Source: Pseudomonadota bacterium (lineage in GTDB: Bacteria; Pseudomonadota; Gammaproteobacteria; Burkholderiales; Burkholderiaceae_C). Taken from it: a stretch of DNA of 64,000 nucleotides. The position numbers and the translations under genes are program-made. Position 1 is the first letter of the stretch. The number at the start of each line of letters is the position of its first letter. A model generated the notes under the pieces. The model did no database searches. It was not told where the DNA came from and was given only the letters and a program-made list of their open reading frames with translations. The stretch is taken from NCBI GenBank assembly GCA_018242005.1, contig JAFECU010000275.1, forward strand, positions 1 to 64,000, given 5' to 3'. Of this stretch, positions 1 through 64,000 are shown piece by piece.

Positions 1-98
1 GCCTGTATCAGCCCCTCACCCCCGCCCTCTCCCCCAAGGGGGCGAGGGAGTGGACATCGGCGCCGATGACACCATGCCGGCAAGATGCCGGCGCTCCT
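1..98. other. intergenic hairpins downstream of ilvA
   Basis: This short gap after the ilvA stop codon has no gene. It contains two inverted repeats: a C-rich/G-rich hairpin at 25-48 with an AA loop, and two copies of GCCGGC at 76-81 and 87-92 around a 5-nt loop. The second lies just past the ilvA stop on the minus strand and could help end its transcript, but no run of Ts follows it. Confidence 0.4.
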
Positions 99-1664
99 TT
101 AACCCCCATTGGCCTGCAAAAACAGCCGATACGCGGGGTTCTGCGTCTCTTCCACATAGGGGTAGCCCAGCTGCTGCAGGAAGGCGTCGAACGCGGCGCT
201 GTCCTCGGCCGGCACCTGCATGCCGACGAGGATGCGGCCGTAGTCCGCGCCCTGGTTGCGGTAGTGGAACAGCGAGATGTTCCACGTGGGCTGCATCAGG
301 CTCAGAAACTTGAACAGCGCGCCGGGCCGCTCGGGGAAGGTGAAGCGCATCAGCCGCTCGTCGCGCGCCAGGGGCGAGCGCCCGCCGACCAGGTGGCGCA
401 GGTGTTCCTTGGCGAGCTCGTCATGCGTCAGGTCAAGCGCCTCGAAGCCGTGCTTGACGAAGTTTTTGGCGATTTTTTCCGACTCGCCCCGGCCGTGTGT
501 GGACAGGCCGACGAACACATGGGCTACTCTTTCGTGGCTGATGCGGTAGTTGAATTCGGTCACGTTGCGCGGCCCGCCGGGCAGCGCGCCCACCAACTCG
601 CAGAAGCGCTTGAAGCTGCCGCGTTCCTCGGGGATGGTGACGGCGAACAGCGCCTCGCGTTCCTCGCCCACGTCGGCGCGCTCGGCCACGAAGCGCAGGC
701 GGTCGAAGTTCATGTTGGCGCCCGACAGAATCGTGGCGTAGGTTTCGCCCTTGGTCTTGTGGCGCGCCACATACTGCTTGATGGCGGCCACGCCCAGGGC
801 GCCCGAGGGTTCGACGATGCTGCGCGTGTCGGCAAAGATGTCCTTGATGGCGGCGCAGACGGCGTCGGTGTCGACGATCACGTAGTCGTCCACCAGCGCA
901 TGGGCGACGCGGAAGGTTTCCTCACCCACGATCTTCACGGCCGTGCCGTCGGCAAACAGGCCCACGTCGGGCAGCTGCACGCGCTGGTGCTGGCGCGCCG
1001 ACTGGGCCATGGCGTCGGAGTCGTTCATCTGCACGCCGATGACCTTGGTCTGCGGGCTCACCGCCTTCAGGTAGTTGGCCACGCCGGCAATCAGCCCGCC
1101 GCCGCCAATCGGCACGAACACGGCGTCGAGCCGGTGGCTGCCCAGGGCCTGCAGCTGGCGCAGCATCTCCATGGCAATCGTGCCCTGGCCGGCGATCACG
1201 TCCGGGTCGTCGAAGGGGTGGACGAAGGTCAGGCCCTCGCTTTGCTGCAGGCGCACGGCGTGCTCGTAGGCGTCGGAATAGCTGTCGCCGGCCAGCACCA
1301 CCTCGCCGCCCAGGGTCTTGACGGCGTCCACCTTCACCTGGGGCGTGGTCGTGGGCATGACGATCACGGCGCGCGTGCCCAGCCGGGCCGCGCTCATGGC
1401 CACGCCCTGGGCATGGTTGCCGGCCGAGGCGCAGATCACGCCCTTGGCGAGTTGCTCGGCGGGTAGTTGCGCCATCTTGTTGTACGCCCCGCGCAGCTTG
1501 AAGCTGAATACGGGCTGCTGGTCCTCGCGCTTCAAGAGAATCTTGTTGTGCAGGCGGCGCGACAGCGATCGGGCGGGTTGCAGGTCGGACTCGACGGCCA
1601 CGTCGTACACGCGTGCCGTGAGGATTTTGGTCAGGTAGTCGAAGGGGGTGAGGGGCTCAGTCAT
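99..1664 (-). CDS. ilvA: threonine ammonia-lyase, biosynthetic (threonine dehydratase)
   Basis: A PLP enzyme that deaminates L-threonine to 2-oxobutanoate, the first committed step of isoleucine synthesis in the cytoplasm. The 521-residue protein has the usual length for the biosynthetic form. The PLP lysine lies in the SFKLRG motif near residue 58, a glycine-rich phosphate loop GGGGL follows in the catalytic domain, and the C-terminal third holds two ACT-like regulatory repeats (starting near LFAVTIPEERG and LMRFTFPERPG), which in this family bind isoleucine and valine. The catabolic enzyme lacks these repeats. No clear Shine-Dalgarno precedes the ATG at 1664. A candidate leader peptide and terminator lie upstream (1743-1847). 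The divergent neighbour is an OsmC-family gene. Confidence 0.96.
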   Translation of the reverse strand: MTEPLTPFDYLTKILTARVYDVAVESDLQPARSLSRRLHNKILLKREDQQPVFSFKLRGAYNKMAQLPAEQLAKGVICASAGNHAQGVAMSAARLGTRAVIVMPTTTPQVKVDAVKTLGGEVVLAGDSYSDAYEHAVRLQQSEGLTFVHPFDDPDVIAGQGTIAMEMLRQLQALGSHRLDAVFVPIGGGGLIAGVANYLKAVSPQTKVIGVQMNDSDAMAQSARQHQRVQLPDVGLFADGTAVKIVGEETFRVAHALVDDYVIVDTDAVCAAIKDIFADTRSIVEPSGALGVAAIKQYVARHKTKGETYATILSGANMNFDRLRFVAERADVGEEREALFAVTIPEERGSFKRFCELVGALPGGPRNVTEFNYRISHERVAHVFVGLSTHGRGESEKIAKNFVKHGFEALDLTHDELAKEHLRHLVGGRSPLARDERLMRFTFPERPGALFKFLSLMQPTWNISLFHYRNQGADYGRILVGMQVPAEDSAAFDAFLQQLGYPYVEETQNPAYRLFLQANGG

Positions 1665-1742
1665 GGTGCGATACCGCGGGCGCCATGGTGCGGGCGGCCG
1701 GGGCGCACATCATAGGCGCAGCGTGCCGGGCCGGCGCCGGGC

Positions 1743-1774
1743 AAAAAAAAGCCCCGGGCGGTAAGGCCTGGGGC
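1743..1774 (-). terminator. intrinsic terminator inside the ilvA leader
   Basis: On the minus strand a GCCCC/GGGGC stem with one internal mismatch, continued by GGC/GCC around a CTTACC loop, is followed by eight Ts. It lies about 80 nt upstream of the ilvA ATG and downstream of a TACAAT box, so it would stop ilvA transcripts early. It is therefore an attenuator candidate and not the end of another gene: the gene on the other side (OsmC family) is transcribed away from it. Confidence 0.65.
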
Positions 1775-1834
1775 TTAATCCATCCTTTTGAGGAGATGGA
1801 GGAGACAATCGGCGCGACGCATCGTGCATCGCAT
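1775..1834 (-). CDS. putative 19-aa leader peptide upstream of ilvA
   Basis: A small ORF of 19 codons encodes a peptide with the tract Leu-Leu-His-Leu-Leu (CTC CTC CAT CTC CTC) at codons 11-15. Its TAA stop directly abuts the terminator stem at 1774. The ATG lies only 7 nt after a TACAAT box, so the transcript would be leaderless. Branched-chain amino acid genes in other bacteria are often controlled by such leaders. The stop is unusually close to the terminator for classical attenuation: a ribosome at the stop would mask the stem. The ORF may be fortuitous; only sequence features support it. Confidence 0.35.
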   Translation of the reverse strand: MRCTMRRADCLLHLLKRMD

Positions 1835-1841
1835 GGGTCGA

Positions 1842-1847
1842 ATTGTA
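1842..1847 (-). promoter_or_regulatory. candidate -10 box of the ilvA leader transcript
   Basis: TACAAT on the minus strand, 7 nt before the ATG of the leader ORF. No good -35 element sits at 16-18 nt upstream; a TTGCTG lies 20 nt upstream. It matches 5 of 6 positions of the sigma-70 -10 consensus. Confidence 0.45.
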
Positions 1848-1932
1848 GCGTGTTGGGTGTTGCGTTGCAGCAAAATCGCGGCTTTGCACAAAATTAATTA
1901 CGGGTTCACCCTGATTTTTGGAGAAAAACAAC

Positions 1933-2382
1933 ATGGAATGCACAGTGAGCTGGACAGGCAGCGCCGGTACGCGCTCGGGTATGGGCTTTGTGGCCGAAAC
2001 CGGCAGCGGCCACATCCTGGCCATGGATGGCGCGCCCGACGCCGACCGTCCCGAGAACGGCGGCCAGAACCTGGCGCCGCGCCCCATGGAGGCCGTGCTG
2101 GCCGGCACGGGCGGTTGCACCGCCTACGACGTGGTGCTGATACTGAAGCGCGGGCGCCACGATGTGCGCGGCTGCAGCGTGAAGCTCAGCTCCGAGCGCG
2201 CGCCGGCCGACCCCAAGGTCTTCACCAAGATCCACATGCAGTTCACCGTGACCGGCCGCGGTATTCCAGCCAGCGCCGTGGAGCGCGCCATCGCCATGAG
2301 CCACGAGAAATACTGCTCGGCCAGCATCATGCTGGGCAAGACGGCGCAGATCACCACGGGCTTTGAGATCGTCGAGGGCTGA
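1933..2382 (+). CDS. OsmC family protein
   Basis: A 149-residue member of the OsmC/Ohr fold, which reduces organic hydroperoxides using a pair of cysteines in a small dimeric cytoplasmic enzyme. The first cysteine is in the conserved GTGGCTAYDV segment on the central helix and the second in the following RGCSV strand, matching the two-cysteine pattern of the family. The ATG at 1933 is preferred over an in-frame TTG at 1918 because GGAG lies 9 nt upstream of it. It is divergent from ilvA and appears monocistronic. The exact subgroup (OsmC, Ohr or YhfA-like) cannot be settled by eye; the length suits the YhfA-like group. Confidence 0.88.
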   Translation: MECTVSWTGSAGTRSGMGFVAETGSGHILAMDGAPDADRPENGGQNLAPRPMEAVLAGTGGCTAYDVVLILKRGRHDVRGCSVKLSSERAPADPKVFTKIHMQFTVTGRGIPASAVERAIAMSHEKYCSASIMLGKTAQITTGFEIVEG

Positions 2383-2484
2383 AGGGCAGGGTGGGGCGGC
2401 TGCCGTCGGGCGCCAAGAATCCGTTGACAATGTTGCATGTCGGCAACGAAATCCGGCTTTTGGCCCGAATGTGAGGGAATTCCT

Positions 2485-2513
2485 TTGCGAAAGCTGACGT
2501 GCTCTGTTGCAAT
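2485..2513 (+). promoter_or_regulatory. candidate promoter of the first porin gene
   Basis: TTGCGA, a 17-nt spacer, then TGCAAT, about 110 nt upstream of the porin ATG. A second possible -35 (TTGACA at 2424-2429) has only a poor -10. The interval 2383-2625 holds no ORF of interest and would give the porin mRNA a long untranslated leader, as is common for major porins. Confidence 0.35.
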
Positions 2514-2625
2514 AACACCAACTTCCCCACCAGGAGGTTGGCCCGGGGTTCCGGCGGGCGGGCGCGACACGCTCCCCCAAGCTTCACGATCCGGTGCCCT
2601 CTGTTAAACCTTGGAGTAACTCGTA

Positions 2626-3705
2626 ATGAAAAAATCTCTGATTGCCCTGGCAGTGCTGGCCGCTTCCGGCGCCGCAATGGCTCAGTCTTCCGTGACGCTG
2701 TTCGGTATCGTTGACGCCAACTTCGGCTATGTGAACCACGCCAACCCCGCCGGCGACGCCAAGTACGGCATCGGCACCAGCGGCAACGCAACCAGCCGTC
2801 TGGGCCTGCGTGGCACGGAAGACCTGGGTGGCGGCCTGAAGGCCGGCTTCTGGCTCGAAGGCGAACTGTTCAACGACGCTGGCAATCCTTCCGGTCTCGA
2901 CTTCAAGCGTGAATCCACCGTGCGCCTCGGCGGCAACTTCGGTGAAGTTCGCCTGGGTCGTGAGCTGGTCCCCACCTACCGCAAGGTTTCCTCCTATGAC
3001 GTGTTCGGCCAGGTTGGTATCGGCATGTTCCGCGGTTGGAGCAACTGGGCAAACGTGCCGGGTACCGGTACCAACGTTACCACCGCTGATGCTGACGGCT
3101 ATCGCGCCAGCAACATCATCAGCTACTACTCGCCCAACATCGCCGGCTTCACTGCTGGCGCGGGCTATGGCTTCGACGAGCAGACTTCGGGCAAGAACGG
3201 CCGCTACATTGGCGCCTTCGGTGCCTATGACAATGGCCCTCTGAGCGTGGCCCTGTCGTATGACCGTCGCAACATTGCCGGCACTTTGGGCGGTCCCGTG
3301 ACCGGCACCAAGGACAACCTGACCGTGGGTGCGTCCTACAACCTGAACGTTGTCAAGCTGGGCACTCTGCTGCAGCAGGCCAAGTACAAGGTTGACGGCT
3401 TTGGCGGTAGCGAGAAATTCAACTCCTACGCCCTGAACGTCACGGCTCCTGTGGGCGCCGGTGAAGTCAAGGCCCAATACGTGATGTACGACCAAAAGGC
3501 CATCAGCTCCAAGGCGCACCAATTCGCCGTGGGTTATGTGCACAACCTGTCCAAGCGCACCGCCGTGTACGGTACCCTGGCCTTCCTGAAGAACAAGGAT
3601 GCCTCCACCATGGGTCTGGCCGCCAAGGGCGTGAGCAACAACGACAACCCGGGTATTGGCAACAGCCAGACCGGCCTGCAACTGGGTATCCGCCACGCCT
3701 TCTAA
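2626..3705 (+). CDS. outer-membrane porin, Gram-negative general porin family
   Basis: A 359-residue trimeric beta-barrel porin of the betaproteobacterial type, allowing diffusion of small solutes across the outer membrane. The signal peptide starts MKKSLIALAVLAAS and ends in an AMAQ cleavage site near residue 20. The mature part opens with SSVTLFGIVDANFGYV, the typical first strand, has the LGLRGTEDLGGGLKAGF segment, and ends in a C-terminal phenylalanine (GIRHAF) needed for BAM-dependent assembly. Codon use is strongly biased, as for a highly expressed gene. It has its own terminator; a second, divergent porin follows. Substrate preference cannot be read from the sequence. Confidence 0.95.
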   Translation: MKKSLIALAVLAASGAAMAQSSVTLFGIVDANFGYVNHANPAGDAKYGIGTSGNATSRLGLRGTEDLGGGLKAGFWLEGELFNDAGNPSGLDFKRESTVRLGGNFGEVRLGRELVPTYRKVSSYDVFGQVGIGMFRGWSNWANVPGTGTNVTTADADGYRASNIISYYSPNIAGFTAGAGYGFDEQTSGKNGRYIGAFGAYDNGPLSVALSYDRRNIAGTLGGPVTGTKDNLTVGASYNLNVVKLGTLLQQAKYKVDGFGGSEKFNSYALNVTAPVGAGEVKAQYVMYDQKAISSKAHQFAVGYVHNLSKRTAVYGTLAFLKNKDASTMGLAAKGVSNNDNPGIGNSQTGLQLGIRHAF

Positions 3706-3745
3706 TTTCGGGCTGGCGCAAGGCCAGCTTGGAAGTTGAAGACAA

Positions 3746-3775
3746 AACCGCTGCCTTCGGGTGGCGGTTTTTTTT
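3746..3775 (+). terminator. rho-independent terminator after the first porin
   Basis: A nine-pair stem (two G-T wobbles) around a TTCG tetraloop is followed directly by a run of eight Ts, 40 nt after the porin stop codon. Confidence 0.92.
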
Positions 3776-3917
3776 CGTCCGTGCGCGGGCCACCGTCACC
3801 TGCGCAACACCAACCTAGGGGAAACGCCTGTGGTGGGAATGCGATAGAGCGCCTGGTTTCCTGTACGTAGTTCCTAGAATCAATCTATCCGATATTTTTA
3901 CAGGAGAGGGGCAGGTG

Positions 3918-5126
3918 ATGCGTTCTGTTAACAAAAAGGTCATTGCGCTGGCGGCGGTCGCCATTTGCGGGTCGGGTGCCAGCCTGGCGCAGTCGGCAGG
4001 CACCAGCAAGCTGGAGCTGTGGGGCATAGTGGACGCGGCGGTGCGTCACACCAACCATGAAGGGGCGAACAACTCCGGCCTGACGCGGTTGCTTGGCGGC
4101 GGCATGTCGCAAAGCCGCTGGGGCATCAACGTCGAGGAGGACCTGGGCGGTGGCTCCAAGGCCCTGGTGACGCTGGAAAACCGTTTCGATGCCGATACGG
4201 GCACGCCGGCGGCCAATTCGCCGTATTTCCAGCTCGCCCATGTGGGCCTGCAGGGGCCCTATGGCCGCCTGACGGCCGGGCGCCAGTGGAACGTGCTGTT
4301 CGACCTGGTGACCAGCACCTATGCGTCCTTCCCTTACTCGCCCTACATGGAGGCCTACAAGCCGGAACTCGGCATGGCCATGGGCGCGCGAAACAGCAAT
4401 ATGCTGAAGTACATGTTCGCCACGCCGGACCGTAGCTGGGTGGGCGCGCTGCAGTACTCCTTTGATGAGAACAACAAGTTCGGCTATGCCGGTTTTCCCG
4501 GTGCTGCCGCGCAGATACCGGCCTATGTGGCGGGCACGCTCAATGGCGGCGCGTGGAAGACGGCGGGCGGCTACCTGCGCTACTCGGCCGCCGGCGCGGC
4601 CGTGGGGGCCGGCTACCTGCGTACGACCTTGCCTGGCGGCACCGATGTCGATGCCTGGACGCTGGGCGGTTCCTACCGCACGGGCCCCTGGTATCTGACG
4701 GCTGGCTATGGCCTCAACAAGGCCAAGTTTGCCGCGGTGACCAGCCCGGTCATGGGGCTGCGCAATGCGGTCGATGCTGGCATCCTGGGCCAGTTCTGGG
4801 CCGGCCAGTCCAATGGCGGCTTCCAGCCGGGCGATGCCAACAAGCGTCAGCTGTTCAAGCTGGGCGTCGGCTACCAGATGACCACTCAGCTCAATTTGGG
4901 CGCGCATTACTTCCGCGGCAAGCAGACGGGCTCCGCTTCGGGTCTGTCCAATGGCAATGCCGACTTCCTGGTGGCGGTGGCCGACTACGCCTTCAGCAAG
5001 CGCACCGACGCCTATTTTGGCGTGGACTACACGCGCATCAGCGGTGGCAGAGCCATCGTGCTGGACACGGCCAGCAATGCCCGTAATCGCACGGGTATCA
5101 CGGTGGGCCTGCGCCACCGCTTCTGA
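3918..5126 (+). CDS. outer-membrane porin, second copy
   Basis: A 402-residue general porin, a diverged paralogue of the gene before it. The signal peptide MRSVNKKVIALAAVAICGSG ends at SLAQS. The mature protein starts with KLELWGIVDAAVRHTNH and has the conserved RWGINVEEDLGGGSKALVTLE segment, then ends in GLRHRF with the terminal phenylalanine. The ATG at 3918 follows a purine-rich AGGAGAGGGG; a GTG lies directly in front of it in frame and could also be used. Codon use is less biased than in the first porin, suggesting lower or conditional expression. It has its own terminator and precedes a peptide ABC operon, which may or may not be functionally linked. Confidence 0.94.
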   Translation: MRSVNKKVIALAAVAICGSGASLAQSAGTSKLELWGIVDAAVRHTNHEGANNSGLTRLLGGGMSQSRWGINVEEDLGGGSKALVTLENRFDADTGTPAANSPYFQLAHVGLQGPYGRLTAGRQWNVLFDLVTSTYASFPYSPYMEAYKPELGMAMGARNSNMLKYMFATPDRSWVGALQYSFDENNKFGYAGFPGAAAQIPAYVAGTLNGGAWKTAGGYLRYSAAGAAVGAGYLRTTLPGGTDVDAWTLGGSYRTGPWYLTAGYGLNKAKFAAVTSPVMGLRNAVDAGILGQFWAGQSNGGFQPGDANKRQLFKLGVGYQMTTQLNLGAHYFRGKQTGSASGLSNGNADFLVAVADYAFSKRTDAYFGVDYTRISGGRAIVLDTASNARNRTGITVGLRHRF

Positions 5127-5150
5127 CGCCGGCCTTTGTCGCAGCGACAC

Positions 5151-5177
5151 AAACCTCCTTCGGGAGGTTTCGCTTTT
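5151..5177 (+). terminator. rho-independent terminator after the second porin
   Basis: A perfect 8-pair stem AAACCTCC / GGAGGTTT with a TTCG loop, followed by CGCTTTT, 24 nt past the stop codon. Confidence 0.85.
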
Positions 5178-5275
5178 GCTGCTCTTCAATTTTGAACGGG
5201 TGGCCTCGTTGATGTTTTGGCCGTGGGGGATTTTCCACAGTGCCTTTTGACTCCGGGGCGGTGTAGCATGGCCCG

Positions 5276-6259
5276 ATGCTTGCCTTCATCCTGCGCAGAC
5301 TTCTACAGGCCCTGATCGTGATGGTCGCCGTGGCCTTCATCGCGTTCATGCTGTTCCAGTTCGTGGGTGACCCGGTGGCCATCTTGCTGGGCCAGGACGC
5401 CACGCCCCAGCAGGTGGCCGAGATGCGCGCCGCGCTGGGGCTGGACCAGCCCTTCATCGTGCAGTTCTGGCATTTCCTGGTGAATGCCGCGCAGGGCGAG
5501 TTCGGCATCAGCCTGCGCCAGGGCGCCAAGGTCTCGCGCCTGATTGCCGAGCGCTTTCCGGCCACGCTGGAGCTGTCGCTGGTGGCGGCCTTCATCGCGC
5601 TGGCCGTGGGCGTGCCCATGGGCGTGTATGCGGCGCTCAGGCGCGGCAGCTTTCTGAGCCAGCTGTTCATGACGCTGTCGCTGCTGGGCGTGTCGCTGCC
5701 CACCTTCCTGATCGGCATTCTGCTGATCCTGATCTTCTCCGTGACGCTGGGCTGGTTCCCGAGCTTCGGCCGTGGCGACGTGGTGCAGCTGGGCTGGTGG
5801 AACACGGGGCTGCTGTCGTTGGACGGCTGGCACCACATCGTGCTGCCGGCCATCACGCTGGCGATTTTTCAGCTCACCCTGATCATGCGCCTGGTGCGCG
5901 CCGAGATGCTGGAGGTGCTGCGCACCGACTACATCAAGTTCGCGCGTGCGCGCGGCCTGTCCGACCGCGCCATTCACTTCGGCCACGCGCTCAAGAACAC
6001 GCTGGTGCCGGTGATGACCATCACCGGCCTGCAGCTCGGCGGCCTGATCGCCTTTGCCATCATCACCGAGACCGTGTTCCAGTGGCCGGGCATGGGCCTG
6101 CTGTTCATACAGGCCGTGACCTTTGCCGACATCCCGGTGATGGCCGCCTACCTGTGCCTGATTGCGCTGATCTTCGTGGTCATCAACCTGGTGGTCGATC
6201 TGCTGTACTTTGCCGTCGACCCGCGCCTGCGCGTGGGCGGCAAGGGTGGGGGGCATTGA
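5276..6259 (+). CDS. peptide/nickel-type ABC transporter permease, DppB family
   Basis: A 327-residue inner-membrane permease of a DppB/OppB-type importer. It starts MLAFILRRLLQALIVMVAVAF, the characteristic first membrane helix, and has about six hydrophobic segments. The EAA loop that docks on the ATPases is seen as DYIKFARARGLSDRAI followed by HALKNTLVPVMT, exactly as in the family. The C-terminus ends in VDLLYFAVDPRLR, also typical. It begins an operon with an M20 amidohydrolase, a DppC permease and two ATPases; the next gene starts 1 nt after its stop. The substrate is unknown; dipeptides or N-acyl amino acids would suit the neighbouring hydrolase. Confidence 0.93.
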   Translation: MLAFILRRLLQALIVMVAVAFIAFMLFQFVGDPVAILLGQDATPQQVAEMRAALGLDQPFIVQFWHFLVNAAQGEFGISLRQGAKVSRLIAERFPATLELSLVAAFIALAVGVPMGVYAALRRGSFLSQLFMTLSLLGVSLPTFLIGILLILIFSVTLGWFPSFGRGDVVQLGWWNTGLLSLDGWHHIVLPAITLAIFQLTLIMRLVRAEMLEVLRTDYIKFARARGLSDRAIHFGHALKNTLVPVMTITGLQLGGLIAFAIITETVFQWPGMGLLFIQAVTFADIPVMAAYLCLIALIFVVINLVVDLLYFAVDPRLRVGGKGGGH

Positions 6260-6260
6260 C

Positions 6261-7481
6261 ATGCAGCCCACGCGCTTGAAGGCCGGCGGGCGTGCCTTTG
6301 CCCAGATCGCCCAGTACCACCCCGAGCTCACGGCCTTCCGGCGTGACCTGCACGCCCACCCCGAGCTTGGCTTCGAGGAGGTGTACACCAGCGCGCGCGT
6401 GCGCGAGGCGCTGCGCACCGCCGGTGTGGACGAGGTGCACGAGGGCATAGGCCGCACGGGCGTGGTCGGCATCATTCACGGCCAGGGGCGCGGCAGCGGC
6501 AGCATGATCGGACTGCGCGCCGACATGGACGCCCTGCCCATGACCGAGCACAACGACTTCGCCTGGAAGTCAGCCAAGAGCGGCCTGATGCACGGCTGCG
6601 GCCACGACGGCCACACCACCATGCTGGTGGGCGCGGCGCGCTACCTGGCGGCCACGCGCCACTTCGACGGCACGGCGGCGCTGATCTTCCAGCCCGGCGA
6701 GGAGGGGCTGGGCGGCGCGCGCGTGATGATCGAGGACGGGCTGTTCGAGCGCTTTCCCGTGCAGTCGGTCTACGCCATGCACAACTGGCCGGCCATGCGG
6801 CCCGGCACCGTGGGCATCAACGAAGGCGCCATGATGGCCGCGGCCGACCGCGTGACCATCGAGATCACGGGCCGCGGCGGCCATGGCGCCCACCCCTACC
6901 AGACGGTGGATGTGGTGCTGGTGGCGGGCCACATCATCACGGCGGTGCAAAGCATCGTCTCGCGCAATGTGCGCGCGCTCGACAGCGCCGTCATCAGCCT
7001 GTGCGCCGTGCAGGCGGGCGACCTGGGCGCGTTTAGCGTGTTGCCGGGCCAGGCCACGCTGGTGGGCACGGTGCGCGCCTTCAACCCCGCCGTGCAGGAC
7101 ATGGTGGCGCAGCGCATCAAGGACCTGTGCAATGCCATCGCCCTGGGGTTTGGCGCCACCGTCACGGTGCGCTACGAGCGCATCTACCCCGCCACCATCA
7201 ACACCGCGGCCGAGGCGCGCTTTGCCGGCGACGTGGCCGCCGCCCTGGTGGGCGAGGACAACGTGGACCGCGACCTGGAGCCCAGCATGGGCGCGGAGGA
7301 TTTTTCCTTCATGCTGCAGGCCAGGCCCGGCGCCTACCTGCGCCTGGGCCAGGGCATGGGCGCGGGCAACAGCACGCTGCACAACAGTCTGTACGACTTC
7401 AATGACGAGGTGCTGCCCCTGGGCGCGGCGCTGTATGCGGGCCTGGTGGAACAGGCCATGCCGCTGGCGGATGTGCAGTGA
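6261..7481 (+). CDS. M20 family amidohydrolase (hippurate hydrolase-like)
   Basis: A 406-residue zinc/manganese amidohydrolase of the M20D group, which removes acyl groups from N-acyl amino acids such as hippurate or cleaves related conjugates in the cytoplasm. Metal-binding motifs are visible: RADMDALP, MHGCGHDGHT, FQPGEEG and, near the C-terminus, MGAEDFSFML. The lid/dimerisation domain lies in between and includes GRGGHGAHP. The ATG at 6261 is chosen because it gives the normal family start (FAQIAQYHPELTAFRRDLHAHPELGFEE follows) and sits 1 nt after the permease stop. Being embedded in a peptide-type ABC operon suggests that it processes the imported substrate. Confidence 0.92.
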   Translation: MQPTRLKAGGRAFAQIAQYHPELTAFRRDLHAHPELGFEEVYTSARVREALRTAGVDEVHEGIGRTGVVGIIHGQGRGSGSMIGLRADMDALPMTEHNDFAWKSAKSGLMHGCGHDGHTTMLVGAARYLAATRHFDGTAALIFQPGEEGLGGARVMIEDGLFERFPVQSVYAMHNWPAMRPGTVGINEGAMMAAADRVTIEITGRGGHGAHPYQTVDVVLVAGHIITAVQSIVSRNVRALDSAVISLCAVQAGDLGAFSVLPGQATLVGTVRAFNPAVQDMVAQRIKDLCNAIALGFGATVTVRYERIYPATINTAAEARFAGDVAAALVGEDNVDRDLEPSMGAEDFSFMLQARPGAYLRLGQGMGAGNSTLHNSLYDFNDEVLPLGAALYAGLVEQAMPLADVQ

Positions 7482-7489
7482 AATTCGAT

Positions 7490-7540
7490 CGCAGTGACTG
7501 TCCATCAAGCGCGAGATGCTATCAATGTTGATGTTTTCAA
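7490..7540 (-). repeat. dispersed AT-richer repeat, copy C (degenerate)
   Basis: Between the M20 gene and the next permease. Read on the minus strand it contains TGATAGCATCTCGCGCTTGATGG, which aligns with the copies at 48484-48550 and 63414-63478 (core GAGAGCTG..AGCGCTTTATGG). It is less GC-rich than its surroundings. Confidence 0.5.
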
Positions 7541-7550
7541 TGATGCTTGC

Positions 7551-7593
7551 CGCCACCCGTCATCCCCGCTCGGGCGCCACCCGTCATCCCCGC
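7551..7593 (+). repeat. tandem 19-nt repeat with REP-like core
   Basis: The sequence CGCCACCCGTCATCCCCGC occurs twice, at 7551-7569 and 7575-7593. Its core CCGTCATCCCCGC is the left arm of the REP-like palindromes at 44238 and 60037, here without the matching right arms. Confidence 0.75.
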
Positions 7594-7645
7594 GCAGACA
7601 CCCCCCGCCAACGTCCTTTCGTCATCTCAACCGACTCCCACGCCC

Positions 7646-8557
7646 ATGAAGAACACACTCTTGCGCTGGTATGACAGCGACGTGGCCCACAGCTTTCGCA
7701 GCTCGCCCGTGGCCATTCTGGCGGCGGTGATTGCGCTGGTCTGCGCCGTCTGTGCGCTGTTTGCGGGCTGGGTGGCGCCGCACAACCCGTTTGATCTGTC
7801 GACGCTGGAGCTGTCGGACTCGCGCCTGCCGCCCGTGTGGCTCGAGGGTGGCAGCGCCAAGTACCTGCTGGGCACGGACGACCAGGGGCGCGACATTCTC
7901 TCGGCGCTGATCTACGGCGCGCGCATCTCGCTCATCGTGGGCCTGGCGTCGGTGCTGCTGTCGGTGGTGCTGGGCGTGGCCTTGGGCCTGATCGCAGGCT
8001 TTCGCGGCGGTTGGGTTGACGGGCTGTTGATGCGCCTGTGCGACGTGATGCTGTCCTTCCCCGCCATCCTGATCGCGCTGCTGATCGCGGGCGTGGCGCG
8101 TGCGGTGTTCCCGAATGCGCCCGAGTCGCTGGCCTTCGGCGTGCTGATCCTGGCGATTTCGCTCACGGGCTGGGTGCAGTACGCGCGCACCGTGCGCGGC
8201 TCCACGCTGGTCGAGCGCAACAAGGAATATGTGCAGGCCGCGCGTGTCACGGGCGTCGCGCCCATGCGCATCATGCGCAAGCATGTGCTGCCCAATGTGC
8301 TGGGGCCCGTCATGGTGCTGGCCACCATACAGGTGGCGACGGCCATCATCACTGAGGCCACGCTGTCCTTCCTGGGTGTGGGCGCGCCGCCCACCTCGCC
8401 GTCGCTGGGCACGCTGATCCGCATCGGCAACGACTACCTGTTCTCGGGCGAGTGGTGGATCACCATCTTTCCCGGCGTCATGCTGGTGCTGATTGCGCTA
8501 TCGGTGAACCTGCTGGGGGACTGGCTGCGCGATGCGCTCAACCCCCGTCTGAGATGA
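7646..8557 (+). CDS. peptide/nickel-type ABC transporter permease, DppC family
   Basis: A 303-residue inner-membrane permease, partner of the DppB-type gene upstream. The N-terminal segment RWYDSDVAHSFRSSPVAILAAV leads into the first helix; further on are YLLGTDDQGRDILSALIYGARISL, a hallmark of DppC proteins, and the EAA loop EYVQAARVTGVAPMRIMRKHVLPNV. The ATG at 7646 is chosen because the in-frame sequence before it is low-complexity repeat-derived DNA (prolines from the REP-like tandem). The 164-nt gap before it contains two kinds of repeat. The following ATPase is separated by another repeat of about 130 nt. Confidence 0.93.
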   Translation: MKNTLLRWYDSDVAHSFRSSPVAILAAVIALVCAVCALFAGWVAPHNPFDLSTLELSDSRLPPVWLEGGSAKYLLGTDDQGRDILSALIYGARISLIVGLASVLLSVVLGVALGLIAGFRGGWVDGLLMRLCDVMLSFPAILIALLIAGVARAVFPNAPESLAFGVLILAISLTGWVQYARTVRGSTLVERNKEYVQAARVTGVAPMRIMRKHVLPNVLGPVMVLATIQVATAIITEATLSFLGVGAPPTSPSLGTLIRIGNDYLFSGEWWITIFPGVMLVLIALSVNLLGDWLRDALNPRLR

Positions 8558-8565
8558 GAAACACC

Positions 8566-8700
8566 CCCCTGAGCGGCTGCGCCGCATCCCCCCGCTCTCG
8601 CATTGCTGCGCAATGCGGGCAGGGGGACGCAGCCGGCGCGGCGGGGCGGCCCTTGCGCGGCTGCCCGCGCTTTGGTTGCGCCAGTTTCATGCGTAGCGCC
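8566..8700 (+). repeat. GC-rich intergenic repeat, copy 1
   Basis: About 135 nt between two genes of the same ABC operon. It contains an imperfect palindrome (GCATTGC..GCAATGC), a block GGGGCGGCCCTTGC and the end CGCCAGTTTCATGCG. The same blocks in the same order occur on the minus strand at 49806-49945 (copy 2). No coding function is apparent. Confidence 0.6.
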
Positions 8701-8713
8701 CTGGAACATTGAT

Positions 8714-9691
8714 ATGTCCTTACTGGAAGTACAAAACCTCGTCGTCGAATTCCCCACGCGCCGCGGCACCTTGCGCGCGCTGGACGACGTGTCTTTCTCC
8801 ATCGCGCCGGGCGAGATCCTGGGCGTGGTGGGCGAGTCGGGCGCGGGCAAGTCGCTCACGGGCGCGTCCATCATCGGCCTGCTGGAGCCGCCGGGGCGCG
8901 TGGCCTCGGGCCAGATCAGCCTGGAGGGCCAGCGCATCGACAACCTGCCGCACGAGAAGATGCGCCACATCCGCGGGCGCAAGATCGGCGCCATCTTCCA
9001 GGATCCGCTGACCTCGCTCAACCCGCTCTACACCGTGGGCCAGCAGCTGGTGGAGACCATCCTCACCCACCTGCCCATGAGCGCGGCCCAGGCGCGCCAG
9101 CGGGCCGTGGATTTGCTCAAGGACACGGGCATTCCCGCGGCCGAGCAGCGCATAGACCATTACCCGCACCAGTTCTCGGGCGGCATGCGCCAGCGCGTGG
9201 TGATCGCCCTGGCGCTGGCGGCCGAGCCCCAGCTCATCGTGGCCGATGAGCCCACCACGGCGCTCGATGTGTCCATCCAGGCGCAGATCATTCAGCTGCT
9301 GAAAAACATCTGCAAGACGCGCGGCGCGGCCGTGATGCTGATCACGCACGACATGGGCGTGATTGCCGAGACCTGCGACCGCGTGGCCGTGATGTACGCG
9401 GGCCGCGTGGCCGAGATCGGCCCCGTGCACGAGGTCATCAACCAGCCCGCGCACCCGTACACGGTGGGCCTGATGGCCTCCATCCCCGACATGGAGCAGG
9501 ACCGCGAACGGCTGAACCAGATTGACGGCGCCATGCCACGCCTGAACGCGATTCCGAAGGGCTGCGCCTTTAACCCGCGCTGCCCAAAGGTCTTCGACCG
9601 CTGCCGCGCCGAGCGCCCCGACCTGATGCCCGCAGGCGCCACGCAGGCCGCCTGTTGGCTGCATGATGCAAAGAGTGAGGTGTCCGCATGA
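8714..9691 (+). CDS. peptide ABC transporter ATP-binding protein, DppD family
   Basis: A 325-residue ATPase of a peptide-type importer. It has Walker A GESGAGKS, a Q-loop ([10 protein letters not shown]), the signature FSGGMRQR, Walker [13 protein letters not shown] and the switch histidine in LITHDMG. The C-terminal extension [20 protein letters not shown] is the oligopeptide/dipeptide-transporter C-terminal domain, whose cysteines bind an Fe-S cluster in some members. The ATG at 8714 is chosen because [26 protein letters not shown] is the normal family start and the sequence before it is repeat DNA. The last four bases overlap the start of the next ATPase. Confidence 0.94.
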
Positions 9692-10701
9692 GCAGCACGA
9701 CCCAGCCACTGGTGCAGGCGCAGGACCTGGCCCGCACCTTCGACGTGTCCGCCCCCTGGCTCAACCGCGTGCTCGAGCGCAAGCCGCGCCAGCTGCTGCA
9801 CGCCGTCGATGGCGTGAGCTTCGAGATCGAGAAGGGCAAGACCCTGGCCCTGGTGGGCGAGTCGGGCTGCGGCAAGAGCACGGTGGCGCGCCTGCTGGTG
9901 GGCCTGTACCAGCCGACGCGCGGAGGCTTCACCTTCGACGGGCAGGACGCGCATGCGGCCTTCAAGGGGAGCAAGGCCAAGGACATGCGCCGGCGCATCC
10001 AGATGATCTTCCAGGACCCGTATGCCAGCCTGAACCCGCGCTGGCTGGTCCAGGACATCATCGCCGAGCCGCTGCGCGAGCACGGCCTGATGACCGACGC
10101 GGCTGCGCTCAAGACCCGCGTGGGCGAGCTGCTCACCTCGGTCGGCCTGTCGCCGCTGGACATGGCCAAGTACCCGCACCAGTTCTCGGGCGGGCAGCGC
10201 CAGCGCATCTCGATTGCGCGCGCGCTCGCCACCGAGCCCGAATTCCTGGTCTGCGACGAGCCCACCAGCGCGCTGGACGTGTCGGTGCAGGCCCAGGTGC
10301 TCAACATCATGAAAGACCTGCAGAAGAAGCAGGGCCTGACCTATCTGTTCATCAGCCACAACCTGGCCGTGGTGCGCCATGTGAGCGACCAGGTCGGCGT
10401 GATGTACCTGGGCCGCCTGGTGGAACTGGCCGACAAGCAGCAGCTCTTTGCTCGGCCGCGCCACCCCTACACGCGCATGCTGCTCGACGCCATCCCCAAG
10501 ATGCACGACACCGGCCGCGCGCGCACGCCCGTGCAGGGAGAGGTGCCCAATCCGCTCAACCCGCCGCCGGGCTGCGCCTTCAACCCGCGCTGCCCCTTTG
10601 CCAATGACCGCTGCCGCACCGAGCGCCCGCAGCTCAAGAGCCACGGCGGCACGCGCGTGGCCTGCCACGCGGTTGAGGAAGGGCGCATACCGCACGATTG
10701 A
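9688..10701 (+). CDS. peptide ABC transporter ATP-binding protein, DppF/OppF family
   Basis: A 337-residue ATPase that pairs with the DppD-type subunit to drive the transporter. Walker A is GESGCGKST, the Q-loop [11 protein letters not shown], signature FSGGQRQR, Walker [12 protein letters not shown] and the switch [11 protein letters not shown]. The N-terminal insertion ([24 protein letters not shown]) and the cysteine-containing C-terminal tail [16 protein letters not shown] are typical. It starts in an ATGA overlap with dppD, so the two are translationally coupled. It is the last gene of the operon; no extracellular binding protein gene is found on either side. Confidence 0.94.
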
Positions 10702-10758
10702 TGCCATGGGCGGCATACTGGCGTCTTTCGTGTGAAACAACGCAAAGGAGCAACGCGC

Positions 10759-11253
10759 ATGACCGCCTTCATCCTCACCAGCCCCGACATCGCCGCCGGC
10801 AGCACCATAGACCAGAGCTTCGAGTTCGACAGCTTTGGCTGCACGGGCAAGAACCAGTCGCCCGTGCTGCGCTGGAGCGGCGCGCCGCTGGGCACCAAGA
10901 GTTTTGCCGTGCATGTGTACGACCCCGATGCGCCCACGGGTTCGGGCTTCTGGCACTGGTACGTGATCGACCTGCCGCCCACCGCCAAAGAGCTGCCAGC
11001 CAACGCCGGCGCCCAGGGCGGGGCCAATCTGCCCCGGGGCGCACGCCAGATCCGCAACGACTACGGCAGCTATGCCTGGGGCGGCATGTGCCCGCCGCCG
11101 GGCGACAAGCCGCACCGCTACATCTTCACGGTGCACGCGCTGTCGGTGGAGCGCATCGACGTGCCCGACGACGCGCCCGCGGCGCTGACGGGCTTCATGG
11201 TCAACGCCAATACGCTGGCCAAGGTATCGTTTACGGCGACCTACGGGCGTTGA
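10759..11253 (+). CDS. YbhB/YbcL family Raf kinase inhibitor-like protein (PEBP fold)
   Basis: A 164-residue member of the phosphatidylethanolamine-binding protein fold; the bacterial members' true role is unknown. Conserved ligand-pocket motifs are present: KNQSPVLRWSGAP near residue 33, the DPDAPTGSGFWHWYVID core, and NDYGSYAWGGMCPPPGDKPHRYIFTVHAL. No signal peptide is seen, so it is probably cytoplasmic. The ATG at 10759 follows an AAAGGAG ribosome site 8 nt upstream. It has its own terminator and looks monocistronic, unrelated to the ABC operon before it. Confidence 0.9.
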   Translation: MTAFILTSPDIAAGSTIDQSFEFDSFGCTGKNQSPVLRWSGAPLGTKSFAVHVYDPDAPTGSGFWHWYVIDLPPTAKELPANAGAQGGANLPRGARQIRNDYGSYAWGGMCPPPGDKPHRYIFTVHALSVERIDVPDDAPAALTGFMVNANTLAKVSFTATYGR

Positions 11254-11287
11254 CCGCGGGCACAGCGGCGCAGCAGCCGCGCCCTGG

Positions 11288-11316
11288 ACCGCGTGCCGCA
11301 AGGTGCGCGGTTTTTT
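11288..11316 (+). terminator. rho-independent terminator after the PEBP gene
   Basis: A ten-pair stem ACCGCGTGCC / GGTGCGCGGT (two G-T wobbles) with a GCAA loop, followed by six Ts. Confidence 0.9.
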
Positions 11317-11396
11317 CTTGTGTCATTGCGTGGGTTCAAACCCTCTCAAGAGGACTGCCCATGCCTGAGCAGGCGACCGGTCCTGGCTCAAGTGGC

Positions 11397-11540
11397 GACT
11401 ACCGTTGATGCCGTCGCTGGGCTCGACCAGGCCATCACCCACTATGCCGAGCAGCACAACGCCAACCCCTGAGCCATTTGCCTGGGCCGCCACTGATGTT
11501 TGGGTCACGCTTGCCCGCGCCAAGGCCGCTCTGAGGCAAG
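11397..11540 (+). pseudogene. frameshifted C-terminal relic of an IS630-like transposase
   Basis: One frame reads VDAVAGLDQAITHYAEQHNANP and stops at a TGA (11470). The +1 frame continues PEPFAWAATDVWVTLARAKAAL. Joined, they give HNANPEPFAWAA..LARAKAAL, which resembles the end of IS630-family transposases (HNxxPKPFxWTxxAxxIxxxVxRA, recalled from the family). No start, no catalytic DDE residues and no terminal inverted repeats are visible. The rest of the gap 11317-11668 shows nothing I can identify. Confidence 0.5.
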
Positions 11541-11668
11541 AGCTTGTTGGCGTGCAAGACGGGCATGGGCGAAAGACTCTTGCCTCGCAGGCCAGTGTCA
11601 ATTGAAAAGCGCAAAAAGTCGGCGCACTACACTTGGTCATCGACTTGCAGCAGAAAACAGACCTATCC

Positions 11669-14600
11669 ATGAATATCCGCATCGCCGCAATCCCGGCCTT
11701 GTTGCGTGTGGCACGCCGTGTCTTGCTGGTGGCCTGCGGCGTGGCCGCTGTGCCGGCGCAGGCCCTCACCGTGACCAGCCTGTCTCCCCAGGGCGAGGTT
11801 GCGCGCGTGCGTCAGGTCGTCGCAAAGTTTGACGGTCCGGCCGTGCGCCTGGGCGACCCGCAGGCACCCGCGCCGTTCACCGTGGCCTGCAGCGATGCGG
11901 ATGCCTCCAAGGGGCAGGGGCGCTGGACGGGCGAGCGTGAATGGGTCTACGACTTTGCCCAGGACCTGCCACCCGGCGTGCGCTGCACGGTCAGCGCAAA
12001 ACCCGGGTTCAAATCGGCCTCCGGCCTCCAACTGACGGGCGTTGGCAGCTATCAATTCAATACCGGTGGCCCCTTTGTGCAGAGTGTGCGGCCCGGCACC
12101 TGGCAGGAAATCGACGAGGAGCAGTTCTTCGTGCTGCAGCTCAACGGCCCGGCCACCGCGGCCAGCCTGCTGCAGCACATGTGGTGCGTGGCCGAGGGCG
12201 TGGGCGAGCGTGTGCCGGTGCGCCTCGTCGAGGGCGCGCAGCGTGCCGATCTGCTCAAGTCGCAACACCTGGACAAGGCCGCGGCCAAGGAGCCGCTGCG
12301 CTATGCCACGCTGGCTTGCGCGCGCCGCCTGACCGCGGGCAGCCAGATGCAACTGGTCTATGGCCGGGGCGTGGCCACGCAGAGCGGCGTGGCGAATGCG
12401 GTGGAAAAGCGTTTCACATACAAGGTGCGCCAGCCCTTTACCGCCGAATTTGGCTGCGAGCGCGAGAACGCCCAGTCGGCCTGTCTGCCGGTGCGCCCCA
12501 TGCGGTTGACGTTCAATGCGCCTGTGGCGCGAAAGCTGGCGCAGGACATACGGCTGAAGGGCGGCGATCAGGCGCTTGCGCCGAAAGTCGAGGGCGAGGG
12601 AGACGGCGACGCGCTGGTCAATGGCGTGAGCTTTGCAGCGCCGTTTGCGCCGCAGACGCAGTTTCTGCTGGAGCTGCCCGCGGGCTTCAAGGACGCTGCC
12701 GGCCGCTCGCTGGTCAATGCGCAGAGCTTCCCGCTCAAGGTGGCGACCGGCGCCATGCCGCCGCTGGTCAAGTTTGCCGCCGCGCCCTTTGGCGTGGTGG
12801 AGCGCTTTGCCGAGGGGCCGGACGGCCCGGCGTTGCTGCCCGTCACGCTGCGCAAGGTGGAGGCTCGCCTCGATGTGCACGACCTGCAGCCCGGCAACAC
12901 GGCACAGGGCGGCAAACTCAGCACGCTGCGGCCGGAGGGCGACGCCGACATCATTGCCTGGCTGCGCAAGCTGCAGCGCTATGACGAGGCCACGGTGGAC
13001 CGCGCCCAGGCCCGCCGCGACGTGAAAGGCGCACTGCCGCCTGCGCTCGATGAACGTGATTCGGACCGGGTGCAGTCGCGCATGTTGTCGCTGCTGCAAG
13101 GCCAGCCCGGCGTGAAAAAGCTGGATTTGCCCGCGCCTGACAAGAACGATCCTCGCCCCTTCGAGGTCGTGGGCATCCCGCTGCCACCAGGGTTCTCGGT
13201 GGTGGAGATCGCCTCGCCCCTGCTCGGCCGGTCATTGATGGACGAGCGCCACGGCGCCTCGCGCACCATGTTCGTGCGCACAGGCGCGCTGGTGACCAAT
13301 CTGGGTGTGCACTTCAAGCTCGGGCGCGAGAACGCCGTGGCCTGGGTCACCACGCTGGACAAGGGCCGGTCCGTGGCCGGCGCGCGCGTGAGCGTGTCCA
13401 GCTGCGACGGCAAGGCACTGGCCACGGCCACCACGGGCGCCGACGGCGTGGCCCGCATCGAGGGCCTGGCCAGCGAGCCGCCTGCGTGCAGCGGCGAGGG
13501 CGAATGGCGCCGCGCCTACTTCGTGAGCGCGCGTGCCCAGGATGATCTGGCCTTCACCTGGAGCGACTGGCAGCGCGGCATAGAGCCCTGGCGCTTCAAC
13601 GTGCCCACCAGCAGCGCGCCGCGCCCCGACGAGGTGGCCCACACCATCTTTGACCGCACGCTGTTGCGCGCGGGTGAGACCCTGTCCATGAAGCACCTGC
13701 TGCGCACCGAGACCGGCCGCGGCTTTGGCCTGCCCGATGCGCGCCCCACCGAGCTCGTCATCACCCATGTGGGCAGCGGCCAGCAGTTCACCCAGGCCCT
13801 GGCCTGGCGCAAGACGGCCACGGGTGGGCTGTCGGCCGAGAGCCGCTTTGCCGTGCCGCCGGCGGCCAGGCTGGGCGAATACCAGGTGGCATTGCGTGGC
13901 GGCAACGGCGCGGATGGCGGTGATGGCGAGCGCCTGCTCGAATCGGGCAGCTTTCGCGTGGAGGAGTTCCGCCTGCCCGTGATGGAAGGGCGCATAGGCC
14001 CGGTGGGCAAGCAGCCCCTGGTGCACCCGCGCAGCGTGCCCGTCGATGTGCAGGTCAACTATGTTTCGGGCGGCGCCGCGTCGCGACTGCCGGTGCGTGT
14101 GTCGGCCATGGTGCGCGGCAAGCCGCTGGAGTTTGCCGACTTCGACGAATTCAGCTTCGCACCCCCGCGCAGGCGCGATGCGCCCGAGCGCAGCGATGAC
14201 GAGGAGGGCGCCGCCAGCCAGGATACCCGCGTGATCGCCGACAAGCTGCCGCTGACGCTGGACAAGAGCGGAGCGGGACGCCTCACCATCGACAAACTGC
14301 CCCAGGCCCAGCGCGCGCAGGAGCTGCTGCTCGAAGCCAGCTACGCCGACCCCAATGGCGAGCTGCAGACCCTGCGCAGCACCAGCACGCTGTGGCCCGC
14401 GGCCGTGGTGGCGGGCGTCAAGACCGAGGGCTGGGTGGCCAGCGGCTCGCGCGTGCGCCTGCAGGCTCTGGCCCTGTCGGAAGGCGGCAAGCCGCTGGCG
14501 GGTGTGCCGCTGGCCGTGCAGGCCATTGCGCGCAGCACCACCACGAGCAGAAAGCGCATGGTGGGCGGCTTCTACAGCTATGACAACCGTGTCGAGACCA

Positions 14601-17600
14601 AGGACCTGGGCACCGTGTGCACCGGCAGGAGCGACGCGCGCGGCCTGATGCTGTGCGATGCCAGGCTCGAGGAGCCGGGCGAGGTGGAGCTTGTGGTGAC
14701 CGCGCGCGACAAGGACGGCAACGAGGCCCAGGCCGCGTCCTCGGTCTGGGTCACGCGCCGCGGCGAGCTGTGGTTTGGCGGCGAGGACCATGACCGCATC
14801 GACCTGCTGCCCGAGAAGAAGCACTACGAGCCCGGTGAAACCGCGCGCCTGCAGCTGCGCATGCCGTTTCGCCAGGCCACGGCGCTGGTGAGCGTGGAGC
14901 GCGAGGGCGTGCTCAGCACGCGCGTGGTGCAGCTCAGCGGCCAGGACCCGACCGTGGAGGTCAAGATCGAAGAGGGCTGGGCGCCCAATGTCTACGTGAG
15001 CGCGCTGGTGCTGCGCGGGCGCCTGCACGAGGTGCCCTGGTACAGCTTCTTCACCTGGGGCTTCAAGGCCCCGCGCGAATGGTGAAGCGCCTTCTGGTAT
15101 GACGAGCGCGAATACCGCGCGCCCACGGCGATGGTGGACCTGTCCAAGCCCGCCTACCGCCTGGGCCTGGCGGAGCTGCGCGTGGGGCATGCGGCGCACC
15201 GGATCGCGGTGCAGGTGACGGCCGACAAGGACAGCTACCCCGTGCGCGGCAAGGCCCAGGTCACCATTGAGGCGCGTCTGCCCAACGGCAAGCCCGCCGC
15301 GGGCGCCGAGGTGGCGCTGGCCGCCGTGGACCAGGCGCTGCTCGAACTCATGCCCAACCGCAGCTGGGACCTGCTGGACGCCATGCTGCAGCGCCGCGCC
15401 TGGGGCGTGGCCACGGCCACGGCGCAGATGGAGATCATCGGCCGGCGCCACTATGGCAAGAAGGCCGTGCCCGCGGGCGGCGGCGGCGGGCGCGCGCCCA
15501 CGCGCGAGCTGCTCGACACGCTGCTCCTGTGGCAGCCGGCCATCAGGCTCGACGCCCAGGGCCAGGCGCGGGTGACGGTGCCGCTCAACGACGCGCTCAC
15601 CACCTTCAAGGTGGTGGCCGTGGCCGACGCGGGCCTGGGCCTGTTCGGCACCGGCAGCACCAGCATTCGCGCCACGCAGGACCTGCAGATCATCAGCGGC
15701 CTGCCGCCGCTGGTGCGGGAGGGCGACCAGTTCCGCGCCCAGGTCACGCTGCGCAATACCACGGCCCGGGCCATGCAGGTGGAGGTGGCGCCGCGTGCCA
15801 CGCTGCTTGAGCTCGACAGGCAGACCGTGGACATCCCCGCGGGCGAGGCGCGCGAGCTGGCCTGGAACGTCACCGCCCCGGCGCAGCTCGCGCAGACGCG
15901 CGCCCAGGCCATGCTGTGGGAGATAGAGGCGCGCGACCGCGTGAGCGGCGCGCGCGACGCGCTCAAGGCCAGCCAGCGCCTGATACCGGCCGTGCCGCTC
16001 ACGGTGCAGCAGGCCACGCTGGTGCAGGTCGATGGCCAGTACCGCGTGGACGTGGCGCCGCCCGCGGGCGCGCTGTCCGGGCGCGGTGGCCTCAGGCTTG
16101 CGCTGCAGCCCAGCCTGGCCGATGGCCTGCCGGGCGTGCGCGACTGGTGGGCGCGCTACCCCTACGCCTGTCTGGAGCAGCAGGCCAGCAAGGCCATAGG
16201 CATGAGCGATGCCAAGGCCTGGCAGACCATAGTCGCCAGGCTGCCCACCTACCTCGATGGCGACGGCCTGGCCTACTACTTCCCGCCGCAGGCCGGCAGC
16301 GCCGACCGCGGCAGCGACACGCTGACCGCCTACCTGCTGGCCGCGTCGCATGAGGCGGGGCGCCTGTCGCCCGAATTTGCCCTGCCGCCCGAGGCGCGCG
16401 AACCCCTGGAGCGCGGCCTCATCGCCTTCGTCGAAGGTCGCATAGAGCGCAGCTTCTGGAGTCCACGCAAGGATCTCGACATGCGCAAGCTCGCCGCCAT
16501 CGAGGCGCTGTCACGCTACGGCAAGGCCCAGGCGCGCTGGCTCACCAGCCTGACCATTGCACCCAACCAATGGCCCACGCATGCGGTGATCGACTGGCTG
16601 AACATCCTGCGGCGCATGCACGATGTGCCGCAGCGCGCCCAGCGCCTGCAGGAGGCCACGCAGATCCTGCGTGCGCGCCTGTCCTACCAGGGCAGCAGGC
16701 TCGTCTTCAGCACCGAGCAGGACGACGCCTGGTGGTGGCTCATGCAGGGCGGCGACGTGAATACGGCGCGCCTGATCCTGGCCGTGCTGGACGACCCCGC
16801 ATGGAAGGACGAGCTCGGGCGCCTGGCCGGCGGCTTCATCGCGCGCCAGCAGGGTGGCGCCTGGCATACCACCACCGCCAACCTGTGGGGCGCGCTGGCG
16901 CTCGCGCAGTTCAGCGCCCGGCTCGAGTCCACGCCCGTCGGCGGCAGCACACGCGCCAGCATGGGCGGTGAGACCGCCAGCGTGGACTGGGCCAGGGTCA
17001 CGCGTGCCCAGGCCGGCGACGCCACGGGCGTCGCCCACCAGGGCCGCTGGTTCGGTGCGCCGGATGCGCCCGGCATGCTGACCCACAACACCATGTTCCT
17101 GCCCTGGGCCGGCAGCCAGCAACTCAGCGTCACGCAGCAGGGGCCGGGCCGGCCCTGGCTCACGCTGCAGTCGGTGGCGGCCGTGCCGGTTGCGCAGCCG
17201 TTCAACGCCGGTTTCGCCATCAAGCGCACGGTGACGGCTGTTGAGCAGGCCAACAAGGAGTTGCCCGCCGGCAGCTATACGCGCGGCGACGTGCTGCGCG
17301 TGACGCTGGAGGTCACGGGCGCGGCCGACATGAGCTGGGTGGCGATCACCGATCCCGTGCCTGCGGGCGCCACCATCCTCGGCAGCGGCCTGGGGCGCGA
17401 TTCAGAGATCGCCACCCAGGGCGAAAAGCGCACGGGCAGCGGCTGGCCGGCGTTCGAGGAGCGCGGCTTCGAGTCCTTCCGCGGCTATTACGAATACCTG
17501 CCCAAGGGGACGGTGACCCTGCAGTACACGCTGCGCCTGAACAACGCGGGCGATTTCGCGCTGCCGCCAAGCCGCGTGGAGGCGCTGTACGCGCCCGAGA

Positions 17601-17647
17601 TGTTTGGCGTTGCGCCCAATGCGCGCGTGAAGGTGGTGCAACCCTAG
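11669..17647 (+). pseudogene. alpha-2-macroglobulin family protein, interrupted by an in-frame TGA
   Basis: A very long secreted or lipid-anchored protease trap: 1,992 codons if read through. An N-terminal signal segment (RVLLVACGVAAVPAQA) is followed by macroglobulin beta-domains and, in the second half, the thioester motif CLEQ at about codon 1501 in YPYACLEQQASK. Bacterial members are thought to trap foreign proteases in the periplasm. Codon 1139 (15083-15085) is TGA after GAATGG; the same frame continues SAFWYDEREYRAPTAMVDL without any shift, so the likely ancestral reading is Trp-Trp. The 1,138-residue first part lacks the thioester. An ATG at 15131 could start a second part, but it would have no signal peptide. 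The usual partner pbpC is not adjacent. A sequencing error is possible. Confidence 0.88.
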
Positions 17648-17710
17648 AGACAGCCGGGAGACGACAAACCCGGCATGATGTATCCACATGTCACTTTCCA
17701 CACCCACACC

Positions 17711-18799
17711 ATGAGCCTGGTCCAGCGCCTGCCCGAGGGGGCCCTCGACATCGTCGGAGACATACACGGCGAGATCGGGGCCCTGCAGCAGCTGCTTGCG
17801 CACCTGGGCTATGACGACGCGGGCCGGCACCCCGAGGGGCGGCGCCTGGTCTTCGTCGGCGACTTCTGCGACCGCGGCCCCGACAGCCCGGCGGTGCTGC
17901 GCCTCATCCTGCCCATGCTGGCCAGCGGCCGGGCCCTGGCCGTGCTCGGCAATCACGAGATCAACCTGCTGCGTGACGACCCCAAGGACGGATCGGGCTG
18001 GTACTTTGACAGCCGCATCGCGTCCGATGAAGCCAAATACGCGCCGTTTGCACGCATGGCCATGGACGAGGCGCCCGCCATGCTGGTGCAGCTGGGCCGG
18101 CTGCCCATCGCCCTGGAGCGCGATGACCTGCGCGTGGTCCATGCCGCCTGGATGGCGCCTCAGATAGCCACCGCGCGCGGCCTGGCCGCTGGCAGCGCGC
18201 GCCGTGCCTATGACGACTACGAGGACCTTGCCACCCGCCAGGCCCGGGCCAGCAACGTGGCCGGCCGCATGCAGCAAGAGCGTGCGCAATGGCCGCAAAG
18301 CCTGGAGGACCACGGCCAGCGCCCGCCGTTCCTGCCGGCGCACAGCGAGCGTGAACTCGGCAAGTCCATGGCCAACCCGCTCAAGGTGCTCACGGCCGGC
18401 GTGGAGCGCGAATGCCGCACCCCGTTCTATGCGGGTGGCAAATGGCGCTTCGTGCAGCGTGTGGCCTGGTGGAACGAATATGCAGACCCCCAGGCCGTCA
18501 TCGTCGGCCACTATTGGCGCCGCCTGTTGCCCGGCGACGCCCCGGCCCACGGGCCGCAGGCTGAAAACCTGTTCGGCCACACCGCGCCACTGGCCTGGCA
18601 CGGCCTGCGCGGGAATGTGTTCTGCGTGGACTATTCGGTAGGCGGGCGCTGGCTGGCGCGCCGGCAGGACGAGGACCCGGACCGCCGCTTCAAGCTGGCC
18701 GCCATGCGCTGGCCCGAGCGCGAGCTGGTGTTTGACGACGGCGCTCGGCTGGCATCGCAAGGCTTTGGCGTTCCGGCGCACGGGCAGGCGCTGGCCTGA
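17711..18799 (+). CDS. metallophosphoesterase (calcineurin-like, diadenosine tetraphosphatase type)
   Basis: A 362-residue calcineurin-fold phosphoesterase with the dimetal motifs GDIHGE, GDFCDRGPDSP and GNHE in the first 90 residues, resembling PPP-type phosphatases and ApaH relatives. Further histidines that could complete the site are in VVHAAW and VGHYW. The substrate is unknown. The start at 17711 puts the conserved LPEGALDIVGDIHGE directly after the N-terminus; an in-frame ATG at 17675 would add 12 unconserved residues. Neither has a convincing Shine-Dalgarno. It lies 60 nt after the alpha-2-macroglobulin gene and converges on the universal stress protein gene; an inverted repeat CTGGCCT..AGGCCAG at 18808-18831 lies between them. 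Confidence 0.85.
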   Translation: MSLVQRLPEGALDIVGDIHGEIGALQQLLAHLGYDDAGRHPEGRRLVFVGDFCDRGPDSPAVLRLILPMLASGRALAVLGNHEINLLRDDPKDGSGWYFDSRIASDEAKYAPFARMAMDEAPAMLVQLGRLPIALERDDLRVVHAAWMAPQIATARGLAAGSARRAYDDYEDLATRQARASNVAGRMQQERAQWPQSLEDHGQRPPFLPAHSERELGKSMANPLKVLTAGVERECRTPFYAGGKWRFVQRVAWWNEYADPQAVIVGHYWRRLLPGDAPAHGPQAENLFGHTAPLAWHGLRGNVFCVDYSVGGRWLARRQDEDPDRRFKLAAMRWPERELVFDDGARLASQGFGVPAHGQALA

Positions 18800-18881
18800 T
18801 GTCGCTGGCCTGGCTTGATCAGGCCAGCGTCACCGTTGACGACTGAGGCGAAGGGCGTCAGGCCGGAAGCCATTTTGGCGC

Positions 18882-19325
18882 TTAGCGCAGAACCAGCACC
18901 GGAATATGCGAATGCGTCAGCACATGCTGCGTTTCGCTGCCCAGCAGCAGGCGCTTGAGGCCCTTGCGGCCATGCGAGGCCATGACGATCAGATCGCAGT
19001 TGTGCTTTTTGGCGGCTGCAATCACTGCCTCTGCGATCAGATCCGACTTGACCACCACGGCCTTGACGCTCACACCCTCATCGGTGCCGCGTTCCTTGAC
19101 CTTGTTGACCAGTTCCTGGGCCGCTTCGCTCCACTGCTTCTCGATGCGTTTGATCTCCACCGGGTCGGCAGGCAGGCCGCCGTCGAAGTAGCTGCGTGGA
19201 TAACGGGGTACGACCTTGAGGGCAATGACCACCGCGCCCGTCAGACCCGCAAGAGTAAGACCGCTTTCGACGGCATGCTCCGATAGTGGCGAACCGTCGG
19301 TAGCGATCAGGATGCGTTTGTACAT
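18882..19325 (-). CDS. universal stress protein, UspA family
   Basis: A 147-residue single-domain Usp. It starts MYKRILIATDGSPLSEHAV, the standard first strand and nucleotide-contacting Asp, and carries the ATP-binding motif as VMASHGRKGLKRLLLGSETQHVLTHS, i.e. G-x2-G-x9-G(S/T). It is therefore likely an ATP-binding, cytoplasmic Usp. It is divergent from ccoI and shares with it an intergenic region holding an FNR-like box; a TATGCT -10 element on its strand (19366-19361) sits at the spacing expected for FNR activation. This fits the known anaerobic induction of many Usp proteins. Confidence 0.93.
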   Translation of the reverse strand: MYKRILIATDGSPLSEHAVESGLTLAGLTGAVVIALKVVPRYPRSYFDGGLPADPVEIKRIEKQWSEAAQELVNKVKERGTDEGVSVKAVVVKSDLIAEAVIAAAKKHNCDLIVMASHGRKGLKRLLLGSETQHVLTHSHIPVLVLR

Positions 19326-19387
19326 AGGCTTTGCTCCTCATGGTTGGATGGTTTTGACCGAGCATAGGATAGCGCAAGGGTTTCGTC

Positions 19388-19401
19388 TTGATTCAGGTCA
19401 A
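19388..19401. promoter_or_regulatory. FNR/Anr-type box between uspA and ccoI
   Basis: TTGATTCAGGTCAA matches TTGAT-N4-ATCAA except for one base. For uspA a centre at -41.5 puts +1 near 19353, with TATGCT correctly placed as -10 and a 28-nt leader. In the other direction -41.5 puts +1 exactly on the A of the ccoI ATG (19436), which would make a leaderless mRNA; the -10 there (TAACCT) is weak. Confidence 0.75.
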
Positions 19402-19435
19402 TGGCCTGGGCGTGCAATGCGGATAACCTTGGCCT

Positions 19436-21823
19436 ATGTCAAATGAATCTGCCGGCCCCCGGACGCCCGTGCCGCGCGCGCCCGCGCCCGACGCGGTGGC
19501 GCTGCTGGACGATCCCCAGGAGTGGTCGGCCTTCGGCCGTCCCTGCGGCGCTTCCACCGATGGCGCTACGCAGCCAGATGTGCAGTGGGAGTCCCATGTC
19601 GTGCTCGACGGCATGCACTGCGCGGCCTGCGCCCTGACCATCGAGGATGCACTGCGCCAGGTGCCTGGCGTGAGCGAGGTGGATGTGAGCGCAGCCACGC
19701 ACCGTGCCCGTGTGGTGTGGAGTCCGGGGCGGGTGCTGCCCTCGCAGTGGATGGCCGCGGTGCGCAAGGCGGGTTACCACGCCGTGCCGGCCATGGATGC
19801 CTTCGCACGCGAGCAGCGCCAACGTGAGAACCGCCGTGCCCTGTGGCGCTGGCTGGTGGCGGGCTTTTGCATGATGCAGGTCATGATGTACGCGTGGCCC
19901 GCCTACCAGGCCATGCCCGGCGACTTGACTGCCGAAATGGAGCAGCTGCTGCGCTGGGCCTCGTGGGTCATCAGCCTGCCGGTGGTGTTGTTTGCCTGCG
20001 GGCCATTCTTTGCCAATGCCTGGCGCGACATATGCCAGCGCCGCGTGAGCATGGACCTGCCAGTGGCGCTTGGCATGCTGATCACCTTTGTGGTGAGCAT
20101 GGTTGGAACGTTCGACCCCGCCGGGCCTTTTGGGCGCGAGGTGTATTACGACTCGCTGACCATGTTCGTTTTTTTCCTGCTCACCGGCCGCTGGCTGGAG
20201 CTTCGCCTGCGTGACCGTACGGCGGGCGCGCTTGAGGCGGTGATGAACCGCCTGCCCGACAGTGTCGAGCGGCGTGGCGCCGATGGCGACTTCGTGCGCG
20301 TGGCCACGCGGCGGCTGCAAGTGGGTGATGTGGTGCGGGTGTTGCCTGGTGAGGCGTTTCCGGCCGACGGGCACATCCTGGCAGGCAGCACGCAGGCCGA
20401 CGAGGCCTTGCTGACGGGCGAGTCCAGACCGGTGGACAAGCCCGCGGGCAGCCGCGTCACGGCCGGAAGCCACAATCTGCGCTCGGCCGTGGTGGTGTCG
20501 GTGGATGCCCTTGGGACGGATACGCGCTTCGGCCAGATCGTGGCACTGATGGAGAACGCTTCGCTGCAGAAACCCCGCCTGGCCCAGCTGGCTGACCGGG
20601 TGGCGCGCCCCTTTCTGGTCGGTGTTCTGCTGGCGGCGTTTGCGGCGGCCGTCTGGTGGTGGCCTGCCGATCCCAGCCATGCGCTCATGGTGGCCGTGGC
20701 GGTGCTGGTGGTCACCTGCCCCTGTGCGCTCTCGCTGGCCACGCCGGTGGCCATGCTTACGGCGGCCGGCACGTTGGCGCGCAGTGGCGTGCTGGTGCGC
20801 AACCTGCAGTCGCTGGAGGCGCTGGCTACCGTGGACACGGTGGTGTTCGACAAGACCGGTACCCTCACCCAAGACCGTCTGACGGTGTCCGATACGCTGG
20901 TGGCGCCTGGTGCGGGGTTGACTGCGGCGCAGGCCCTGGCCCTGGCGGCCATGTTGGCCCGGCATTCCTTGCACCCGGCCTCGCGTGCCCTGGTGGCCGC
21001 GGCCGAGCAGATGGGAGAGCAAAAGCTGTGCTGGTCCGTGGGCGCGGTCCACGAGCTTCCCGGCGCAGGCCTGGAGGCTCAGGCCCGGGGAAATGGCCAG
21101 GAAACCCTATGCCTGCGACTGGGTTCGGCCGTGCATGCCAAGGTGGCTCAGTCGAACCAGCAGCAGGTAGTTCTTTCGGCCGAACGCGCAGGCCATGTGG
21201 TGGAGGAGCTGGCGCGCTTTGCACTGTGCGAGTCGCTGCGCCCCGAGGCCATCGTCGTGGTGCGGCAACTGCGCGGCGCCGGCATCGACGTGCAGCTGCT
21301 TTCGGGCGACCGCAGCGAGGCGGTGCAAGACGCAGCCGTCCGTGCAGGCATCGGCGTGGCACTTGGCGACTGCACGCCGCAGGACAAGCTGCAGCGCTTG
21401 CAGGTCCTGCAGGCCGAGGGCCGCCGCGTCGCCATGGTGGGTGACGGTTTGAATGACGGCCCGGTACTGGCGCTCGCCCATGCCTCATTTGCGTTTGGCA
21501 GGGCCGTACCACTGACGCAATCCCGTTCTGACATTGTTGTTTTAGGCGACAATCTCAACCTGGTTGGTCAGACCCTGCTACTGGCGCGGCGCACGCTGCA
21601 CATCGTGCGCCAGAACCTGTGGTGGGCTGCCGCTTACAACGCCGTGGGCGTGCCATTGGCCATTGCCGGCTACATGCCTGCCTGGCTGGCAGGCCTGGGC
21701 ATGGCTTTCAGTTCGCTGCTGGTGGTCTTGAATGCCGCGCGCCTTGCACGCGCACCAGGCGGTGATGCAGCCATTGTTTCTCCTGTGCCACATCCGGCGC
21801 ACAGCCCCCTGGAGGTGGCCTGA
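19436..21823 (+). CDS. ccoI: copper-translocating P-type ATPase for cbb3 oxidase assembly
   Basis: A 795-residue P1B ATPase that exports copper to the periplasm for insertion into cbb3 oxidase. An N-terminal heavy-metal domain carries GMHCAACALT near residue 60. The membrane CPC motif is VVTCPCALSLATP, the phosphorylation site DKTGTLT, the actuator loop TGES and the hinge MVGDGLNDGPVL. The ccoI/FixI assignment over CopA rests on the neighbours: ccoS follows 2 nt after its stop and ccoN next. An FNR-like box lies 35 nt upstream of the ATG. Some 55 residues precede the metal-binding domain and have no recognisable fold. Confidence 0.94.
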   Translation: MSNESAGPRTPVPRAPAPDAVALLDDPQEWSAFGRPCGASTDGATQPDVQWESHVVLDGMHCAACALTIEDALRQVPGVSEVDVSAATHRARVVWSPGRVLPSQWMAAVRKAGYHAVPAMDAFAREQRQRENRRALWRWLVAGFCMMQVMMYAWPAYQAMPGDLTAEMEQLLRWASWVISLPVVLFACGPFFANAWRDICQRRVSMDLPVALGMLITFVVSMVGTFDPAGPFGREVYYDSLTMFVFFLLTGRWLELRLRDRTAGALEAVMNRLPDSVERRGADGDFVRVATRRLQVGDVVRVLPGEAFPADGHILAGSTQADEALLTGESRPVDKPAGSRVTAGSHNLRSAVVVSVDALGTDTRFGQIVALMENASLQKPRLAQLADRVARPFLVGVLLAAFAAAVWWWPADPSHALMVAVAVLVVTCPCALSLATPVAMLTAAGTLARSGVLVRNLQSLEALATVDTVVFDKTGTLTQDRLTVSDTLVAPGAGLTAAQALALAAMLARHSLHPASRALVAAAEQMGEQKLCWSVGAVHELPGAGLEAQARGNGQETLCLRLGSAVHAKVAQSNQQQVVLSAERAGHVVEELARFALCESLRPEAIVVVRQLRGAGIDVQLLSGDRSEAVQDAAVRAGIGVALGDCTPQDKLQRLQVLQAEGRRVAMVGDGLNDGPVLALAHASFAFGRAVPLTQSRSDIVVLGDNLNLVGQTLLLARRTLHIVRQNLWWAAAYNAVGVPLAIAGYMPAWLAGLGMAFSSLLVVLNAARLARAPGGDAAIVSPVPHPAHSPLEVA

Positions 21824-21825
21824 CC

Positions 21826-21963
21826 ATGGATATCTTGTATCTGCTGATTCCGCTGTCTGTCGTTCTCGTTCTGTTCGTACTCGCCAGCCTGTGGTGGGCC
21901 GTCTATCGCGGGCAGTTTGAAAACGTCGAGCAAGAAGGAGAGCGCATTCTCAGAGGCGATTAA
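21826..21963 (+). CDS. ccoS: cbb3-type cytochrome oxidase assembly protein CcoS
   Basis: A 45-residue membrane protein: MDILYLLIPLSVVLVLFVLA forms one helix, followed by LWWAVYRGQFENVEQEGERIL. The motif W-x3-GQF-x2-E with a final acidic tail is typical of CcoS, which is needed to insert heme b and copper into CcoN. It starts 2 nt after the ccoI stop, so it is co-transcribed. Confidence 0.92.
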   Translation: MDILYLLIPLSVVLVLFVLASLWWAVYRGQFENVEQEGERILRGD

Positions 21964-22028
21964 TGTTTATCAATAACCACAACGCAAGTCTGGTCGAAAC
22001 TTTTCCCTGCATATCAACGAGGTAACCG

Positions 22029-23468
22029 ATGGAGTCTTCACAAACAAAGGTTGCGCACTACGACGATACCGTCGTGCGCCAATTCACAATTATGGCGGTG
22101 GTCTGGGGGGTCGTGGGCATGCTGGTCGGTGTGTTCATCGCCGCCGAGCTGACCTGGCCCGAGCTGAATCTCGGCATTCCATGGCTCAGTTATGGGCGCC
22201 TGCGCCCGCTGCACACCAATGCGGTGATCTTTGCCTTTGGCGGCTGCGGCCTGTTCGCCACCAGCTATTACGTGGTGCAGCGCACCTGCCAGACGCGGCT
22301 GTTCATGCCCAAGCTGGCCAGCCTTACCTTCTGGGCCTGGCAGCTCGTCATCGTGGCCGCAGCCATCAGCCTGCCCATGGGTTACACCACAGGCAAGGAA
22401 TATGCCGAGCTCGAATGGCCCATCGATATCCTGATCGCCATCACCTGGGTCAGCTACGCCGTCGTGTTCTTTGGCACGGTGGGCACGCGCAAGATCAAGC
22501 ACATCTATGTGGCCAACTGGTTCTTCGGCGGCTTCATCATCGCCATTGCCCTGCTGCACATCGTCAACAGCGCCGAAATTCCCGCTGGCTGGATGAAGAG
22601 CTATTCCGCCTACGCCGGCGTGCAGGATGCCATGGTGCAATGGTGGTACGGTCACAACGCAGTCGGCTTTTACCTGACCACCGCCTTCCTGGGCATGATG
22701 TATTACTTCATCCCCAAGCAGGCCGGTCGCCCGGTGTACAGCTATCGCCTGTCCATCGTGCACTTCTGGGCGTTGATCTTCACCTACATGTGGGCCGGCC
22801 CGCACCACCTGCACTACACGGCGCTGCCCGACTGGACGCAGTCCGTGGGCATGGTGTTCTCGCTGATCCTGCTGGCTCCAAGCTGGGGCGGCATGATCAA
22901 CGGCATGATGACCCTGTCGGGTGCCTGGCACAAGCTGCGTGACGACCCCATCCTGCGCTTCCTGATCGTGTCGCTGTCGTTCTACGGCATGTCCACCTTC
23001 GAGGGCCCGATGATGTCCATCAAGACCGTCAATGCCCTCAGCCACTACACCGACTGGACCGTGGGCCATGTGCACTCCGGTGCCCTGGGCTGGGTCGGCC
23101 TGATCACCATGGGCTCGCTCTACTATCTGGTGCCGCGCCTGTTCGGCAAGGACAAGATGCATTCCATCAAGGCGATCGAACTGCATTTCTGGTTGGCAAC
23201 GATAGGCATCGTTCTCTATATCGCCGCCATGTGGATCGCCGGCGTGATGCAGGGCCTGATGTGGCGCGCGGTGAACCCCGATGGCACGCTGACCTACACC
23301 TTCGTGGAGAGCGTCAAGGCAACCTATCCGTTCTATGCCATCCGTTTCTTCGGCGGCCTGCTGTACCTGAGCGGCATGATCATCATGGCCTGGAACGTGT
23401 GGGTGACGGCGATTTCCGGTCGTTCCGTCAAGGTGGCCATTCCGGCCGTGAAGACCGCGCACGCCTGA
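22029..23468 (+). CDS. ccoN: cytochrome-c oxidase, cbb3-type, subunit I
   Basis: The 479-residue catalytic subunit, with about 12 membrane helices, carrying the low-spin heme b and the heme b3-CuB site where oxygen is reduced. Conserved histidines are visible in [12 protein letters not shown] (low-spin heme), [12 protein letters not shown] and [13 protein letters not shown] (CuB ligands) and [13 protein letters not shown] (heme ligands). The protein is of normal length. This high-affinity oxidase works at low oxygen. The gap 21964-22028 after ccoS holds the ribosome site and no terminator, so ccoISNOQP may be one transcript. Confidence 0.97.
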
Positions 23469-23487
23469 GGATCTAGGAACCCAAGAC

Positions 23488-24120
23488 ATGTCCAATAGTC
23501 ACAACAACACATCCTCCGGCTTCACGCACGAGAAGGTCGAAACCAGCAACTTCCTCATGATCGTGCTGATCCTGCTGGTGGTGGCCGTGGGCGGCCTGGT
23601 GGAAATCGTTCCGCTGTTCTTCCAGAAATCGACGACCGAGGCCGTGCAAGGCGTCAAGCCCTACACCCCGGTGCAACTGATAGGCCGCGACATCTATCTT
23701 CGCGAGGGCTGCTACAACTGCCACTCGCAGATGATCCGCCCCTTCCGCGCCGAGACACTGCGCTACGGCCACTATTCGGTGGCCGGCGAATTCGTCTACG
23801 ACCACCCCTTCCAGTGGGGCTCCAAGCGCACCGGCCCGGACCTGCACCGCGTGGGAGGCAAGTACAGCGACGAATGGCACCGCATTCATCTGAACAACCC
23901 GCGCGACGTGGTGCCCGAGTCCAACATGCCGGCCTACTCCTGGCTGGAGAAAACGCAGATCGACCCCAGCATCGTTGCCCCGCGCATGAAGGCGCTGCGT
24001 ATCGTGGGGGTTCCCTACACGGACGAGGAAATCGCCGGCGCGGCCGACCAGGTCAAGGGCAAGACGGAAATGGATGCCGTTGTCGCCTACCTGCAGGTCT
24101 TGGGCCGCGCGCTCAGGTAA
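23488..24120 (+). CDS. ccoO: cytochrome-c oxidase, cbb3-type, subunit II
   Basis: The 210-residue monoheme cytochrome c subunit, anchored by one N-terminal helix ([25 protein letters not shown]). The heme c site is [10 protein letters not shown] near residue 77, and a methionine ligand is likely in the SNMPAYSWL segment. It passes electrons from CcoP to CcoN at the periplasmic face. It starts 19 nt after ccoN. Confidence 0.97.
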
Positions 24121-24132
24121 CAAGGAGTGGTC

Positions 24133-24270
24133 ATGGACATCACCACCATGCGTATCGTGGCCACGCTGGCGTCGCTGGCGTGTTTCGTGGGCATCTGGTT
24201 CTGGGCGTTTATGCGCCGCAACAAGGCCCGGTTCGAGGAGGCGGCGCGGCTGCCCTTCGCCGAGGACTGA
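24133..24270 (+). CDS. ccoQ: cbb3-type oxidase subunit IV (CcoQ)
   Basis: A 45-residue protein with one helix (MRIVATLASLACFVGIWFWAF) and a short charged tail MRRNKARFEEAARLPFAED. Size, the R-x-KARFEEAA tail and position between ccoO and ccoP identify it. CcoQ stabilises the oxidase, especially under oxygen. The ATG at 24133 has AAGGAG 7 nt upstream. Confidence 0.93.
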   Translation: MDITTMRIVATLASLACFVGIWFWAFMRRNKARFEEAARLPFAED

Positions 24271-24299
24271 AGAAGCCCCTAAAAGCAAAGAGATAACCC

Positions 24300-25214
24300 A
24301 TGAGCGATTTCACGAGTAATTTCTGGTCCATTTATGTGGCCGGCATCACCATCATCGGCATCATTGCCTGCGGCCTGCTGCTTTGGATCACCTCGCGCAA
24401 GAAGGTTGAGGCAACGGCAGACAACACCACGGGCCATGTCTGGGACGAGGACCTGACCGAGATGAACAACCCCATGCCACGCTGGTGGATGTGGTTGTTC
24501 GTACTGACCATCGTGTTTGGCTTTGGCTACCTGGCCGCCTACCCCGGCCTGGGTACGTTCAAGGGCCAGCTTGGTTGGACGCAGCTGGGTGAGTACCAGC
24601 AAGAGGTTGACAAGGCCAATGCCGAGCTGCAGCCCCTGTATGCGCGCTTTGCCAGCATGAGAACCGAGGAAATGGCACGCGACCCCGCCGCCATGGCGAT
24701 CGGTGACCGCCTGTTCATGAACAACTGTGCGCAGTGCCATGGTTCGGATGCACGTGGCAGCAAGGGTTTTCCCAACCTGAGCGACAACGACTGGCTCCAC
24801 GGCGGTACACCCGATGACATCCGCAAGACCATCCACGACGGACGTCTGGGCGTCATGCCTCCCATGGCCGCAGCGGTGGGCTCCCCGGAGGATGTGCGCA
24901 ACGTGGCGCAGTATGTGCTAAGCCTGTCGGGCAGCCCGCACGACTCGCTCAAGGCGTCGCTGGGTAAGGCGAAGTTCACGGCTTGCGCCGCCTGTCATGG
25001 TTTGGACGGCAAGGGCAACACCGCAGTGGGCGCTCCCAATCTGACCGATGACACCTGGCTGCATGGCTGGGGCGAAGCCGCCATCACGAATATCATCAAC
25101 AACGGCAAGACCAACGAAATGCCTGCGCAGGCAGGCAAGCTGACCGACGCGCAGATCAACGTGCTGACGGCCTACGTCTGGGGCTTGTCCCACAAGGCCG
25201 GCGCTGCACGCTGA
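24300..25214 (+). CDS. ccoP: cytochrome-c oxidase, cbb3-type, subunit III (diheme)
   Basis: A 304-residue diheme cytochrome c. Two N-terminal hydrophobic segments (FWSIYVAGITIIGIIACGLLL and WWMWLFVLTIVFGFGYLAA) anchor it, and two CxxCH sites follow: NNCAQCHG and FTACAACHG, each with a downstream methionine ligand segment (MPPMAA and EMPAQAG). It takes electrons from soluble cytochromes and hands them to CcoO. It ends the structural part of the operon; a terminator-like hairpin follows. Confidence 0.97.
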   Translation: MSDFTSNFWSIYVAGITIIGIIACGLLLWITSRKKVEATADNTTGHVWDEDLTEMNNPMPRWWMWLFVLTIVFGFGYLAAYPGLGTFKGQLGWTQLGEYQQEVDKANAELQPLYARFASMRTEEMARDPAAMAIGDRLFMNNCAQCHGSDARGSKGFPNLSDNDWLHGGTPDDIRKTIHDGRLGVMPPMAAAVGSPEDVRNVAQYVLSLSGSPHDSLKASLGKAKFTACAACHGLDGKGNTAVGAPNLTDDTWLHGWGEAAITNIINNGKTNEMPAQAGKLTDAQINVLTAYVWGLSHKAGAAR

Positions 25215-25228
25215 CCCTCGCTCGGCGG

Positions 25229-25261
25229 CCGGCTCCTCTCTGGGGCGCCGGTCGTTTGTTT
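25229..25261 (+). terminator. terminator-like hairpin between ccoP and ccoG
   Basis: A CCGGC / GCCGG stem with an extendable inner TCC/GGG part is followed by TCGTTTGTTT. It could separate the structural ccoNOQP genes from ccoG or only reduce expression of the accessory genes. Confidence 0.55.
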
Positions 25262-25295
25262 CCCGGAAGTTGTCCTTCCCCCGTGAGATTGCACC

Positions 25296-26738
25296 ATGAA
25301 GCCAGCCGAAGGCCGACCCCGCAAGGTAATACCGATTAGTCCCGCTGCACCGGAAAGCCAGCAGCCCGAGGCGGTGTCGCTCTACGAGGCGCAAAAGAAG
25401 ATCTACCCGCGCTCCATCAGCGGCCTGTTTGCTCGCTGGCGCTGGGCCATGGTGTATTTGACGCAACTGGTCTTCTATGGCTTGCCGTGGCTGGACTGGG
25501 GGCAGCGCCAGATGGTGCTGTTTGATCTGGGGGCGCGGCGCTTCTACATCTTTGGCCTGGTGCTGTATCCGCAGGACTTCATCTATCTGACGGGCCTGCT
25601 GATCATTTCGGCGCTTTCGCTGTTTCTGTTCACGGCCGTGGCGGGGCGGCTCTGGTGTGGCTTTGCCTGTCCGCAGACGGTCTATACCGAGATCTTCATG
25701 TGGGTCGAACACAAGATCGAGGGTGACCGCAGTGCCCGCATGCGCCTGGACAATGGACCGTGGACCTTCGAGAAAATCTGGAAGAAGACGCTCAAGCAGG
25801 CGATCTGGGTGGCCGTGGCCTTCTGGACGGGCTTTACCTTCGTTGGCTACTTTGTGCCGATCCGGGAGCTCGGCGGCGAACTGCTGGTGCTGCATGGCAC
25901 CTGGCAGATCTTCTGGGTGCTTTTCTACGGCTTGGCAACCTATGGCAATGCAGGCTATTTGCGTGAGCAGGTCTGCAAATACATGTGCCCATACGCGCGC
26001 TTCCAGAGCGCGATGTTCGACAAGGACACGCTGATCGTTACCTACGATCCCGAACGCGGCGAGCCCCGCGGCCCGCGTGTCAAGAGCGTGGACTACAAGG
26101 CCCAGGGCCTGGGGGACTGCATCGACTGCACCCTGTGCGTGCAGGTCTGCCCCACGGGCATCGACATCCGCAACGGCCTGCAATACGAATGCATTGGTTG
26201 CGGTCTGTGCGTGGATGCCTGCGACACCGTGATGGACAAGATGAAGTATCCGCGTGGGTTAATCCGTTTCTCCACGCAAAATGGTGTGAAGAACCACTGG
26301 ACCCAGTCGCAGATGCTCAAGCGCGTGCTGCGGCCACGTGTGCTGTTCTACACCGGCGTTCTGGTACTGCTGTGCGTTGGCATGCTGGCCAGCTTGGTGG
26401 TGCGCTCGCCGCTCAAGGTGGACGTTGTGCGCGACCGCGCGGCGCTTTCGCGCATCGTCGCCGGGGGTAAGCTGGAGAATATCTACCGCTTGCAGATCAT
26501 GAATGCCACGGAGGGGGAGCAGCGCTATGTCATCAGTGCGCGCGGCCTGCAAGGGCTGGAGTTGGCATCCGAGGCGGAGGTCGATATCGGCCCGGCCGAG
26601 TCGCGCTGGGTGGTCGTGCGCCTGCAGATCCCCTATGGCTCGACCGCTCCGGGTTCGCACACTGTGTATTTCGATATCCAGGCGCAAGGTGACAAGGCAC
26701 AGGTGGTGGAGAAATCCGTATTCCTCGTGCCGCGTTGA
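25296..26738 (+). CDS. ccoG: cytochrome c oxidase accessory protein CcoG (FixG-like)
   Basis: A 480-residue polyferredoxin-like membrane protein. It has several N-terminal helices, a membrane cysteine motif CGFACPQTVYTE and CKYMCPYARFQS, then two 4Fe-4S sites in the soluble domain (CIDCTLCVQVCP and CIGCGLCVDACD), and a C-terminal Ig-like periplasmic domain after one more helix. CcoG is reported to be a cupric reductase that supplies Cu(I) for cbb3 assembly. It starts 82 nt after ccoP. Confidence 0.95.
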   Translation: MKPAEGRPRKVIPISPAAPESQQPEAVSLYEAQKKIYPRSISGLFARWRWAMVYLTQLVFYGLPWLDWGQRQMVLFDLGARRFYIFGLVLYPQDFIYLTGLLIISALSLFLFTAVAGRLWCGFACPQTVYTEIFMWVEHKIEGDRSARMRLDNGPWTFEKIWKKTLKQAIWVAVAFWTGFTFVGYFVPIRELGGELLVLHGTWQIFWVLFYGLATYGNAGYLREQVCKYMCPYARFQSAMFDKDTLIVTYDPERGEPRGPRVKSVDYKAQGLGDCIDCTLCVQVCPTGIDIRNGLQYECIGCGLCVDACDTVMDKMKYPRGLIRFSTQNGVKNHWTQSQMLKRVLRPRVLFYTGVLVLLCVGMLASLVVRSPLKVDVVRDRAALSRIVAGGKLENIYRLQIMNATEGEQRYVISARGLQGLELASEAEVDIGPAESRWVVVRLQIPYGSTAPGSHTVYFDIQAQGDKAQVVEKSVFLVPR

Positions 26739-26796
26739 GTCTTGGTTTCTGGATTGGTTTTTGTAGGGCCCCAACTGGGCCAAGGAGTTCGCAAGC

Positions 26797-27075
26797 ATGT
26801 CGGCAGATTCGTTGATGAAGGCGGCGCCTGAATCGCAGCCCTGGTGGAAATACAGCCATGTATGGCTGGTGATCTCGGGACCGGTGATCGTGGTCATCGC
26901 CAGTTTTGTGACGCTCTGGCTGGCGCTGTCGCGGCCCGACCCGGTGCTGGAAGAGGACTATTACCAGCGTGGCCTGGACATCAACAAGACACTGAAAAGC
27001 GCGGACGCTGCAATGGCCCCAGCCATCAAGGGGCGCAATCACGCGGCGACGCCAGCGCAAGACCAACCACGCTGA
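26797..27075 (+). CDS. ccoH: FixH family protein (CcoH)
   Basis: A 92-residue protein with one helix (HVWLVISGPVIVVIASFVTLWLAL) and the conserved DPVLEEDYYQRGLDINKTL stretch that defines the FixH/CcoH family. CcoH binds CcoN during assembly of the oxidase. It is shorter than rhizobial FixH because the periplasmic domain is truncated to a basic tail. The ATG follows AAGGAG. It lies 58 nt after ccoG. Confidence 0.9.
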   Translation: MSADSLMKAAPESQPWWKYSHVWLVISGPVIVVIASFVTLWLALSRPDPVLEEDYYQRGLDINKTLKSADAAMAPAIKGRNHAATPAQDQPR

Positions 27076-27179
27076 GGATCGACGAGCGTGCATCTGGCCT
27101 TAGGGGAATCAGGGGTGCGATGACCCTTTGCTTGTCCGGGACATGGTGTTAGGCTGTCACTTATGCAAGGAGGTATGCA

Positions 27180-27467
27180 ATGTGGACGCAGCGGTTGATG
27201 TGGATAGCCTGGCCCGCCTTTCTCATGGCGGGCGTACTGGAAATGGTGGTATTTGCCTTTGTTGACCCTGAGTCTTTGCAGTGGTTCGATCAACCCATCA
27301 ACCTCTCAAGGGAAGGCGTCTATACGCTGGCGTTCTTTCTTTTCTGGGCCGTGTTCATGGCATCGAGTGCGCTGACCACCATGCTGTCGCGCTCGCCATT
27401 TGAACTCAATCGCTGCCCCGTACCCGATGGCGACAGGCCGCTGGACTGCGCCAAGTACATGCCCTGA
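27180..27467 (+). CDS. small conserved-looking membrane protein in the cco locus
   Basis: I do not recognise a named family. The 95-residue protein has two clear helices (RLMWIAWPAFLMAGVLEMVVFAFV and GVYTLAFFLFWAVFMASSALTTML) joined by a loop with LQWFDQPINLSREG, and a short tail with two cysteines (FELNRCPV and LDCAKYMP). A perfect AAGGAGG lies 6 nt before the ATG, so translation is likely strong. Its place between ccoH and fnr suggests a link to microaerobic respiration, but no direct evidence of function exists here. Confidence 0.75.
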   Translation: MWTQRLMWIAWPAFLMAGVLEMVVFAFVDPESLQWFDQPINLSREGVYTLAFFLFWAVFMASSALTTMLSRSPFELNRCPVPDGDRPLDCAKYMP

Positions 27468-27490
27468 TGAGGGCTCCGGGGCGCAGAGGG

Positions 27491-28234
27491 CTAATGGCAG
27501 TCCTGTTGGCTGTTGACGATGCGCTTGAGGGCTTCGGTATCCACAATGCGCACGTGGCGCTGCCTGACCTCCACAATCCCCTCCTCAACGAACTTGGAGA
27601 AGGTGCGGCTCACGGTTTCTAGCTTGAGTCCCAGGTAGCTACCAATTTCCTCGCGCGTCATGCGCAGCACGAGTTCCGATTGAGAGAATCCTCGCGCATG
27701 CAGGCGCTGTACCAGGTTCAGCAGAAAGGCGGCAAGTCGCTCTTCAGCTCGCATGCTGCCCAAGAGCAGCATGACGCCATGCTCGCGAACGATCTCGCGG
27801 CTCATGATCTTGTGCACATGGTTCTGTAGTGCCGTGACCTCACGCGAGAGTTCTTCGATGCGGTCGAATGGCATCACGCAGACCTCGGCGTCTTCAAGGG
27901 CCACGGCGTCGCAGGTGTGCCGGTCGTTCACGATGCCATCGAGGCCAATGATTTCACCGGCCATCTGAAAACCCGTGACCTGATCACGCCCGTCCTCCGT
28001 TGCGACGCAAGTCTTGAAGAAGCCCGTGCGAATGGCGAACAGGGAGGTGAACGGCTCGCCATTGCGAAACAGCGTACCGCCGCGCTTGATCTTGCGGCGC
28101 ACTGCGACCACGTCATCGATGCGCTTGAGTTGCTGATCATCCAGCCCCACGGGCATGCACAGTTCGCGCAGGTTGCAATTGGAGCAGGCAACTTTGATGG
28201 ACTGCAGGTTGGTATGTGTGGAAACCCTGTTCAT
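27491..28234 (-). CDS. fnr: CRP/FNR family oxygen-sensing regulator
   Basis: A 247-residue transcription factor. The N-terminal cysteines CSNCNLRELC (C-x2-C-x5-C) plus a later Cys in FFKTCVATEDGRD match the four ligands of the oxygen-labile 4Fe-4S cluster of FNR/Anr. A cyclic-nucleotide-like beta-roll follows and then the helix-turn-helix MTREEIGSYLGLKLETVSRTFSKF, whose E-x2-S-R recognises TTGAT half-sites. It is divergent from hemN, with an exact FNR box between them, and lies next to the cbb3 operon, its probable target. Name by family; ANR, BTR and FnrL are equivalents. Confidence 0.94.
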   Translation of the reverse strand: MNRVSTHTNLQSIKVACSNCNLRELCMPVGLDDQQLKRIDDVVAVRRKIKRGGTLFRNGEPFTSLFAIRTGFFKTCVATEDGRDQVTGFQMAGEIIGLDGIVNDRHTCDAVALEDAEVCVMPFDRIEELSREVTALQNHVHKIMSREIVREHGVMLLLGSMRAEERLAAFLLNLVQRLHARGFSQSELVLRMTREEIGSYLGLKLETVSRTFSKFVEEGIVEVRQRHVRIVDTEALKRIVNSQQDCH

Positions 28235-28337
28235 GTCGCGAGCTTACCTTTGAATCCCTTCGGGACAGGGAATGTCATGGATCGTTGAAAGACTTTGATC
28301 CGAAGTCAAATTGTCCCCATCCGGACCTTATGGGTGC

Positions 28338-28351
28338 TTGATCGGCATCAA
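28338..28351 (+). promoter_or_regulatory. FNR box upstream of hemN
   Basis: TTGATCGGCATCAA is an exact match to TTGAT-N4-ATCAA. Class II spacing (-41.5) puts +1 near 28386, 20 nt before the hemN ATG. It is 104 nt from the divergent fnr start. A second palindrome at 28294-28310 (TTTGA-N7-TCAAA) has a spacer one base too long for FNR. Confidence 0.85.
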
Positions 28352-28405
28352 GAACTCTTCCAGGACTCTACGGCACAGTACGCCGCAAATGCAAGGAATC
28401 CCGTC

Positions 28406-29788
28406 ATGACAGTTGTTACCACCGAGCTCTTGCGTCGCTTTGACGTGCCCGGTCCGCGCTATACCTCCTACCCAACTGCAGACCGTTTCGTGGAGGCCTT
28501 TGGCGAGAAGGAGTACATCCTGGCCCTGGACCAGCGCCGCGTAGGCTCGGCGGCCAAGGCCATGCCCCTGTCCCTGTATGTGCACATTCCATTCTGCGAA
28601 TCCCTGTGCTACTACTGCGCCTGCAACAAGATCATTACCCGTCACCCGGAGCGCGCCGAGGTCTATCTGCGCTACCTCAGCCGCGAGATCGATCTGCATA
28701 CCGCCCACTGTGGCGTGGGGCAGCATGTGAGCCAGCTGCATTTCGGGGGGGGCACGCCCACCTTCCTGTCCGATGACGGCCTGCGCGAACTCATGGGCAT
28801 GCTCAGGCGCAGCTTCGTGCTGGTGCCCGGGGGTGAATATTCCATCGAGGTCGATCCCCGCACGGTAGACGAACAGCGGCTCGCCCTGCTGGCGGAGCTG
28901 GGCTTCAACCGGCTCAGCTTCGGCGTGCAGGACTTCGACCCCGAGGTGCAGAAGGCCGTGCACCGCATACAGCCTGCGGAAAAGGTCTTTGCGCTGGTCG
29001 AGAGCGCCCGCGAGCTGGGCTTCGAATCGGTAAATGTGGACTTGATCTACGGCCTGCCGCGCCAGACGCCCGAGTCCTTCGACCGCACCCTGGCACAGGT
29101 GGCGCAGCTGAGGCCCGACCGCATTGCGCTTTACGCCTATGCACACCTGCCCGAGCGGTTCAAGTCGCAGCGGCGCATCATTTCCGCCGAACTGCCCATG
29201 GCCTCGGCCAAGGTGTCGATGCTCGCGCGCTCCATCGATGCCTTTATGAACGCGGGCTATGTGTATGTGGGCATGGACCATTTTGCCCTGCCCGAGGACG
29301 CGCTGGCCGTGGCCAAGCGCCAGGGGCGATTGCACCGCAACTTCCAGGGCTACAGCACCCAGCCCGACTGCGATCTCATCGCGCTGGGCGTCTCCGCCAT
29401 TGGCCGCGTTGGCGCCACCTACAGCCAGAACGTCAAGACACTGGACGAGTACTACGACGCGATCGACCACGGCCACCTGCCCGTGGTGCGTGGACTGGCC
29501 CTGACCCGCGACGACCTGGTCCGGCGTGCGGCCATCATGGCCCTGATGTGCCAGGGCGAGTTGTTGTTCGAACCGCTGGAGCAGGCCTGGCTCATCGACT
29601 TCCGGCGTTATTTCGCGGCCGAGTTGCGGCAGCTCGAAGAAATGGCCGGGCAGGGCCTTGTGACGATTGGCCCGGAGGGCATCGAGGTGACCGCCATGGG
29701 CTGGTTCTTCGTGCGTGGCGTGGCCATGGTGTTCGACAAGTACCTGCAGGCAGATCGCAATCGGGCACGGTTCTCGCGCATTATTTGA
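28406..29788 (+). CDS. hemN: oxygen-independent coproporphyrinogen III oxidase
   Basis: A 460-residue radical-SAM enzyme that decarboxylates coproporphyrinogen III to protoporphyrinogen IX without oxygen, in heme synthesis. The cluster motif is CESLCYYCACNK (C-x3-C-x2-C), followed by GGGTPTFLS and the C-terminal HemN domain. The early YTSYPTADRF is characteristic of true HemN and separates it from HemW. The ATG at 28406 has AAGGAA 8 nt upstream; a longer in-frame reading from 28295 would cross the FNR box. It makes sense here as heme supply for cbb3 under low oxygen. Confidence 0.95.
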   Translation: MTVVTTELLRRFDVPGPRYTSYPTADRFVEAFGEKEYILALDQRRVGSAAKAMPLSLYVHIPFCESLCYYCACNKIITRHPERAEVYLRYLSREIDLHTAHCGVGQHVSQLHFGGGTPTFLSDDGLRELMGMLRRSFVLVPGGEYSIEVDPRTVDEQRLALLAELGFNRLSFGVQDFDPEVQKAVHRIQPAEKVFALVESARELGFESVNVDLIYGLPRQTPESFDRTLAQVAQLRPDRIALYAYAHLPERFKSQRRIISAELPMASAKVSMLARSIDAFMNAGYVYVGMDHFALPEDALAVAKRQGRLHRNFQGYSTQPDCDLIALGVSAIGRVGATYSQNVKTLDEYYDAIDHGHLPVVRGLALTRDDLVRRAAIMALMCQGELLFEPLEQAWLIDFRRYFAAELRQLEEMAGQGLVTIGPEGIEVTAMGWFFVRGVAMVFDKYLQADRNRARFSRII

Positions 29789-29791
29789 TCC

Positions 29792-30514
29792 ATGTGGCTG
29801 GCGCTGGCCTCAACGGCCTTCCTCATGGGCCTGATGGGCGGGACGCACTGTCTCGTCATGTGCGCGGCGCCTTGCGCCGCATTGACGGGTGCCGGCGGCG
29901 CCTCCCCTGGGCGTGAGCAGGTGGTGCGCTGGATGCCGCGTGGCGCCGCGGCGCAGCGCATGATGGCGTTCCATCTCGGGCGGTTGGCCGGCTATGGGGT
30001 GGCCGGGGCCCTTGCAGCCTTCGCCATGGACCGCTTGGCGTGGATGAGTCAGGGTAGTGCCGCCCTGCGGCCCGTCTGGACCATGCTACATGTGCTGATT
30101 CTTGCCTGGGGCGTGCTGATGATGCTGCAGGCGCGCCAACCCGCATGGCTGGAAGATGTCGGCAGGGCCGTCTGGGGGCGGGTACGCACCCTGGCGTCCA
30201 GACCCGGCGGACTGTTCGTGACGGGTTGTGCCTGGGCCTTGCTCCCCTGCGGCTTGCTCTACACTGCCTTGCTGACGGCAGCATTGAGTGGCAACGCCCT
30301 GCGCGGCGCCCTGTGCATGCTGCTGTTTGGCTTGGGCAGCGGCGTCTGGCTGGTGGTCGGGCCGATGGCTTGGGGGCGGCTTCGTGCACGCCTCTCGGGC
30401 GTGGCGGGATCCTGGGGTGCAAGGCTGGCGGGCTTGGTCCTGTTCGTTCTGGGCGCCTGGGCTTTGTGGATGGATGTGGCGCATGGGCAACCAGCACCTT
30501 GGTGTCTGCCCTGA
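29792..30514 (+). CDS. sulfite exporter TauE/SafE family (UreH/DsbD-type) membrane protein
   Basis: A 240-residue protein with about six helices. The N-terminus has FLMGLMGGTHCLVMCAAPCAAL, a variant of the GGTHCxGMC motif of this family, and a later CAWALLPCGLLYTALLTAAL repeats the cysteine-proline motif. Relatives near cco genes are often suggested to take part in copper or heme delivery; this is an inference from context. It starts 3 nt after the hemN stop and is therefore coupled to it. Confidence 0.85.
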   Translation: MWLALASTAFLMGLMGGTHCLVMCAAPCAALTGAGGASPGREQVVRWMPRGAAAQRMMAFHLGRLAGYGVAGALAAFAMDRLAWMSQGSAALRPVWTMLHVLILAWGVLMMLQARQPAWLEDVGRAVWGRVRTLASRPGGLFVTGCAWALLPCGLLYTALLTAALSGNALRGALCMLLFGLGSGVWLVVGPMAWGRLRARLSGVAGSWGARLAGLVLFVLGAWALWMDVAHGQPAPWCLP

Positions 30515-30609
30515 AATTTCGTTGCGCGTGTTGCCAACAAGCGTCGGTGGTGTTTGTAAACAATACGCAACGCAAGTAACTGGTCATAATGCCCCGGTAG
30601 GATGGGCGG

Positions 30610-31926
30610 GTGCTGACCAGCGCCCCGACAACTGACGTGAACCAATCCGTTCTGATCGATATCGACGCGCTCCGGGTGGGCATGTTCATCCAGCTCGATG
30701 TGAGCTGGATGAACCATCCCTTTCCCAGAAGCCGTTTCAAAATTTCAAGCCAGGAGCAGATTCGCGTTCTGCGAGATCTGGGGTTGAAGTCTGTTCGCCA
30801 TTTTCCGGGCAGGAGTGCCACCCTGGCGGAGGCACCATCCGAGACGCCCGGGCGTTCCGCGGACGCGCCACGGGTCGTTTCCGGCGGTGAACCTGTGTCC
30901 GTTCCGGTGGCGCCCCCGAACCAGCCTGGCGGGGACCTGCGGGCAATATTCAGGGCCACGCAGCAACGCTGCAGCAAGAGCTACCAAGAGGCGATTGCCG
31001 TCTACGCAGCGGTGTGTGCCGGCGTGCAAACATCGCCGCATGCAATGTGTGCGCAGGCGCAGGCCCTGACGCATGCATGCGTCACGCAACTGCTGGAGCA
31101 GGGCCCATGCGCCGTTCATTTGTTGCCAGACGCCCCAGGGCAGCCTGGAGCGGGCCATGCGGTGAACGTGATGGCGCTGGCCTTGTTGCTGGGGCGCGCG
31201 CTCGGCATGGGGGCAGAAGAGCTGTGCAACTTGGGGCTGTCGGCCTTGCTCCACGATCTGGGTAAGGTGGCCTTGCCGATGCACATTGGGGAGCCGGGGG
31301 CGGCGCTCAACCCTTCGGACATGCAGCGCTATCAGCAGCATGTAGGTCTGTCGGTGGAACTGGGTCAGCGCATGGGACTGCCCAGCGACGTGTTGATCGC
31401 CATCGCGCAGCACCATGAGATGGCCGATGGCAGTGGGTTTCCGCTGCATCTGGTGAGGGAGGACCTAAGCCGCTGCGGGCAGATATTGGCGCTGGTCAAC
31501 CGTTACGATCGCCTGTGCAATCCCTTGCACGGTGAGTCGGCCATGACGCCCCACGAGGCGTTGGCCAGGCTTTTTTCGGTACGGCGTGAGTGTTTTGATG
31601 CCGAGGTGTTGGGTGCCTTCATCCGCATGATGGGGGTCTATCCACCGGGTTCCTTGGTCCAGTTGGTGGACGGCCGCTACGGCCTGGTGGTTGTGGTCGA
31701 TGCATCGCACTCCCTGCGTCCCTGCGTCATGCTGTACGACACCGCCGTGCCGGCGAGTGAGGCGCCATTGGTCGCCCTGGCGCAGGGTGACGGCCCGGGC
31801 ATCTTGCGCAGCCTCAAGCCGGGGCAATTACCGCGGGGCGCCCTCGACTATCTGTTGCCGCAGCCCCGTATCCAGTACTTTTTCGAGCGTGCCATCAGCG
31901 CTCCCGATACCGGGGGGGGCGCGTGA
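30610..31926 (+). CDS. HD-GYP domain protein with DUF3391 N-terminal domain
   Basis: A 438-residue probable cyclic-di-GMP phosphodiesterase. The N-terminal VLIDIDALRVGMFIQLDVSW..FPRSRFKI is the DUF3391 domain usually linked to HD-GYP. The HD core is in LSALLHDLGKVALP and the signature is HHEMADGSGFP, with Phe where GYP has Tyr. The metal ligands His-Asp and the later His-His are kept. No membrane segment is seen, so it is cytoplasmic. GTG at 30610 is taken; a second in-frame GTG at 30637 would give the start VNQSVLIDID and is equally possible. Its end overlaps the next gene by 4 nt. Confidence 0.85.
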   Translation: MLTSAPTTDVNQSVLIDIDALRVGMFIQLDVSWMNHPFPRSRFKISSQEQIRVLRDLGLKSVRHFPGRSATLAEAPSETPGRSADAPRVVSGGEPVSVPVAPPNQPGGDLRAIFRATQQRCSKSYQEAIAVYAAVCAGVQTSPHAMCAQAQALTHACVTQLLEQGPCAVHLLPDAPGQPGAGHAVNVMALALLLGRALGMGAEELCNLGLSALLHDLGKVALPMHIGEPGAALNPSDMQRYQQHVGLSVELGQRMGLPSDVLIAIAQHHEMADGSGFPLHLVREDLSRCGQILALVNRYDRLCNPLHGESAMTPHEALARLFSVRRECFDAEVLGAFIRMMGVYPPGSLVQLVDGRYGLVVVVDASHSLRPCVMLYDTAVPASEAPLVALAQGDGPGILRSLKPGQLPRGALDYLLPQPRIQYFFERAISAPDTGGGA

Positions 31927-34367
31927 TCAACGACGAGCCATTCTTCGCTGCCCTATGGAACGGTATAGCCCTGGCCGCTTGGCTGGTCGACGGGCAGTCG
32001 CTGCAGATACGCCACGCCAATGAGGCCGCCGCACGCCTGGTGGGGCGTAGCGTGACCGACATGGTGGGCATGCCGGTCCATGGCTTGGTGGTGACGCCCG
32101 AAGACTTGATGTTCTGGGGACAATCGCGTGCCGACATTGCCGCGGGCATTCACTCGCACACCTGGGTGCGCAATATGACGACCGGCAAATTGGTGCCCGT
32201 AGATCGCCGCGTGCTGGCCATCCAGACGGGAGAGAGTCGCACGCCTGAGCCCTGCCTGCTGCTGACCATGCAGGACCGCTCGGAGCATGAGGACTCGCGG
32301 CGGGAGCTGGAAACCTTGTTGTCGGAACTGCGCGCAACCCTCGATTCCGCGGCCGACGGCATATTGACCTGCAACCTGCATGGCGAGGTGCGCGCGTTCA
32401 ACCAACGACTGGCCCAGATATGGCAACTGCCACGCGAGTTGCTGTTGCGGCGCGATGATGCAGCGATACGCTCGCATATGGAGAGCCAGGTGCTCGACGG
32501 CGCCGCCTACCGAGTGCGCCAGGCCGCCATCGCTCATGAACCCATGGCGGAAACCACCGACATCCTGCACCTGCGAAATGGCATGACGGTGGAGCAGCGC
32601 TCGGTGCCGCAGCTCCTGCAGGGGCGGCCCGCCGGGCGGGTGTACTCGTTTCGCGATATTTCCAGGCAGGCCGAGGTGCAGGCGGGCCTGCGGCTGGCGG
32701 CGCGGGTGTTCGAATCCAGCCTGGACGCGATCTTCATCGCCGACGAACGGCATATCGTGGCCCGCATCAACCCCGGATGCGAGCAGCTTCTTGGGGCGGC
32801 GGCGAAGAAGGTGCTTGGCCGGCGGGTCAAGTCACTCTTTGTCCCCGCGCGGGACGATACTGACTTCATGGCCGAGGTGCTGCAGGCCTGGGAATGCGAC
32901 GGTTTCTGGGAGGGCGAGCTGCGCCTGAACCAGGGCGGCAACGAGCACTGCAGCGTGCAACTGTCCTGGGTGGCGCTGCGTGATGACGAGGGCGTTGTTG
33001 CTCAGAGCATAGGCTTCATGCGCGATCTCTCGGGGCAGCAGGCAGCGCAGCGGCGCATCGAGGAGCTGGCCCATAACGATGTGCTCACGGGCCTGCCCAA
33101 CCGCTTGCCGCTCAACCAGAAGGTGGCCGCGGCCATCGAGGCATCGCAAGGCCATGGCGGCGGCTTTGCCATCCTGTTCCTGGACCTCGACCGCTTCAAG
33201 AACGTCAACGATTCCCTGGGACATGCATTCGGCGACCGCGTGCTCAAGCTCGTGGCCGAGCGCCTGCAGGGCTGTCTGCGTCAGTCCGACATGCTGTGCC
33301 GCCTCGGTGGCGACGAGTTCGTCATCTATCTGCATGATGCCATTGCGTCCACGGCCGAGAGCGTCGCGCGTCGCGTGCAGGAGGAGATGTTGCGTCCCTT
33401 CGCGCTCGACGGCATGGGGTTTTCCATCCAATGCAGCATCGGGATGTCCCTGTACCCACAGGATGGCGATGTGCTCGACGACCTCATCAAGCATGCCGAC
33501 ACCGCCATGTACCGCGTCAAGGAGCGCGGGCGGGGCAGCTACGGTTTCTACCAGCCGCAAATGAGCGCCCACCTGCTGTCGCGCATGAAGATGGAGCACG
33601 CCATGCGCCAGGCGTTGGGCCAGGGGCATATGGCGGTGCATTACCAGCCGCAGGTGGACATGGCGACGGGGTGCATCGTGGGGGCCGAGGCCTTGTCGCG
33701 CTGGACCGATCCGGAGTTTGGCGTGGTCTCGCCGGGAGTTTTCGTGCCGCTGGCGGAGGAATCCGGCTATATCGTCACGCTGGGCGCATGGGTGATGGAG
33801 GAGGCCGTCAAGGAGGCCGCCCAATGGATGGGCTGCGGCACGCCCCTCGTCGTGTCGGTGAATGTCTCGGCGCTGGAGTTCCGGCAGCAGGGCTTTGTCG
33901 AGCGCATCGCCGCCTTGTTGGCCCAACATGGACTGCCGGCGCGTTGGTTGGAACTGGAATTGACGGAGAGCGTGCTGCTGCAGGATGCCCAGGAGATGCA
34001 GCAGGTGCTCGATGCCTTGGTCAGCATGGGCGTGGGCGTGTCCATCGATGATTTTGGGACGGGCTATTCCAGCCTGGCCTACCTCAAGAAGCTCCGCATC
34101 CATCGGCTGAAGATCGACCGGTCCTTCGTGAGCGGCCTGCCCAGCGATGAGAGCGATAGTGCCATTGTCCGCGCCATCGTCAGCATGGGACGGGCCCTGC
34201 GGATTGGCGTGGTCGCGGAAGGTGTGGAGACACAGGAGCAGCGCCAGGCACTGCAGGACATCGGCTGCGACCGTTACCAGGGGTTCCTGTGCGCGCCGGC
34301 CCTGCCAGCGTCTGATTTTCGCGCCCGGGTGGCCGAGTCCGTAACCGGGACCAAGCGCCTGGCCTAA
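31923..34367 (+). CDS. PAS-GGDEF-EAL cyclic-di-GMP turnover protein
   Basis: An 814-residue hybrid protein. Three PAS-like sensory regions occupy about the first 370 residues. A diguanylate cyclase domain follows with an intact RLGGDEF and the inhibitory I-site RQSD five residues before GGDEF. The EAL domain has GAEALSRW, DDFGTGYSSLAYL and VAEGVETQ, all catalytic residues kept. It may therefore both make and break c-di-GMP. No membrane helix is seen. The GTG start overlaps the stop of the HD-GYP gene (GTGA), which implies coupled expression of two c-di-GMP proteins. Confidence 0.93.
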   Translation: MINDEPFFAALWNGIALAAWLVDGQSLQIRHANEAAARLVGRSVTDMVGMPVHGLVVTPEDLMFWGQSRADIAAGIHSHTWVRNMTTGKLVPVDRRVLAIQTGESRTPEPCLLLTMQDRSEHEDSRRELETLLSELRATLDSAADGILTCNLHGEVRAFNQRLAQIWQLPRELLLRRDDAAIRSHMESQVLDGAAYRVRQAAIAHEPMAETTDILHLRNGMTVEQRSVPQLLQGRPAGRVYSFRDISRQAEVQAGLRLAARVFESSLDAIFIADERHIVARINPGCEQLLGAAAKKVLGRRVKSLFVPARDDTDFMAEVLQAWECDGFWEGELRLNQGGNEHCSVQLSWVALRDDEGVVAQSIGFMRDLSGQQAAQRRIEELAHNDVLTGLPNRLPLNQKVAAAIEASQGHGGGFAILFLDLDRFKNVNDSLGHAFGDRVLKLVAERLQGCLRQSDMLCRLGGDEFVIYLHDAIASTAESVARRVQEEMLRPFALDGMGFSIQCSIGMSLYPQDGDVLDDLIKHADTAMYRVKERGRGSYGFYQPQMSAHLLSRMKMEHAMRQALGQGHMAVHYQPQVDMATGCIVGAEALSRWTDPEFGVVSPGVFVPLAEESGYIVTLGAWVMEEAVKEAAQWMGCGTPLVVSVNVSALEFRQQGFVERIAALLAQHGLPARWLELELTESVLLQDAQEMQQVLDALVSMGVGVSIDDFGTGYSSLAYLKKLRIHRLKIDRSFVSGLPSDESDSAIVRAIVSMGRALRIGVVAEGVETQEQRQALQDIGCDRYQGFLCAPALPASDFRARVAESVTGTKRLA

Positions 34368-34823
34368 GTGATTTGTTCACAGCCTCAGGCAAGAAAACAC
34401 AGGTGTCTGCGAATGCCAACGAACCGGCATCCTGAACCGGGGGTTCAGGTGGGCGAGGGCAGCCAGGCGTTGGGTTCATCTGACGCGAGATGATCACGCT
34501 CACCTGGCAATGTACCAAGCCCGTGCTCAATGAGCATTGGTTCAAGGAACTATAAAGCTCGCCAGCACCGCAGACCCCTTCATTGTAGTCGCTGCGCGCC
34601 GGGAACGGCGACCGACTCTCCACCACGTCTCCGACAAACGGCAGCCGACCGCCACCCTGCTGCGCTGGGCCAGGGTTTCAAGCCGTTTATCTGACCGCCG
34701 AGGAACCCGGCGATGAGGGTGGTGTCCACCGCGGTTGAGCCGCCGACATGGGTGGAATCCGTCCGCCAAAATGCAGAAGTGGCGCGTGCCACGCGCGCGC
34801 CACTTCTCTATTGGAGCTTGGCG
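34368..34823. other. intergenic region with hairpins, no gene recognised
   Basis: About 450 nt between the GGDEF-EAL gene and livF (convergent). A perfect 8-pair hairpin CCTGAACC / GGTTCAGG at 34431-34449 may end the EAL transcript but lacks a T-run. A short minus-strand frame at 34580-34792 shows no family I recognise and no ribosome site. The right end holds the liv terminator. Confidence 0.5.
34768..34807 (-). terminator. terminator of the liv operon
   Basis: A perfect 12-pair stem AGAAGTGGCGCG / CGCGCCACTTCT, 17 nt after the livF stop on the minus strand, followed by GCATTTTGG. Confidence 0.7.
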
Positions 34824-35543
34824 TCAGTGGCCCAAGTAGGCCCGGCGCACATCCGGGTTGACGAGCAGGTTGGCGCCCGTGTCTTCGAGCACCAGGTGTC
34901 CCGTCTCCAACACATAGCCGCGGTCGGCAATGGACAGCGCGCGGTTGGCGTTCTGCTCCACCAGGAACACGGTCACGCCCTGGGCGCGGATGGCCTGGAT
35001 GATCTCGAAGATCTGCGCAATGATCAACGGCGCCAGGCCTAGCGTGGGCTCGTCCAGCAGCAGCAGGCGCGGCTTGCTCATGAGGGCGCGGCCTATGGCC
35101 AGCATTTGCTGCTCACCGCCGCTCATGGTTCCGGCGCGTTGGCTGGCGCGGTCCTTCAGGCGCGGGAAGAGCTTGAACGCGTACTCCAGGCCTTCGGCAA
35201 TCGCGTCCTTGGACTGAAAGAACCCGCCCATCTGCAGGTTCTCGACCACCGTGAGGGCAGGGAAGATGCGCCGCCCTTCGGGCGAGATGGCGATGCCCCT
35301 GCGCATGATGAGGTGCGATGGGGCATTGGTGATGTCCTCGCCCTCGAACAGTACCTGGCCGCTGCTGGCGCGCGGGCTACCACACAGCGTCATCAAGAGC
35401 GAGGTCTTGCCCGCGCCGTTGGAGCCGATGAGCGAAACGATCTCGCCCTGGTTGACATGCAGGCTCACGTTGTTGACGGCGCAGATGGCGCCGTAGTGGG
35501 TGCTGATGCCCTTGAATTCCAGCATGGTGGGCTGCGCCATCAT
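34824..35543 (-). CDS. livF: branched-chain amino acid ABC transporter ATP-binding protein LivF
   Basis: A 239-residue ATPase with Walker A GSNGAGKTS, signature MSGGEQQ, Walker B LLLDEPTLGL and a switch His replaced by Gln in LVEQNANRAL, which is normal for LivF. It energises the LivHMGF importer for leucine, isoleucine and valine. It is the last gene of the operon, starting in an ATGA overlap with livG. LivF-type ATPases also serve amide or urea importers, so the exact substrate is inferred. Confidence 0.93.
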   Translation of the reverse strand: MMAQPTMLEFKGISTHYGAICAVNNVSLHVNQGEIVSLIGSNGAGKTSLLMTLCGSPRASSGQVLFEGEDITNAPSHLIMRRGIAISPEGRRIFPALTVVENLQMGGFFQSKDAIAEGLEYAFKLFPRLKDRASQRAGTMSGGEQQMLAIGRALMSKPRLLLLDEPTLGLAPLIIAQIFEIIQAIRAQGVTVFLVEQNANRALSIADRGYVLETGHLVLEDTGANLLVNPDVRRAYLGH

Positions 35544-36325
35544 TCTTCTCCCAGGTAGGCCTTGATCACGCGCTCGTCCTTCTGGATGGCGTCGGGCGTA
35601 CCCAAGGCGATCGGACGGCCGTATTCCATCACCAGGATGCGCTCGGACACGCCCATCACCAGGCTCATGTCGTGCTCGATGAGCAGCACCGCCACCCCGT
35701 ATTCCTGGCGCAGCTTTTCGATCAGCCCCTGTAGGTCCTTCTTCTCCTGCGGGTTCAGTCCGGCGGCGGGTTCGTCGAGCATGAGAACGCGCGGCCGGGT
35801 GACCATGCAGCGCGCGATCTCCAGGCGCCTCTGGTGGCCATAGGCCAGGTTGCCGGCCTCGCGGTTGATGAACTCGCGCAGCCCCATGTAGTCCAGCCAG
35901 TGCAGGGCGTTGTCCAGCGCCTTTCGCTCACTCTCGCGGTAGCTGCGGGTCCGGAATAGGCCCGACAGCAGGTTGGTCGACAGGTGTCGGTGCTGGGCCA
36001 CGAGCAGGTTTTCCAGCACCGTCATGTGCTTGAACAGACGCACGTTCTGGAAGGTGCGCACCAGGCCGTGCAACGCCACGTTGTGGCTGCCCTGGCCGGC
36101 GATGTCCTGGCCCTGCAGGCGGATGTTGCCCGTGGTGGGGCGGTAGAAGCCGCTGATGCAGTTGAATACCGTGGTCTTGCCAGCGCCGTTGGGGCCGATG
36201 ATGGCGAATATCTCGCGCTCCTTGACGTCGAAGGCGATGCCATCGACGGCCAGCAGGCCACCAAAGCGCATGCTCAGGCCCTCGACATGCAGAAAGCTGT
36301 TGCTGTTGTTGCGACTGCCGGCCAT
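35540..36325 (-). CDS. livG: branched-chain amino acid ABC transporter ATP-binding protein LivG
   Basis: A 261-residue ATPase with Walker A GPNGAGKTTVFN, signature LAYGHQRRLEIAR (LivG type, YG in place of SGG), Walker B LMLDEPAAGLN and switch LIEHDMSLVM. The ATG at 36325 overlaps the livM stop by one base (TAATG). The frame stays open upstream through livM, but that is a shadow of livM and not coding. The first dozen residues ([12 protein letters not shown]) are unconserved. Confidence 0.93.
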   Translation of the reverse strand: MAGSRNNSNSFLHVEGLSMRFGGLLAVDGIAFDVKEREIFAIIGPNGAGKTTVFNCISGFYRPTTGNIRLQGQDIAGQGSHNVALHGLVRTFQNVRLFKHMTVLENLLVAQHRHLSTNLLSGLFRTRSYRESERKALDNALHWLDYMGLREFINREAGNLAYGHQRRLEIARCMVTRPRVLMLDEPAAGLNPQEKKDLQGLIEKLRQEYGVAVLLIEHDMSLVMGVSERILVMEYGRPIALGTPDAIQKDERVIKAYLGEE

Positions 36326-37584
36326 TACTTGACCTCCACATGGTGGCGCTGCATGGGCAGCAGGCCTTGCGGGCGCCAGATCATCATCAGAATCATCACC
36401 AGGCCGAAGATCAGCATGCGGTACTCGGCAAACTCGCGCGCAAACTCGGGCAGCACGGTCAGCAGGATGGCGGCCAGGATCACCCCCAGCTGCGAGCCCA
36501 TGCCGCCCAGCACGACGATGGCCAGGATCAGCGCCGACTCGATGAAGGTGAACGACTCGGGGTTCACGATGCCCTGGCGCGCGGCAAAGAAGGCGCCGCC
36601 AAAGCCCGCGAACATGGCGCCCAGCGTGAAGGCCGAGAGTTTGATCTTCGTGGGGTTGAGGCCCAGCGACCGGCAGGCGATCTCGTCCTCGCGCAGCGCT
36701 TCCCAGGCGCGGCCAATGGGCATGCGGATCAGGCGGTTGCTGATGAACAGTGTCACCATCGCCAGGGTCAGCGCCATCAGGTACAGAAAGATGACCATGT
36801 GCATGGAGTTGAACTCCAGCCCGAAGAACTGGTGGAAGGTGGCCGCGCCCTCGACCGAGGGGCTGCGCGCCAGCTCCAGGCCAAAGACCGAGGGTTTGGG
36901 CAGGCCCGAGATGCCGTCCGGCCCGCCGGTAAAGTCCGTCAGGTTGGTCAGCAACAGTCGGATGATTTCGCCAAAGCCCAGCGTCACGATGGCCAGGTAG
37001 TCGCCGCGCAGCCGCAGCACCGGAAAGCCGAGCACCAGGCCGAACAGCGCCGAGGCACAGCCGGCCAGCGGCAGCGCCTGCCAGAAGCTCCAGCCCGCCC
37101 AGTGAAACAGCAGGGCGTAGGTGTAGGCGCCGACGGCGTAGAAGCCCACGAACCCTAAGTCCAGCAGGCCGGCAAAGCCCACGACCACATTCAGGCCCAG
37201 CCCCAGCATCACGTAGATCATGGCCAGGGTGGCGATATCGACGGCGTTGCGCCCGCCAAAGAAGGGCCAGATGACGGCCAGCAGCAGCGCCGCAGCCACC
37301 CATACGCCGCGTTGGCGTGCCGGAATTGCGGGCAGGCTGGGCCAGGGCAGGCGCAGGCCGCGGCCCGCCAGCAGCGGGCGCAGCATCTGCACGATGAACA
37401 CCAGCAGGCAGGCCCAGGCGACGTTGCTCCAGTGCTGCGTGATGATGGTGCGCACGCCGGCGCGCTCCAGGTGCAGACCGAAAATCGGCGTGACGACGAT
37501 TGCCGTGAGCACCGTCGCCGTGAGCGCGTGGGCCAGGTTCTGGCGCCAACCGGGGCGGTGGGAGGAGTTGATCGCGGCGCTCAT
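36325..37584 (-). CDS. livM: branched-chain amino acid ABC transporter permease LivM
   Basis: A 419-residue inner-membrane permease. After an N-terminal region of about 110 residues with extra helices, the LivM core has [31 protein letters not shown], the hallmark of the family, and an EAA-like loop [29 protein letters not shown]. It starts in an ATGA overlap with livH, so the two permeases are coupled. Its length is that of E. coli LivM. Confidence 0.94.
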
Positions 37585-38510
37585 CAGACTTTCTCCACTT
37601 CAGGTTTGCCGAGTAGGCCCGTGGGGCGGAACAGCAGGATCAGCACCAGCAGGCCGAAGGCCACGATGTCCTTGTATTCCGACGAGATGTAGGCCGCGGC
37701 GAAGGTTTCCGCGATGCCCAGAAGCACGCCGCCCAGCATGGCGCCAGGAATCGAACCGATACCGCCGAGCACGGCGGCCGTGAATGCCTTGACGCCGACG
37801 ATGAAGCCTATGAAGGGGTTGAGCTTGCCCACGGCCAGTGCAATCAGCACCCCGCCCACGGCGGCCAGCACGGCGCCCAGGATGAAGGTGAACGAGATCA
37901 CGCGGTTCACGTCGATGCCCAGCAGCCGCGCCATGTGCATGTCCTGCGAGCAGGCGCGGCTGGCGCGGCCCATGCGCGAATGCTTGATGTAGAGGGTGAG
38001 GGCGATCATCAGCACCACCGTGACGGCGATGATCAGCACGCGGGCGTAGGGCACATAGACCTCGAAGCCGCCCTCGGCGCCAAAGCGCAGCGCCCCGGGC
38101 AGCAACGAAGGCACGGCCATGTCGCGCGCACCCTGGCCCAGGGCCACCCAGTTCTGCAGGAAGATGGACATGCCGATGGCCGAAATCAGCGCCACCAGCC
38201 GCGGCCCGTTGCGCAGTGGCTTGTACGCCACCTGCTCGACCACGAAGCCGTACACGCCGGTGACCAGCACGGCGACGAGCAGCATGAGGGCAATGATGAC
38301 GGCGATCGGCAGGCCACTCTGCGTGCCAATGGCTGCCAGCGTGACAAGGCCCGCATAGGCGCCGATCATGTAGATTTCGCCGTGCGCGAAGTTGATCATG
38401 CCGATGATGCCGTACACCATGGTGTAGCCGATGGCAATCAGCGCGTAGATCGCTCCGAGCGACAGGCCGTTAAAGAGCTGCTGGAGCAGCTGCGGCAGGA
38501 ATTCAGACAT
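37584..38510 (-). CDS. livH: branched-chain amino acid ABC transporter permease LivH
   Basis: A 308-residue permease with about eight hydrophobic segments. It starts [49 protein letters not shown], a classic LivH N-terminus, and has the loop [26 protein letters not shown] before the last helices. It is separated from livK by 172 nt that carry a terminator hairpin, which probably lowers expression of the membrane part relative to the binding protein. Confidence 0.95.
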
Positions 38511-38620
38511 CCTGGGCCTCTCGATAAAGAGATGGGGACAAAAAGGGGCGGCTGTTCAGAAACGGCAGATCCAGCCGGCGTGGATGCCGGGTATTTTCAC
38601 AGGCCCTGGTACAAACGGCA

Positions 38621-38666
38621 AAAACCCCGATCGCCCGGTTTCCTGAGAAGGGGCGGGCGTCGGGGT
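38621..38666 (-). terminator. intercistronic terminator between livK and livH
   Basis: On the minus strand CCCCG-CGCCCG pairs with CGGGCG-CGGGG (one bulge), followed by five Ts. It lies shortly after the livK stop. It would allow high livK and lower livHMGF expression, common for periplasmic-binding-protein operons. Confidence 0.75.
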
Positions 38667-38682
38667 GCCGGTGGCTACGTGC

Positions 38683-39801
38683 TTACTTGGCGACAGTCTT
38701 GCTGCCGTCCTTGTGCCACTCGAAGATCTGGAAATCGAAGGACTTCAGGTCGCCGCTCTTGTTCCAGCCGATGGCGCCCAGGGGCGTCTCGAAGGTGGTC
38801 TTGTGCATGTAGTCGGCCACCTTGGCGGGGTTGTCGCCCACGGCCTTGATGCTGTCGATGATGACCTGCGCGGCAGCGTAGGAGGTCATCTGGAAGGCGC
38901 CGCCGGCATCACGCTTCTTGTCCTTGAAGGCCTTGACGATGGCTGCGTTCTTGGGGTTGGTCGAGAAGTCGGCGGGCAGCGTCAGCAGCATGCCTTCGAC
39001 GGCGGGGCCGGCGATGGCGTTGACCTCGGGGTTGCCCACGCCTTCGGGGCCCATCATCTTGACCTTCAGGCCCTGTTCGCCGGCCTGGCGCAGCAGCAGG
39101 CCCATCTCGGGGTGGTAGCCACCGTAGTAGACGAAATCAACACCGGCGCTCTTGAGCTTGGTGATGACGGCGGAGTAGTCGCTGTCGCCGGCGTTGATGC
39201 CCTCGAAGAGCACCACGTTGACGCCGGCCTTTTTCAGGTCGTCGCGCACCGAGGAGGCGATGCCCTGGCCGTACGACTGCTTGTCGTGCAGGATGGCGAC
39301 CTTCTTGGGCTTGATCTTCTCGGCGATGAACTTGGCAGCGGCCGGGCCCTGCTGGTCGTCACGGCCGATGGTGCGGAAGATGAAGTGGTAGTTCTTGCCC
39401 TCGGTCAGCGCGGGCGAGGTGGCCGAGGGGGTCACGACGACCACGCCCTCGTTGTTGTAGATCGGGGCGGCGGCAATCGCCGCGCCCGAGCACACGGGAC
39501 CGACCACATAGTGGATCTTGTCGTTGATCACGCGGTTGGCGGCAACCGGGCCCTGCTTAGGCTCGCAGGCGTCGTCCACGGTGACCAGTTCAATCTTCTT
39601 GCCGTTAATGCCGCCGGCGGCATTGGCCTGTTCCACGGCCGTGGTGGCGCCTTCCTTGATCATGTCACCGTACTGGGTGACGGGGCCGGTCGCTGGAATG
39701 ACCATGGCGATCCTGACCTGCGCATGTGCAGTGGGCAGCAGGGCGGCGCTGGCCAGGCCCAGTGCGGCGACAAAGGTTTGCATGCGGAACGGAATGCTCA
39801 T
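38683..39801 (-). CDS. livK: branched-chain amino acid ABC transporter substrate-binding protein
   Basis: A 372-residue periplasmic Leu/Ile/Val-binding protein. The signal peptide MSIPFRMQTFVAALGLASAALLPTAHAQ is cleaved after AHA. The mature protein begins VRIAMVIPATGPVTQYGDMIKEGA, the usual first lobe, and has the DDACEPKQGPVAANRVINDK segment; the cysteine may pair with the one in VVGPVCSGAA. The ATG at 39801 has GGAG 10 nt upstream. An in-frame extension to 39918 would precede the signal peptide and is not coding. It heads the liv operon. Confidence 0.95.
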   Translation of the reverse strand: MSIPFRMQTFVAALGLASAALLPTAHAQVRIAMVIPATGPVTQYGDMIKEGATTAVEQANAAGGINGKKIELVTVDDACEPKQGPVAANRVINDKIHYVVGPVCSGAAIAAAPIYNNEGVVVVTPSATSPALTEGKNYHFIFRTIGRDDQQGPAAAKFIAEKIKPKKVAILHDKQSYGQGIASSVRDDLKKAGVNVVLFEGINAGDSDYSAVITKLKSAGVDFVYYGGYHPEMGLLLRQAGEQGLKVKMMGPEGVGNPEVNAIAGPAVEGMLLTLPADFSTNPKNAAIVKAFKDKKRDAGGAFQMTSYAAAQVIIDSIKAVGDNPAKVADYMHKTTFETPLGAIGWNKSGDLKSFDFQIFEWHKDGSKTVAK

Positions 39802-39834
39802 AAAACGAACTCCAACTTTGGGTAAAGCGGTCTG

Positions 39835-39863
39835 AAAAATCATCAGGCCCCGGTAGGAGCCTG
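39835..39863 (-). promoter_or_regulatory. hairpin in the livK leader
   Basis: On the minus strand CAGGCTCC pairs fully with GGGGCCTG (one G-T wobble) around a TACC loop; four bases later come five Ts. A possible promoter (TTGCCA-17-AATCAT) lies just upstream. It could be a weak attenuator or only a 5' stabilising stem. Confidence 0.4.
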
Positions 39864-39999
39864 CGATCAAGACCGCGATGATTGACCGTACGTATGGTAT
39901 TGGCAACAGGGTAAGCAAGGCTGGCGTTGCTGCCAGATTTTTGCTACGGCAGGTAGGTAATTGTCTTGGGTCAATTTCCTGGTCGAATCCCCTGGCCCG

Positions 40000-40656
40000 T
40001 CAGGGGAAGCTGGCCACCTTGGTGGCGGGTGTCGATTCTGCCCCAGCCGCGGCCTGCGCGGCCGCTGTCGGGTGCAGCTTCGCGGCCGGCACCGGTGTGC
40101 CTGCACGCCAGCGACGCAGCACGCGCTGGAAGATCAGCGCATTGGGGATTTGCAGCAGCGTGCCGAGCTCGGGGGCGGTGGCGTCTTCCAGCGTGGTGTA
40201 CAGCAGATTGACGTCCAGCACGCGGCCAAGTGCGCCGGGCTTTTCCGCCGTGTCCAGCAGTTCGATGTAATCGCCCACGCGGAATGGGCCCACGGTGAGG
40301 ATTAGGAAGGCGCAAAACAAGTTCGACAGCACGCTCCAGGCCGCAAAGAAAGCCACGGCGCCCACGGTGGCAAACCCGGTGAAGGCCGTCCACAACACGG
40401 CCGCGGACACGCCCAGGCGTTCCAATGCCAGCAAGGCCGCGCCGCCCAGGACGAGCCAGCGCACCACGGCGTTGATGGGCGTCAGCAGCTCGTGTGGAAA
40501 TTGATAGTGGTCACTGGCCCGGCGGATGAGCCGTCGCAGCAAGTAGTGCAGCAGCAGCGCCGCCAGGAGGATGAGCGCGATCTGGACGCCGGGCACGATC
40601 AGGTCGAGCCAGTCGTGCGTCCATGGCGGCAGTGCGGTCTTCAGGAGCTCAAGCAT
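40000..40656 (-). CDS. mechanosensitive ion channel family protein (short MscS type)
   Basis: A 218-residue small-conductance MscS relative. About three N-terminal helices are followed by the pore helix WTAFTGFATVGAVAFFAAWSVLSNLFCAFLILTVGPFRVGDYIEL, which has the Ala/Gly packing and the F-R-V-GD-x-I motif of the family, then a beta domain that is shortened compared with E. coli MscS (286 residues). It probably opens under hypo-osmotic stress. Its ATG overlaps the lysS stop by one base (TAATG), so both genes are co-translated. Confidence 0.88.
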   Translation of the reverse strand: MLELLKTALPPWTHDWLDLIVPGVQIALILLAALLLHYLLRRLIRRASDHYQFPHELLTPINAVVRWLVLGGAALLALERLGVSAAVLWTAFTGFATVGAVAFFAAWSVLSNLFCAFLILTVGPFRVGDYIELLDTAEKPGALGRVLDVNLLYTTLEDATAPELGTLLQIPNALIFQRVLRRWRAGTPVPAAKLHPTAAAQAAAGAESTPATKVASFP

Positions 40657-42203
40657 TACTGTTCGCGGCGCAGTGCCGGGAACAGGATCACGTCACGGAT
40701 GCTGGAGCTGTCGGTCAGCAGCATCATCAGCCGGTCCATGCCAATGCCGCAGCCGCCCGTGGGGGGCATGCCGTACTCCAGCGCGCGCACGAAGTCGTGG
40801 TCATAGAACATGGCCTCGTCATCGCCGCTGTCCTTGGCCGCCACCTGGGCGTTGAAACGTGCGGCCTGATCCTCGGCGTCGTTCAACTCTGAAAAGCCGT
40901 TGCTGAACTCGCGGCCCGTGATGTAGAGCTCGAAGCGTTCGGTGACCTCGGGGCGAGCGTCGTTGGCGCGCGCAAGCGGGCTGATTTCGGTCGGGTGCTC
41001 CATGATGAAGGTGGGCTGCCAGAGTTTGTCCTCCACCGTCTCCTCGAAGTACAGCACCTGGAGGCTGGCAAGCGAGCGTGCCGACAGCCGATCCTTTTCC
41101 TCGCTCATGCCCAGCTTTTTCAGCGCGCTGATGAGCCAGGCGGCGTCATCCACATGGGCGCCGGCCTCGGTGTACTGGTAGATGGCCTCGCGTATCGTCA
41201 GGCGCTGGAAGGGCTGGGACAGATCGACGGCGCGGCCGCCGTAGGTCAGCTGCAGGCTGCCCGTGGCCTTGAGCGCCGCATCGCGTATCAACTCTTCGGT
41301 GAAGTTCATCAGGTCGAGGTAGTTCCAGTAGGCCGCGTAGAACTCCATCATGGTGAACTCGGGGTTGTGGCGCACCGAGATGCCCTCGTTGCGAAAGCTC
41401 CGGTTGATCTCGAACACGCGCTCGAAGCCGCCGACGATCAGGCGCTTGAGGTACAGCTCGGGTGCGATGCGCAGGAACATCTCCTGCTCCAGCGCGTTGT
41501 GGTGCGTGACGAAAGGCCGGGCGTTGGCGCCACCGGGAATGGGGTGGAGCATGGGCGTCTCCACCTCCAGGAAGCCATGCTCGATCATGAACGCGCGTAT
41601 GCCACCAATGGCCTTGCTGCGCGCCACGAAGCGGCGGCGCGCAGCCTCGTCCGTCATCAGGTCCACATAGCGCTGGCGGTACTTGACCTCCTGGTCGGCT
41701 ACGCCGTGAAACTTGTCGGGCATGGGACGCAGGCTCTTGGTAAGCAGGCGCAGGCGCGTCACCTTGACCGACAGCTCGCCGGTCTTGGTCTTCATGAGTG
41801 TGCCTTCGGCTCCCAGGATGTCGCCCAGGTCCCAGCGTTTGAAGTCGGCATAGACCTCCTCGCCCACCGCGTCGCGTGTCACATAGAGCTGGATGCGCCC
41901 GCCCGTGTCGCCAAACGATCCATCCTGCAGCGTGGCAAAGCTGGCCTTGCCCATGACGCGCTTGAGCATCATGCGGCCGGCCACGCTGACGGAAACGGCC
42001 TGTGACTCCAGTGCTTCACCATCGAACGCGGAATATTGCTGCTGCAGGGCTGCGGCGTGGTGCTGCGGCTTGAAGTCGTTCGGGAACGCCACGCCCCGGC
42101 CCTGGGCCTGGTTCTCGCGCAGCACTTTGAGCTTTTCGCGGCGTTCTGCGATGAGCTGGTTTTCGTCCTGGGGCAGGTTGGTGGCTTGGTTTGGTTCAGA
42201 CAT
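40656..42203 (-). CDS. lysS: lysine--tRNA ligase (class II)
   Basis: A 515-residue class II synthetase charging tRNA-Lys. An N-terminal OB-fold anticodon-binding domain ([22 protein letters not shown]-like strand) is followed by motif 1, motif 2 ([30 protein letters not shown]) and motif 3 ([15 protein letters not shown]). The start at 42203 ([25 protein letters not shown]) is the usual one; the frame is open for 23 more codons without homology. It overlaps the channel gene by one base. Confidence 0.97.
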
Positions 42204-42309
42204 GGTGCCGAAGGGCTTGAGGGGCAAACCCGCAATTTTAGGGTTTTGGCGCGTGGCTGGGGTATGCGGCACCGGATTGGCGCTGTAGCACCTGCCTTGT
42301 GCGCGGGAA

Positions 42310-42945
42310 TTACAAGGAGATTCCCAGGCGCTCGAGCATGTCGCCCACCAGCTCCAGCCGCACGAGCGGGCTGTCCAGGACCATCAGGTGTTGTTTGAGA
42401 TCCAGCGGCAGGGGTAGCAACTCGCACCAGCGGTCGGCCACCCAGCCGCAGTCCTGCAGCTGGTCGGGCGTCGGGTTGGTGGGAAGGCTGACTCCGCCGG
42501 CGCGCGGCTGCTGGGCTGCCAGCACCTGCGCCAGCATGGTGGCCGGGCGCCGCAGGTCGTCCGGCACGGGCACATGCGGGTCTCCAGGCAATTGCTCAAC
42601 GTCTGCGACCCACAGTCCATGCGGCAGCCGGCTGTGCCTTGTAATGCGAAAGCGCTCAGTGCCCCGGCAGCGCAGGGTGACGAGGCCGGTCTGGGGTGTC
42701 TGCAATTGCTCGATGACGGCCAGCGTGCCCATGGATTCGAACCGCTCGTCCGGCGCTCCCGCGCGCCGCACTTCCTGACCTGCCGTGAGTGCCACGACAC
42801 CAAATGGCGCGCCCGCGTGCCGGCATTTGCGCACCATGTCCAGGTAGCGCACCTCGAACACGCGCAGCGCCAGCACGCCACCGGGAAACAGCACGGTGTC
42901 GAGTGGAAACAGCGGCAGTGAAGTCAGTGTCAGGGGACGGGACAT
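42310..42945 (-). CDS. LON peptidase substrate-binding domain protein
   Basis: A 211-residue protein consisting of one LON N-terminal (substrate-binding) domain, without the AAA+ or protease parts. It starts [29 protein letters not shown], the family signature. Stand-alone LON-domain proteins are common in proteobacteria and of unknown function. The ATG at 42945 is chosen from this start; the frame is open far upstream but runs into the opposite gene. It is divergent from YggT. Confidence 0.9.
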
Positions 42946-43027
42946 GGCGGTGTGCATGGGCTGCATCGCTATCATCCCATGCTGCGCCGTCTTCAGCGCC
43001 GTGCTGCGCGTTCTTTTGCTGCCTTCC

Positions 43028-43576
43028 ATGCTGTTCCAGATTCTGTCCTTCATCCTCGACGTGGCCAGCGGCCTGCTCACCGGCGCCTGCCTGCTGCGCC
43101 TGTACATGCAGTTGCAGCGCGTGTCGTTCACCAACCCCGTGGGGCGGTTGGTGTTTGCGCTGTCCGACTGGCTGGTGCTGCCGCTGCGCAAGCTCGTGCC
43201 GCCCGCGGGGCGCTGGGACCTCTCCTGCCTGGCGGCGGCCTTCCTGCTGCAGCTGGTGCAGTACCTGCTGCTGTGGCTGCTGCTGGGTGCCGGCACGGGG
43301 CTGACCTGGCTGCCGTGGATGGCCTTTTTCAGCCTGCTGCGCGTGGCTGTGTCGGGCCTGATGGGGCTCATGATCGTCTATGCCGTGCTGTCCTGGGTGC
43401 CGACGCGCTCGCCCATAGGCGACGTGATCGCGCGCCTGTGCGAGCCGCTGCTGCAGCCCGTGCGGCGCGTGCTGCCGCTGGTGGGCGGCATCGACCTGTC
43501 GCCGCTGGTGCTGCTGGTGCTGCTGCAGGTGCTGTCCATCGTGCTCGGCCATATGCAGGCAGCTGTGCTCGGTTGA
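43028..43576 (+). CDS. YggT family membrane protein
   Basis: A 182-residue integral membrane protein with two YggT repeats. Each repeat has a helix, an L-x-LRLYMQLQRVSFTNPVGRLVFALSDWLVLPLRKLVPPAGRWDLS-like loop, and a second helix; the second repeat has MIVYAVLSWVPTRSPIGDVIARLCEPLLQPVRRVLPLVGGIDLSPLVLLVLLQ. The family has been linked to osmotic shock resistance and cell-envelope organisation but the role is not settled. The ATG at 43028 gives the normal length; earlier in-frame starts overlap the divergent LON gene. Confidence 0.9.
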   Translation: MLFQILSFILDVASGLLTGACLLRLYMQLQRVSFTNPVGRLVFALSDWLVLPLRKLVPPAGRWDLSCLAAAFLLQLVQYLLLWLLLGAGTGLTWLPWMAFFSLLRVAVSGLMGLMIVYAVLSWVPTRSPIGDVIARLCEPLLQPVRRVLPLVGGIDLSPLVLLVLLQVLSIVLGHMQAAVLG

Positions 43577-43676
43577 CTTCCACGGTGCCGCGACTGGGGC
43601 CTTGCCGGTAAATCGGATTCATTGGCATTGCTGCGTGCGCCATGCGCCGGGCGCGGGCGCTGCCTACAATATGCCG

Positions 43677-44132
43677 ATGTCGCAAGCCACCCAGGGTGCT
43701 TTTCTGCGGAGCGCGTTGCTGCTGCTGATCATGGTGGCGCAACTGCTGATCCCGCTGCTGCATGGCCATTTCGGAACGCCGAACCAGGCCGGCCTGCATG
43801 TGCATGCCGCACCGTCGCGCATGGTGGAGGCGGCGTGGCACTCGGCCGCGGCACCGGCCCTGTCGGCCGACCTCCATGAGCATCAAGCCCTGGCGGGCGA
43901 CGAACCCTTTGAGGTCGATGTGCAGTCGGCGCTGCAGCCGCTCGACCAGTTGCCGCAGCCGCTCCTGGCCGTCGTTGGCCTGGCGCTGCTGACCCTGGGC
44001 CTGCGTGCCGCGCGCATGCGCTGCGTTGCCTTGCGGCCCACGCCGCGCCGCGAGCCCGAACGCCTGAGCCCGCGCTGGCGCGGGCGCGTGATAAGGCCGT
44101 CGCCGGCCCAGGCGCCGCCGCAGTTTTCCTGA
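43677..44132 (+). CDS. hypothetical small membrane protein ahead of RND efflux genes
   Basis: Not recognised. A 151-residue protein with an N-terminal helix or signal (FLRSALLLLIMVAQLLIPLLHGHF), then His-containing stretches (LHGHFGTPNQAGLHVHAAPS and LHEHQALAG), a second helix near LLAVVGLALLTLGL, and a basic tail. Small His-bearing envelope proteins often precede czc-type operons (compare CzcI), so metal binding is possible. The ATG at 43677 lies 6 nt after TACAAT (43665-43670), which would make a leaderless mRNA; an ATG at 43671 is also in frame. A terminator-like GCCGCC/GGCGGC hairpin with CTTTTTT follows at 44167-44199. Confidence 0.65.
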   Translation: MSQATQGAFLRSALLLLIMVAQLLIPLLHGHFGTPNQAGLHVHAAPSRMVEAAWHSAAAPALSADLHEHQALAGDEPFEVDVQSALQPLDQLPQPLLAVVGLALLTLGLRAARMRCVALRPTPRREPERLSPRWRGRVIRPSPAQAPPQFS

Positions 44133-44237
44133 CTCTCTCCCAGGCCTTTGCATGGGCCTTGGTCGGCCGCCTGCCCAGCGGGCGGCGTTCGCTTTTTTCC
44201 TGGGCTCAGGTAGCGAATTCTGCCGAAGAGGAACCCG

Positions 44238-44266
44238 CCGTCATCCCGCTTTCGCGGGGATGACGG
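44238..44266 (+). repeat. REP-like palindrome
   Basis: CCGTCATCCCGC pairs with GCGGGGATGACGG around a short loop (one bulge). The same core is in the pair at 59977-60062 and the tandem at 7551-7593. It lies in the 209-nt gap (44133-44341) ahead of the efflux operon. Confidence 0.8.
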
Positions 44267-44341
44267 GCCCCACGCAGATCGCGTGTCCTGGACGAACGAA
44301 TCCCTCGATATCGCTGACTGAGCCTTTTCCTGGAGTCGGGA

Positions 44342-45403
44342 ATGTTTCTGTACCCATTGCTGTTGGCAGGCGCGCTTGCGCTGCCCTTGTCGTCGCTGGC
44401 CGCCGATGCGCCGGCCCTGTCCTTTTCCCCCGAACAGGCGCGCAGCCTGGGCGTGCGCTTCGAACCCATTCGGCCCACCGAGCGGCTGGAGGTGGCGGCC
44501 CATGCGCGCGTGCTGTTGCGGCCCGATGCCCAGGCCGTGCTGGGCGCTCCCTACGCGGGGGCGGTGCCGCGCGTGCTTGTGGCCGTGGGCCAGCAGGTGC
44601 GTGCCGGCCAGGCCGTGGCGGCGTTCACCAGCCCCCAGCTGTACGAGGCGTGGCGCGCGCTGCAGGAGGCCCAGTCGCAGTCGCGCCTGGCGCGCCAGGC
44701 GCTCGAGCGTGACAAGGCGCTGTATGACGACGGCATCATCGCCGCGAGCCGCTGGCAGGCCACGCAGGCCCGCGCCGCCGAGGCTGCCGCCATGGCCCAG
44801 GCGCGGCGGGCCGAGCTGGCCGCCAGCGGCGTGCAGCTGGCCGGCAATGAGGCGCAGCTGCTGGCGCCGCGCGCCGGCGTTGTGACCGAGGTGCTGGTGC
44901 AGCCAGGCGCTCGTGTCGATGCCACTGCCCCGCTGGTGCGCGTGGCCGACCCCAAGGCTCTGGAGCTGGAGCTGCTGCTGGGCCGCGAGGTGCCGCTGCC
45001 CACCGTCGGCGACCGCGTGCGCGTGGACTTGCGTGGCGCGGCGGGCCAGGTGGCGGGCGTGGCGCCGGTGGGTGACGGCTCGGCCGGCATGCGCGTGCGC
45101 GTGGCGCTGGACCGGTTGGGCGACCTGCGACTGGGCGAAAGCGTCACCGCCACCCTGGTGCTGGCCGATGGCGGCAATGCCAAGGCCGGCAGCCGCTGGC
45201 GCATTGCGGCGGCGGCGCTGGTGCACTGGCAGGGTCAGACCGGCGTGTACCTTGCCACCGACAAGGGCGCGCGTTTTGTGCCGCTGACACTGGAGGCCAG
45301 CGACGAGGCCGTGGCCGTGCTGCGTGGCGCGCTGCCGGCTGACGCGCGCATCGCCGTGACGGGCATTGCCGCGCTCAAGGGCCTGCAGGCCGGGGGGCAA
45401 TGA
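44342..45403 (+). CDS. efflux RND transporter periplasmic adaptor (CzcB-like)
   Basis: A 353-residue membrane-fusion protein linking the inner-membrane RND pump to the outer-membrane channel. The signal peptide MFLYPLLLAGALALPLSSLAA is cleaved after SLA. A barrel-sandwich hybrid follows (AVLGAPYAGAVPRVLVAVGQQVRAGQAVAAF), then an alpha-hairpin (LYEAWRALQEAQSQSRLARQALERDKALYDDG) and beta-barrel domains. It lacks the His-rich metal domain of CzcB, so the substrate is uncertain. It overlaps the pump gene (ATGATG). Confidence 0.9.
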   Translation: MFLYPLLLAGALALPLSSLAADAPALSFSPEQARSLGVRFEPIRPTERLEVAAHARVLLRPDAQAVLGAPYAGAVPRVLVAVGQQVRAGQAVAAFTSPQLYEAWRALQEAQSQSRLARQALERDKALYDDGIIAASRWQATQARAAEAAAMAQARRAELAASGVQLAGNEAQLLAPRAGVVTEVLVQPGARVDATAPLVRVADPKALELELLLGREVPLPTVGDRVRVDLRGAAGQVAGVAPVGDGSAGMRVRVALDRLGDLRLGESVTATLVLADGGNAKAGSRWRIAAAALVHWQGQTGVYLATDKGARFVPLTLEASDEAVAVLRGALPADARIAVTGIAALKGLQAGGQ

Positions 45404-48400
45404 TGCTGGCCTGGCTGATCGACTTTTCGCTGCGCCAGCGCGTGCTGGTGCTGTTGATGGCCTGCGCGCTGGCGCTGGCGGGGGCCTGGGCCTATGTGCA
45501 CCTGCCCATAGACGCGTTTCCCGACATCTCGCCCACCCAGGTCAAGGTGATCCTGAAGGTGTCGGGCATGACGCCAGAGGAGGTGGAGCAACGCGTGTCC
45601 ACCCCGGTGGAGCAGGAGCTGCTGGGCCTGCCGCACAAGACCATCGTGCGCTCTGTGTCCAAGTACGGCATCAGCGATGTGACGGTGGACTTTGCCGAGG
45701 GCACGGACGTGTACTGGGCACGCCAGCAGGTGTCCGAGCGGCTGGCGGGCATCATGCGCGACCTGCCGGCCTCGGCCCAAGGCGGGCTGGCGCCCATCAC
45801 CACGCCGCTCGGCGAGATGTTCATGTTCACCGTGGAGGGCGAGGGTCATTCCCTCGCCGAACGCCGGCACGTGCTCGACTGGGTGATACGCCCGGCCCTG
45901 CGCACCGTGAGCGGCGTGGCCGACGTGAACGCGCTGGGCGGTGCTGTGCGCGGCTATGAGGTGATCCCCGACCCGGCCCGGTTGCGTGCGCGCGGCGTGA
46001 CGCTGGACCAGTTGCGCCAGGCCCTGGAGGCCAACAACCGCAACGACGGCGCGGGCCGGCTGGACCAGGGCGACGAGCACTGGGTGGTGCGCGTGGAGGG
46101 CGGCGTGCGCGGGCTCGACGACCTGCGCTCCATCGTGGTCGAGCCGGCCAGGAGTGGGCAGGCCGCCACCACCGTGGGCGACCTGGTCACGGTGCGCCTG
46201 GGCGAGGCCACGCGCAACGGTGCCGTCAGCCGCGACGGGCGCGGTGAGGCCGTGCAGGGCCTGGTGCTGGGCCTGCGCGGCGTGGATGCGCGCAGCCTGG
46301 TCGAGGCCGTGCAGGCGCGGCTCGACGAGCTGGCGCCGCGCCTGCCCCGGGGCATGAGCACCCAGGTGTTCTACAACCGCGGCGAGCTGGTTGCGCGCGC
46401 CGCCAACACCGTGGTGCGCGCGCTGGTCGAGGCCAGCGTGCTCGTCGTCGTCACGCTGTACCTGTTCCTGGGCGGCGTGCGCGCCGCGCTGGTGGTGGCG
46501 GCGACGCTGCCACTGTCCATGCTGGCCACCTTCCTGCTGATGCGCTACGTGGGCCTGACGGCCAACCTGATGAGCCTGGGCGGCCTGGCGATTGCGCTGG
46601 GCATCCTGGTGGACGCCTCCGTCGTGGTGGTGGAGAACATCGAGACGGCGCTGGCCCGTACGCCAGCGCATGAGCCCGTGGACCGCTTCATGCTCATCCG
46701 CGAGGCCGTCTCGGCCGTCTCCGCGCCCATGCTGGCCGGCGTGTCCATCATCGCCATCGTGTTCCTGCCGCTGCTGACGCTGCAGGGGCTGGAGGGCAAG
46801 CTGTTCGCGCCCGTCGCGCTCACCATCGTGTTGGCCCTTGGTGCTTCCGTACTGATAGCGTTTACCGCAATACCGGCGCTGGCTTCGCTGCTGCTGCATG
46901 CCCATGCTGGCGATGCGCCCTGGCTGATGCGGCGCATCGCCGCGGGCTTCGAGCGCATGCAGCGCTGGAGCCTGACGCACCGAGTCGCCGTGTTCGGCGT
47001 CGCGCTGGCGGCGTTGGCGGCTGCGGTGCTGCTCTACCTGTCGGTGGGCAAGACCTTCATGCCCACCATGGACGAGGGCGACATGATCGTGCAGCTGCAG
47101 AAGGCGCCATCGATCTCGCTGGCCAGTTCGCTGGACCTGGACCAGCGTGTGCAGCAGGCCCTGATGAGGGAGGTGCCCGAAATCCGCTCCATCGTCGCAC
47201 GCACGGGCTCGGACGACCTGGGGCTCGATCCCATGGGCCTGAATGAGACCGACACCTTCCTGGTGCTCAAACCCCGCGCCGAGTGGCGCGGCGGCAAGGA
47301 GGACATCGCCGACGCCATACGCCGCGTGATGGAGGGCTTTCCCGGCCTGATATACGGCTTCACCCAGCCGATCGAGATGCGTGTCTCCGAGATGCTGACC
47401 GGAGTGCGTGGCGACGTGGCCATCAAGATCTTCGGCTCCGACCTCGCGCAGCTGGGCGCCGCAGCTCAGTCCATTGCCACGCGCATGCGTGCCGTGCCGG
47501 GCGCCTCCGAAGTCATCGCGCCCAGCAACAGCGGAGTGCAGTACCTGCAGGTGACGCTCAACCGCGCCGCGCTTGGCCAGTCGGGCATGAGCGGCGACGC
47601 CCTGCAGGCCCAGCTGCGTGCGCTGGTCGAGGGCGAGCGCATAGGCATCGTGCCCGAGGGTGTGGCGCGCACGCCGCTGATCCTGCGCGGGGGCGCCCAG
47701 CTGCGCCATTCGCCCGAAGGGCTGTCCGGCCTGCTCGTGGCCGCGCCCGACGGCACGAGCTGGCCGCTGACCTCGCTGGCCAGCCTCACGCGCCAGGACG
47801 GCCCGGTGCGCATAGACCACGAAGACGGCGCGCGCTTTGCCGTGGTGCAGGTCAGCGTCGATGGCCGCGACCTGGCCGGCTTCGTGCGCGAGGCCCAGGC
47901 GGCCGTGGCCGGCGACGCGAGCCTGAACGGGCTGCGCCTGGTCTGGGGCGGTCAGTTCGAAAACCAGCAGCGCGCCGCCGCTCGCCTGGCGCTGGTGGTG
48001 CCGCTGGCGCTGGTCGCCATCTTCGTGCTGCTGGTGCTGACCTTTCGCTCGCCCCGGCAGGCCGCGCTGGTCATTGCCAACATCCCGTTCGCGCTCGTGG
48101 GTGGCATCGCCGCACTGCGCGTGGCGGGCGAATACCTGTCGGTGCCCGCCTCGGTGGGCTTCATCGCGCTGCTGGGCATCGCGGTGCTCAACGGCGTGGT
48201 GCTCGTGTCGCACTTCAACACCCTGCTCGCAAGCGGCCTGCCGCTGGCCCAGGCCGTGCACCAGGGCGTGCGCGACCGGCTGCGGCCGGTGCTGATGACG
48301 GCCTGCATCACGGCCCTGGGCATGCTGCCGCTGCTGCTGGCCAGCGGGCCGGGCTCGGAGATCCAGCGGCCGCTGGCCGTGGTGGTGGCCGGCGGGCTGA

Positions 48401-48489
48401 TCAGCTCCACGGCGCTGACGCTGTTGCTGCTGCCGCTGTTGTTCGAACGCTTCGGTGCGCCGCGCACGGTGGAGGTGATTGAAAAATGA
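45400..48489 (+). CDS. efflux RND transporter permease (CzcA/CusA-like)
   Basis: A 1,029-residue 12-helix proton-driven pump. The N-terminus FSLRQRVLVLLMACALALAGAWAYVHLPIDAFPDISPTQVKV and the STPVEQELLGLPHKT segment are typical of the heavy-metal efflux (HME) group. In helix 4 the HME signature DFGxxxDGA-x3-VEN is only partly kept: GLAIALGILVDASVVVVENIE has the second Asp (residue 405) but not the first. Metal specificity is therefore uncertain. The gene overlaps czcB-like by 4 nt; its 3' end runs into a dispersed repeat that separates it from the outer-membrane gene. Confidence 0.92.
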   Translation: MMLAWLIDFSLRQRVLVLLMACALALAGAWAYVHLPIDAFPDISPTQVKVILKVSGMTPEEVEQRVSTPVEQELLGLPHKTIVRSVSKYGISDVTVDFAEGTDVYWARQQVSERLAGIMRDLPASAQGGLAPITTPLGEMFMFTVEGEGHSLAERRHVLDWVIRPALRTVSGVADVNALGGAVRGYEVIPDPARLRARGVTLDQLRQALEANNRNDGAGRLDQGDEHWVVRVEGGVRGLDDLRSIVVEPARSGQAATTVGDLVTVRLGEATRNGAVSRDGRGEAVQGLVLGLRGVDARSLVEAVQARLDELAPRLPRGMSTQVFYNRGELVARAANTVVRALVEASVLVVVTLYLFLGGVRAALVVAATLPLSMLATFLLMRYVGLTANLMSLGGLAIALGILVDASVVVVENIETALARTPAHEPVDRFMLIREAVSAVSAPMLAGVSIIAIVFLPLLTLQGLEGKLFAPVALTIVLALGASVLIAFTAIPALASLLLHAHAGDAPWLMRRIAAGFERMQRWSLTHRVAVFGVALAALAAAVLLYLSVGKTFMPTMDEGDMIVQLQKAPSISLASSLDLDQRVQQALMREVPEIRSIVARTGSDDLGLDPMGLNETDTFLVLKPRAEWRGGKEDIADAIRRVMEGFPGLIYGFTQPIEMRVSEMLTGVRGDVAIKIFGSDLAQLGAAAQSIATRMRAVPGASEVIAPSNSGVQYLQVTLNRAALGQSGMSGDALQAQLRALVEGERIGIVPEGVARTPLILRGGAQLRHSPEGLSGLLVAAPDGTSWPLTSLASLTRQDGPVRIDHEDGARFAVVQVSVDGRDLAGFVREAQAAVAGDASLNGLRLVWGGQFENQQRAAARLALVVPLALVAIFVLLVLTFRSPRQAALVIANIPFALVGGIAALRVAGEYLSVPASVGFIALLGIAVLNGVVLVSHFNTLLASGLPLAQAVHQGVRDRLRPVLMTACITALGMLPLLLASGPGSEIQRPLAVVVAGGLISSTALTLLLLPLLFERFGAPRTVEVIEK

Positions 48490-48550
48490 GAGCTGCTAGC
48501 ACCGTATGGATAAGGGCTAAAGGCCTTTTTGAGTCAAATTCCAGGAATAG
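48484..48550 (+). repeat. dispersed AT-richer repeat, copy A
   Basis: Begins over the end of the pump gene and fills the gap to the outer-membrane factor gene. Core: AAAATGAGAGCTGCTAGCAC, then ATGGATAAGGGCTAAAGGCC and a TTTTTGAG tail. Copy B at 63414-63478 shares the AAAATGAGAGCTG start. Lower GC than both flanks. Confidence 0.7.
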
Positions 48551-48554
48551 ATCC

Positions 48555-49799
48555 ATGAAGCCGCTACTGCTCGCGTGCTGCGCGGCCCTGCTGCCGGCCG
48601 GCCCGGCGCGGGCGCAGCCCTATCTGCCGCCGGAGGCTGTCGTGCGCGAGGCCGTGCAGCAGTCCCCCGAGGTGCAGGCCGCCGACGCGGCCCGGCGAGG
48701 CGCCCAGGCCCGGGCCGACGGCCTGCGCGTCGGCACGCACGAAACCGTGGTGCGCGCCATAGGCCAGCGCCGCTGGGTGCGCGATGGCGTGCATGAACGC
48801 TTTGTCGAGGGCCAGATCGCCGTCGAACGGCCGCTGCGCCTGTGGGGCAAGGCCGAGGCCGATGCGCAGCTTGCCGATGCCACCGGCGCCACGGGCCGCG
48901 TGGCCGCGCAGGACGCCCGGCATGAGGCCGCGCGGCGTCTGCTGACCCTGTGGTTTGCCGCGCTGCGCGCCGGGCAGGTGCGGCAGGCCGCGCAGGACAA
49001 CGCGGCCGCCGCCGCCGAGCTGGCCCGCATCACCGAGCGCCGCGTGCGCGCCGGCGACGCGGCACGGCTAGACGCCGAACTGGCCCAGGCCGAGCAGGCA
49101 CGCATGCAGGCGGCGCTGGCGGCGGCGCGTGCCAACGAGCAGGCCGCCCTGGCCGATCTGCGTGCGCGCTTTCCGGGCCTGGGCGATTCCGCCGAGCTGC
49201 CCGCCGACCTGGCAGCCCCCCTGCCCGAGTCGCCAACGCAGCCGCCCGGGCAACTGCGCAGCCACTACATAGAGCACAGCCACGAGCTCCTGCTGGCCAG
49301 GGCCGACGAGGACCTGGCGCTGCGCCTGGCGCGCCGCACGGACCTGGAGCGCCGGCCCGACCCCACGGTGGGCGTGTTCGCCTCCAGCGAGCGCGGCGGC
49401 GCAGAGCGCCTTGCCGGCGTCAGTCTGTCCGTGCCGCTGGGCTCCACCTACCGGCAGGCCCAGGCCCAGGCCGCGGCGGCCGATGCCGACGCCGCCCTGT
49501 CGCGGCGACTGGCCGCCGAGCGGCGCCTGGGGGCGGACTTCGACGTGCTCTGGAGCCAGTTGGAGGGGCGGCGCGCCGCCGCCCAGGCCCAGGCCGCCGC
49601 CGCTGCGCTTCAGCGCAGCACGGCAGAGCGCGCGCTACGCGCCTACCGCGCCGGCGAATCGGGCCTGGCAGAGCTGCTTGCCGTGCGCCGCAGCCTGGCC
49701 GACGCATTGTTGGCCGAGCGCCTGGCGCGCAGCGAGGCGCTCGAGAGCGACAGCCGGCTGCGGCTCGACCTGCACCGGCTGTGGGATTTCGACGAGTGA
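48555..49799 (+). CDS. outer-membrane efflux protein (TolC/CzcC family)
   Basis: A 414-residue outer-membrane factor completing the RND system. The signal peptide MKPLLLACCAALLPAGPARAQ is cleaved after ARA. The rest is mostly alpha-helical with high Ala/Arg/Glu content and two repeats typical of OEP domains (EAVQQSPEVQAADAARRGAQARADGL in the first and RADEDLALRLARRTDLERRPDPTVGVFAS in the second). The ATG at 48555 gives the normal signal peptide; sequence before it is the dispersed repeat. It is the third gene of the operon. Confidence 0.88.
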   Translation: MKPLLLACCAALLPAGPARAQPYLPPEAVVREAVQQSPEVQAADAARRGAQARADGLRVGTHETVVRAIGQRRWVRDGVHERFVEGQIAVERPLRLWGKAEADAQLADATGATGRVAAQDARHEAARRLLTLWFAALRAGQVRQAAQDNAAAAAELARITERRVRAGDAARLDAELAQAEQARMQAALAAARANEQAALADLRARFPGLGDSAELPADLAAPLPESPTQPPGQLRSHYIEHSHELLLARADEDLALRLARRTDLERRPDPTVGVFASSERGGAERLAGVSLSVPLGSTYRQAQAQAAAADADAALSRRLAAERRLGADFDVLWSQLEGRRAAAQAQAAAAALQRSTAERALRAYRAGESGLAELLAVRRSLADALLAERLARSEALESDSRLRLDLHRLWDFDE

Positions 49800-49805
49800 A
49801 GCGGC

Positions 49806-49945
49806 GCGCCGCCCATTGCGCATGAAGCTGGCGCTACCCGCGCCGCAGGCGCCTGCAAGGGCCGCCCCGCAATCCCGGCGGCGTCCGCCTTCGCAGGCCA
49901 AGCCTGGGAGAAGGGGCGCGCCGCCGCTCAGGCGTGCCGGTGCTG
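49806..49945 (-). repeat. GC-rich intergenic repeat, copy 2
   Basis: Read on the minus strand it has CCTGAGCGGC, GGGGCGGCCCTTGC and CGCCAGCTTCATGCG in the same order as copy 1 at 8566-8700. It lies between convergent genes (outer-membrane factor and accD). No T-run terminator is visible. Confidence 0.6.
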
Positions 49946-49952
49946 CTTGACC

Positions 49953-50825
49953 TCAGGCGACCGCGTCCGCCGGCAGGCGCTGCAGCATCGACAGGCATTG
50001 CGCCACGGTCTGGCGCAGCTCGCGGCGGTCGCAGATGAAGTCCACGGCGCCCTTGGTCTGCAGGAACTCGGCGCGCTGGAAGCCCTCGGGCAGGGTCACG
50101 CGCACGGTGGACTCGATCACGCGCGGGCCGGCAAAGCCGATCAGGGCCTTGGGCTCGGCGATCACGATGTCGCCCACGAAGGCAAAGCCCGCCGACACAC
50201 CGCCCATGGTCGGGTCGGTCAGCACGCTGATGTAGGGCAGGCCCTTCTTGGCCAGGCGCGTGAGCGCGGCGTTGGTCTTGGCCATCTGCATGAGCGACAG
50301 CAGGCCCTCCTGCATGCGCGCGCCGCCGGTGGCGGTGAAGCAAATGAAAGGCACCTTCTGCTCGATGGCGGTCTCCACGCCGCGCACGAAGCGCTCGCCC
50401 ACGACCGAGCCCATGGAGCCGCCCATGAAGTCGAATTCGAAGCAGGCGGCGACGATGTTGATGCTCTTGACGGCGCCCCCCATGACCACCAGGGCGTCGG
50501 TCTCGCCGGTGTTCTCCAGCGCCTCCTTGAGGCGCTCGGGGTATTTGCGGCTGTCCTTGAACTTGAGGGCATCGACGGGCAGCACCTCCTGGCCGATCTC
50601 GTAGCGCCCCTCGTTGTCCAGGAATGCGTGGAGGCGCGCGCGTTCGCCAATGCGGTGGCGGTGGCCGCATTTGGGGCAGACGTTCTGGTTGTGCTCCAGG
50701 TCGGTTTTGTACAGCACGTCGTCGCAGCTGGGGCATTTGACCCACAGGCCCTCGGGCATCTGGCGACGCTCGGTCGGGTTGGTCTGCTGGATCTTGGAGG
50801 GCAGGAGTTTTTCAAGCCAGGACAT
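49953..50825 (-). CDS. accD: acetyl-CoA carboxylase carboxyltransferase subunit beta
   Basis: A 290-residue subunit that, with AccA, transfers CO2 from biotin to acetyl-CoA to make malonyl-CoA for fatty-acid synthesis. The N-terminal C4 zinc finger is [24 protein letters not shown]. The crotonase-type core has [40 protein letters not shown]. It lies downstream of trpA in the order conserved in betaproteobacteria, with a 32-nt gap. Confidence 0.97.
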
Positions 50826-50857
50826 GGCGGTTCCAGTATCTGTTGTGCGTTGACGAA

Positions 50858-51667
50858 TTATGTGTCCAGGGCCTTGCGCACCTGGCGCAGGAAGTCCACC
50901 GTGACGGCAACCACCTTCTCGTGCGGCTGATCCTCTATGAGGCCGATGATGCGGCTGCCGATGACCACGGCGTCGGCCACGCGGCCTATGGCCTGGGCCG
51001 TGGCCGCGTCGCGGATGCCGAAGCCCACGCCGACGGGGATCTTCACATGCTCGCGTATGCGCGGCAGCATGGCCTCGACGGCGGCGGTATCGAGCGCGCC
51101 CGAGCCCGTCACGCCCTTGAGCGAGACGTAGTAGACGTAGCCGCTGGCTACGCGCGCCACCTGCTGCATGCGCTCGGGTGTGGAGGTGGGCGCCAGCAGG
51201 AAGATCAGGTCAACGCCATGCGTGCGCAGCTCAAGGGCGAACTGCTCGCATTCCTCGGGCGGGTAGTCCACGATGAGCACGCCATCGACACCGGCCTCGC
51301 CCGCATCGCGCGCAAAGCTGCCGGCGCCGTGGCGCTGCTCGTAGCGCTCGACGGGGTTGGCATAGCCCATGAGCACCACGGGCGTGGTCTGGTTGCGCTG
51401 GCGGAAGGCGCGCACCATGTCCAGCACCTGGACCATGCCAATGCCCAGGGACAGGGCCTTCTCGCCCGCCTTCTGGATCACCGGGCCGTCGGCCATGGGG
51501 TCGGAGAAGGGCACGCCCAGCTCGATGATGTCGGCGCCGGCCTCGACCATGCCGTGCATGAGCGCGGGCGTGATGTCGGCGAACGGGAAGCCCGCCGTCA
51601 CATAGGGGATGAGGGCCTTGCGGCCCTTGGCCTGCAGCCCGGCGAAGGTGTCCTGGATGCGGCTCAT
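50858..51667 (-). CDS. trpA: tryptophan synthase subunit alpha
   Basis: A 269-residue TIM barrel that cleaves indole-3-glycerol phosphate to indole. The catalytic Glu is in [21 protein letters not shown] and the catalytic Asp in [14 protein letters not shown] phosphate loop GFGIRD is near the C-terminus. The start at 51667 ([28 protein letters not shown]) is the normal one and overlaps the trpB stop in ATGA. Confidence 0.97.
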
Positions 51668-52932
51668 GCGGCAGGCCCTCCCTTGACGGTGTGGCCGCGC
51701 ATGCTCGGGCGGTCGTAGAAGTCCGTGCCCGACAGGTCGGCCACGGTGCCAATGTCCTTGTCGCCGCGGCCGGAGAGGTTCACGAGGATCGATTGCTGGG
51801 GCGTCATGGTCTTGGCGAGCTTGAGCGCGTAGGCCACGGCGTGGCTGGATTCGAGTGCAGGGATGATGCCCTCGGTGCGGCACAGGTAGTGAAAGGCGGC
51901 TAGCGCCTCGGCGTCGGTGATGCCCACGTATTCGGCGCGGCCGATCTGCTGCAGCCAGGCATGTTCGGGGCCCACGCCGGGGTAGTCCAGGCCGGCGCTG
52001 ATGCTGTGCGTCTCGGTGATCTGGCCGTTCTCGTCCTGCAATATGTAGGTGCGGTTGCCGTGCAGCACGCCGCTCGAGCCGCGCTGCAGGCTGGCCGAAT
52101 GCTTGCCACTGTCCAGCCCCTCGCCCGCGGCCTCCACGCCGATCAGGCGCGTTGATTCGTGCGGGATGTAGGGGTAGAAGATGCCCATGGCGTTGCTGCC
52201 GCCGCCCACGCAGGCGACCACGGCGTCGGGTTGCTCGGCGGCTAGTTTTTGCTCGGCCAGCATGGCGGGCATCTGCGTGAGGCACTCCTCGCCGATCACG
52301 CTCTGGAAGTCGCGCACCATCATCGGGTAGGGGTGGGGGCCGGCCACGGTGCCGATGATGTAGAAGGTGTTGTCCACGTTGGCCACCCAGTCGCGCATGG
52401 CCTCATTCAGTGCGTCTTTCAGCGTGCGGCTACCCGATTCGACGGGCACCACGGTCGCGCCCAGCAGCTTCATGCGGTAGACGTTGGGGCTCTGGCGCTT
52501 GACGTCCTCGGCGCCCATGTAGACCACGCATTCCAGGCCGTAGCGCGCGCAGATGGTGGCCGTGGCCACGCCATGCTGGCCGGCGCCGGTCTCGGCAATG
52601 ATGCGCGGCTTGCCCATGCGGCGCGCCAGCATGGCCTGGCCGATGACGTTGTTGATCTTGTGCGCGCCCGTGTGGTTGAGATCCTCGCGCTTCAGATAAA
52701 TCTGCGCACCTTTCAATTCGCGGCTGGTGCGTGCGGCGTGATAGACGGGCGAGGGGCGGCCGACGAAATGCGCGAGCTCGTAGCGGAATTCGGCCAGGAA
52801 CTCCGGGTCGTGCTGGTAGCGTGCGTAGGCTTCGCGCAGTTCCTGGATGGCGTGCGTCAGCGTCTCGCTGACGAAGCTGCCGCCGTAGGGGCCGAAATGG
52901 CCGGAGGGGTCGGGTTGGTGGTACTCAAACAT
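51664..52932 (-). CDS. trpB: tryptophan synthase subunit beta
   Basis: A 422-residue PLP enzyme joining indole to serine. The PLP lysine is in HTGAHKINN, the catalytic Glu in AETGAGQHG and the phosphate loop in [10 protein letters not shown]. The start at 52932 ([25 protein letters not shown]) is the standard one. It overlaps trpF by 8 nt and trpA by 4 nt. Confidence 0.97.
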
Positions 52933-53647
52933 GGTGTTCTTTGGCAAGTTGCTCGTCGGCTGCGCGCACGGCGGCCACGAAGCGCTGGATCTTGTCGGCG
53001 TCCTTGATGCCTTTGATGGTCTTGCCATCGGGCCCGTCAAGTTCTACGCCGGAGCTGACATCAACCGCCAGCGAGAGGCCTCGCGGGCGCACCTGCACGA
53101 TGCCATCGGTCACGTTTGCAGGCGTCAGTCCACCACTTAAAACGAGGTGAGAGGCTACGCTTGTTGGAAGGAGTGACCAATTGAAAGCCTTGCCGCCACC
53201 GCCATAGCCTTCGACATGGGCGTCGAGCAATATGGCCCGGGCGCGGGAGTGAACATGGGCATATTCTACGAGGTCGAACTCCGGCCCCTCGCCGCCTAGC
53301 GGAATGCGCGCCGCACGCAGGTAGGGAATGCGCCCCTGGTCGCTGGCGGCCCAGCAGTCCTCGGGTGTTTCGTCACCATGAAATTGCACTGTAGCGCCCG
53401 GTACAAAAGCGCTTGAAGCTATCACTTCAGTAGCTGATGCATTCACGAACAGCAGCACCGGCGTGACGAAGGGCGGCAGGCGCCGGGCCAGTTCGGCGGC
53501 GCGCTCGGGCGTGACCGCGCGCGGACTTTTGGCGTAGAGCACGAAGCCGACGGCGTCCGCGCCCGCGGCCACGGCGGCGTCCACGTCCTGCTCGCGCGTC
53601 AGGCCGCAGATCTTGATGCGGGTTCGGATAGGGCAGGAGCTGCTCAT
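52925..53647 (-). CDS. trpF: phosphoribosylanthranilate isomerase
   Basis: A 240-residue TIM barrel catalysing the Amadori rearrangement of phosphoribosylanthranilate in tryptophan synthesis. The general base Cys is in [12 protein letters not shown] and the general acid Asp in [10 protein letters not shown]. The ATG at 53647 overlaps the truA stop (ATGA). Two internal stretches are unusually AT-rich for this genome: 53390-53445, which resembles a dispersed repeat, and about 53130-53190. Both are in frame and keep the fold-critical residues. Confidence 0.95.
53390..53445 (-). repeat. possible in-gene copy D of the dispersed repeat (inside trpF)
   Basis: On the trpF sense strand the stretch GTGATAGCTTCAAGCGCTTT and the following part align without gaps over 49 nt with copy B, with roughly 60 percent identity by hand count, and stay in frame. 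It encodes a surface-like segment followed by the conserved QFHGDE. Part of the match could be chance. Confidence 0.35.
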
Positions 53648-54468
53648 GGCAGCCAATCATACGCAGCCGTGCGCGTGGGCAGGCCCCACTGCGGGCCGTA
53701 GACGGGGCCCAGGAAGTACAGGCCGTCCGGCGAGAATGTGGGCGCGGCGGCCTCGCGCGAACGCGCATCGCGCACCTCGCGCATCCACTCGGGCGGATAC
53801 AGCCCCTGGCCTATGGCGACCAGGCAGCCCATGATGTTGCGGATCATGTGGTGCAGGAAGGCATTGCCCTCGAACTCGAAGCGCCAGTAGCAGGGCGCGC
53901 AGCCATGGTTGCCGGCCGATTCGCCCGCAGGCGGGGCGCGGCGCGTGATGGTGATGCGCTTGAGCGTCTTGACGGGCGACTTGGCCTGGCAGGCGCTGGC
54001 GCGAAACGAGCTGAAGTCATGCTCGCCGAGCAGGTGCTGCACGGCCGCCTGCATGGCTGGCCCATCGAGTTCATGGAACACCCAGCCCACGCGGCCGGCG
54101 TCCACGCTGGGGCGCACGGGCGACTGCAGCAGCACATAGGCATAGCGGCGCGCCACGGCGCAGGCGCGGGAATGAAACCCGTCGGGGACGGGCTGCGCCC
54201 ATTGCACGGCAATGTCGCGCGGCAGAAAGGTGTTGGTGCCGCGCACCCAGGAGAACGGCGCGCGCTGCAGTCCGGTGTCGAAATGCACGACCTGCATCAG
54301 GCCGTGCACGCCTGCGTCGGTGCGGCCGGCGCAGATGGTGGCCACCTCCTCAGTAGCAAAGCGGCCCAGGGCCGCTTCGAGGTGGTCTTGCACGGTGTTG
54401 CCGCCGGGCTGGCTCTGCCAGCCGCTGTAGGCCTGGCCGTTGTAGCTGACGCCCAGGGCCACCCTCAT
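53644..54468 (-). CDS. truA: tRNA pseudouridine(38-40) synthase
   Basis: A 274-residue synthase making pseudouridine at positions 38-40 of tRNA anticodon arms. The catalytic Asp is in CAGRTDAGVHG near residue 51. The start RVALGVSYNGQAYSGWQSQPGGNTVQDHLE and the later NAFLHHMIRNIMG are typical. It precedes trpF with a 4-nt overlap, a common betaproteobacterial arrangement without functional link to tryptophan. Confidence 0.96.
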   Translation of the reverse strand: MRVALGVSYNGQAYSGWQSQPGGNTVQDHLEAALGRFATEEVATICAGRTDAGVHGLMQVVHFDTGLQRAPFSWVRGTNTFLPRDIAVQWAQPVPDGFHSRACAVARRYAYVLLQSPVRPSVDAGRVGWVFHELDGPAMQAAVQHLLGEHDFSSFRASACQAKSPVKTLKRITITRRAPPAGESAGNHGCAPCYWRFEFEGNAFLHHMIRNIMGCLVAIGQGLYPPEWMREVRDARSREAAAPTFSPDGLYFLGPVYGPQWGLPTRTAAYDWLP

Positions 54469-54523
54469 TGCATGGCCCCGGCGCCAACGCGGCGCGCGCC
54501 GCGCCTACCAGCAGGGAAGAACA

Positions 54524-57265
54524 TCAGGCGAGGGTAGCCAGCAGGCGCTGGGCACGGGCCTTGAGCTCGCCGGAGGATTCGGCGATCACTTCCTCGACCA
54601 GCGTGCGCGCGCCTTCGCTGTCGCCTATGGTGTTGAACTCCTCGGCCAGGGCGAGCTTGGTGGCCAGTGGATCGTCGGGCAATGCGGTGTCTGCGGTCCT
54701 GCCGGAGGGCTGCTGCTCGACCAATGTGTCCGGGGCAGTGAGGTCCAGCGACAGGTCGCCCAGGTCGAAATCCAGCGTTTCGGTGTCAGGCGTCTTGCCG
54801 TTGCTGCTTGCCAGGGGCGCCTGGCCGGATTCCATGAGGGACAGCGCATCGTCGTCCGGAAAGTCCAGTGGAATCGGTCCGCTGGCCTGCTCCGGGGCTG
54901 GCTCCGGTATGTCAGCTACAGGCTTGGGCAGTTGCGCCGTGTCGGGCAGCTTGAAATCGTCCAGGTCGAATGTCGGCAGGAGCTCTCTTTCGGCAGGCGC
55001 CGGCGCGGGCGCGGGGGGTGCCGGTTCTGGCTCGTGGACCGCCTGCTCATTGGCGGCCGCGGCCATGGCAAAGCTGCTGGGGGCGGCTGTGGCCGCCGGT
55101 GCTGGAGGGGCCTCGTGCAGATCCATGCCCAGATCGAGGTCCAGATCGAGGTCGGGAAGCACGGAGTCCAGTCCGGGTGCGGCACCCGTTGCCGCCGCTA
55201 CACCCAGGGTGCTGGGGAAGGGGGACAGGCCGTCCATGCCCTCCTGCGCGCCCGCCTGGACGGCCGGACGGCCGCCGGGGCGGTACAGCGCATTGTCGGG
55301 GTCCAGCGTGCGACCCAGTTCCGACACGCGGGTCCATTCAGGGCCATTGCCGTTGGTGAGCCGGAACACGTCGTTGGCGCTCGACTCCAGTGCCTTGCGA
55401 TCCTGGCGCTTGGCGTAAATTTCTGCCAGTTTGGCGGGGATGGCTGCGCGTTCCGGTTGCTGGCGCATGGCCTCCTTGAGGATTTCCTCGGCCTGCAGGT
55501 CGCGGCCGTAGGCCAGGTAGACGTCGGCCTCGGCCACGGGGTCCACGTCGCCGCCCGTGTCGAGCTGGCTGGGTGAATAGGCCATGGAGGATGCGCCCGT
55601 GGTCAGTTCGCTGTGGGCCGTGTCCACGCGCTGGCCGCCGCTGGCGCCGAAGAAAGAGTCTGGCGCGATGCGGCTTTCATCGAAGGAACTGTCAGCCGCC
55701 GCCCGCTTGCGGCTTTGGGCGGCACGGTAGCCACCGAAGCCGACCAGGGCCAGGATCAGTGCGAGAGCGCCGCCCGCGCGCAGGGGATCTTCCGTGAGGA
55801 AGTCCAGCATGCCGGGTTCTGCGGCAGGGGTGGGCAGTGGTGCCGGCTTGGGCGCTGCGGTGGGTGCGGCAGCGGCGGGTGCAGTCTCCGAGGCTGCGGC
55901 GACAGCGGGGATGGCAGCCTCGGCGGAGGCGGCAGGCGCCACGGCGCTGGCCGTGTCCTGGGGCGCAGCGGCGGGCAGGGGTGCGCTCGGAGCCGGCACG
56001 GCGATACCGGGCTGGTCTGCGGGCGCGGCCGACGCCGCGTTGCCCGGTGCTGACCCGGCGGGCTGTGCGGCGCCGCCGCCGATCTGGTTGAGTTCGGCGA
56101 TGTTCTTCGACAGCTCGGCCATGCGGGACGCGTTCTGGTCGGCTTGCTTGTCGCGGGCCATCTGCTCGTCGGCCTTGCGGGCCTGCACACCGCCCTTGGA
56201 CAGGGTGAGCTTGTCGGGGCTGGCGGCTGCCGGCCTGCTCTCGGCCACCTGTGCCTGGACCGAGCCGCTGGCCGAGCGTTCGGCGGCGGCCACCTGCGCG
56301 TTCGGAGCGGCCGTGGCCAGGCGGCGGCGGAATTCGTTGAAGTCGCGGCTTTGCGCGGCCACGATCTGGCGAGCCTGCGCCGCCGGCGTGGCCTGCGCGT
56401 CGGACTCGCTGGGCATCCGCAGCACCGTGCCGGAACGCAGACGGTTCACATTGCCCTGCACAAAGGCGCTCGGATTGGCCTGCGCCATGGCGACCAGCAT
56501 CTGGTCCAGCGAGACGCCGGAGGGCCGATGTTGCTCGGCGATGCGCCCCGCCGTGTCGCCGCGGCGTACCCGGACCTCATCGCCACTGCTGGGGGCCGCG
56601 GCTGCAACAGCCGGGCGGTTGGGCGCGGGAGAGGCCGCCGGCGCGGCTGCTGGGGCCGGTGCTGCAGCGCGCGCTGCGGGGCTTGGTGCTGCAGCTCGCG
56701 CTGCGGTGGCTGCAGCCGGTGCCCGCGGCGCGGCCTGAGCGGATTCGGTACGCGGCGCCGTCAGCTGGGGTGCCGTGCTTGGTTCGACCTGGGCACGCGT
56801 CGAGGCCGGCGGGTCGAACAGCATGGTGTAGCTGCGCACGACATGGCCCGAACTCCATGTGGCGTCTATCACCAGGTCCACGAAGGGCTCGCTGACGGGG
56901 CGGGCGCTGCTCAGCCGCAGCACCATGGAGCCGTCGGCGCGGCGGTGCAGCTGCACCTGTACGTTGCCGGCCGTGGGCGAATACTCCAGGCCCTGGCTGC
57001 GGAAGGCCTCAGGCCTGGCCGGGCTTACGCGCAGCGACTCGGCTTCGGCGGCTGTGATCTGTGGCAGCTCGATCTCGGCACGCAGCGGCTCGCCCAGCGC
57101 CGACTGCACGTTGATGCGTCCCAGGGCCAGTGCGCTGGCATCGGTGGCGTAGAGTCCGGCCGACAGAATGGCCGCGGTGGCCAGGGCAGAGAGTTTCCAA
57201 CGGTGCATGGGTGCGACGGATGTTTGATTGGGCTTTGTCGTGGGGAGCGGTGTGTCGATGCTCAT
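54524..57265 (-). CDS. fimV: FimV/HubP family pole-organising protein
   Basis: A 913-residue envelope-spanning protein. The signal-like helix WKLSALATAAILSAGLYA is followed by LALGRINVQSALGEPLRAEIEL, the diagnostic FimV N-terminal domain, then a LysM-type peptidoglycan-binding segment (VRVRRGDTAGRIAEQHRP), long Ala/Pro-rich linkers, one membrane helix (GGALALILALVGFGGY), TPR-like repeats in the cytoplasmic part, and the FimV C-terminal domain (KLALAEEFNTIGDSEGARTLVEEVI). FimV organises type IV pili and cell poles. The ATG at 57265 has GGAG upstream; 57208 is an alternative start directly at the signal. Confidence 0.93.
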   Translation of the reverse strand: MSIDTPLPTTKPNQTSVAPMHRWKLSALATAAILSAGLYATDASALALGRINVQSALGEPLRAEIELPQITAAEAESLRVSPARPEAFRSQGLEYSPTAGNVQVQLHRRADGSMVLRLSSARPVSEPFVDLVIDATWSSGHVVRSYTMLFDPPASTRAQVEPSTAPQLTAPRTESAQAAPRAPAAATAARAAAPSPAARAAAPAPAAAPAASPAPNRPAVAAAAPSSGDEVRVRRGDTAGRIAEQHRPSGVSLDQMLVAMAQANPSAFVQGNVNRLRSGTVLRMPSESDAQATPAAQARQIVAAQSRDFNEFRRRLATAAPNAQVAAAERSASGSVQAQVAESRPAAASPDKLTLSKGGVQARKADEQMARDKQADQNASRMAELSKNIAELNQIGGGAAQPAGSAPGNAASAAPADQPGIAVPAPSAPLPAAAPQDTASAVAPAASAEAAIPAVAAASETAPAAAAPTAAPKPAPLPTPAAEPGMLDFLTEDPLRAGGALALILALVGFGGYRAAQSRKRAAADSSFDESRIAPDSFFGASGGQRVDTAHSELTTGASSMAYSPSQLDTGGDVDPVAEADVYLAYGRDLQAEEILKEAMRQQPERAAIPAKLAEIYAKRQDRKALESSANDVFRLTNGNGPEWTRVSELGRTLDPDNALYRPGGRPAVQAGAQEGMDGLSPFPSTLGVAAATGAAPGLDSVLPDLDLDLDLGMDLHEAPPAPAATAAPSSFAMAAAANEQAVHEPEPAPPAPAPAPAERELLPTFDLDDFKLPDTAQLPKPVADIPEPAPEQASGPIPLDFPDDDALSLMESGQAPLASSNGKTPDTETLDFDLGDLSLDLTAPDTLVEQQPSGRTADTALPDDPLATKLALAEEFNTIGDSEGARTLVEEVIAESSGELKARAQRLLATLA

Positions 57266-57439
57266 GGCTGGGGCCGCTCCAGTACGTGAGAATATGTAAA
57301 AAGCACCATAGCATCAATGTTTTGCACTGACAAGCCAGGGACTTGTTGCGGCTTTTTCTACCCTGTACAAGGGAGTGAAAAGAGCATACCGCCTGTTGGT
57401 ATTGGACAACGGTGGCTGGCCGGCTTGGCGGCCACGCAC

Positions 57440-57471
57440 AAAAGAAAACGGCGCCACGCAGGTGGCGCCGT
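57440..57471 (-). terminator. rho-independent terminator after asd
   Basis: A perfect ten-pair stem ACGGCGCCAC / GTGGCGCCGT with a 4-nt loop, followed by TTTCTTTT on the minus strand, 9 nt after the asd stop codon. It separates asd from fimV. Confidence 0.93.
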
Positions 57472-57480
57472 TGGCACGCA

Positions 57481-58593
57481 TCAGGCAGCCAGCAGGATGC
57501 GCAGCATGCGGCGCAGCGGCTCGGCCGCGCCCCACAGCAGCTGGTCGCCAATCACGAAGGCCGACACATATTCGGGCCCCATGTTGAGCTTGCGCACGCG
57601 GCCGACGCCCACGTCCAGGCCACCGGTGATGGCTGCGGGGGTGAGTTCCTTGACGGTGAGAGCCTTGTCGTTGGCGACGAACTTCACCCAGGGGTTGCCG
57701 CCCTGGATCAGCGATTCGATCTCGGAGAGTGGCAGATCCTTCTTGAGCTTCAAGGTCAGCGCCAGCGAATGGCAGCGCATGGCGCCAATGCGCACGCACA
57801 GGCCGTCGACGGGGATGGTGGCGGCCGTGCCCAGGATCTTGTTGACCTCGGCCTGGCCCTTCCACTCTTCCTTGGACTGGCCGTTGTCGAGCTGCGAGTC
57901 GATCCACGGAATCAGGCCCCCGGCCAGCGGCGCACCGAAGAACTCGGTGGGCACGTCCTGGCGTATGGTTTGCGCGACCTTGCGGTCGATCTCCAGAATC
58001 GCAGACGACGGCGTGGCCAGCAGATCGGCCACGCTGCCATAGACCACGCCCATGCCCTTCAAGAGCTCGCGCATGTGGTTGGCGCCGCCGCCCGAGGCCG
58101 CCTGGTAGGTCATGGAGCTGACCCACTCCACCAGATCGGCCTTGAACAGGCCGGCCAGGCCCATCAGCAGGATGGAGTTGGTGCAGTTGCCGCCGATCCA
58201 GTTCCTGCCGCCCGCGGCGAGCTTATTCTTGATCAGGCCGTCGTTGACCGGGTCGAGCACGATGACGGCGTCACCCTCCATGCGCAGCGCGCTGGCGGCG
58301 TCGATCCAGTGGCCCTGCCAGCCCGCAGCGCGGATTTTGGGGAAGACTTCCTTGGTGTAGTCGCCGCCCTGGCAGGTGATGATGATGTCGCACTTGGCGA
58401 GCTCGGCGACGTCGTTCGCGTCCTTGAGCTGGGTGTGCGCCTTGGCCATGGCGGGGGCCTTGCCGCCGGCGTTCGACGTGGAGAAGAACACCGGCTCGAT
58501 GAGGTCGAAGTCGCCCTCGGCCTGCATGCGATCCATCAACACCGAGCCGACCATGCCGCGCCAGCCGACCAGACCTACCAATTGCTTGCTCAT
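57481..58593 (-). CDS. asd: aspartate-semialdehyde dehydrogenase
   Basis: A 370-residue NADPH enzyme making aspartate semialdehyde, the branch point to lysine/diaminopimelate, threonine, methionine and isoleucine. The NADP loop is [17 protein letters not shown], the active-site Cys is in [12 protein letters not shown], and the later catalytic His segment is [17 protein letters not shown]. It is of the Gram-negative long form. A Thr/Ile-rich short ORF and hairpins precede it (58614-58818). Confidence 0.97.
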
Positions 58594-58613
58594 TTCAATC
58601 GCCCTTTCAAGTT

Positions 58614-58637
58614 AAAAACAGTTCGCACAAGACCTGT
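58614..58637 (-). terminator. weak terminator-like hairpin just upstream of asd
   Basis: On the minus strand ACAGGTC pairs with GAACTGT (one mismatch) around TTGTGC and is followed by five Ts, about 20 nt before the asd ATG. Upstream are competing stems: CTGGCC/GGCCAG and a CCGG-CGTC/GACG-CCGG pairing that cannot form together. The layout resembles an attenuator. Confidence 0.4.
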
Positions 58638-58699
58638 GGCTGCTTTTCTGGCCCCGGCTCGTCTGGCCAGGGAGGGCGCACGACGATGCCGGAGCTGGA

Positions 58700-58804
58700 T
58701 CAGCCCTTAATGGTCGTCGTGGTTTTGATGGTGAATGCGCGCGCGGCCGGCGCTGCCAGGTTGGCAGGCTTGTTCGTCATGGGGAACGGGCGGGCGGCAG
58801 ACAT
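58700..58804 (-). CDS. putative Thr/Ile-rich leader peptide upstream of asd
   Basis: A 34-codon ORF ending FTIKTTTTIKG: the final 11 codons hold five Thr (ACC, ACC, ACG, ACG, ACC), two Ile and two Lys. This resembles E. coli thrL, whose Thr/Ile tract controls the threonine operon by attenuation. Asd feeds exactly Thr, Ile, Lys and Met synthesis. The ATG lies 8 nt after TACAAT (58818-58813), so the mRNA would be leaderless. There is no Shine-Dalgarno. Stems and a T-run follow before asd. An internal ATG at codon 9 is an alternative. Not proven; see findings. Confidence 0.5.
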   Translation of the reverse strand: MSAARPFPMTNKPANLAAPAARAFTIKTTTTIKG

Positions 58805-58812
58805 AGGGGAAC

Positions 58813-58818
58813 ATTGTA
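58813..58818 (-). promoter_or_regulatory. candidate -10 box of the asd leader transcript
   Basis: TACAAT on the minus strand, 8 nt before the ATG of the leader ORF, in the gap between leuB and asd. No clear -35 hexamer lies 17 nt upstream. Confidence 0.5.
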
Positions 58819-58861
58819 GAGGATGCAGCGCCAGGCGCCGCATCCATTGGTTAACGCTGCC

Positions 58862-59932
58862 TTAGCGCAATGCGTTGACGACCGCGTCGCCCATCTGCAC
58901 CGTGCCCACCTTGGTCGTGCCCTCGCTGTGGATGTCGGGCGTGCGCAGGCCCTGGGCCAGCACCTTTTTCACTGCCGACTCGATGCGGTCGGCCGCCTCG
59001 GCCTGGCCCAGCGAGAAACGCAGCATCATGGCCGCGGACAGGATGGTGGCCAGCGGGTTGGCCACGCCCTTGCCGGCGATGTCGGGGGCGCTGCCGTGGC
59101 TGGGCTCGTACAGGCCCTGCTTCCTGTCGTTGAGCGACGCCGAGGGAAGCATGCCGATGGAGCCGGTGAGCATGGAGGCTTCGTCCGAGAGGATGTCGCC
59201 GAACATGTTGCCGGTGACGATCACGTCGAAGGCCTTGGGCGCCTTGACGAGCTGCATGGCGGCGTTGTCCACGTACATGTGGTCAAGCTGCACGTCGGGG
59301 TAGTCCTTGTGCACCTCGGTGACCACGTCCTTCCACAGCTGGAAGGTCTCGAGCACGTTGGCCTTGTCCACGCTGGTCACGCGCTTGCTCCGCTTGCGTG
59401 CCGCCTCGAACGCCACGCGGGCGATGCGCTCGATCTCGGGGCGCGAGTAGCGCATGGTGTCGAAGGCCTCCTCGGCACCGGGAAAGTGGCCATCGGTGGC
59501 GACGCGGCGCCCGCGCGGCTGGCCGAAGTAGATGTCGCCCGTGAGCTCGCGGATGATGAGGATATCGAGGCCCGCGACCAGCTCGGGCTTGAGGCTGCTG
59601 GCGTGCGTGAGCTGCTCGTAGCAGATCGCGGGGCGGAAGTTGGCAAACAGGCCCAGCGCCTTGCGCAGGCCCAGGATGGCCTGCTCGGGGCGCAGCGGGC
59701 GGTCGCGCTTGTCGTACTTCCAGTCGCCCACGGCGCCGAACAGGATGGCGTCGGCCTCGCGGGCGAGCTTGAGCGTGGACTCGGGCAGCGGGTGGCCCGC
59801 GGCCTCGTAGGCGGCGCCGCCGACGGGGGCGGTTTCGAGCTCGAACTTCAGATCCAGGGCCTTCAGGACCTTGACGGCCTCGGCGACGATTTCGGTGCCA
59901 ATGCCGTCACCGGGGAGAACTGCGATTTTCAT
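58862..59932 (-). CDS. leuB: 3-isopropylmalate dehydrogenase
   Basis: A 356-residue NAD enzyme oxidising and decarboxylating 3-isopropylmalate in leucine synthesis. The start [22 protein letters not shown] is the family N-terminus; [14 protein letters not shown]-like and the metal-binding DNAAMQLV and [23 protein letters not shown] are all present. It follows leuD after a 135-nt gap with two REP-like palindromes. Confidence 0.97.
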
Positions 59933-59976
59933 GGTTTGGATGTTCAGAGTTGATGACTGTTGACGCTCTATTCACT

Positions 59977-60062
59977 CGTCATTCCCGCAAACGCGGGAAT
60001 CCACGGGTGCAGAGGTTGGCTGTGGGGCAGGCATGGATCCCCGCCTTCGCGGGGATGACGGG
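59977..60062. repeat. pair of REP-like palindromes between leuD and leuB
   Basis: ATTCCCGC / GCGGGAAT at 59981-60000 and ATCCCCGC / GCGGGGAT at 60037-60056. The first is preceded by CGTC and the second followed by GACG, so the two stand in opposite orientation, like a REP pair (BIME). Both are inside the leucine gene cluster. Confidence 0.85.
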
Positions 60063-60067
60063 CCACG

Positions 60068-60721
60068 TCACTGCGTCATGGTGTGGGCCAGCCAGGGCTT
60101 GGTCGCCAGGCGTTCGGCCTCGAAGGCGGCGATCTTGTCCTTGTGGCGCAGGGTCAGGCCGATGTCGTCGAAGCCGCCCAGCAGGCAGTACTTGCGAAAC
60201 GGCACCACGTCGAAGGCGATCTCCTCGCCCTGGGGGCGGACCACGACCTGGCGCTCGAGGTCGATCTTGAGCTCGTAGCCGGGGAAGGCCGCGACCTCGT
60301 CGAACAACTGGGCGACCACGGCCTCGGGCAGCACGATGGGCAGCAGGCCGTTCTTGAAGCAGTTGTTGAAGAAGATGTCGGCAAAGCTCGGCGCGATGAT
60401 GGCGCGAAAGCCGTACTGCTGCAGCGCCCAGGGCGCGTGCTCGCGGCTCGAGCCGCAGCCGAAGTTCTTGCGCGCGAGCAGGATGGAGGCGCCCTTGTAC
60501 CGCGGCTGGTTCAGCACGAAGTCGGGGTTGGGCTTGCGCTGCTCCTCGGGCACGCCGGGCTGTCCCGGCTGGTCCAGATAGCGCCACTCGTCGAACAGGT
60601 TGGGGCCGAAGCCCGTCTTCTTGATGGATTTCAGGAACTGCTTGGGGATGATGGCGTCGGTGTCGACGTTTTCGCGGTCCATGGGGGCCACGAGGCCCTG
60701 GTGAATGGTGAATTTCTGCAT
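60068..60721 (-). CDS. leuD: 3-isopropylmalate dehydratase small subunit
   Basis: A 217-residue swivelling domain that, with LeuC, isomerises 2- to 3-isopropylmalate. [29 protein letters not shown] is the start typical of LeuD; the substrate-recognition segment is [15 protein letters not shown]. It is separated from leuC by the entericidin-like gene. Confidence 0.97.
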
Positions 60722-60744
60722 GGCGTTTGAAGCGGTGGGGTTGG

Positions 60745-60870
60745 TCAGCGAGCGGCGCGCTCTATGGCGCTGCCGGCACTTTGCACGTCCTGGCCTATGC
60801 CCTTGATGGTGTTGCAGGCCACAAGCGTCAGCGCCAGGCCGACGAGCAGGATGGAGAACGATGGCTTCAT
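60745..60870 (-). CDS. entericidin A/B family lipoprotein
   Basis: A 41-residue lipoprotein precursor: [19 protein letters not shown], with a lipobox LVAC, then [22 protein letters not shown], the short amphipathic entericidin sequence. Entericidins are small lipoproteins linked to stress and cell-death balance in enterics. The ATG at 60870 gives the correct lipobox; the longer open frame runs into leuC. Its position between leuC and leuD is common in Burkholderiales. Confidence 0.88.
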
Positions 60871-60892
60871 GGTCGGCTCGCTGAGAACAGAG

Positions 60893-62314
60893 TTAGGCGA
60901 ACTTGCGGATGTCGACGAAATGGCCGTGGATGGCGGCGGCAGCGGCCATGGCGGGGCTGACCAGATGGGTGCGCCCGCCCGCGCCCTGGCGGCCTTCGAA
61001 ATTGCGGTTGCTGGTGCTGGCGCAGCGCTCGCCGGGCTCCAGGCGGTCGGCATTCATGGCCAGGCACATGCTGCAGCCGGGCTCGCGCCACTCGAAGCCG
61101 GCAGCCTTGAAGACCTGGTCCAGGCCCTCGGCCTCGGCCTGCGCCTTCACCAGGCCCGAGCCGGGCACGACCATGGCCAGCTTGATGTTCTTGGCGACCT
61201 TCTGGCCCAGCTTCCTGACGACGGCGGCGGCCTCGCGCATGTCCTCGATGCGGCTGTTGGTGCAGGAGCCGATGAACACCTTGTCCACGAAGATGTCGTT
61301 GATGGGCTTGCCCGGCGTGAGGCCCATGTAGGTCAGGGCGCGCTCGATGGCGCCGCGCTTGCTGGCGTCCTTTTCCTTGTCGGGGTCGGGCACGGCAGCG
61401 TCCACGCCCAGCACCATCTCGGGGCTGGTGCCCCAGGTGACCTGGGGCACGATGTCGGCGCCGTTCAGTTCCACCACGGCATCCCATTGCGCGTCGGCGT
61501 CGGAGTGCAGCGTCTTCCAGTACTGCACGGCCTGGTCCCATTCCACGCCCGTGGGCGCCAGCGGCCGGCCCTTGACGTAGTGGATGGTCTTGTCGTCCAC
61601 GGCCACCAGGCCCGCGCGCGCGCCGGCCTCGATGGCCATGTTGCACACCGTCATGCGGCCTTCCATGGACAGGTCCCGGATGGCCTCGCCCGCAAACTCT
61701 ATGGTGTAGCCCGTGCCGCCGGCCGTGCCGATCTTGCCGATGATGGCCAGCACGATGTCCTTGGCCGTGATGCCCGGGGCCACCTTGCCGTTCACCTTGA
61801 TGAGCATGTTCCTGGCCTTCTTGGCCAGCAGGGTCTGCGTGGCCATCACATGCTCGACCTCGCTCGTGCCGATGCCGTGGGCCAGCGCGCCAAAGGCGCC
61901 GTGGGTGCTGGTGTGGCTGTCGCCGCAGACCACCGTCATGCCGGGCAGGGTGGCGCCGTTCTCGGGCCCGATCACGTGGACTATGCCCTGGCGCTTGCTG
62001 AGGAAGGGGAAGAACGCGGCCGCGCCCGACGCGGCAATGTTCTTGTCCAGCGTGACGATCTGCTCGCGGCTGACGGGGTCGGCAATGCCGTCATAGCCCA
62101 GCTCCCAGCCCGTGGTGGGGGTGTTGTGGTCGGCCGTGGCAACGATGGAGCTGGTGCGCCAGACCTTGCGCCCGGCCTCGCGCAGTCCTTCGAAGGCCTG
62201 GGGGCTGGTCACTTCGTGGACCAGATGGCGGTCGATGTAGAGGATGGCCGTGCCGTCCTCTTCGGTGTGGACGACGTGCTCGTCGAAAATCTTGTCGTAC
62301 AGGGTGCGTCCCAT
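60893..62314 (-). CDS. leuC: 3-isopropylmalate dehydratase large subunit
   Basis: A 473-residue aconitase-family subunit carrying the 4Fe-4S cluster. The cluster cysteines are in [17 protein letters not shown] and, two residues apart, in [32 protein letters not shown]. The start at 62314 ([22 protein letters not shown]) is standard; AAGAGAG lies upstream. A TACAAT box inside the end of the LysR gene may drive leuC. Confidence 0.97.
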
Positions 62315-62352
62315 GGAGCTCTCTTTTCGTGGAAATCGTGAAATTCGTGGGT

Positions 62353-63291
62353 TCAGGGAGATGGAGAAATTGTAGGAGCCAGGTGTTCCACCAGCAGCCG
62401 CGCGGTCACCGGCAGGGCGTCGAAGTCGCGCGCCACCAGGCGCAGCTCGCGCCGGGCCCAGGGCTCGTCCAGGCGCACGGCGGCCAGGCGCCCCAGGCCC
62501 TGCATGAGGGCAAAGGCGCGGTCGGGCAGCAGGCCCACGCCCAGACCGTTGTCGATCATGCGGCACATGGCGTCCAGACTGGTGACCTGTATGCGCTGGC
62601 GCAGCGGCCGCCCGGCCCGGCCTGCGGCGGCGCGCATGGCCAGGCTGATGCTGCTGCCGGCGTGCAGGCCGACGATGTCCCAGTCCACCACCTCTTCAAA
62701 TTTGATAGCTTCCCGCGCAGAAAGGGCGTGGCCTTGTGGCATGACGAGCATCAAATTGTCGCTGCGGTAGGGGCGGCTTTGCAGTTCGGCCGCGCCCGCG
62801 CCATTGCCTGCGTTCAGGCTGCAAATGCCCAGGTCGGCCGCGCCCTCGTGAACGGCGCTGACCACGTCGGGCGAGAGGTGCTCCTGCAGGTCGATCTTGA
62901 TCTGGCTGTGCGCTCGCGCAAATTGCCCCAGATCCTCGGGCAGAAACTGCACGATGGCCGAGATGTTGGCGTGCATGCGCACATGGCCGCGCACGCCCTC
63001 GGCGTATTCGGACAGTTCGCCCTGCATGCGCTCCAGGCCAAAGAGCACGGCGCGCGCATGGTGCAGCAGGCTCTCGCCCGCGGGCGTGAGCGTCACGCCG
63101 CGGCTGTGGCGGTACAGGAGCTGCGTGTCCACCGTGGCCTCCAGGTCCGACAGGCGCTTGCTCACGGCCGATGCCGCGATGAACTCGCGCTCGGCCGCAC
63201 GGCCGATGCTGCCCAGTTCGCAGACGGCGACGAACAGTTGCAGCGAGGTCAGGTCGATACGGCGCGCAAAACTGCGCTCTGAGCTTTTCAT
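62353..63291 (-). CDS. LysR family transcriptional regulator
   Basis: A 312-residue regulator. The N-terminal winged helix ([40 protein letters not shown]) is followed by a co-inducer domain. It lies directly upstream of leuC on the same strand, so leucine genes are a possible target, but LysR regulators beside leuC have also been linked to other pathways. The ATG at 63291 is chosen because the HTH then starts near residue 12. Two T-N11-A palindromes lie upstream. An AT-rich internal stretch at 62696-62745 weakly resembles the dispersed repeat. Confidence 0.9.
62368..62373 (-). promoter_or_regulatory. candidate -10 box of leuC
   Basis: TACAAT on the minus strand, near the 3' end of the LysR gene. 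It would give a leader of about 45 nt before the leuC ATG. The -35 (TGCTGG) is weak. Confidence 0.4.
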
Positions 63292-63305
63292 GGTGGGGTG
63301 ATGTC

Positions 63306-63320
63306 TTCTCGTTTGGAGAA
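63306..63320. promoter_or_regulatory. LysR-type palindrome close to the regulator start
   Basis: TTCTC-N5-GAGAA, which contains a T-N11-A core as bound by LysR proteins. It lies 15-29 nt upstream of the LysR ATG, so it could mediate autorepression. Confidence 0.45.
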
Positions 63321-63356
63321 GTTTTCCCGTATTTTCACCCTGAAAGACGAGCGGCG

Positions 63357-63375
63357 CCATCGTTAACCACGATGG
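63357..63375. promoter_or_regulatory. second LysR-type palindrome
   Basis: CCATCGT-N5-ACGATGG, a perfect 7-nt inverted repeat with a T-N11-A core, 66-84 nt upstream of the LysR ATG, the usual place of a LysR recognition site. Confidence 0.55.
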
Positions 63376-63413
63376 ATTACATGCCATCATGCGGGCCGTC
63401 GGGATGGTGGAAT

Positions 63414-63478
63414 TTCAAAAATGAGAGCTGTCAGCGCTTTATGGGCGGGCGCTGAGCCCATATTTCATTCATATTGTC
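63414..63478 (+). repeat. dispersed AT-richer repeat, copy B
   Basis: Between the LysR gene and the beta-CASP gene. Begins CAAAAATGAGAGCTGTCAGC, followed by GCTTTATGGGCGGGCGCTGAG and an AT-rich end. GCGCT..AGCGC elements allow a hairpin. It matches copy A in the first 15 bases and overlaps the 3' end of the beta-CASP gene. Confidence 0.7.
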
Positions 63479-64000
63479 ACGGTATCGCCATGCTCCGGCA
63501 CCTCGGCACTCCAGTGCAGCCGGTGCTCTATGCGCTGGCGCAGCATGTCGGCCGCGGGCAGCTCGCCGTGCACCACGTACACGCGCTGGGGCGGCGCGGG
63601 CATGGCGCGCAGCCAGTCGAGCAGCTGGCCGCCGTCGGCATGGGCCGATGCCGTGGCCAGTTGCACGACCTCGGCGCGTATCTCCACCTCGCGCCCCAGG
63701 ATGCGTATGGTTTTCTCGCCATTGGCGATGCGCGCGCCGCGCGTGCCGCCGGCCTGGTGACCGGTGAGGATGACCATGTTGCGGTGGTCGCCCGCGTGCA
63801 GCAGCAGGTGGTGCAGCACGCGCCCGCCCGTGGCCATGCCGCTGGCCGACAGGATCACGCGCGGGCCGTGCAGACGCGCCAGGGCCTTGGACTCGTCCAC
63901 GCTGTGCACCAGCGTGGTGCTGCGCGCCATGGCCTGCAGCTCGGCGCGGCTCAGGCAATGCTCTCCCATGTGCTTTTCGAACAGCTCGGTGGTGTGCACG
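63469..64000 (-). CDS. beta-CASP metallo-beta-lactamase fold RNase-like protein, C-terminal part
   Basis: Partial: the gene runs off the right end of the window, and only about 177 C-terminal residues are seen. VILSASGMATGGRVLHHLLLHAGDHRNMVILTGHQAGGTRGARI is the beta-CASP motif B/C region of RNA-processing exonucleases (RNase J/CPSF-like), with the C-terminal histidine motifs in SAHADGGQLLDWL and YVVHGE. The metal-binding HxHxDH motif would be beyond the edge. It is presumably involved in RNA processing; its reading frame is open at 64000. Confidence 0.88.
   Translation of the reverse strand, partial: VHTTELFEKHMGEHCLSRAELQAMARSTTLVHSVDESKALARLHGPRVILSASGMATGGRVLHHLLLHAGDHRNMVILTGHQAGGTRGARIANGEKTIRILGREVEIRAEVVQLATASAHADGGQLLDWLRAMPAPPQRVYVVHGELPAADMLRQRIEHRLHWSAEVPEHGDTVTI

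Follow-up and report, generated by a model that had tools for sequence, protein, structure and literature searches.

The closest described counterpart of the element reported here is thrL of Escherichia coli, a Thr/Ile-rich leader that forms the thrABC attenuator (Thr_leader in Rfam). A second E. coli system, rph-pyrE, uses a full upstream structural gene as its translated leader and responds to UTP via the coupling of transcription and translation, not via codons. The gene asd, for aspartate-semialdehyde dehydrogenase, stands at the branch point for Thr, Ile, Lys, Met and the cell-wall precursor diaminopimelate. In translational attenuators such as ermC, which an attenuator survey names (PMC2965389), the place of the ribosome in a leader ORF determines whether the next gene can begin to be translated. 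The excerpted main text of that survey does not mention asd, nor do excerpts of PMC1262725. Searches of open-licence papers for leader peptides together with asd, Burkholderiales, betaproteobacteria, leuB or the genera named below returned no paper on the present system among the matches listed (a mention in the proteobacterial survey of Vitreschak et al., 2004, is possible), and no description, among those matches, of how these bacteria adjust asd to demand.

The element upstream of asd shares with thrL a Thr/Ile-rich tail, mutually exclusive stems between which a stalled ribosome would choose, and an aspartate-family gene downstream. It differs in preceding asd and not thrABC, in counting Lys as part of its code, in having strand 2 compete for strand 4, the 3′ half of the OFF hairpin, in having no conserved terminator, and in being fused to LeuB in many genera. 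Of the features typical of thrL-type attenuators, the comparison and the folds point to a cluster of pathway-product codons in a frame predicted to be translated and to exclusive stems, and not to an intrinsic terminator as the OFF structure. The likeness to ermC lies in the use of ribosome position; the signal here would be amino acid supply and not a drug, and the leader carries biosynthesis-specific codons. The asd element appears to be known in kind and new in its target, its code, its probable output and, above all, its LeuB-embedded form.

The window is the whole stretch of DNA that was analysed, 64,000 nucleotides of a Burkholderiales contig (JAFECU010000275.1). The first-pass annotation had proposed, for positions 58614-58818, a Thr/Ile-rich leader attenuating asd by thrL-like logic. 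The limits of this range are a -10-like hexamer (58818-58813) and the last base of a T-run (58618-58614), and all of the features lie on the minus strand, a point that was unstated at the time. The controlled gene (57481-58593, 370 aa) is one that we take to be asd, from its sequence and neighbours alone. Upstream, at 58862-59932, is a gene that, by its sequence, is presumably leuB, encoding 3-isopropylmalate dehydrogenase; it ends in ..GDAVVNALR with no tail, unlike the leuB of other genera, where the C-terminus holds the regulatory codons. Between the two genes lies the leader ORF (58700-58804), which has the 34 codons and the tail claimed for it, MSAARPFPMTNKPANLAAPAARAFTIKTTTTIKG, and is not preceded by a Shine-Dalgarno sequence. 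Its last 11 codons, FTIKTTTTIKG, include five Thr, two Ile and two Lys. The regulatory codons, as defined from a table of residues by position and from codon classes, are T I K T T T T I K (58706-58732), which occupy positions -10 to -2 counted back from the stop. The N-terminal half had been called not distinctive and is indeed only loosely conserved, so the leader ORF as a whole is unremarkable.

The codon run itself is exceptional. Out of 1573 stop-ended frames in the window that have 11 or more open codons, the leader alone shows six or more Thr+Ile among its final 11 (seven, with a runner-up of five). In 40 third-order Markov copies of the window, seven Thr+Ile were reached in 0 of 70,663 frames and six in 2. 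Among 14,035 frames from a set of long related loci, all 26 with at least seven Thr+Ile were at the asd leader position. Thr/Ile/Lys/Met codons fill positions -2 to -7 in 94-100% of loci in both the separate (n = 77) and the LeuB-fused (n = 63) forms, and position -8 in 95% of the separate and 86% of the fused loci. These four amino acids have no common chemistry; their common precursor is aspartate semialdehyde, the product of Asd.

All of these codons begin with A, and base bias therefore had to be excluded as the source of the run. At positions -8 to -2 of 112 loci, which had been picked for such tails, 753 of 784 codons are A-first, divided into 395 Thr, 148 Ile, 203 Lys (AAR), 6 Met and 1 Ser (AGY), with no Asn (AAY) and no Arg-AGR. 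Because of that choice of loci, the count was redone on family loci picked by the RNA core with the codons unseen, a core that 95 of 130 loci possess. Thr/Ile/Lys/Met account for 616 of their 665 codons, with 1 Asn and 4 AGN, a count in which L100 and L167, read with a wrong stop or frame, were kept. Base bias was rejected on these numbers (1 Asn and 4 AGN in 665 codons). Judged by codon counts, Lys is part of the code beside Thr and Ile. The RNA core and the codons also go together, the core being found in 91 of 103 strict leaders and missing in 21 of 23 loci that have no leader.

The distribution of the leader was followed with a strict rule, namely a stop lying 60-170 nt upstream of asd and, in the 11 codons that precede it, at least four Thr+Ile and at least six Thr+Ile+Lys+Met. 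In the window's genus (8 genomes sampled) the tail is kept at 8/8 loci, and absence of the Thr run in close relatives, which would have counted against the proposal, was not observed. For the window's family, 150 genomes were drawn evenly, 147 had an asd match, and 130 loci were read (30 loci and 100 fetched stretches). The strict tail precedes asd in 103/130, in 54 as a separate ORF, that is, a dedicated leader peptide gene like that of the window, and in 49 as a run within leuB, L140 having been moved to the fused class by eye. The other 27 comprise four weak fused tails and 23 loci with none, among them L096, which has just 10 bases upstream. An extra Thr codon in 5/59 aligned separate leaders is a whole-codon insertion. 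With the tail kept in relatives and the stems covarying (below), the idea of a Thr/Ile leader attenuating asd is supported as far as sequence can carry it.

Outside the family the samples are uneven, because the 40 order stretches were hand-picked from 200 genomes and the 20 Ralstonia-family loci were the best-scoring of 57 (60 genomes, 57 with a match). Four of the 40 order stretches, from two other families, have the tail, 35 do not (including L227-L229, from small-genome members of the Ralstonia family), and one was unparsed; in the Ralstonia family, 19/20 of these best-scoring loci have a leader as judged by eye. For named genomes, the best 80 of 594 asd loci gave 32 with a leader, 47 without and one unparsed. 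Separate leaders are carried by Comamonas testosteroni, Giesbergeria, Melaminivora, Macromonas and Ralstonia, among others, and the fused form by, e.g., Variovorax, Xenophilus, Ramlibacter, Caenimonas, Malikia and Xylophilus. Many of the named loci without a leader are titled Oxalobacteraceae, Gallionellaceae or gammaproteobacteria, or bear the names of genera of those groups; L014 and L041, from assemblies titled Comamonas, also have none. Two of the 255 loci first parsed, L043 and L250, were dropped for want of a recognisable asd start. The 112-locus set used here and below derives from 68 + 56 dereplicated leaders, with 12 left out, either as members of other families (L058, L225, L226, L248, L249) or for odd spacing or sequence (L020, L122, L183, L126, L205, L206, L213).

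The element is specific to asd. A covariance model (R1) had one match of at least 60 bits, at asd, in 21 of 24 family genomes. The next match, at 31.8 bits, is a degenerate element at asd in genome G008, and the rest reach at most 25.2 bits. With stricter filters, a search of 276 class genomes left three family genomes and one weak match (25.5 bits) passing an E of 0.01. A second copy of the element elsewhere in the genomes was considered and rejected by the R1 search of the 24 family genomes. The pattern TTIK(G/S)-stop matched once each in 9/20 genomes, inside the R1 element in 9/9, and the reversed control gave 0. Rfam has no family match at the gathering score at this locus in the window, and a search of seven loci with E up to 1 returned a single weak match, to isrG, well away from the leader of L058. 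In 10/67 separate loci the 1.4 to 2 kb examined upstream revealed no leuB, and the leader is still at asd; an eleventh stretch was too short. We regard as real, at the level of sequence, an attenuator-like element that is tied to asd, appears to read several amino acids and occurs in the window's family; the Ralstonia family has a related one.

The Ralstonia-family leader is followed by other sequence, with a conserved CUUCCCCGC...GCGGGGAAG in most loci, and in several of them the Thr-Ile codons are complementary to the stop region (both by eye). In a further family of the order, the leaders of L248 and L249 end in TTTIITKTVMKG and TTIITKKTKTIILV and their downstream sequence is unrelated. L213 (the G008 locus) and L214 (genome G023) have weak tails, GKATTN and GKALTRS, and score 31.8 and 22.3 bits at asd. 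These degenerate elements look like decay of the fused form.

The separate leader probably lacks a 5′ untranslated region. A hexamer matching TATAAT at 5 or 6/6 positions, with a gap of 6-10 to the ATG, precedes 57/59 separate family leaders, whose start codon was selected in knowledge of the hexamer; where a single ATG is on offer, the rule holds in 18/20. The same rule is satisfied by about 1% of shuffled upstream sequence and by 1.1% of 1306 other ATGs upstream of asd (leader-free loci). In the window the hexamer is TACAAT (58813-58818), 8 bases 5′ of the leader ATG, and the Ralstonia family has TATATT or TAGACT 6-8 bases before the ATG in the 18 leaders examined. A consensus promoter scan reported no promoter. 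An SD-like 4-mer is found before 2/59 leader ATGs vs 142/148 asd ATGs. Because a -10-like hexamer lies 6-10 bases before the ATG and a Shine-Dalgarno sequence is missing, a leaderless transcript is the probable template for translation of the separate leader, and its start is predicted from the hexamer alone; the hexamer also speaks for an asd transcript starting at the leader. Leaderless leader peptides have precedents, as excerpts of the respective papers indicate, in trpL of Sinorhizobium meliloti (PMC7298713) and ilvL of Corynebacterium glutamicum (PMC11857589). In those systems, according to the same excerpts, the transcript begins at the leader ATG or one base off, as is predicted here; the amino acids and the bacteria are others.

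Downstream of the leader stop, the family has a constant order of strand 2 (CUCCGG-UUCGUC), linker (CGCCC), strand 3 (CCCGGC), strand 4 (GACGAGCCGGG), a variable stretch and the asd Shine-Dalgarno sequence (AAGGGCG). Strand 4 has two rival partners, strand 2 in stem A and strand 3 in stem B. By covariation and folding, the corresponding parts of the window are strand 1, GGGCUG (58701-58706, comprising the last bases of the final codons together with the stop), which can pair with 58697-58692 to form hairpin 1:2; strand 2, GCUCCGGCAUCGUC (58682-58695), for stem A (ON); the linker CGCCCU (58673-58678), complementary to the asd Shine-Dalgarno region AAGGGCG (58600-58606) in helix E (OFF); strand 3, CCCUGGC (58666-58672), for stem B (OFF); and strand 4, GACGAGCCGGGGC (58651-58663), common to stems A and B.

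The first-pass annotation had described mutually exclusive stems from the single sequence, and the comparison of relatives bears them out. In both classes each pairing bound more strongly with the partner from its own genome than with partners swapped in from other genomes; 0 (stem A), 0 (stem B) and 2 (linker:SD) of 10,000 permutations were as low for the 60 separate loci, and 1, 196 and 0 for the 52 fused loci, values inflated by kinship among the sequences. Two of the 112 loci entered with errors, L100 with a misplaced strand 2 anchor and L140, a LeuB fusion, counted as separate; the result does not depend on them. No signal came from 2:RBS and 1:3, the control pairings (1615 to 6957 of 10,000 permutations as low). 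For stem B in the fused class the mean is better with the own partner, which is worse than the median foreign partner in 23/52 and better in 7/52. The linker:SD match may in part be generic Shine-Dalgarno complementarity. On alignment A3 (64 of 65 dereplicated rows, L211 left out), stem A is 84.7% paired (0/500 shuffles as high) and stem B 92.0% (1/500), and sliding the partner abolishes the pairing of both. Cells changed on both sides number 35 vs 19.2 in shuffles for stem A and 6 vs 1.6 for stem B; further pair types on A3 were not clearly above shuffles (404 and 189 of 500 as high). Within stem A, conservation is poor for the innermost pair and for the outer ones (columns 29-86 and 30-85).

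The most direct evidence for a shared strand is a three-way covariation. Where strand 4 reads CCAG, in nine loci that are not necessarily nine independent events and perhaps represent few, a compensating U is found in both strand 2 and strand 3 (9/9). In the other 103 loci, strand 2 has CCGG in 76 and CUGG in 13, and strand 3 has CCGG in 83 and CUGG in 14. Hairpin 1:2 covaries in the fused class (40/10,000 permutations as low, with GAGC paired with GCUC in 21/21) and in all 112 loci in fixed windows (1/10,000); within the separate class no covariation was seen (3172/10,000). RNAalifold on the full alignments A1 and A2 returned only 11 and 4 pairs, most of them belonging to stem A; the strand common to both stems and the poor alignment of the 3′ part probably explain this. 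The whole leader folded as one piece has a z of -1.86, with the states not separated. In L121, L134, L135, L171 and similar fused loci, a common CCUGGACCCC stands before strand 3 and a complementary GGGGUCCGG-like stretch after strand 4 (by eye). Their pairing, seen in the fold of L134, is a possible additional helix.

We consider the element to be, probably, a ribosome-read attenuator of asd that senses Thr, Ile and Lys codons, occasionally Met, and that hides the Shine-Dalgarno sequence in its OFF state. The leader would be translated, and about its last eight codons would call for amino acids that derive from aspartate semialdehyde. When the charged tRNAs are scarce, the ribosome would stall at codons around -5 to -2 and cover strand 1. 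Strand 2 would then be free to pair with the emerging strand 4 (stem A), the asd Shine-Dalgarno sequence would stay open, and asd would be made. When the charged tRNAs are plentiful, the ribosome would reach the stop and cover the head of strand 2; strand 3 would pair with strand 4 (stem B), the linker CGCCC would pair with GGGCG of the Shine-Dalgarno sequence (helix E), and asd would be low. In the form found in the window the sensor would be a free-standing ORF, probably leaderless, that has a -10-like hexamer of its own. Where the codons end leuB, as in other genera, the ribosomes finishing LeuB would do the sensing.

This switch was modelled with a ribosome footprint of 12 nt past the first base of the A-site codon, the textbook value. 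In transcripts cut after strand 4, a stall at codon -5, -4 or -3 gave stem A in 59/60 separate and 51/52 fused loci. With the ribosome at the stop, stem B formed in 36/60 and 40/52, and stem A still in 11/60 and 9/52. The same transcripts preferred stem A with no ribosome at all (43/60 and 37/52). Thus, unlike in classic attenuators, hairpin 1:2 would not keep the untranslated RNA safely OFF. In full-length folds of the window, the unpaired probability of the Shine-Dalgarno sequence is 0.70 in the stalled state vs 0.22 with the ribosome at the stop. For the separate class as a whole, access rises on stalling in 32/60 and falls in 4/60 (means 0.39 vs 0.26). The full-length equilibrium fold of the fused class shows no switch, with access up in 13/52 and down in 9/52; in the stalled state stem A has at least 5 pairs in just 6/52, and stem B and the linker:SD pairs prevail. 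Because strand 4 is transcribed before the Shine-Dalgarno sequence, an early decision may count.

As in E. coli thrL, the same sensor and stems could instead end transcription, either intrinsically at a hairpin with a U-run or through the action of Rho on leader RNA that is not being translated. The rivalry of stems A and B resembles that in classic attenuators, and in 25/60 separate loci the stretch from strand 4 to the Shine-Dalgarno sequence contains a hairpin whose last base lies 0-2 nt 5′ of TTT. The weak stem and T-run noted before asd at the outset belong to this group. They are present in the window, as a weak, terminator-like arrangement of A-run, hairpin and U-run (58614-58647), and in that respect the early description stands; they are not general in the family, and just 4/52 fused loci have such a hairpin. 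In the window, moreover, the hairpin is predicted in both the stalled and the stop states and is therefore not conditional. A consensus terminator scan did not list a U-run hairpin before asd, and its one minus-strand site was a chance site inside asd. The linker:SD complementarity, on the other hand, covaries. Control of translation fits better, because the linker can hide the asd Shine-Dalgarno sequence and the terminator is not conserved. Hiding of the Shine-Dalgarno sequence is the more likely output and intrinsic termination as a general output the less likely one; overall, we consider transcription termination through these stems unlikely.

Two further readings concern the peptide. Arrest peptides such as TnaC and SecM act through the nascent chain and not through tRNA shortage at codons, and a short tail, conserved and set at a constant distance from the stop codon, that is retained even when fused to LeuB is what such a peptide might look like. 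Yet Thr, Ile and Lys interchange by position, giving 28 different 7-residue tails in the 60 separate loci and 31 in the 52 fused ones. This fits their common biosynthetic origin and not a common chemistry, and in the fused form the rest of the peptide is quite different; a nascent-chain mechanism is thus very unlikely. The loose conservation of the N-terminal half might also suggest a chance ORF, or a functional small protein with no part in asd control. None of the simulated frames matches the leader's score, and the motif stays at asd in the loci where leuB was not found, and with asd genes of two clades, so that we give this reading hardly any weight. Sensing through codons, with the asd Shine-Dalgarno sequence as the target, is the reading we retain.

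The leader is not always a separate ORF, because 49 of the 103 positive loci carry it as the LeuB C-terminus. In these 49/130 family loci LeuB reads in frame into the regulatory codons, and the fused proteins have 10-21 residues after GDAV, vs 4-9 in 141/144 other LeuB ends. Like rph in rph-pyrE, a full upstream structural gene is then the translated leader; here, unlike in rph-pyrE, specific codons are present and kept at the leuB end. On a quick LeuB tree (113 rows), the separate and fused forms need four changes among the 53 leader-bearing rows outside the Ralstonia family, and at least three of these are forced by well-supported branches. The Malikia loci, for example, adjoin separate-leader relatives, apart from the Variovorax group. 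A single origin of the fused form is thus not favoured on this quick tree of 53 leader-bearing rows. Fusion to LeuB apparently arose more than once, and the changes of form may be a mix of gains and losses. Probably, C-terminal codons of LeuB have repeatedly become the amino acid sensor of the next gene, so that a leader peptide was absorbed into an enzyme whose last residues would be there for their codons, not for the protein.

The asd gene downstream has also changed. The Asd proteins form two clades (support 99), and on the LeuB tree (53 rows) at least four switches from one to the other are needed. Among leader-bearing loci, the genes of the two clades are about 67-72% and 79-100% identical to that of the window. 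They alternate between close LeuB relatives with the leader kept (L110, L111, L108, L105-L107, L256-L258). This alternation suggests repeated replacement of a central gene under one regulator. Because the leader stays across asd clades and where leuB is not found, the element goes with the place upstream of asd, and not with one asd gene or with leuB.

If the LeuB-embedded reading is true, every ribosome finishing LeuB gauges the supply of the end products of Asd and sets asd expression. The element offers a testable control circuit that would read several end products at once. The fused form suggests that a regulatory leader can ride as the tail of an enzyme, and protein annotation would miss the meaning of such tails. 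It also makes it worthwhile to look for codon sensors where further genes of biosynthetic operons end.

Elsewhere in the window, Rfam identifies a Betaproteobacteria toxic small RNA (RF02278, 61.8 bits) at 1744-1807 and a 6S RNA (RF00013, 52.8 bits) at 34400-34579, both on the minus strand. In the leuD-leuB gap, at about 59968-60062, two hairpin-like units, TTCCCGCAAACGCGGGAA and CCCCGCCTTCGCGGGG, were seen by eye on either side of a short spacer, an arrangement that resembles dispersed palindromic repeats.
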